Shown here piece after piece: positions 1 through 21,309 of a stretch of DNA of 21,309 nucleotides. A model generated the notes under the pieces. The model searched no databases. It was not told the DNA's origin and saw only the letters and a program-made list of their open reading frames with translations. The stretch covers positions 1-21,309 of IMG/VR virus record IMGVR_UViG_3300030107_005390. The stretch is one strand, 5' to 3'. This DNA is from a virus. The first letter of the stretch is position 1; every line of letters begins with the position of its first letter. Both the position numbers and the translations under genes were made by a program.

Positions 1-1
1 A

Positions 2-946
2 CCTATTAATTATGTAGAGGGTGCTGAATGTCCTCGTTGGATGCAATGTCTTAAAGAGTGGGGCAATGATGATCCTGCTTGGAGCATGCTACTTATGAGG
101 TGGATGGGTTATTGTCTCATGAATCACAGAAGACATGCAAGATGGCTACTCATGTACGGTAAAGTAAGAAGCGGTAAGGGTACTATCGGTAAGGTTTTAC
201 AGAAACTATTGGGGATGGATGGGTACATGAACACAAGTCTTGACGATCTCAGTGGAGACTTTGGCTTAGATGGCTTGGAACACTCTCGTGTTCTTTGCAT
301 TAGTGAAGTTAGTGAACTAGAAGGTAAGGATGGTGAAAGAGCAACACGAGTCCTCAAGAATATCATTGGTCAAGATCCTATGACTGTCAATGTTAAGTAC
401 AAAAGGCAGATGAGAAACGTGGTTGTGAACGCAGCACCCATTGTTCAGGCGAATGAGATCCCCAATCTTCCTAATAAAGGAAGAGGATTATCTTCGAAGA
501 TGCTAGTTTTGCCCTTCGATGTGAGTTTTGAGGGTAAAGAAGACCCATATCTAATTGATATCCTCTTAGAAGAGCTAGAAGGTATAGCTGCATGGGCTGT
601 TCAGGGGGCTATCGACCTAGAAAATGAGTATGACAGGTTCCCATTGCCTGATAGGGCGAAGGATACCATCAAAATGTACCATTTACAGAACAATCCGTTT
701 GATTATTTCCTTGAAGAGAGGTTCATCAAGAACGGAGATGGGTTTGTTGCTACCGATCTGCTGTGGATGCAGTGGAATGACTGGCTAAAGAAGAATTCCA
801 TCAGGAATCTCCATGTATCTAGGAACCAATTGACGATAAAGATAGAAACACAAAGTAGTTGGGAGGTGTTTAGGCACCGACCCCACGGTGGAAAACGAGG
901 TTTGAAAGGTTTGAGCCTCCGTAAAAGTTTTGAGGACTTGTGCTAA
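2..946 (+). CDS. Phage P4/D5-type primase-helicase, C-terminal part (5' end outside window)
   Basis: The reading frame is open to the left edge, so an upstream portion of the protein is missing; the first in-window ATG at 41 is internal. The visible part is a superfamily 3 helicase core. A Walker A motif GKVRSGKGT lies at 158-184, a Walker B-like strand RVLCISEVSE about 40 residues later, and a sensor-like APIVQANEIPNL after that. The segment before Walker A (W-x-GYCL) is typical of the D5_N region, and the tail with ELEGIAAWAVQGA matches the end of P4-family primases. Such proteins unwind DNA at the replication fork and usually carry a primase domain upstream, which cannot be seen here. It fits with the DNA polymerase further right. 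The C-terminal 60 or so residues are basic and may bind DNA. The family call is firm; the presence of the primase half is inferred. Confidence 0.88.
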   Translation, partial: PINYVEGAECPRWMQCLKEWGNDDPAWSMLLMRWMGYCLMNHRRHARWLLMYGKVRSGKGTIGKVLQKLLGMDGYMNTSLDDLSGDFGLDGLEHSRVLCISEVSELEGKDGERATRVLKNIIGQDPMTVNVKYKRQMRNVVVNAAPIVQANEIPNLPNKGRGLSSKMLVLPFDVSFEGKEDPYLIDILLEELEGIAAWAVQGAIDLENEYDRFPLPDRAKDTIKMYHLQNNPFDYFLEERFIKNGDGFVATDLLWMQWNDWLKKNSIRNLHVSRNQLTIKIETQSSWEVFRHRPHGGKRGLKGLSLRKSFEDLC

Positions 947-964
947 GCACAGAAGGAGTACATA

Positions 965-1240
965 ATGGAAAAGAAGACAATGAGCAGAGAGATGGTACAG
1001 ATGATTTGTGCCAATCTCGAAGATGGAGTTTTTGTGAGACAAGATATAGGGTCACCCAAAGATGCAAACCTTAGAGATCTGTGGACTCATCTTAGGATAA
1101 AGTACAGAGATGGGGACTCTATTGTCGACGAGGACGGTCTAATTTGGGATATCTTTAGGAAAGAGAAGGGTTTTGCCCTCTATTGCCGAGAAACCGAAGA
1201 AGCAATCGAAGTTCCTAAGCCAAAGAAGTTGGGGGGGTAA
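965..1240 (+). CDS. Hypothetical protein, 91 aa
   Basis: I do not recognise the family. The start is supported by AGAAGGAG 7 bases upstream of ATG. The protein is charged and soluble, with no membrane segment, and ends in a Lys/Pro-rich tail (PKPKKLGG). It follows the primase-helicase gene by 18 bases, so it is probably cotranscribed with it and may be a helicase accessory factor, which is inference only. The last two Gly codons and the stop lie in the G-rich arm and loop of the terminator hairpin. Confidence 0.75.
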   Translation: MEKKTMSREMVQMICANLEDGVFVRQDIGSPKDANLRDLWTHLRIKYRDGDSIVDEDGLIWDIFRKEKGFALYCRETEEAIEVPKPKKLGG

Positions 1241-1254
1241 ACCCCCCACTTTTA
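1226..1254 (+). terminator. Intrinsic terminator after the primase operon
   Basis: Six G (1232-1237) pair with six C (1242-1247) around a TAAA loop; AAGT (1226-1229) and ACTT (1248-1251) extend the stem after a two-base bulge, and CTTTTA follows. The hairpin overlaps the stop codon of the upstream gene. The 3' arm also carries one copy of the recurrent octamer CCCCCACT (AGTGGGGG on the other strand). Confidence 0.75.
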
Positions 1255-1839
1255 GATACGGCTGTACCGCATGTGCCGGGTCAATCTCACCCTTTATATA
1301 AATGATATATTGTCACGCAATAGGTAGTAAAGACCTGGTACATCCGGTACGGAGGGGGATATTAGGGAATAACGCAGCTGAAAACGCTGATTTGTGAACC
1401 AAGCTAAGTGGTACATAAGTGGATCAGACCCGGTTCATAGAGTGGGGGAAAGATCAAAAGTATAAAAAGCAAAAAATTCCTAGACAGAATCGGTGTTTCG
1501 ATCACAAACCAACGACCCAACCAGGGGGCGACGGGGGTACCCCGAATAACCCACAACCCTCAGGACTCACACACACACAGAAAACACGCAACCTATTCGC
1601 CTCGGTTCTGGTACTTTGAACCCACGAATTAATTACCACCAACCACATACACACACGGTCAGGCTTTTCGGAAGTACAACCTGCGGGGAAGGACATCTTA
1701 TCTTGACCTAAATCAACAGTCCAATTGGTGTTCGGGGCATTGCAATGTTGGTCGGGCGAGCCGACCTTCCATGCGCCCCTTACCCAGTTGTGTTCGGGTG
1801 TATTTTTATTCTTTTTCGAAACTGTAATTTTTATAAACA
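1255..1839 (+). other. Long noncoding region with stem-loops; possible structured leader RNA
   Basis: About 585 bases with no credible gene. The region is richer in C and CA than its surroundings, with CA-repeat patches near 1566-1579 and 1648-1656. Stems seen by eye: TGAACC (1395-1400) with GGTTCA (1432-1437); GGTTC (1604-1608) with GAACC (1618-1622); GGGGC (1734-1738) with GCCCC (1775-1779), enclosing GGTCGG (1750-1755) with CCGACC (1761-1766, loop GCGAG). A weak ACCC/GGGT stem near 1782-1799 is followed by a T-rich run and could be a leader terminator or attenuator. A TTGACC at 1703 resembles a -35 box but has no convincing -10 partner. The region sits in front of an SSB-like gene. It may be a regulatory leader, a replication origin or an RNA gene; the sequence alone does not decide. 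Confidence 0.45.
1439..1448 (+). repeat. Recurrent G-rich motif AGAGTGGGGG (one of ten copies of the AGTGGGGG core)
   Basis: The octamer AGTGGGGG occurs ten times in the window. On the + strand: 1441, 7453, 10154, 13352, 19717. On the - strand, as CCCCCACT starting at 1243, 4586, 7805, 15927, 20377. Six copies extend to AGAGTGGGGG or its near form GGAGTGGGGG. Several lie inside genes and force GGG or CCC codons that are otherwise rare in these AT-rich reading frames. For random sequence of this composition I would expect fewer than one copy. The role is unknown; candidates are a replication, recombination or packaging signal, or a protein-binding site. Confidence 0.6.
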
Positions 1840-1853
1840 AAGGAGATATTACA

Positions 1854-2312
1854 ATGACATATAAATACACAGCACCAGAGTCCGTGATGAATGGAACTAA
1901 AACCACAGCGACAGCGGACGACACAGGAGTCGTAATCAACACAGGATTCGACACACTAACAGTACCTTGGGCAAACATGCAAATTTGGAAGTTTGACGGT
2001 AAAGACGGTACTGGAATGCACCCAATCACCGTGTACAACGGACAAATGCAATACTGTGTCGCATACAGCAGTGGTGACATTCAAGGCACCAACATTCGCC
2101 TCTTCGGTGGACGTAAAATCAAATTCATGATGAACGTCGAAAGAGAACTGTTCGTCGCTATTGCTGAAAATCTCGGTAAAGGCGATTTGGTAACACAATG
2201 GGAAGCCGAAGCCGTTCGCAATGGCGATAAAACAGCCAAAGTTGATGCATCTGCAGTGAAAGCAACGCTCAACAAAGCGAACACCGAAGACACCGAAGAA
2301 CCACCATTCTAA
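1854..2312 (+). CDS. Hypothetical protein with SSB-like acidic C-terminal tail, 152 aa
   Basis: The start at 1854 is chosen because AAAGGAGAT sits 8 bases upstream; a longer in-frame extension to 1725 would run through a hairpin and has no ribosome site. The body is predicted to be beta-rich (VVINTGF, TLTVPW, HPITVYNG, NIRLFGGRKIKFMM). The last residues DTEEPPF form an acidic tail ending in Pro-Pro-Phe, resembling the DDDIPF-type tip of bacterial and phage single-stranded DNA-binding proteins, which docks partner proteins. That suggests a divergent SSB, in keeping with the neighbouring primase-helicase, but no OB-fold motif can be proved by eye. Third codon positions are richer in C than in the genes that follow, which could mean high expression or a different origin. 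Confidence 0.7.
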   Translation: MTYKYTAPESVMNGTKTTATADDTGVVINTGFDTLTVPWANMQIWKFDGKDGTGMHPITVYNGQMQYCVAYSSGDIQGTNIRLFGGRKIKFMMNVERELFVAIAENLGKGDLVTQWEAEAVRNGDKTAKVDASAVKATLNKANTEDTEEPPF

Positions 2313-2316
2313 CCCC

Positions 2317-2470
2317 AACAGAGACCTGAGTAAGTCTTAAAACTACTCTGTTAATGGATAACAAAAGTAATACCTAGCGCAATGCTCCTGGAGAGCCACT
2401 GTGGTAATAGCAACTAAGAGACTGCTAATAGTGACACTGGAAACCATTAACATTTTTCGGGGTTATTATT
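2317..2470 (+). other. Structured spacer with several short hairpins
   Basis: The 220-base gap between 2312 and 2533 holds no gene. AACAGAG (2317-2323) pairs perfectly with CTCTGTT (2346-2352). GCTC (2384-2387) pairs with GAGC (2393-2396). TAGCA (2408-2412) pairs with TGCTA (2423-2427), flanked by CACT (2397-2400) with AGTG (2430-2433), giving a nested stem. CATTAA and TTAATG arms follow around 2445-2475. No T-run follows the first stems, so they do not look like simple terminators. A small RNA or a processed leader is possible. Confidence 0.4.
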
Positions 2471-2509
2471 AATGATATTGCTTCGCAGACTCGCAAAATC
2501 TATTAACAA

Positions 2510-2526
2510 ACCCCTACAACAAGGAG
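2510..2526 (+). promoter_or_regulatory. Shared leader motif with ribosome-binding site (copy 1)
   Basis: ACCCCTACAACAAGGAG directly precedes the zinc-ribbon gene. Similar strings precede the next two genes: ACCCTAATACAAGGAG (2830-2845) and ACCCCTAACGCAAGGA (3290-3305). Conservation reaches past the Shine-Dalgarno into the ACCCCTAA part, suggesting a shared regulatory site or RNA-binding site for this gene set. Confidence 0.5.
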
Positions 2527-2532
2527 AACAAC

Positions 2533-2712
2533 ATGCCTGAACTAAATATCGACGAGATAGCAGAACACACTGATGATAACACATCATGTGCAATATGCGA
2601 CAAAGAGTACAACGTACACAACTCGCATCCTATCGCACCTGAGATATGCGGAGAATGTTGGGCTGAAATAGACCCACACTTCTCACCCGACAACAGGTAC
2701 ATCGCTCTGTAA
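2533..2712 (+). CDS. Small zinc-ribbon protein, 59 aa
   Basis: The gene starts at ATG after AAGGAG (spacing 6) and ends at TAA 2710-2712. The protein contains CAIC at about residues 19-22 and CGEC at about 42-45, a typical four-cysteine zinc-binding pair with roughly 20 residues between the knuckles. It is acidic at the N-terminus and has no membrane segment. Phages often encode such mini zinc ribbons as regulators or host-takeover proteins, but no specific function can be assigned. It stands alone between two structured spacers and shares its leader motif with the next two genes. Confidence 0.75.
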   Translation: MPELNIDEIAEHTDDNTSCAICDKEYNVHNSHPIAPEICGECWAEIDPHFSPDNRYIAL

Positions 2713-2748
2713 CTAAGACTACAGAGAGGTGTACCGACCGAAGGGCGG

Positions 2749-2766
2749 CATCAGTACCAGAAGTTG
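2749..2766 (+). repeat. Spacer repeat CATSAGTACCAGAAKTTG, copy 1
   Basis: CATCAGTACCAGAAGTTG here matches CATGAGTACCAGAATTTG at 3865-3882 in 16 of 18 bases. Both lie in noncoding spacers about 90-110 bases upstream of a gene start, and both directly follow a short GC-rich or AG-rich hairpin. This suggests a duplicated RNA element or regulatory site. Confidence 0.5.
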
Positions 2767-2798
2767 TTTGTTCTTCAAAAATATAGCCCTTTTTAACT

Positions 2799-2816
2799 TT
2801 TATTCAACTGAATAAA
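2799..2816 (+). promoter_or_regulatory. 18-bp palindrome, candidate operator
   Basis: TTTATTCA (2799-2806) and TGAATAAA (2809-2816) are perfect inverted arms around a two-base centre. The centre is too short for a good hairpin loop, so a dimeric DNA-binding protein site is more likely. It lies 37 bases before the next ATG. No regulator in the window can be linked to it. Confidence 0.4.
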
Positions 2817-2829
2817 TCAAACTATTTCA

Positions 2830-2845
2830 ACCCTAATACAAGGAG
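2830..2845 (+). promoter_or_regulatory. Shared leader motif with ribosome-binding site (copy 2)
   Basis: ACCCTAATACAAGGAG, 7 bases before the ATG at 2853; the second of three related leaders (see 2510-2526). Confidence 0.5.
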
Positions 2846-2852
2846 ATAACCA

Positions 2853-3215
2853 ATGTCACGGAAAGATGAACCAAGAACATTTCATACTAAGAAAGGTAAG
2901 AAAGTTAGTACTAACTTGAACCAACACAGTGAGACGTTCAAAAGGAATCTAGGGATTCTAGAAACTAAATTACCTCATTATGGAACAGACTCACCACGAG
3001 TATCCATAAATGACTTCCAAAAACTATGGACAGGCATAAATGACATATTAAATGAGTTAATGATATTAAATGATTTAGATGTAATGTATAACCCATCATT
3101 AATGCTCATGACAATAAGACATAAATCATTAATATTCAAATTAGTAGAAGATGAGTTGTGCGAATTAGAATACGCAGAGCACTTAGAACGTGAGGCAATG
3201 GAAAGCCAAGCATAA
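2853..3215 (+). CDS. Hypothetical protein, 120 aa
   Basis: Unrecognised. The N-terminal 35 residues are basic and Ser/Thr/Lys-rich (KKGKKVSTNLNQ), and the rest is predicted alpha-helical with a strongly acidic end (EDELCELEYAEHLEREAMES). There is no membrane segment. The start is backed by AAGGAGAT. The gene is followed by a strong terminator and preceded by a structured spacer, so it is probably its own transcription unit. An early, host-directed protein is plausible but unproven. Confidence 0.7.
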   Translation: MSRKDEPRTFHTKKGKKVSTNLNQHSETFKRNLGILETKLPHYGTDSPRVSINDFQKLWTGINDILNELMILNDLDVMYNPSLMLMTIRHKSLIFKLVEDELCELEYAEHLEREAMESQA

Positions 3216-3255
3216 TAGACAGTTAATGGTAGTCTATAAAATTCAACCATTCGAG

Positions 3256-3282
3256 TAGTTGGCGTAACCAACTATTTTTTTT
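3256..3282 (+). terminator. Intrinsic terminator
   Basis: TAGTTGG (3256-3262) pairs with CCAACTA (3268-3274) around a CGTAA loop, followed by eight T (3275-3282). A further stem, ATAGAC/GTCTAT, lies just upstream near 3218-3238. The GGCGTAACC loop-closing sequence recurs in the hairpin at 16197-16213. Confidence 0.88.
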
Positions 3283-3289
3283 AACTAAA

Positions 3290-3305
3290 ACCCCTAACGC
3301 AAGGA
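3290..3305 (+). promoter_or_regulatory. Shared leader motif with ribosome-binding site (copy 3)
   Basis: ACCCCTAACGCAAGGA lies between the terminator T-run and the ATG at 3314; the third of three related leaders. Its position directly behind a terminator means any promoter for the next gene must overlap this motif or lie upstream of the terminator. Confidence 0.5.
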
Positions 3306-3313
3306 AGCAAAAA

Positions 3314-3805
3314 ATGATGGTAGCACTTAATCACCAAAAACATCCAATAGGAACACACATTGAACCTATGAGGGTCAAAGAAGCAGTATATACAGATACT
3401 TATGATGAAATAGAAAGAGTATATTTATCAGTATTAGCATATTCAGAATTAGAATTCATAATTAATGACAGATGGTTATCACATGTGAAAATAGATATAT
3501 GTAGACATCCAAGCAAATCAGCAGAACTAAATGATGACACTCTATATTACAAACTAAGAACATTAGGAATGAGAGTTAAAACAACAGAAGACTTTAACAA
3601 GTTACCTGATGGAGTTCCTCACATAATATTTAATGATAGAGATAGTGCAGAAAAAGCAATCGTAAGTTGGATTGAATTACAAAATTTGGAGGAAGCATTC
3701 CCAAGAATGTACACATGTATAAATGGTTTATTAGACCAATATTATAAAAGCCCATTAGATAAACTAGTAGAACTAATGGACAAACCAGATATAAAAGTGC
3801 CTTGA
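3314..3805 (+). CDS. Hypothetical protein, 163 aa
   Basis: No family recognised. It is a soluble protein of mixed helix and strand with very AT-rich codon use. The start is ATGATG at 3314-3319, and either ATG could be used with AAGGAAG upstream. Tyr and His residues are frequent in the N-terminal third, and the C-terminus is mainly helical (LDQYYKSPLDKLVELMDK). It stands alone between a terminator and another structured spacer. Confidence 0.7.
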   Translation: MMVALNHQKHPIGTHIEPMRVKEAVYTDTYDEIERVYLSVLAYSELEFIINDRWLSHVKIDICRHPSKSAELNDDTLYYKLRTLGMRVKTTEDFNKLPDGVPHIIFNDRDSAEKAIVSWIELQNLEEAFPRMYTCINGLLDQYYKSPLDKLVELMDKPDIKVP

Positions 3806-3808
3806 TTA

Positions 3809-3938
3809 AGGGTTATCCCTGAACGACCTGAACATGTCGTAAAACTGTTCTCTTTAAAGGAGAGCATGAGTACCAGAATTTGAATGAATGAATGTTCGTG
3901 TCGACATCACCGCTCGTCCTTGCGGGAGCGGTGAGTCG
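3809..3938 (+). other. Structured spacer with a strong GC-rich hairpin and repeat copy 2
   Basis: The 170-base gap holds AGGG/CCCT (3809-3820), ACGAC/GTCGT (3823-3840), CTCT/AGAG near 3850-3864, the repeat CATGAGTACCAGAATTTG (3865-3882), a GAATGAATGAATG triple repeat, and a strong hairpin. In that hairpin CGAC plus TCACCGCTC (3902-3915, one bulged A) pairs with GAGCGGTGA plus GTCG (3926-3938), 13 base pairs in all. No T-run follows, so this is not a standard terminator. Its G+C stands out in an AT-rich region, which suggests selection for RNA structure. Confidence 0.5.
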
Positions 3939-3974
3939 CCACTCTAACATACTCATACAGAAAGGAATCGAAAA

Positions 3975-4448
3975 ATGAGTTTTAATAAGACAGGGAAATG
4001 GGATTGTGTATCAAAAGTAGATAGTAATCAATTTGCAAATTGTCCTTATCAAATGTCAAATGACTTTCATTGGGAAATAGATCATAATCCCGCAGCATAC
4101 AGACATGATAGTTATTGGGATAATGTTCAAAGACCAGAAAGAATACCATCCATTTTGAGAGATTTTGATGTGGATACTACAGATGATTTTTATGTAGCAA
4201 AAGAATACATAAGAAGTAATTTGTTGAAAAGTAGCACACCAAACTATACAAAATGGTCTTCAGTTCTATTAGCAGTAATAAAATTAGAACAAAGAAGAAA
4301 CAGAAGAAAACAGAACAGGATGTACAATCGTAGCATTCAACCCAACCGATTACCAGAAGATGTGCAAAGGAACAAGAAAAATGGAAAATTCAGAAATAGA
4401 AGAAGTAGTGCAAGAAATAGACAAACTAATAAAAGAAGAATACGATAA
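3975..4448 (+). CDS. Hypothetical protein with basic C-terminal tail, 157 aa
   Basis: Unrecognised. The first 110 residues are polar and mixed, with several aromatic residues (W, Y, F). From about residue 108 to the end the protein is extremely rich in Arg, Lys and Asn (RRNRRKQNR, RNRRSSARNRQTNKRR). The last 23 or so codons overlap the next gene in another frame, so that part of the tail is a by-product of A-rich sequence read out of phase, or an evolved nucleic-acid-binding extension. Start supported by AAAGGA before ATG. Confidence 0.6.
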   Translation: MSFNKTGKWDCVSKVDSNQFANCPYQMSNDFHWEIDHNPAAYRHDSYWDNVQRPERIPSILRDFDVDTTDDFYVAKEYIRSNLLKSSTPNYTKWSSVLLAVIKLEQRRNRRKQNRMYNRSIQPNRLPEDVQRNKKNGKFRNRRSSARNRQTNKRRIR

Positions 4449-4731
4449 AATAGCAATCGTTTTAGCAATATCAGGTAGATACAATTACACAGATAAAGAA
4501 TACGACTATTTAGTTGGGAAATTAGAAGATATGGATGACCCGACTAAAAGAGAAATAGCAGAATTGATAGCAGATGAAATACATTCCCCCACTCTTGAAG
4601 GGGATATCTTAAGAAGCATGCCTTGGCACGACAATAATTATTGTGTCCAAGCAGATTGGCAAAAACCAAGAAAGGAAAGAATCCGTGAACCGGAAAGAAA
4701 ACCAATCAAGATTAGACCCATTTTTAAGTAA
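4381..4731 (+). CDS. Hypothetical protein, 116 aa
   Basis: Unrecognised. I chose ATG 4381 because AAAGGAA lies 9 bases upstream; the ATG at 4360 has no ribosome site. The N-terminal half is acidic and helical (MENSEIEEVVQEIDKLIKEE) and the last 20 residues are strongly basic (KPRKERIREPERKPIKIR). It overlaps the preceding gene by 68 bases. It contains one minus-oriented AGAGTGGGGG copy at 4586-4595, forcing a CCC codon for Pro. Confidence 0.65.
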   Translation: MENSEIEEVVQEIDKLIKEEYDKIAIVLAISGRYNYTDKEYDYLVGKLEDMDDPTKREIAELIADEIHSPTLEGDILRSMPWHDNNYCVQADWQKPRKERIREPERKPIKIRPIFK

Positions 4732-4744
4732 CAAGGTTAACCTA

Positions 4745-5032
4745 ATGAGTGTGTTTATTGCACTAACTACAGCAATAAATACCTTAGAAGGAGAAGATCA
4801 AGAAGAAGTTACGGATAAAGCAGTTGATTCATTCATTAAGGCATGTTTAGCAGCAGCTGAAAGAGGCACACCATGCCCAGTTGACTTAACGAAAAACAAA
4901 GAACTAGTTTTAGCACTAATGAAAGAACTATTAACAGACACAATGAAAGATCTAATTAAATACCTATCCAAATCAAAGGATTGGGATAACTCACTAGAAG
5001 AATATTTCGAAGAAATGTCATGGAAGGAGTAA
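4745..5032 (+). CDS. Hypothetical protein, 95 aa
   Basis: Unrecognised acidic, all-helical protein. The ATG at 4745 follows ACAAGG; a longer in-frame start at 4643 would overlap the previous gene by 89 bases and add a low-complexity segment, so it is not preferred. Features are an Ala-rich helix with one Cys (KACLAAAERGTPCPVD) and a terminal acidic helix (NSLEEYFEEMSWKE). It is followed after 5 bases by the DUF932-like gene and is probably cotranscribed with it. Confidence 0.68.
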   Translation: MSVFIALTTAINTLEGEDQEEVTDKAVDSFIKACLAAAERGTPCPVDLTKNKELVLALMKELLTDTMKDLIKYLSKSKDWDNSLEEYFEEMSWKE

Positions 5033-5037
5033 ATTAA

Positions 5038-5844
5038 ATGACATACAAAACACATGGAGCCACAGAAGAAGTAAATTACGAACAATTGACAAGCTTATAT
5101 GTACCTGAGCAAACAAGAACTCATGTACCAATACCTCATCATAAACTATGGGATATACTAGAAGAAAAGCTATCTTACATGGGACATGAAACAAGAGCAA
5201 CAGAGTTTCTAGTGTCTAAAGACGGACAAAAGTTTGTTGGTAAATTTAAATTGCATGGTGAAGATAACGCAAGCGGTGAAGATGGAAGTGAATACGCCTA
5301 TCAAGGTGCAATATTCAATAGCCACGATAAAACACTGCCTGTAGCAGTAACTGAAGGCACCCACACATTTGTGTGCAGTAATGGACTATACATTGCAAAC
5401 TTTGTAGTTTCAAACAAACACACAAAAAATATTTGGGATACCGTACATAAAGAACTAAAGAACTTTGTGTGGGATTTAGCAAACAGAAGAAATAAAATGT
5501 TTAACTGGATAGAACAAACAAGAAACTTTGATTATTCTTCTGACAAAGAAGTACATGATTGTCTAATTAGAGAAATGAAAGCAGGGATTATTAACCCAAC
5601 AGACATTAAACCAATATTAGAACACTGGGAAAACCCAGAACATGAAGAGTTCAAAGATAGAAATGGGTACAGTCTAATCAATGCACACACGTCACATTGG
5701 AGAGCACATAACCCATTCACTCTACCATCAAAATCAATTAAATTGAGGAGATTTATTAATGACTACCAAAATAACTCTGGAACAGATAGAAATGGACATG
5801 AAGAAACTGGAGCAATACAGATCAGAACTCCTGACTTCGCTTGA
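5038..5844 (+). CDS. DUF932-like phage protein, 268 aa
   Basis: The central part (FNSHDKTLPVAVTEG, then HTFVCSNGLYIANF, residues about 93-122) resembles the DUF932/phage-plasmid-like family, in which an NSHDGS-type strand is followed by an xFVCxNGL motif. The function of that family is unknown; it is frequent on phages and plasmids. A helical region (KELKNFVWDLANRRNKMFNWIEQ) follows. The final 29 codons overlap the next gene in another frame and look less constrained. The start is ATG 5038, with AAGGAG 7-12 bases upstream overlapping the stop region of the previous gene. Family assignment is moderate. Confidence 0.65.
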   Translation: MTYKTHGATEEVNYEQLTSLYVPEQTRTHVPIPHHKLWDILEEKLSYMGHETRATEFLVSKDGQKFVGKFKLHGEDNASGEDGSEYAYQGAIFNSHDKTLPVAVTEGTHTFVCSNGLYIANFVVSNKHTKNIWDTVHKELKNFVWDLANRRNKMFNWIEQTRNFDYSSDKEVHDCLIREMKAGIINPTDIKPILEHWENPEHEEFKDRNGYSLINAHTSHWRAHNPFTLPSKSIKLRRFINDYQNNSGTDRNGHEETGAIQIRTPDFA

Positions 5845-5971
5845 TAAAATTACTACTGATATAGCCTTACTTTCAGAAGAAAGAGGAAGGCTGCTAAGGC
5901 AACTACACGATGTCAACCGAGAAACTGTTGAAAAACAGGTAGAGGGTGACAAGATTTTAAGAAAGACATAA
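5759..5971 (+). CDS. Small coiled-coil protein, 70 aa
   Basis: TGAGGAGAT precedes the ATG with good spacing. Heptad-like leucine and isoleucine spacing runs through most of the protein (LEQIEMDMKKLEQYRSELL, then ALLSEERGRLLRQL), so a coiled coil is likely. No membrane segment. The gene starts 86 bases inside the preceding gene in a different frame, an unusually long overlap. It is followed by the strong terminator at 5990-6024. Function unknown; it resembles in style the coiled-coil protein at 7618-7902. Confidence 0.72.
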   Translation: MTTKITLEQIEMDMKKLEQYRSELLTSLDKITTDIALLSEERGRLLRQLHDVNRETVEKQVEGDKILRKT

Positions 5972-5981
5972 AAATCGGGGG

Positions 5982-6152
5982 TTATTCAGAGTCAGATTTC
6001 TTAACGGAAGTCTGACTTTTTTTTAGTGGAAACATGGAATTTAATTTCTTCCGTCTTTCCTCACATTTACTGCAGGTAGGGATATTTACCTTATCTGTAA
6101 GTCTCTTGATAATATCTCCGAGACCTTCAATTTTTTGTTTGTCACTATTCAA
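5982..6152 (-). CDS. Small basic CxxC protein of the phage GLGD...C..C..RRKKLN type, 56 aa
   Basis: This minus-strand gene starts at TTG (6152-6150) with AGGAG at 6165-6161, spacing 8, and stops at TAA (5984-5982). The protein reads GLGDIIKRLTDKVNIPTCS then KCEERRKKLN. From memory, a Gly-Leu-Gly-Asp start, an amphipathic helix, a C-x2-C knuckle and an Arg/Lys/Leu/Asn ending recur in small proteins of environmental phages; their function is unknown to me. The last 14 codons coincide with the intrinsic terminator that serves the plus-strand operon. It is the only minus-strand gene seen left of 20 kb. A plus-strand open frame through the same bases (from 6034) looks like its shadow. Confidence 0.72.
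   Translation of the reverse strand: MNSDKQKIEGLGDIIKRLTDKVNIPTCSKCEERRKKLNSMFPLKKSQTSVKKSDSE
5990..6024 (+). terminator. Strong intrinsic terminator, embedded in the 3' end of the minus-strand gene
   Basis: AGTCAGATTTC (5990-6000) pairs with GAAGTCTGACT (6007-6017), one G-U pair, loop TTAACG, followed by eight T ending at 6024. It closes the operon ending at 5971. On the other strand the same bases encode a Lys-Lys-Ser and Ser/Thr-rich tail. Confidence 0.9.
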
Positions 6153-6168
6153 AACAGATACTCCTATT

Positions 6169-6174
6169 TATAAT
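6169..6174 (+). promoter_or_regulatory. Candidate -10 box for a leaderless transcript
   Basis: A perfect TATAAT ends 6 bases before the ATG at 6181. TTCAAA at 6148-6153 could be a weak -35 with a 15-base spacer. No Shine-Dalgarno is visible before 6181, so transcription may start at or next to the start codon. The ribosome site of the divergent minus-strand gene is only 4 bases away. Confidence 0.4.
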
Positions 6175-6180
6175 GAAATT

Positions 6181-6606
6181 ATGTTTGAAGACTCATACGA
6201 TATAGATATTAGCAGAATTAAGAATTCAGACCGTATATGTTGGGAATATTCTGAAGAACGACCCATAGATGACCAAGATGAATGGTTTGAAGCAACTGGA
6301 GATATGTTTTGCAGACTATCTTCAATAACACAAGCTTTAGCAACTTGTAGTGATCATGTACACCTAGATGTAATTAAACCTTCAAATGTACTTGAATGGT
6401 ATTACAGACTAGATGCATTGTTTGATGCAGGTGTAGGATTCTTATTTGTAACTACTCCAGAAGGAGAAGTGCCTATAAGAATTACAATCAATGATATTAA
6501 AGACCATATTGGTCTTAGAATAGACGTAAATAATTGGGAGACAAATAAGTTTGACCACTCAATTAGAACAATAAGGATGCAAAATCACTTAAAAGAATTA
6601 CTTTGA
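6181..6606 (+). CDS. Hypothetical protein, 141 aa
   Basis: Unrecognised acidic soluble protein. The start at 6181 (MFEDSYDIDISRIK) is chosen because an upstream extension to 6034 would be antisense to the well-supported minus-strand gene and has a hydrophobic non-gene-like sequence. Residues are mixed helix and strand, with a stretch VLEWYYRLDALFDAGVGFLF followed by a strand-turn segment (GEVPIRITINDIKDH). The absence of a ribosome site and the close TATAAT suggest leaderless expression. It begins the operon that leads into the uracil-DNA glycosylase and polymerase genes. Confidence 0.65.
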   Translation: MFEDSYDIDISRIKNSDRICWEYSEERPIDDQDEWFEATGDMFCRLSSITQALATCSDHVHLDVIKPSNVLEWYYRLDALFDAGVGFLFVTTPEGEVPIRITINDIKDHIGLRIDVNNWETNKFDHSIRTIRMQNHLKELL

Positions 6607-6621
6607 CACAGGAGAAAACAA

Positions 6622-6939
6622 ATGTCACATGTCACAATGACAAAAATTAAAATGAAAACTTTTGACCTAGGCTACCCTAAAAAATGCACCATTAATGGAG
6701 ATATGGGAGTAGTTTGGAATGGGATGGACTCTTCTTTTGAAGAGCTAATAGACTTTGATATAGAGTTTATATTCCATGAAGCAGACCAAAAACCTGCTTA
6801 CCACGACGCAGTAACCTTCCAATCTGGAATAAATTCAGGTGGTGATACTGTTGCTTGGGAAGCATTGGAAATCATGATTAAAACAGTAACAGGATGTGAT
6901 ATCCGAGAATTTTGTGAAATAAACTGTGAAAGTTTCTAA
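6622..6939 (+). CDS. Hypothetical protein, 105 aa
   Basis: Unrecognised. ACAGGAGA precedes the ATG with good spacing. The sequence is mixed with a predicted beta-rich start (TKIKMKTFDLGYPKKC) and an acidic middle (EELIDFDIEFIFHEADQKP). It has three cysteines, two of them in the last 15 residues (CDIREFCEINCE), which might bind metal. It overlaps the uracil-DNA glycosylase gene by 14 bases, so the two are probably translationally coupled. Confidence 0.68.
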   Translation: MSHVTMTKIKMKTFDLGYPKKCTINGDMGVVWNGMDSSFEELIDFDIEFIFHEADQKPAYHDAVTFQSGINSGGDTVAWEALEIMIKTVTGCDIREFCEINCESF

Positions 6940-7621
6940 TCAAAAAGAAATATGGGATAGCAATGAATGTGAACATTGCACAAAATGTGAATTAAACGAA
7001 CAAGCAACAAACGTGTGCATACCTACAGTATTTTATGATTTATCTGTAGGTTTACTCGATAAGTTTTGTCCTGTGTTACTTATATTAGGACAAAACCCAG
7101 GTTGGCATGAAGACCAGGCCAATGAACCGTTTGTAGGTAGAAGTGGTCAAATACTTAAAAAAGCATACCTAGGTGGTACAAAAATAGAAGAAAAGACACA
7201 CATATACCTAGGTAATGGTGTCAGGTGTCACACAACAAATAACGAGATACCTAAACCAAGACACTATGTTGAATGTAACCAATATTTAATTGAAGACTTA
7301 AAAAAATATAAGCCTGACTTAATTATTACTTTAGGTGCGCCAATGACTACATCTTTTTATAAGAATATACTTGGCATACCAAAAATAAACTTACAGAACT
7401 CTTTCTCTTTAAATGGTAACTTGTACACAGAAGAAGACCACAAGATAACTGGAGTGGGGGATTTCAATTTGTTTAGCACATACCATCCTGCAGCAGTGAT
7501 GAGAAACAACAACTTCATAAATAGTGTACACTCTCACATGCAGTTAGTAGCAGATTGCATAGATGGAACAATGGCTAAACCTTCAAAACCTAAAGTAATA
7601 CCAACACGATCACCGAAATGA
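6926..7621 (+). CDS. Uracil-DNA glycosylase, 4Fe-4S family 4/5 type, 231 aa
   Basis: Removes uracil from DNA by cleaving the N-glycosidic bond, the first step of base excision repair. Visible motifs: iron-sulfur cysteines C15, C18 and C21 with C101 and C117 further on (four of these five would be the ligands); active-site loop GQNPGWHED at 55-63; uracil pocket NEPFVGRSG at 66-74; and HPAAVMRN at 187-194. These are the family 4 order and spacing; the second loop residue is Gln-Asn where many members have Glu-Ala. Length is normal. The start is GTG 6926, as no in-frame ATG occurs before the first cysteine; the ribosome site is weak and coupling to the preceding gene is likely. The gene lies directly before the polymerase gene, fitting a replication-repair role. 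One AGTGGGGG copy lies at 7453. Confidence 0.88.
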   Translation: MKVSNQKEIWDSNECEHCTKCELNEQATNVCIPTVFYDLSVGLLDKFCPVLLILGQNPGWHEDQANEPFVGRSGQILKKAYLGGTKIEEKTHIYLGNGVRCHTTNNEIPKPRHYVECNQYLIEDLKKYKPDLIITLGAPMTTSFYKNILGIPKINLQNSFSLNGNLYTEEDHKITGVGDFNLFSTYHPAAVMRNNNFINSVHSHMQLVADCIDGTMAKPSKPKVIPTRSPK

Positions 7622-7902
7622 ATTTAAGAGACCATCCAGAAGTACAAATATTATTAGCAGAAATCGATAATCTTCTATTACAAAAAGAAGAGATGTTAGA
7701 ACTAATAGAAACCGTAACCGACCAAATCATCAGAGCAAAATTAGACTATGAAAGAATGTTATCTTATATAGAAAGCTTTGATGATATTCCAGTAATCGTA
7801 AAACCCCCCACTCTCAGAATAGAAGACATAGCAGACACAGTAGCAAGTATCGAGGCATTCATGGAATATGAAGACGACCTCGAAAAATTCGAACAGGAGT
7901 AA
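7618..7902 (+). CDS. Small acidic coiled-coil protein, 94 aa
   Basis: Starts in an ATGA overlap with the glycosylase stop. The first 50 residues are a likely coiled coil (ILLAEIDNLLLQKEEMLELI), then a short strand with Pro-Pro, and a very acidic tail (YEDDLEKFEQE). No family recognised. It sits between the uracil-DNA glycosylase and DNA polymerase genes and may be a polymerase accessory factor, which is inference from position only. A minus-oriented AGTGGGGG copy lies at 7805-7812 and forces a Pro-Pro pair encoded CCC CCC. Confidence 0.7.
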   Translation: MNLRDHPEVQILLAEIDNLLLQKEEMLELIETVTDQIIRAKLDYERMLSYIESFDDIPVIVKPPTLRIEDIADTVASIEAFMEYEDDLEKFEQE

Positions 7903-7905
7903 AAC

Positions 7906-10020
7906 ATGGACACTCGAATTATTAGTCTCGACATCGAGACATACGGTGCTGTCGAACAGGGACAAAGAGGCAACTTCCTACCTAAGCAGACTGTATTTCA
8001 TCCAACAAAATCTATAGACGTAGATAATGTTGAACTAAAAGATTTAATAGTTTGTGCCTCAATCACATTAGTTAAGGAAGACCAATGCGAGATTCAGAGA
8101 AAGCTATGGAGTCCGCAAGACTCAGAGCACACGAAATCGAGGACAATGACACAAGAAATCTTGCCCTCACACAAATTACTATCGCAAGCGCAATCATCGT
8201 TGCAATTGAAGAACTTATCACCGACAGAGACAATGGTGTTCAATCTATCACACTTAACTGATAGAAACAGATTAAGAAACTGGTTATCTCATAGTGAGGT
8301 AATCATTGGAATGAACTTACCATTTGATATTCAATATTTAAGAAAAGATCCTTTTTTCAAGTTTGCATTAGAAAAACAAAAACTAATTGACTTATCAATA
8401 ATTAATTACTTACATGATGAAACTAGACAAGAAAGAAGTCTCAAAAACTTAGGACCAATACTTAGAACACATTCATATGAAAACACGTTAAAAGAATCAA
8501 GATTTAAAACTTCAACATCAGAAGAACTTTATGAGTATAACGCACAGGACACACATAACACAGTATTAGCAATAAAAGAACTTGCTAGAAGAATAGAAAA
8601 AGATCATCCTGATTCAGACAAAGCATCTGAATTTTGTTTGGATTTCTATTCTGATTTATTATGGACAATTATTCGTATGTCTGAAACAGGCATATGCATG
8701 AACGACTTTGCACTTGTAAAATTAGAAAAAGATTTATTAGAAAGATGTAAAATTGCTAATGAGAAATCAGAAAAGCAAGGCTATCCTCTTGAAGGAGAAG
8801 GTAGTGGTAAAGCAAAGCAACAACTTATGGATGATGCTATTGATTTAATTGGAAATTGGATTCGTGATGATTTAGATTTAACTCCTTCAAAAGGATTAGT
8901 AAGTTTTACAGATTCAAATAGAAATAAGATCCATCATGCTTTAATAACGTTAGAGATTGAAGGCAATACTTTTGATGACGAGTTAGATAAAAAGCTTAGA
9001 TTAGAACTGATTGAAATTTTTGAGCATGCAAAAACACATGCAAGTGCTCAAAAGATTGTAAGCAGCTATACTTATCCTTTATTAAGACATAGAAGAAATA
9101 AGCCTGAAGATAAATCATCAAAACTTGTTGCTTTCAAAGGCAAAGCAATGGCTTTTCCGACTTGGTATGCTACTCCAACATATGCAAAAAATAATGAGGG
9201 TGGAAGCGGAGGGACCTTACAGGGGCGTATAACCTGTAAGAAACCATCGGCCCAAACCTTTCCACCTATTATTAAAGATTGCATATGTAGTAGATTTGGG
9301 GGTGGAAAGATAGTATCTATGGACTTGTCGCAGATAGAACTGCGTGTAGCAGGGCTTCTCTCAGGAGACCCTGCGTTCATAGATGCTTACCAAAATGGTG
9401 CAGATCTACATGAAGAGAGAGCAAGACAACTCTTTGATGATGTTGATGACCCTGGTATGTATCACGAAAGAAGACAAGTAGGTAAGATGGTCAACTTTGC
9501 TGACCTATTTCGTGCAGGATCAGGAATAATTCGTAAACAAGTTAGAGGAATGTCAGGATTAGAATTATGCGGTGACCTTTGTGATGAAATTGTAGCGAAA
9601 AGAAAAGAACATAGACCGCTACTATGGAAGTTTCAAGAAAAACTTATTAAAGAAGCAAGAAGTAATAAGAAATTAATATTACCCTTCACAGGACAGTCAC
9701 GTTATTTTATGGGTGGTGAAAAATATGAAATCAATGAGATTGTTAACTTCCCCATTCAAACTACTGCAAGTAATACATTAGTAAGCATTCAAAATTACAT
9801 CCATAAATCAATGGCTAGTTTGAATGCACCTAATCCAGACATTCATATGTTCCTAAACATTTATGATGCTATATATTTTGATGTTAGAAATGAAAAAGCA
9901 GAAGAAGATTTAATGTATTTAGTGAATCAAGCTGTTAAGTTTGTGCAAGATGAAGGATATTGGGGTATGATTTCACAATATTATGGAAACGATATACCTT
10001 TGGAGTATGATTGGTCATGA
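7906..10020 (+). CDS. Family A DNA polymerase with 3'-5' exonuclease, 704 aa
   Basis: Replicative phage polymerase related to the Pol I/T7 family. Exonuclease motifs: LDIETYG with D9 and E11; GMNLPFDIQYL with D141; YNAQD with Y211 and D215. Polymerase motif A is MDLSQIELR with D473 and E478. Motif B is RRQVGKMVNFADLFRAG with R523, K527 and F531. Motif C is NIYDAIYFDV with D654. By eye alignment to E. coli Pol I, the usual O-helix Tyr-Gly is Phe-Arg (535-536) and the usual His-Asp-Glu of motif C is Tyr-Asp-Ala (653-655); both metal-binding Asp residues remain. Phe at the 762-equivalent position would favour discrimination against ddNTPs. Residues about 60-105 do not look like polymerase sequence and coincide with an alternative-frame ORF. 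CAGGAG precedes the ATG. The stop overlaps the next ATG. Confidence 0.92.
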   Translation: MDTRIISLDIETYGAVEQGQRGNFLPKQTVFHPTKSIDVDNVELKDLIVCASITLVKEDQCEIQRKLWSPQDSEHTKSRTMTQEILPSHKLLSQAQSSLQLKNLSPTETMVFNLSHLTDRNRLRNWLSHSEVIIGMNLPFDIQYLRKDPFFKFALEKQKLIDLSIINYLHDETRQERSLKNLGPILRTHSYENTLKESRFKTSTSEELYEYNAQDTHNTVLAIKELARRIEKDHPDSDKASEFCLDFYSDLLWTIIRMSETGICMNDFALVKLEKDLLERCKIANEKSEKQGYPLEGEGSGKAKQQLMDDAIDLIGNWIRDDLDLTPSKGLVSFTDSNRNKIHHALITLEIEGNTFDDELDKKLRLELIEIFEHAKTHASAQKIVSSYTYPLLRHRRNKPEDKSSKLVAFKGKAMAFPTWYATPTYAKNNEGGSGGTLQGRITCKKPSAQTFPPIIKDCICSRFGGGKIVSMDLSQIELRVAGLLSGDPAFIDAYQNGADLHEERARQLFDDVDDPGMYHERRQVGKMVNFADLFRAGSGIIRKQVRGMSGLELCGDLCDEIVAKRKEHRPLLWKFQEKLIKEARSNKKLILPFTGQSRYFMGGEKYEINEIVNFPIQTTASNTLVSIQNYIHKSMASLNAPNPDIHMFLNIYDAIYFDVRNEKAEEDLMYLVNQAVKFVQDEGYWGMISQYYGNDIPLEYDWS
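8085..8261 (+). CDS. Candidate overprinted small gene inside the polymerase gene, 58 aa
   Basis: This ORF lies wholly inside the polymerase gene in a different frame. It has AAGGAAG 4 bases upstream of ATG and ends at TGA 8259-8261. The product looks like a normal helical protein: a charged N-terminal half (MRDSEKAMESARLRAHEIED) then a helix ALTQITIASAIIVAIEELI. Its codons (many NNC such as ATC, GAC, CTC) form a natural set, whereas the polymerase frame through the same bases gives a Ser/Gln/Leu-rich linker without family character. The polymerase frame resumes with normal sequence afterwards (TMVFNL). I infer overprinting, or an inserted small gene tolerated as a linker in the exonuclease domain. 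No similarity to a known protein recognised. Confidence 0.45.
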   Translation: MRDSEKAMESARLRAHEIEDNDTRNLALTQITIASAIIVAIEELITDRDNGVQSITLN

Positions 10021-10286
10021 ATGAAGACCGTGTAATTGAACTGCTAAATGCAGGATATAGTATTTCTGAAGTAGCTGAAGAACTCGAAGTTAAATCAAAA
10101 AACCTATATCACATAGCAAAAAAGCACAAACTTCCTTACAATTCACCCATAAAAGTGGGGGGACCAAAGGAAAAGAGGATCATAAGACTATTTAATTCCG
10201 GATTTTCATACGAAGACATAGGAAAGATCTTTTCGCAATCCCCAATGAATATAAAGAAAATAATTAAAAGGCAACAAGAGAAGTGA
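10017..10286 (+). CDS. Tandem helix-turn-helix protein, 89 aa
   Basis: Two similar helix-turn-helix units follow one another: RVIELLNAGYSISEVAEEL with a recognition-type helix after it, and RIIRLFNSGFSYEDIGKIF likewise. The pattern (hydrophobic helix, Gly-Tyr or Gly-Phe, Ser, then E/D-VA or DI) is that of resolvase-type or terminase-type HTH modules, so DNA binding is likely. The arrangement suggests an internal duplication. ATG 10017 overlaps the polymerase stop (ATGA); a TTG at 10011 is an alternative start. The C-terminus is Lys-rich. It could be a transcription regulator or a DNA-site recogniser. An AGTGGGGG copy lies in the linker between the two units. Confidence 0.72.
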   Translation: MNEDRVIELLNAGYSISEVAEELEVKSKNLYHIAKKHKLPYNSPIKVGGPKEKRIIRLFNSGFSYEDIGKIFSQSPMNIKKIIKRQQEK

Positions 10287-10786
10287 AAAAAGAGTGGACT
10301 ATCGTTCAGGATACAAGGGAGCGTAAACCCTTGAAATTCCCTGCCAATTTAAAAATTCTTGACGATACTACACCCCCACATAAGCAGCGGATGGTCACTG
10401 TAAGACTTCATACAGTGGAAGAGAAGCTAGAAGCAGGTGACTATTTGTTGCGTGGGCATGAAGGTAAGACTATAATCGAGCGTAAAGGTAGTCTGCGTGA
10501 GATTGCCAAGAACTGTCTTAATGAAAAGGATCGAGTAAGATTCATCAAAGCTTTGACAAAACTGAGGGACGCATGCGATCATCCAGTAGTGATGCTCGAA
10601 GGGACTCCACTAGAAATGGAAAAGCCATGCAAGAATGTACATTCACCTGCTGCTGCAGTCGATGCGTTCATGAGACTTATGAGAGAGTACAAAACAGAAC
10701 TAATATTAATACCCGGAAAAACTTACAGTCATAGAAGGGCATGTGCTATCTGGGTAGCAAGACTGCTAATTAACGGAGCAATTTAA
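10283..10786 (+). CDS. ERCC4 (XPF/MUS81)-type nuclease, 167 aa
   Basis: Structure-specific endonuclease domain acting on branched DNA. Visible motifs: VQDTRER with D10 and R12-E13; LEAGDYLL with G52-D53; and IIERKGS with E66-R67-K68, the ERK signature of the ERCC4 domain. The usual third acidic residue after ERK (ERKxxxD) is replaced (ERKGSLRE), though a Glu is in place one residue later. The protein is little more than the nuclease domain, without the HhH2 tail of cellular members. The start is GTG in a GTGA overlap with the previous gene; its ribosome site is weak, so translational coupling is likely. It fits with the polymerase and other repair genes as a resolvase or flap-processing enzyme. 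Confidence 0.82.
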   Translation: MKKEWTIVQDTRERKPLKFPANLKILDDTTPPHKQRMVTVRLHTVEEKLEAGDYLLRGHEGKTIIERKGSLREIAKNCLNEKDRVRFIKALTKLRDACDHPVVMLEGTPLEMEKPCKNVHSPAAAVDAFMRLMREYKTELILIPGKTYSHRRACAIWVARLLINGAI

Positions 10787-10787
10787 A

Positions 10788-11435
10788 ATGGCATTTAACA
10801 ATACGATGATTTTTAACGAACCTGCAATTGGTTCACCTGCAGGAACATGGGGTTCAAACCTTTTTGTAATTCATAATGCTGCACATGTAGAAGATACAAA
10901 ATGGAACGAACCTAATTACTTAGTTGGTGCATACACTGACGGAGTAGGTGCTGATGGTACTAACTCACAAGAAATTGTAGTACCTGATGCAGGTCTTAAT
11001 CTAGAATTATATATTGTTCAAGACGATGCAGCATCTGCAGCAGACCGTACTGTTCTTTGTGGTGTCTTTGGTAAAGTGCCTAAGAAAGAAGGAGTCACTG
11101 GCATTGATCGTAAATGGCCAAGTGATGTAGGTTCAGGAACTGCAGCTTCAACTGTATTCGGTGACCCAACTGATATGTGGGTACCTCTTCAAAATATGGA
11201 AGCAACTTGGGTAGCTAAAGATAATGCTAATGAAACTACTGAACAATGTGAAACAGTTTCACTTCAAACAGATGCCACTCTTCAACCTGTTAAGTTTGAT
11301 GTGGGTTCTACAGATTGGTTTATGTATAAGCGTACTAGTGTATACCTTGCAGGTTGCACTAGTGTATGTGTAGGTATCCAAAGTAAAGACAGTCTAGATG
11401 CTAATGCAATGATTGTCGGAAGGTTTGTAGGCTAA
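10788..11435 (+). CDS. Possible virion protein, 215 aa
   Basis: No family recognised. The sequence is beta-rich and low in Lys, rich in Ala, Gly, Thr, Asp and Val (IGSPAGTWGSNLFVIHNAA; DGVGADGTNSQEIVVPDAG; AATGW-like turns), a composition common in phage structural and decoration proteins. There is no signal peptide or membrane segment. CGGAG lies 10 bases before the ATG. The gene begins a chain of TAATG-linked genes (10788 to 11909), in which two tiny basic proteins and then the membrane cassette follow. A virion role is inference from composition and context. Confidence 0.5.
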   Translation: MAFNNTMIFNEPAIGSPAGTWGSNLFVIHNAAHVEDTKWNEPNYLVGAYTDGVGADGTNSQEIVVPDAGLNLELYIVQDDAASAADRTVLCGVFGKVPKKEGVTGIDRKWPSDVGSGTAASTVFGDPTDMWVPLQNMEATWVAKDNANETTEQCETVSLQTDATLQPVKFDVGSTDWFMYKRTSVYLAGCTSVCVGIQSKDSLDANAMIVGRFVG

Positions 11436-11530
11436 TGGCATCATCTTACAAAGAAAAGAAAAAGAAAAAGAAAGTTTCTACCAAGAAATCTCCACTAAGA
11501 AAACCATCTAAAAAGAAAGGTTATAAGTAA
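11435..11530 (+). CDS. Tiny lysine-rich protein, 31 aa
   Basis: The ATG overlaps the previous stop in TAATG, and its own stop overlaps the next start in the same way. The product is almost a polycation (MASSYKEKKKKKKVSTKK then SPLRKPSKKKGYK), about half Lys plus Arg. It should bind nucleic acid or an acidic protein. Phage DNA-condensing or histone-like peptides are one possibility. No homolog recognised. Confidence 0.6.
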   Translation: MASSYKEKKKKKKVSTKKSPLRKPSKKKGYK

Positions 11531-11676
11531 TGGGACGAAAACAAGAAGAACAAAAAAAGAGTGGCAAAGCTTCTCCTAAACGCAAACGAAGATCTCGAAA
11601 AAAACAATCTCCTGGAGCCGGTGCAGGATCTATGAGTAGACGAACTGCTGGATCTAAACAAGGCGGTAAGGGATAA
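11530..11676 (+). CDS. Small Arg/Lys-rich protein, 48 aa
   Basis: Linked by TAATG at both ends. The first half is very basic (KSGKASPKRKRRSRKKQS) and the second half is Gly/Ser/Arg-rich and probably disordered (PGAGAGSMSRRTAGSKQGG). Such composition suits nucleic-acid condensation, RNA binding or scaffolding of a virion component. The gene is in the correct frame relative to both neighbours for reinitiation. It is distinct from the peptide before it but of the same character, so the two may act together. Confidence 0.6.
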   Translation: MGRKQEEQKKSGKASPKRKRRSRKKQSPGAGAGSMSRRTAGSKQGGKG

Positions 11677-11909
11677 TGTCCGAAGGACCTTGGGAAACTC
11701 ACCAAGGAGGAACAAACGGTTGGCAAGAGTACAAACGACTCGTAGTAAACGAGTTGGATCGTGCTAACAATCGTCTTGATCTATTGGACAAACGACTTAA
11801 CCACATAGATAGGTCTATCACTGAGTTAAAGACTAAGATGTATGTAATATCTGGTGCCACAGCCATGATATTCTCTGGTATACTTAGTCTCCTACTCAAA
11901 TTCGTATGA
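11676..11909 (+). CDS. Coiled-coil plus C-terminal membrane anchor protein, XhlA-like, 77 aa
   Basis: A short soluble N-terminus is followed by a heptad-rich helix (NELDRANNRLDLLDKRLNHIDRSITELK, residues about 26-53) and one C-terminal membrane segment (VISGATAMIFSGILSLLLKFV). This is the layout of XhlA-type phage proteins, which associate with the membrane and assist holins in lysis. AAGGCGG and AAGGGA lie before the ATG. The next gene encodes a lipoprotein-like membrane protein, so a lysis or envelope cassette is likely. The XhlA name rests on architecture alone. Confidence 0.68.
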   Translation: MSEGPWETHQGGTNGWQEYKRLVVNELDRANNRLDLLDKRLNHIDRSITELKTKMYVISGATAMIFSGILSLLLKFV

Positions 11910-12307
11910 TAAAAAAGACCCTTATAATTTTGACCCTCTCTCTCTTAGGAGGATGCGGTGTTGATAATCTTTTCAACACTCAACCGACGGGTGGATTGCA
12001 AAATACCGTTACGGAAGCAGTAACATCCTCCATACCTAATAACCTCTCAATGCTTAGCGGCATTGGGGGGATTTCAATTCTCGGTGGAATTGCTCTACTT
12101 GTAGTATCAGGTGGACGTAAAGGTTGGTACGCTATTCTTGGTGGGATAGCGTTAATCTTTATTAACACTTTACTACAAGAGTACTTCCACTACATCGCAC
12201 TCCCGATCATCGTAGTATCAGGAGTAATCTCTGCACTCTGGGCAATCAAATGTTTTGGTCAGGTGCGTATCGTTAAACTCAAGAAGAAGGAATTTCCAAA
12301 TGAGTAA
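11906..12307 (+). CDS. Lipoprotein-like multi-span membrane protein, 133 aa
   Basis: The N-terminus is a lipoprotein signal: positive start MIKK, hydrophobic core LIILTLSLL, and lipobox LGGC with the Cys at residue 17. Two or three further membrane segments follow (about 53-68, 73-90 and 97-116), and the C-terminus is basic (VRIVKLKKKEF). Multi-span lipoproteins of this type are unusual. ATG overlaps the previous stop (ATGA, here ATGATAAAA). Position in the membrane cassette suggests a spanin-like, holin-like or superinfection-exclusion role; which one cannot be said. Confidence 0.65.
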   Translation: MIKKTLIILTLSLLGGCGVDNLFNTQPTGGLQNTVTEAVTSSIPNNLSMLSGIGGISILGGIALLVVSGGRKGWYAILGGIALIFINTLLQEYFHYIALPIIVVSGVISALWAIKCFGQVRIVKLKKKEFPNE

Positions 12308-12467
12308 TAAAGAATGTTGTAATGACATGGTTCAAAATATGATGTCCAAGATGGGCGTAAATAGAAGTATGCTAATCACACTAGCTCTTCTACCATTTGC
12401 TTGGGATGGAGTTACATGGGTAGCAGGTGCTGTCCGTTCACTCTGGAACTTAGTCGCTAGCGTCTAA
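12300..12467 (+). CDS. Small membrane protein, 55 aa
   Basis: ATG 12300 follows AGAAGGAA and overlaps the stop of the preceding gene by 8 bases. An earlier in-frame start at 12255 lacks a ribosome site. The N-terminus has a vicinal Cys-Cys (KECCNDMVQNMMSKMG), then one hydrophobic stretch from about residue 24 to 43 (LITLALLPFAWDGVTWVAGA). It is a candidate holin or holin-like component of the cassette. Confidence 0.6.
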   Translation: MSNKECCNDMVQNMMSKMGVNRSMLITLALLPFAWDGVTWVAGAVRSLWNLVASV

Positions 12468-12476
12468 GGAGAAACC

Positions 12477-12575
12477 ATGGAAAACTTATGGTTAACAGTA
12501 GTCTTATGCGCAGCCTCATTTGTTTGTGGCATGTGGCTTAAAGACAAAGTAATGACTTGGATTAACAGAGGTTAA
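12477..12575 (+). CDS. Membrane microprotein, 32 aa
   Basis: Preceded by AAGGAGAAACC with good spacing. One N-terminal membrane segment (LWLTVVLCAASFVCGMWL), then a short basic tail (KDKVMTWINRG). It closes the run of four consecutive small membrane-protein genes from 11676 to 12575. Function unknown. Confidence 0.62.
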   Translation: MENLWLTVVLCAASFVCGMWLKDKVMTWINRG

Positions 12576-12599
12576 TTCACACAACACAGGAGAAAAGTA

Positions 12600-13883
12600 A
12601 TGCCCCCAGAAGTAGAAAACGTACCTATCCCTAAAGGACGTGGGCAAGATGCCCAAAGATGGATGGAGTATCACGGTATAGTTGATACGACTCCTTCCAT
12701 TCGATCTTCAGACTACGAAGGGGTATTACACTGTCCTTTCCAATACTATTTATCCCGAAGATTAGGATTGGCACCTGCTCTTCGTTGGTCTAAAGCATTA
12801 TCTCGTGGTTCATGGTTTCATAAAAGATTAGAGTTATATAGAGAAACACCTGAAGTAATAAAAAATGCTACGAGTGTTATGTTAGATGACCGATTAGAGG
12901 AACTTGAGGAAATATGTCAAGCGATTGGCATTAAAGGGGAATCTAAGGATAAGGTATTGGACAGGGAGAAAAAAGATTTTGATTGTGCAATGGCATGGTA
13001 TGAAGTGTCTATGAACTTACAAATACCACAGCAAAAAGTGCCAACAGTACATGAATTTTTAAAACAAGATCACTTCAGACACTTAGGATCAGAAGTTGGT
13101 GTTCGATTACATATGCCATCAGATCATAGGTCAGGTAAAGTAAGATTAACGGGGATGTATGACACATTACTTTACCACACAGAACAAAACTCAATCTATA
13201 TTGTAGATGCTAAGACAACTGCAGCATCTCCTGAAGAGAGATTAATAACATGCCCTTTAGAATTTCAAACACAACATTATATGATGACCTTAAAGCTTTC
13301 ATTAGAAGCAGGTCTACTTCAACCAATATACGATTTGCCAAAGGACGTAAGAGTGGGGGGTATGATTCATATAGGTATACAAAAACCTACTATAGAATTC
13401 GGGATGAAAGATCGTGATTGTGAAGAATACGAACACACGTTAACAAGAGGACCCCGGAAAGGGCAAGTAGAAATACGAAAGAACTACAGCGGGGAACCTC
13501 GATTTGAAAACTATCTTCTAAGATGTGAAGACTGGTATAGAGGACAAGGCGAATATGAACATCTTGCAGAAAGATGGGCAATGTCTCCTCCTATAAACTA
13601 CAGTCTTACTTATGGTACTTTACTAGAAGATGAAGACTATGAGGATGAGTACTATGCACGAGTAGAACTCATTGCTAAGTATGTTAAGTGTAAAGCTTTC
13701 CCTAAAAATTTCCCAAGAAGTACCAATCATCTAAGACAATTTGGTAGAATGTCACCCTACACTCCTTTCTATCTAACACCTGTTAAAGAATGGGCAGATA
13801 TAATTCATGCCGAATCTTTTATACAAGTGGATAGAGATGAAGATGTAGAATTTATTATCGACTCTCCGTACGCTCCCCGCTAG
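12600..13883 (+). CDS. PD-(D/E)XK nuclease, RecB/Cas4-like, 427 aa
   Basis: Candidate exonuclease. The order of motifs is that of RecB-family nucleases (PDDEXK_1): CPFQYYLSRRLGL (45-57), GSWFHKRLE with H74, SEVGVRL with E165, LTGMYDTLL with D188, IVDAKTT with D203 and K205, and FQTQHYMM with Q224 and Y227. No four-cysteine iron-sulfur cluster is visible, so it is closer to phage exonucleases than to true Cas4. The final 200 residues are not recognised. CAGGAGA precedes the ATG. It lies two genes upstream of a Sak4-like ATPase and a probable ssDNA-binding protein, which together suggest a recombination module in which it resects DNA ends. The stop codon sits in the loop of a long hairpin. Confidence 0.85.
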   Translation: MPPEVENVPIPKGRGQDAQRWMEYHGIVDTTPSIRSSDYEGVLHCPFQYYLSRRLGLAPALRWSKALSRGSWFHKRLELYRETPEVIKNATSVMLDDRLEELEEICQAIGIKGESKDKVLDREKKDFDCAMAWYEVSMNLQIPQQKVPTVHEFLKQDHFRHLGSEVGVRLHMPSDHRSGKVRLTGMYDTLLYHTEQNSIYIVDAKTTAASPEERLITCPLEFQTQHYMMTLKLSLEAGLLQPIYDLPKDVRVGGMIHIGIQKPTIEFGMKDRDCEEYEHTLTRGPRKGQVEIRKNYSGEPRFENYLLRCEDWYRGQGEYEHLAERWAMSPPINYSLTYGTLLEDEDYEDEYYARVELIAKYVKCKAFPKNFPRSTNHLRQFGRMSPYTPFYLTPVKEWADIIHAESFIQVDRDEDVEFIIDSPYAPR

Positions 13884-13899
13884 TGCGGGGGGAGCGTAC
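13868..13899 (+). other. Long GC-rich hairpin over the stop codon, without T-run
   Basis: GTACGCTCCCCGC (13868-13880) pairs with GCGGGGGGAGCGTAC (13885-13899) apart from two extra G, loop TAGT containing the stop codon 13881-13883. No U-tract follows; an A-run (13911-13917) does. It may be an RNA 3'-end stabiliser or a pause site rather than a true terminator. Confidence 0.7.
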
Positions 13900-13931
13900 T
13901 ACGAGGTCGGAAAAAAATATAGGAGATAGTT

Positions 13932-14141
13932 ATGACAGAAATAAATAAAGAACTCATTAGGAATGTAGAAGAGCAGATGAGAAAGGCTAGAGAAGTAATC
14001 GTATACTTTAATGGTTTTCGAAGCAGAGCTTTTCCTGATGGGAACATAACTGAAAATGCTTTAGTTCAATTAGCAGAAGAAAGAGGAGTAGATGCACTTG
14101 AATTAATTAATTCATTGCATGACTGGATCAATGGCAAGTAA
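13932..14141 (+). CDS. Hypothetical protein, 69 aa
   Basis: TAGGAGAT precedes the ATG. All-helical protein with no membrane segment; sequence DALELINSLHDWINGK at the end and a basic middle (FNGFRSRAFPDG). No family recognised. It lies between the PD-(D/E)XK nuclease and the Sak4-like ATPase and is probably cotranscribed with them. Confidence 0.65.
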   Translation: MTEINKELIRNVEEQMRKAREVIVYFNGFRSRAFPDGNITENALVQLAEERGVDALELINSLHDWINGK

Positions 14142-14475
14142 CCCATTATTAAAATTTAAAGAAGAGATATTAAATACAGTAATCTACTCTAAGGTATATA
14201 AAATTCTTGAGTATTCGGGAAACAATATAACTCCCAATACTTTATGGAAACAATTCAGAGAGAAATATGAATGCTCTGTTTCATTCAAAGAATTTAATGA
14301 GTGGTTAGAGATTATGGGTTTAAATCAAGAACAGGTTACAACTTGGAATATAGATATGCCTGTTCAAGTACATGATGGTTTAGCAGAAGAACCTCAAAAC
14401 CATCTTCAACAATTCAATGATACGAAATTTGTTCCCACAAAAGAGGACTTAGACGCATTATTTGATAACGAATAA
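14131..14475 (+). CDS. Hypothetical protein, 114 aa
   Basis: Starts at ATG 14131 (MASNPLLKFKEEIL) or 14119; neither has a clear ribosome site and the gene overlaps the previous one by 11-23 bases, so coupling is likely. Predicted helical N-terminal half with a winged-helix-like segment (TLWKQFREKYECSVSFKEFNEWL), followed by an acidic tail (TKEDLDALFDNE). Acidic tails of this type are known to dock on replication proteins. Not recognised as a family. It sits directly upstream of the Sak4-like ATPase. Confidence 0.6.
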   Translation: MASNPLLKFKEEILNTVIYSKVYKILEYSGNNITPNTLWKQFREKYECSVSFKEFNEWLEIMGLNQEQVTTWNIDMPVQVHDGLAEEPQNHLQQFNDTKFVPTKEDLDALFDNE

Positions 14476-14487
14476 CAAGGAGATGTC

Positions 14488-15384
14488 ATGACTCAGACAC
14501 AAGACATAGCGGTAGGAAAGACTGGAGCTCAGAAGTTTTCTGGGCTTGGTTTTTCAGGACAGAGGATGGTTCACCCACCCGGACAGTTACTAGGTTTACT
14601 AGTAGGTATGCCCGGTACAGGTAAATCATCTTTCATTCAATCAAATCCAGAAGCATTCATCATTAATACAGATGGAACTTCTACAACAAACCCAAATCCT
14701 CAAGCATGCATTTGGCCCGGTGTTACAGAAACCGGACAACCTATGGATGTGAATGGGAAATCAATGGTGCTTACATGGGAAGACATTCTTAAGAAGAAAG
14801 AACAGTTAATTAAAATGGCTGAGTCTAACCAAGATAGACCACAGACTATTGTTCTAGATAGTCTTGGACCTGCAATTCAATTGATGAAAGATTATGTAAC
14901 AAAGAAGATGGGGAAAGAAGATTGGAAACAATTAGATGGTCGTCGTGCATGGGATGACGTGTATGATGGACTACTTCGTTTCTCATTAGATCTACGCAGA
15001 CATGGTTATGGATTCTATTATATCTGTCACCTTGTCAATGCAAAGATACCACTAGGTGATGACCGATATACTATCAGACCCGAACTAACTATCACTGATA
15101 GTTTTTATAAGAGGTTGTTTCCTATGTTCGAACTCGTCGCAGCATTCGAATCAGAATGGACATCAGAATCTAAACAGATACAACTACCAGGTGTTGGTGG
15201 TAAACCAGGACCTAAGAAAACACAAGTCGTAAAAACTGAAAAACATTATATGACAATTAATGATGAGTCCCTTGCGGGCATCACTAAATGTCGTGTACAA
15301 TTACCCGACCGTATTGAACTTCCACAGAAGTCTGCGTGGACTTCATTCGAAGAGCAATACATAACCGCTCAGAACAAGGATTAG
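14488..15384 (+). CDS. Sak4-like RecA-fold recombination ATPase, 298 aa
   Basis: A single-domain RecA-like ATPase. Walker A is GMPGTGKSS at 40-48; Walker B is TIVLDS at 120-125; GLLVG before Walker A and YGFYYICHL after Walker B fit the beta strands of the fold. Proteins of this shape in phages are Sak4-type single-strand annealing or strand-exchange proteins, which load on ssDNA for recombination, usually with an SSB partner encoded beside them. The next gene fits that partner role. AAGGAGAT precedes the ATG. A generic AAA_24 ATPase without recombination role is the alternative. Confidence 0.78.
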   Translation: MTQTQDIAVGKTGAQKFSGLGFSGQRMVHPPGQLLGLLVGMPGTGKSSFIQSNPEAFIINTDGTSTTNPNPQACIWPGVTETGQPMDVNGKSMVLTWEDILKKKEQLIKMAESNQDRPQTIVLDSLGPAIQLMKDYVTKKMGKEDWKQLDGRRAWDDVYDGLLRFSLDLRRHGYGFYYICHLVNAKIPLGDDRYTIRPELTITDSFYKRLFPMFELVAAFESEWTSESKQIQLPGVGGKPGPKKTQVVKTEKHYMTINDESLAGITKCRVQLPDRIELPQKSAWTSFEEQYITAQNKD

Positions 15385-15391
15385 CATTATT

Positions 15392-15916
15392 ATGAGCATC
15401 TCAAACGAAACGAAGGCAATCTTCTCAAACTTGCAAGCCGATTTCGAAACAGCAAACGCAGACCAAGGTATGGGTTCACTAGGTGAATGGCCAACTAAAG
15501 GTGAACACGCTTGTTATGTACTCGGTATGAATGTGCAAAGCGGTACTTTCCGTCAATCAAGTGATAGACAAGAGTTCCCTGCAATCAGTGTACAATTCCA
15601 CTATCAACTCTGTGAAGATCCAGATCGAGCAGAACCACTAGTATGGAATGGTGCCCCAATGACTATCCCCCATGACCCATCACAATTGAGTCATGAAGGA
15701 TCACAGATTCGTGCTAAGATTGAACTCAGCCGTCTCAAAGGTCACCTTAAAACTATTCTCGGATATGACCCTACTGATCTAGGTGCAGCATTCGAAGAAG
15801 TAGAAAATAAACTTAATGGTGATTCAACTGTTGCATGCATGGTTCGATGTCAGTATACTGAACGAGGCACATCCACTTACAAATCAGAGTATCTTCAAAC
15901 ACTCTTAGGTGGCTAA
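15392..15916 (+). CDS. Probable ssDNA-binding partner of the Sak4-like protein (DUF669-like), 174 aa
   Basis: Starts 8 bases after the ATPase gene. The sequence is beta-rich with alternating strands (GEHACYVLGMNVQSGTF, EFPAISVQFHYQLC, STVACMVRCQYT), compatible with an OB fold, and resembles DUF669-type phage proteins that lie beside Sak4-like ATPases and act as single-stranded DNA-binding proteins. It lacks an acidic tail of the SSB type (ends SEYLQTLLGG). Codons are more C-rich at third positions than those of neighbours, a sign of high expression. Function is mainly from context; the DUF assignment is uncertain. Confidence 0.6.
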   Translation: MSISNETKAIFSNLQADFETANADQGMGSLGEWPTKGEHACYVLGMNVQSGTFRQSSDRQEFPAISVQFHYQLCEDPDRAEPLVWNGAPMTIPHDPSQLSHEGSQIRAKIELSRLKGHLKTILGYDPTDLGAAFEEVENKLNGDSTVACMVRCQYTERGTSTYKSEYLQTLLGG

Positions 15917-16453
15917 TTAATTTGAACCCCCACTCTTAGGGCTCCCCGATCCTTCCCGGTGACGGGAGCCCCATTTAGTAGGTACCTTATATAGCAGTGT
16001 TGGAACGACGTTGTTGGATCCAATAGGGTATCTACTAATTGATTGAGTGCGTCCGGTAAAGCAGGATAAAATATAAAGCACACCTGCTTCAATCAATGAC
16101 AGGGTTGCACCCGCCTTGTATAAAAGAAACGTTCGTTGGTGCACCGATCGGAAACTCAGTAATGATACTTTTGGTGAGTATAAACAGTATCCGAGTGATG
16201 GGCGTAACCCATCTACAATCTATGGGGGTGTAACACGACCCGAGTGTCCTTGAGGCAATGAACGGTACATAAGACCTATACCAGGAGTACCCTGTTACAC
16301 CTCCACAATCTAATGTGCGGAGCCACGGCTAGACGGGCTTTAATGAGATAATCTTGGCATCTCTAACGCACACAATATACCTACCTGTCCCTCTTGTTGA
16401 GGGGCAACGTGCAGGGGGTGGTGTTATCTCCTTTTAATGCCACCCCCTATTTT
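15917..16453 (+). ncRNA. Densely structured noncoding region; candidate large phage RNA
   Basis: About 530 bases without a credible gene in a window where genes otherwise touch. Stems seen by eye, in order: GGGCTCCC 15939/GGGAGCCC 15964; TTAGTAGGTACC 15975/GGTATCTACTAA 16027 (one G-U); ATTGATTGA 16038/TCAATCAAT 16089, enclosing AGCAGG 16060/CCTGCT 16083, with GTGC 16047 able to pair with GCAC 16078 as a pseudoknot; GG(T)TGCACC 16103/GGTGCACC 16138; ATACT 16165/AGTAT 16177; GATGGG 16197/CCCATC 16208; GGGGGTGTAACA 16224/TGTTACACCTCC 16293 (12 pairs, one G-U), enclosing GGTAC 16264/GTACC 16287; TGTGCG 16314/CGCACA 16367, enclosing GAGAT 16345/ATCTC 16359; GTCCCTC 16387/GAGGGGC 16399; and a terminator-like stem at 16413. 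There is no tRNA pattern. Size and style recall ornate phage RNAs such as GOLLD and ROOL, but no homology is claimed. The first stem might instead only terminate the upstream operon. Strand assumed to be +. Confidence 0.55.
16413..16453 (+). terminator. Terminator-like hairpin with an anti-Shine-Dalgarno loop
   Basis: AGGGGGTGGTGTT (16413-16425) pairs with AATGCCACCCCCT (16436-16448), 13 pairs with two wobbles, followed by ATTTTG. The ten-base loop ATCTCCTTTT is the exact complement of AAAAGGAGAT, the ribosome-binding type used by many genes here. The ATG at 16437 is inside the 3' arm and is not a likely start. Confidence 0.6.
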
Positions 16454-16469
16454 GTATGATGGAGGAACT

Positions 16470-17651
16470 ATGAGATATCAAGCAACAAAAATAATGATCG
16501 AAGCCTTAAAAGGTTTAGATACTTCAATACCTGCACAAAGAGCTAGAGCCCTAGCTGCAATGCAATTCGAACCTAAATTGTTATATACAGCAGGTACAAA
16601 CTTAAAAGGAATTCATGGTGCAGGGGGTGCAAAGTTTGCAAGGGAAGAGTTTGGTTTACCTATTGGAAAGTTTGAAGGAATACACGGTAGAACTATTGGT
16701 GTTCCAACGAGAACAGGTCCACCTATAACTACACTAGGTGAGAATGAATTAAGAGGTTCATTACTAAACTTTAGAGAAACACTAGAAGCACATCCAGGAG
16801 CTTTAGCTTTACTGCCTCGAATAGGAATGGGTAAAGCGGGGGTACCTAAAGATAGAATGTTAGGTTTAATGGATGAAACAGGTTTGTTTAAAATGGGTGA
16901 ACAAATAGTTCCTACATCAGAAATGGTGTTAGCAGGATTCCCTGAAACTGCAGCGAGAATGAGATTGTTAGAACGGATGAGGAAACTGACTCCTTTTAAG
17001 AAAGCATTTGCCGAAGAAAATGAAAAGAACATTGGAGCAAATATTGTTGCTATGATTAAAGGGAAAATAGAAATACCAGAAAATCTTAAAGCAGAAGGTG
17101 TTCCGTTTCAAACCTACTTAATAAATACGGTAAAAAATATAACCGATGACTTTAAAATAATTTCCGGGGGTCAAATAGGATCTGATGAAATAGGTTTAAG
17201 AATAGGTAAATCATTAGGAATTCCTACAGGTGGAACAGCCCCACCTAAATTCTTAACAGCGAAAGGTTCAAACTATAAACTAAGAGATGAATATGGACTA
17301 GAAGAATTAGTTCGTGGAACAGGGATCGATAGATCTAGAGGGGGACATATGCAATCATTAGATTATAGAGAGAGGACAATACTAAATATTGCTAATTCAG
17401 ATGGCACTATAGTAGTTGCTAATAACTGGAAAAGTCCAGGGTCATTACTTACTCTTAAAGAAGCAAGAAGAGAAGGACATGGACTATTAAAAAGTACAGA
17501 TATAAAAAGCAAAGACGACGTTATAAACTGGATTATTAATAATGAAATAAGCACAATTAACATTGCAGGTAATCGTAATGTAAGCGATAGACATCCTGCA
17601 TTCAAACACATCTATGAAGCCTTAAAGGAGCTCAAAGAAATAGGAGGTTAA
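16470..17651 (+). CDS. Fusion of an A1S_2505-like domain and a YpsA-like SLOG domain, 393 aa
   Basis: Start at ATG 16470, after GGAGGAA; the in-frame ATG at 16437 lies in a hairpin. N-terminal domain: AGTNLKGIHGAGGAKFAREEFG then EGIHGRTIGVPTR (about residues 40-81), matching the motif pattern of phage proteins named A1S_2505-like (GSNLAGxHGxGAA...G.G..GQSYA.PTK). C-terminal domain: IISGGQIGSD (231-240), GIPTGGTAPP, then RERTILNIANSDGTIVV and SPGSLLTLKEARREG, the order seen in circularly permuted YpsA SLOG or molybdenum-carrier-like proteins. SLOG domains bind nucleotides and NAD-related ligands and occur in nucleotide-signal systems including some antiphage defence proteins. I infer a nucleotide- or NAD-metabolite-binding protein, possibly an anti-defence factor; enzymatic activity is unknown. 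It is the first gene after the structured region. Confidence 0.7.
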   Translation: MRYQATKIMIEALKGLDTSIPAQRARALAAMQFEPKLLYTAGTNLKGIHGAGGAKFAREEFGLPIGKFEGIHGRTIGVPTRTGPPITTLGENELRGSLLNFRETLEAHPGALALLPRIGMGKAGVPKDRMLGLMDETGLFKMGEQIVPTSEMVLAGFPETAARMRLLERMRKLTPFKKAFAEENEKNIGANIVAMIKGKIEIPENLKAEGVPFQTYLINTVKNITDDFKIISGGQIGSDEIGLRIGKSLGIPTGGTAPPKFLTAKGSNYKLRDEYGLEELVRGTGIDRSRGGHMQSLDYRERTILNIANSDGTIVVANNWKSPGSLLTLKEARREGHGLLKSTDIKSKDDVINWIINNEISTINIAGNRNVSDRHPAFKHIYEALKELKEIGG

Positions 17652-17653
17652 CC

Positions 17654-18196
17654 ATGCCTAATTGGTGTCACAACAGAGTAACAATAACGTGGGATGATGA
17701 AAAGAGCGAAAAGAAAATCAGGAAGCATATTAATATACCTGAGGGTCTTTTTGAAACAGAAATAGAAGATGATGTATTTGGTTTCAATCATATAGTTCCT
17801 ATGCCAGAAGAACTGAAGTCCGTTCAGACTGGTGGTGGTACTAAAATCTGTACTCAAGAAGAGTACGATAATTGGAAACCATCAGGAGATGAATGGCGTG
17901 ATGAGACAAGACCTATCACCCAAGAGATGGCTGATGATTACAAAGAAAGATTCGGATCAGAGAACTGGTATGACTGGGCTTACATTAATTGGGGAGTTAA
18001 GTGGAATCGCTCTGATGCTTACTTAAATTGTAATGATGATGACATGATTGAAATAAGTTTCGATACAGCATGGGGACCAGCTGAAGGAGTCTACAACCAC
18101 TTAGTAGAGTGGGCACAGAAAGAAGAAGTCGGTCTTCGCATCTCATGGTTTTACGATGAACCCGGAATGGAATTCGCAGGATACTTAGGAAATTAA
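17654..18196 (+). CDS. Api92-like phage protein, 180 aa
   Basis: Begins MPNWCHNRVTI, the usual start of phage Api92-like/DUF1281-type proteins with a ferredoxin-like fold, and has the typical WYDWAYINWGVKWN and SFDTAWGPAEGV motifs. The function of this family is unknown; it is frequent among phage accessory genes. TAGGAGG precedes the ATG, 2 bases after the stop of the SLOG fusion gene, so the two are cotranscribed. Length is normal for the family. Confidence 0.8.
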   Translation: MPNWCHNRVTITWDDEKSEKKIRKHINIPEGLFETEIEDDVFGFNHIVPMPEELKSVQTGGGTKICTQEEYDNWKPSGDEWRDETRPITQEMADDYKERFGSENWYDWAYINWGVKWNRSDAYLNCNDDDMIEISFDTAWGPAEGVYNHLVEWAQKEEVGLRISWFYDEPGMEFAGYLGN

Positions 18197-18197
18197 A

Positions 18198-18509
18198 ATG
18201 ACAACTGAATTAACCAGAGAAGAAGTAATACATACTACTAAATGGTATGAGGTAGTGCAGCAATGTTACTATGGTTACAAGCACGGTGACATCGATGCAC
18301 TTGGTATCCTAGATCATTACGCTGAAATACTTGAAGAGTATGAATGCTGCGTATGTGGTAACTCTCCTGAGGGAATGAAGTTTGTTCATGAGTCAGGAAC
18401 AGGGGGATCTTTCTATTGCTTAAGATGCGAATCAGAATTAGATCTTGCATACGGAGATGAGGATTGGAAACGACAAAACATTATGATGAAGGAACCGAAC
18501 AATGAGTGA
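18198..18509 (+). CDS. Zinc-finger protein, 103 aa
   Basis: AGGA lies 8 bases before the ATG. The first half is helical (WYEVVQQCYYGYKHGDIDALGIL). The second half has CCVCGN and CLRCES separated by 24 residues, a zinc ribbon. No specific family. It overlaps the next gene by 8 bases; both neighbours are small, and the next one is also a zinc ribbon. Confidence 0.7.
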   Translation: MTTELTREEVIHTTKWYEVVQQCYYGYKHGDIDALGILDHYAEILEEYECCVCGNSPEGMKFVHESGTGGSFYCLRCESELDLAYGDEDWKRQNIMMKEPNNE

Positions 18510-18759
18510 CAGTGATACAATAGTATGCCCTGAATGTTTAAGTGAATTAATCACAGCTAAATATTCGACTGAAATTTTTATAAATGAAATGGTTGTTGAA
18601 GTATATAAGAAAACTAAATACCGATATTGTGAAAGCACGGATCATTATTTAGACGGGGATTTTTCTGACACATTGATTTGTGAGGAATGTAGTCACACTT
18701 GGGAACAACCCGATTGGCAAAATTGGAAGGTGACAAATGAAGAAAAGAATACACATTAA
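18502..18759 (+). CDS. Zinc-ribbon protein, 85 aa
   Basis: Starts after AAGGA with spacing 9. N-terminal CPEC and C-terminal CEEC, about 50 residues apart, form a likely zinc-binding pair around a beta-rich insert; a His and Cys in the insert (YCESTDHY) might add ligands. The motif SHTWE after the second knuckle is common in phage zinc ribbons. Overlaps the next gene by 23 bases. Function unknown. Confidence 0.7.
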   Translation: MSDSDTIVCPECLSELITAKYSTEIFINEMVVEVYKKTKYRYCESTDHYLDGDFSDTLICEECSHTWEQPDWQNWKVTNEEKNTH

Positions 18760-18988
18760 TCAACATGTAATTAAACGAAATAAAAAGACTGGTGAACGTA
18801 AGCCAGTGATTACATGTAAGACTTATAAAGATAATACCTATTGTCATATGATAAATATTAATGACCACACTAAGGTAATTTATAGTCCTGACAAACCACT
18901 ACCATGTGGTGCGCAGGTATGGATTGAAACCACTGAAACAGTGGAGTGTATAGAAGTAATAGAATGTACAGGAGTATCACATGACTGA
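18737..18988 (+). CDS. Conserved-type phage hypothetical protein (IHINQHVIKRNKKTGE), 83 aa
   Basis: The pattern KRIHINQHVIKRNKKTGERK, then KTYKDNTYCH and a YSPDKPLPCGAQVWIET ending, is one I know from many unrelated phages as a small uncharacterised protein; I recall no name or function. Predicted all-beta. GGAAGG precedes the ATG. Four cysteines (C27, C36, C57, C69) are present and their role is unclear. Overlaps both neighbours. Confidence 0.75.
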   Translation: MKKRIHINQHVIKRNKKTGERKPVITCKTYKDNTYCHMININDHTKVIYSPDKPLPCGAQVWIETTETVECIEVIECTGVSHD

Positions 18989-19151
18989 ATCAAAGACAGT
19001 AAAACTAACAGAAGATGAGTGTAGGGATTTGCTTAAAGCACTTAAGTCATGGCATGATGTCGTTGGATGCATGGATGACGACGATCAATATGATGGCTTG
19101 GATTGGAATCGTTACCAAAAAATGCTAAAGAAACTAGGGAGTATCGTATGA
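18981..19151 (+). CDS. Small acidic hypothetical protein, 56 aa
   Basis: CAGGAG lies upstream of the ATG at 18981, which overlaps the previous stop by 8 bases. The protein is helical with an acidic run (CMDDDDQYDGLDWN). No family recognised. The stop overlaps the next ATG (ATGA). Confidence 0.65.
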   Translation: MTESKTVKLTEDECRDLLKALKSWHDVVGCMDDDDQYDGLDWNRYQKMLKKLGSIV

Positions 19152-19261
19152 TTGAAATAAATATGAGTATCTCAGAAAATTTTGTAGGGGGTATAATTGT
19201 ACTTGGTGTATGCTGCTATTTTGCAACAGTATTTATTAAGTATATGAAGGAGGATAGATGA
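19148..19261 (+). CDS. Membrane microprotein, 37 aa
   Basis: ATG 19148 lies in an ATGA overlap with the previous stop. One membrane segment (VGGIIVLGVCCYFATVFI, residues about 13-30), then a charged tail (KYMKEDR). The GGAGG within its last codons serves the next gene. Function unknown. Confidence 0.6.
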   Translation: MIEINMSISENFVGGIIVLGVCCYFATVFIKYMKEDR

Positions 19262-19482
19262 GACAAAGTAAATACCATAGGGATATAGATCAAAAGATGA
19301 GTGACAAAAGAAGATGGCTTATTAAAATAGAAGGTAAATGGTATGTAGAACATCAAGGAGTTCCAGTTGTTTACCGAACTTATAGAGAAGCTGAGAAAGA
19401 AGCTACGGAGTTTAATAGCCTACGGGCTAGAGGTGACAACCCGTATACAGTGGAAGAATATTCTCCAAGCAAGAAATCCTAG
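19258..19482 (+). CDS. Hypothetical protein, 74 aa
   Basis: Preceded by AAGGAGG and overlapping the previous stop (ATGA). Small basic soluble protein with a beta-hairpin-like segment (RRWLIKIEGKWYVEHQG) and a helix (YREAEKEATEFNSLRA). This layout suggests a small RNA- or DNA-binding fold, but no family is recognised. Confidence 0.66.
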   Translation: MRQSKYHRDIDQKMSDKRRWLIKIEGKWYVEHQGVPVVYRTYREAEKEATEFNSLRARGDNPYTVEEYSPSKKS

Positions 19483-19492
19483 GCAAGATAGG

Positions 19493-19561
19493 ATGCCCTT
19501 ACGTTACCTCCTCGTAGGGGTTATCCTTATCTTGTATCTAATCTTATATGTCAAACATTAA
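19493..19561 (+). CDS. Candidate membrane microprotein, 22 aa
   Basis: ATG 19493 to TAA 19559-19561. The product is a short hydrophobic helix (YLLVGVILILYLILYV) with basic ends. It overlaps the next gene start. Its ATG lies inside a long hairpin: CAAGATA plus GGAT (19484-19494) pairs with ATCC and TATCTTG (19523-19534, one bulged T). The ribosome site is poor (ATAGG only), so expression is uncertain; the open frame could be chance. Confidence 0.35.
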   Translation: MPLRYLLVGVILILYLILYVKH

Positions 19562-20048
19562 GTTCAGAGAGTTTCCTGTTTTTCCTATGGTCACTTACGA
19601 CCAGAAATTCGACTCTCCAATAAATGCTAAGTGGAAAATAATTACATATGTTCCACCCCACCAGAAATTGGTAGGGTCTAAAACAAAAGAAAGCAAGATG
19701 TTCCTCGTCAATGATGAGTGGGGGGTTATAGTGTGGCTCAAGACAGACGAAAGGCTCGGCAGAGAAGGAGCCGAGATATCCCTTTACGAAGCATCTAAGG
19801 GTAAGATGCCACTGAAGTACCACGAAATCGGCAAAGCTCGTACACGGGCTCTGAGAGGCTCTCAGGGGGTGTCACTAATAGAGACTAAAGTGGACGTAGA
19901 TATGGTAAAAAGACAAAGGTATTCAGGGGCTATCGTAGAGCGAGAGCAATCCATACAGATATGGCTACGGCTGTCTGGACCGGAGGACCAAGGATCACCC
20001 ACAACCGATGCCACAGCATCAGCGTCTTCTTCTAACAGGAACAAGTAA
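19548..20048 (+). CDS. Hypothetical protein with disordered C-terminal tail, 166 aa
   Basis: Starts at ATG 19548 without a clear ribosome site. The body has a beta-rich start (FREFPVFPMVTYDQKFDS; WKIITYVPPHQKLVG) and a Lys/Arg-rich middle, and the end is Ser/Thr/Ala/Asp-rich and probably disordered (TTDATASASSSNRNK). It is less AT-rich than its neighbours, perhaps a later acquisition. It contains an AGTGGGGG copy. Its 3' end overlaps the minus-strand gene at 20019 by 30 bases, so the two transcripts converge. No family recognised. Confidence 0.6.
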   Translation: MSNIKFREFPVFPMVTYDQKFDSPINAKWKIITYVPPHQKLVGSKTKESKMFLVNDEWGVIVWLKTDERLGREGAEISLYEASKGKMPLKYHEIGKARTRALRGSQGVSLIETKVDVDMVKRQRYSGAIVEREQSIQIWLRLSGPEDQGSPTTDATASASSSNRNK

Positions 20049-20330
20049 AGGCAAAGCAAAAACCGCAAGAGTCCCCGGAGCCGGAAGAACCGAGACACCG
20101 GCAGAGCCGTCAATCGCTTGCTTAACTTTGTCGTAGGTCTGGAAATACTCTACGATTTTATCAACAGCCTCTTTGCCAAGTACAGTGCCACCAATAGCAA
20201 TAGCGATAGTTGTAACCATGAGCCTTCTCTTGAGAAGATTAATCTCGTCAGTCTTTCGCTTGCTACTTTCCTTACATTTTTTAAGGTCAGTTTCTGCATT
20301 CTTCTTATGACAATCGCAATTGCAATTCAT
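20019..20330 (-). CDS. Two-span membrane protein with PEP-CTERM-like tail, 103 aa
   Basis: The N-terminus is Cys/His-rich (MNCNCDCHKK) and then very basic. A first membrane segment lies at about 37-52 (MVTTIAIAIGGTVLG), an extracytoplasmic loop at 53-79, then PAPGTLAVFALPLL and a final RRRR. This is the pattern of PEP/VPAP-CTERM tails: Pro-x-Pro, a hydrophobic helix and an Arg cluster. Both ends would be cytoplasmic and the loop outside. Exosortase sorting needs a host enzyme, so a phage bearing such a tail is notable; alternatively it is a two-span holin. It is last in the minus-strand operon, overlapping the previous gene by 4 bases, and its tail overlaps the plus-strand gene at 19548. Confidence 0.7.
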   Translation of the reverse strand: MNCNCDCHKKNAETDLKKCKESSKRKTDEINLLKRRLMVTTIAIAIGGTVLGKEAVDKIVEYFQTYDKVKQAIDGSAGVSVLPAPGTLAVFALPLLVPVRRRR

Positions 20331-20584
20331 AACTCCCTCATATCTTTGATGACTGATTTAGGAATACAGTTAATATCCCCCACTTCTTTATTGTCTCCAA
20401 TAGAACTTATAAGGATTATAGATTCTTCACGGTCTTCAACAAGCCAACCGACTGTTGTCATCTGAGCAGGTTCGAGTTCTAAAGCATCTGAAATATATAG
20501 CCAAGGTTCAGTGTTCGAAGTTATATCTTCCCACTCAACTATTACTATCTCATATTTTTCATATGCTTTATCTTTTTCACTCAT
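20327..20584 (-). CDS. Small beta-rich phage protein, 85 aa
   Basis: ATGA junctions on both sides (start overlaps the stop of the lysozyme-like gene, end overlaps the next start). The sequence IVIVEWEDI, then TVGWLVEDREESIILISS and IPKSVIKDMREL, is a common layout in small phage proteins: four or five strands and a terminal helix with an IPK-x-x-I motif. The function of this type is unknown. It carries a CCCCCACT copy on the + strand, so the sense strand has AAGTGGGGG. Confidence 0.7.
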   Translation of the reverse strand: MSEKDKAYEKYEIVIVEWEDITSNTEPWLYISDALELEPAQMTTVGWLVEDREESIILISSIGDNKEVGDINCIPKSVIKDMREL

Positions 20585-21309
20585 TTATAAACCCTTCGCC
20601 CGGATTCTTTTTGTTTTCTAGCGTGGGCTACTGCCAAATCAACAACAGATTGTGGCATGCCTCCACTCTTTATTTTGTCAAGATCGTCTCCAGAAATACC
20701 TGGAACTATAGCAGGTATCTCCTCACCGTCTACGCCAATACTTAACTCTGTCATTACTCTACCTTGATCATCTTCGATAGGTCCTGCCCAACCGTGACCT
20801 TTATGAGTACCGTCCCTTCTAAGACCATATGCAGGTTTAGGTGACATTTTATTTAATAGAGCTGCAGTTATAAATGCGTTAGGTTTTCTATCGGGAGCAA
20901 GACCTTTTATGAAATTAGAATCATATGCCCTCTCTCTATTTGGCCTGTAATATTTAGATAAGAACGCATCCTGACCACTACCATCTAATACTTGATCAGC
21001 AGTTACACGGGCATCTCTAAGTTTTTGATCTATTGTTGCAGCCCACAATTCATTATAAAGAGGATACTCAGTTGGGACATTTAATCCTGCATCTTCACCG
21101 TAGTCATACATCTGTTTAAACCAAGATTTATCACCACGACCTGGACCTTCATTACCATGCAGTAACATTGCTTTAGTTGCAGTTAGATATCTATCGTCTA
21201 TATATTCTTGTGCTTCAGGAGATAGGTATTTTTTATTTCTATTTAAAACATCTTCAGCTGTTAATTGATTTATTTGTCCCGGACCATAAGCACTGCTTCC
21301 CCCATGACC
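20581..21309 (-). CDS. Virion-associated protein with lysozyme/transglycosylase-like motif, partial (5' end outside window)
   Basis: The frame is open to the right edge, so the N-terminal part is missing; ATG at 21168 is internal. The first visible residues include SSAYGPGQINQLTAEDVL, a motif like the SSAxGPxQIT active-site strand of phage lytic transglycosylases and muramidases. A LLHGNEGPGRGDKSW stretch and a charged, helical C-terminus (LRDGTHKGHGWAGP, then VVDLAVAHARKQKESG) follow. I infer a peptidoglycan-degrading domain in a virion or lysis protein; catalytic Glu is probably outside the window. It begins the minus-strand operon of three genes. It may be a tail-associated hydrolase or the endolysin. 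Confidence 0.6.
   Translation of the reverse strand, partial: GHGGSSAYGPGQINQLTAEDVLNRNKKYLSPEAQEYIDDRYLTATKAMLLHGNEGPGRGDKSWFKQMYDYGEDAGLNVPTEYPLYNELWAATIDQKLRDARVTADQVLDGSGQDAFLSKYYRPNRERAYDSNFIKGLAPDRKPNAFITAALLNKMSPKPAYGLRRDGTHKGHGWAGPIEDDQGRVMTELSIGVDGEEIPAIVPGISGDDLDKIKSGGMPQSVVDLAVAHARKQKESGRRVYK

Follow-up and report, generated by a model that had tools for sequence, protein, structure and literature searches.

An array of structured RNA modules exchanged as a mosaic between related phages

Phage tRNA islands are runs of small structured RNAs whose members are gained and lost, and islands of accessory anti-defence genes show turnover at a fixed site. Compact H-type pseudoknot riboswitches, preQ1-I for example, are built of two crossing helices with A-rich loops. 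No described system known to us combines unlike RNA modules in an exchangeable array, and no counterpart was found in open-access papers. The large phage-encoded RNAs GOLLD (RF02032) and ROOL (RF03087), studied by cryo-EM (PMC12286853), are pseudoknot-rich and have no assigned function, each of them being a single family with its own conserved architecture. For GOLLD, as well as for OLE, switching between palindromes in loops has been used as an argument for intermolecular kissing (PMC12286853). Phage PhiTE escapes the ToxIN system through an expanded, recombining array of pseudo-ToxI pseudoknots (PMC3475682), which consists of near-identical 36-nt tandem repeats of one antitoxin and acts as a decoy for the host toxin.

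The window, that is the whole analysed stretch of 21,309 nt (positions 1 to 21,309 of the IMG/VR record IMGVR_UViG_3300030107_005390), belongs to a 34.6-kb virus contig with plus-strand genes coding for primase, DNA polymerase A, a uracil-DNA glycosylase-like protein, an exonuclease and a Sak4-like protein, and with a minus-strand gene block beyond approximately 20 kb that probably contains the virion genes. A 103-aa protein encoded at 20019-20330 on the minus strand ends in VLPAPGTLAVFALPLLVPVRRRR, which resembles a PEP-CTERM sorting tail, a tail type common in Planctomycetota and thus a possible hint at the host. PADLOC gave no match in the five proteins scanned.

The first-pass annotation described 15917-16453 as a large, densely folded noncoding region, and this description proved right with regard to the folding energy, the compensatory changes seen in homologs and the lack of a conserved ORF. 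The plus strand folds with -185.8 kcal/mol against -153.9 ± 6.1 kcal/mol for shuffled sequences (z = -5.2, reached by 0 of 100 shuffles) and the minus strand folds less well (z = -2.3). The baseline for the same genome, 21 pieces of 520 nt, has a mean z of -1.7 with a standard deviation of 1.5, and one other piece reaches -5.35. The plus strands of the related arrays all lie below their shuffle means, with z from -0.2 to -5.9 and mostly below -2. Elsewhere in the window, the intergenic gap at 5840-6040 folds with z = -5.8, and in it a strong terminator-like hairpin, AGUCAGAUUUC..GGAAGUCUGACU, precedes U8. No ORF is conserved between the arrays; translated matches are short, are spread over several frames and end at module edges, on which ground a coding region was rejected.

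The stems reported earlier are real, and four of them (I1, I3, I5 and I7) are listed in Table 1 together with the modules into which the region is divided.

Table 1 Features of the array and its neighbouring genes in window coordinates
Feature	Position	Strand	Description
Upstream neighbour	stop at 15916		Conserved 174-aa gene, function unassigned
H0, leading hairpin	15939..15971	+	GGGCUCCC...GGGAGCCC, 3' of stop codon
Stem I7	15939-15946/15964-15971		8 nt, perfect
Stem I1	15972-15990/16023-16041		
M1	15975..16038	+	12-bp scaffold stem UUAGUAGGUACC/GGUAUCUACUAA with hypervariable insert inside
M2 (P type)	16038..16097	+	Closing stem AUUGAUUGA/UCAAUCAAU enclosing a pseudoknot
Stem I5	16038-16046/16089-16097		9 nt, perfect
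M3	16099..16151	+	Pseudoknot-capable element, 3' end is the palindrome CCGAUCGG (16144-16151)
X	16154..16213	+	Pseudoknot ACUC-aguaau-GAUAC-uuuuggu-GAGU-auaaaca-GUAUC, then hairpin GAUGGGCGUAACCCAUC (16197-16213)
Linker	16215..16222	+	ACAAUCUA
Stem I3	16223-16235/16293-16305		13 nt, 92%
M4 (V type)	16224..16304	+	12-13-bp closing stem GGGGGUGUAACA/UGUUACACCUCC
Linker	16305..16312	+	ACAAUCUA
S module	16315..16371	+	Closing stem GUGCG/CGCAC; hairpins AGCC/GGCU and GAGAU/AUCUC with complementary loops
Linker variant	16372..16379	+	ACAAUAUA
Small hairpin	16389..16403	+	CCCUCUUGUUGAGGG
Terminal terminator-like hairpin	16413..16448	+	Loop AUCUCCUUUU, followed by AUUUU
Downstream neighbour	16437-17651		cpYpsA (SLOG) gene, phrog_2072 N-terminal part, start near 16470

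H0 is almost unchanged among the relatives with the same upstream gene, its inner CC/GG being replaced by UC/GA. The insert of M1, which in the window holds UUGGAUCCAA at 16014-16023, is swapped for unrelated hairpins in relatives and for a pseudoknot of another type, W, in L013. The M2 pseudoknot reads GUGC-guccgguaa-AGCAGG-auaaaauauaaa-GCAC-a-CCUGCU and its homolog in L092 has ACUAGU in loop 1. The terminal 8-mer palindrome of M3 becomes CCGUACGG in L004 and L012, X is the module with the widest distribution, and the S module occurs in more than one gene context. The interior of M4 contains a possible pseudoknot, UCCU-GGUAC-AGGA-GUACC (p = 0.12 when taken alone), and its second helix becomes GAGAG/CUCUC in L014.

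The pseudoknots that had been suggested for the region are present and supported by homologs. The closing terminator-like hairpin was likewise found, although its U run is short, and terminator-like hits in the region show as a number no excess above chance. The last hairpins of the arrays, at 16414-16447 in the window and at the array ends of L007 and L013, expose CUCC-rich loops (AUCUCCUUUU, GGCUCCUCCUGCC and GGCGCCUCCUGCC), which could pair with the Shine-Dalgarno sequence of the next gene. In the window the cpYpsA gene separates the array from the next conserved gene; its N-terminal part stands at this place in L010-like contigs, and the gene is missing in others.

The covariation expected of a structured RNA was strong in homologs, as seen in the X hairpin and the P closing stem. 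In the X hairpin 72 of 72 cells are paired and both sides have changed in four of the six pairs, with a covariation of 0.475 against 0.256 ± 0.042, a value found in 0 of 500 shuffles. The P closing stem is 93.4% paired with six of its 12 pairs changed on both sides, its score was found in 0 of 500 shuffles and its covariation lies far over that of slid controls, so that in these two helices compensatory change exceeds both controls. All 41 closing pairs of the S module are kept across five different strand pairs. Models trained on 14 P modules and 12 X hairpins find members outside the training set, all within arrays except for one solitary X. The P-model matches are confined to arrays, include untrained modules of L014, L079, L077, L054 and L052, and cover the window M2 at 16038-16095 on the plus strand with an E value of 0.07.

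Many modules consist of a closing stem enclosing a pseudoknot, and types P, W and V have in common the order H1, loop 1, S2, A-rich loop, H1', 0 to 2 nt, S2'. Two crossing helices and A-rich loops are also typical of preQ1-I-type riboswitches, but each of these stands alone ahead of the gene that it regulates, whereas the modules are strung in arrays and have no Rfam match. An automated search detected pseudoknot helices in 14 of 22 modules, approximately ten of them with a shuffle p ≤ 0.05; in a set segmented partly by hand there are 18 different H1 and 16 different S2 5' strands, every one of which is paired. These module counts are not independent, as the modules share ancestry.

Read as plus-strand RNA, the hand-listed closing helices have 14 G-U pairs and not a single A-C pair, which points to RNA made from the gene strand. 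It could be imagined that the region acts at the DNA level, as hairpin cassettes for site-specific recombination resembling integron attC sites, or in replication or packaging, given the cassette-like modules with a short repeated linker between them. The G-U pairs are, however, what is expected of RNA derived from a single strand, attC sites functioning as DNA with no strand-specific G-U pairs, and sub-domains are grafted within stems with exchange not limited to linkers, so that we regard a DNA element as scarcely credible.

When IMG/VR was searched with neighbouring genes and module cores as queries, approximately 25 other distinct arrays came to light, in no fewer than three gene contexts. 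An array of context I lies 3' of the 174-aa gene; one of context II has a DUF932 gene on its 5' side and, on its 3' side, a small gene and a gene for a T7-like RNA polymerase, with a TTGACA/TATAAT-like promoter 3' of the array in some phages; L096 represents a third context and L052 is different again. There is one array in each genome searched, its place 3' of a stop codon being fixed, and in 11 contigs searched over the whole record modules occur at one site each, except for the weak solitary X in the window genome. In L015 and L016 the neighbouring genes are 77% similar, yet the array is absent and a short hairpin stretch stands in its place, which means that the array is dispensable. BLASTN against deposited phages gave no array match; only a short stretch at the 3' edge of the array was matched, and this by a single Synechococcus phage. 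Nine matches to the core of the G module in a scan of bacterial genomes were all rejected as chance matches in unrelated sequence.

About 22 module families were recognised by their conserved cores, most of them in at least two contexts, and 16 occur in more than one context with L052 counted apart. Relatives differ in their module sets, and for 19 of the 60 pairs of co-occurring families the order is contradictory. The linker ACAAUCUA, or a variant of it, connects several of the modules. Exchange also takes place below the module level, by grafting of apical sub-domains inside stems: the W pseudoknot has a GGGGUGGG/CCCACCCC stem of its own in L007, L010, L071 and others and sits inside the M1 scaffold in L013, the Y core CGUAUGGUUACUCAUAAGAACAACAGCA is flanked by differing scaffold stems in L042, L054, L073, L094 and L096, and the interior of M1 in L005 reappears in L073 carried by another stem. 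The plus-strand modules are observed to keep their pairing by compensatory change and to be exchanged as a mosaic between related phages, and modules and apical sub-domains alike are gained, lost, reordered and grafted at a fixed site.

A single large RNA resembling GOLLD or ROOL, which had been proposed for the region, would have a global fold with variable peripheral helices. The stability of the fold across the whole array would agree with it, and the palindromic loops hint at multimers of the kind formed by GOLLD, ROOL and OLE. Neither RF02032 nor RF03087, however, gave a match in the full cmscan or in single-model searches, in which the controls (14 genomes for RF02032) were silent too. 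All members of GOLLD share a conserved 3' region, whereas the arrays have over 20 module families whose order changes, no common core, no common 3' module and no module present in all of them; we therefore rejected this proposal and consider it very unlikely. The alternative put forward with it, a cluster of smaller RNAs, turned out to be the correct one, in the form of an array of separate structured modules. Going beyond either, the comparison indicates that phages exchange the modules and alter their order and build, that the linkers recur and that pseudoknot loops switch between palindromes.

The region matches none of the 4,227 Rfam families searched, and at the gathering threshold of Rfam 15 no family gave a match in any of the arrays apart from a tmRNA in L057; a malK-I match (E 0.19) and other weak matches were attributed to chance. 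GOLLD and ROOL often adjoin tRNA islands, whereas no tRNA was found in the arrays. The likeness to tRNA islands lies in the gain and loss of small RNAs within a run, but ARAGORN found no tRNA, and a tRNA cluster was rejected for this reason. The sole tRNA-like member is an 82-nt tmRNA tRNA-like domain at the end of the L057 array (2221-2302, minus strand; RF00023, 51.8 bits against a gathering threshold of 47, E 2.6e-19), which has neither a tag reading frame nor a pseudoknot domain and may be a phage mini-tmRNA or a tmRNA mimic.

A perfect palindromic hexamer at a fixed position of loop 1 was found in 13 of 22 distinct loops (UGUACA, GUCGAC, ACUAGU, GAUAUC, GGUACC, GUGCAC, GCAUGC and GCUAGC), in the partly hand-made segmentation, and in 7 of 14 loops segmented automatically. 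Shuffled loops gave a mean of 2.3 and a maximum of 9, and 13 was reached in 0 of 20,000 trials. The L2 loops of the same modules have a palindromic hexamer in 2 of 20 cases, and a general enrichment was rejected as palindromes number 151 against 190 array-wide, with loop 1 alone being enriched. As a pattern, loop 1 is shown to switch from one perfect palindromic hexamer to another, and since the hexamer changes and does not pair with itself within the molecule while self-complementarity is kept, this points to pairing between two copies. The arrays may accordingly resemble GOLLD, ROOL and OLE in self-associating, GOLLD and OLE sharing with them the switching between palindromes (PMC12286853). 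Because M2 of the window keeps only CCGG (UCCGGU) with no perfect hexamer, and M4 has none, the case for self-kissing is weaker for the window than for the family.

Taken together, we lean towards regarding the region as an exchangeable island of trans-acting structured RNA modules, probably self-associating and perhaps serving as decoys. The array would be transcribed by read-through from the upstream gene, the modules would fold independently and might be cut apart at the linkers, and the RNAs would self-associate through kissing of palindromic loops on different copies. As a set the modules would then act in trans and most likely sequester host factors, for instance proteins of defence or RNA processing, in the manner of variable decoys or sponges, a role that would explain the turnover of modules. 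Decoys or sponges are a first guess which we hold to be rather doubtful, taken from a turnover like that of anti-defence islands and from the precedent of PhiTE (PMC3475682), whose pseudoknots are likewise noncoding, arranged in series and changed by recombination.

That precedent, together with the A-rich-loop pseudoknots, the short linkers and the variation from phage to phage, would also fit a library of antitoxin mimics of the type III toxin-antitoxin class, each ToxI-like pseudoknot being directed against a different host ribonuclease toxin. PhiTE escaped ToxIN, however, by means of near-identical repeats, and no tandem repeats were found in the window at 15850-16500, the modules being unlike one another; closing stems of 8-13 bp are foreign to the 36-nt ToxI unit, there is no match to an Rfam antitoxin, and a protein ligand would not predict the palindrome constraint. 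Such a library thus seems distinctly unlikely. In a wider form of the exchangeable island, which we put forward tentatively as a fair possibility short of being probable, it would be a combinatorial RNA island with self-associating modules that have palindromic recognition loops of their own and are swapped like accessory genes, each phage assembling its own set against varying host factors.

Phage islands with hypervariable sets of protein genes, often of the anti-defence kind, are known, and an island made entirely of exchangeable structured RNAs would be their RNA counterpart. If true, it would add approximately 20 RNA families in one step and supply small natural test cases of kissing-loop RNA self-assembly, of which the examples so far are a few large RNAs. 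It would also make testable the idea that RNA modules instead of proteins serve as the changing weapons or decoys of phages.

Cis-acting elements of a 3' UTR or intergenic region, with pseudoknots and hairpins that block exonucleases, terminate or attenuate transcription or adjust the dosage of neighbouring genes, are unlikely to account for the arrays but deserve more weight than the other alternatives. The arrays come after a stop codon and are flanked by co-directional genes, several are closed by terminator-like hairpins, and in some context-II phages a promoter-like sequence comes after them. Besides, the solitary relative of X at 3215-3282 of the window, after the stop codon of a gene ending at 3215, consists of the pseudoknot AGAC-aguu-AAUGGU-a-GUCU-auaaaauuca-ACCAUU, the hairpin GUUGGCGUAACCAAC and U8 and is terminator-like, which suggests a possible cis action for this solitary element at least. 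For such a purpose, however, one or two stable hairpins would be enough, as in L015, which gets by with a short hairpin stretch, and the existence of over 20 exchangeable families would be left unexplained, as would palindrome switching and the grafting of apical domains.

A genome-wide excess of compact H-type pseudoknots was dismissed as weak (31 against 15-25 in shuffles). Two mini pseudoknots of similar build stand directly 3' of genes of the window, GAGAC-CU-GAGUA-A-GUCUU-AAAAC-UACUC at 2321-2348 and ACGAC-CU-GAACA-U-GUCGU-AAAAC-UGUUC at 3823-3850, and a core related to them is present in the arrays of L004 and L012.
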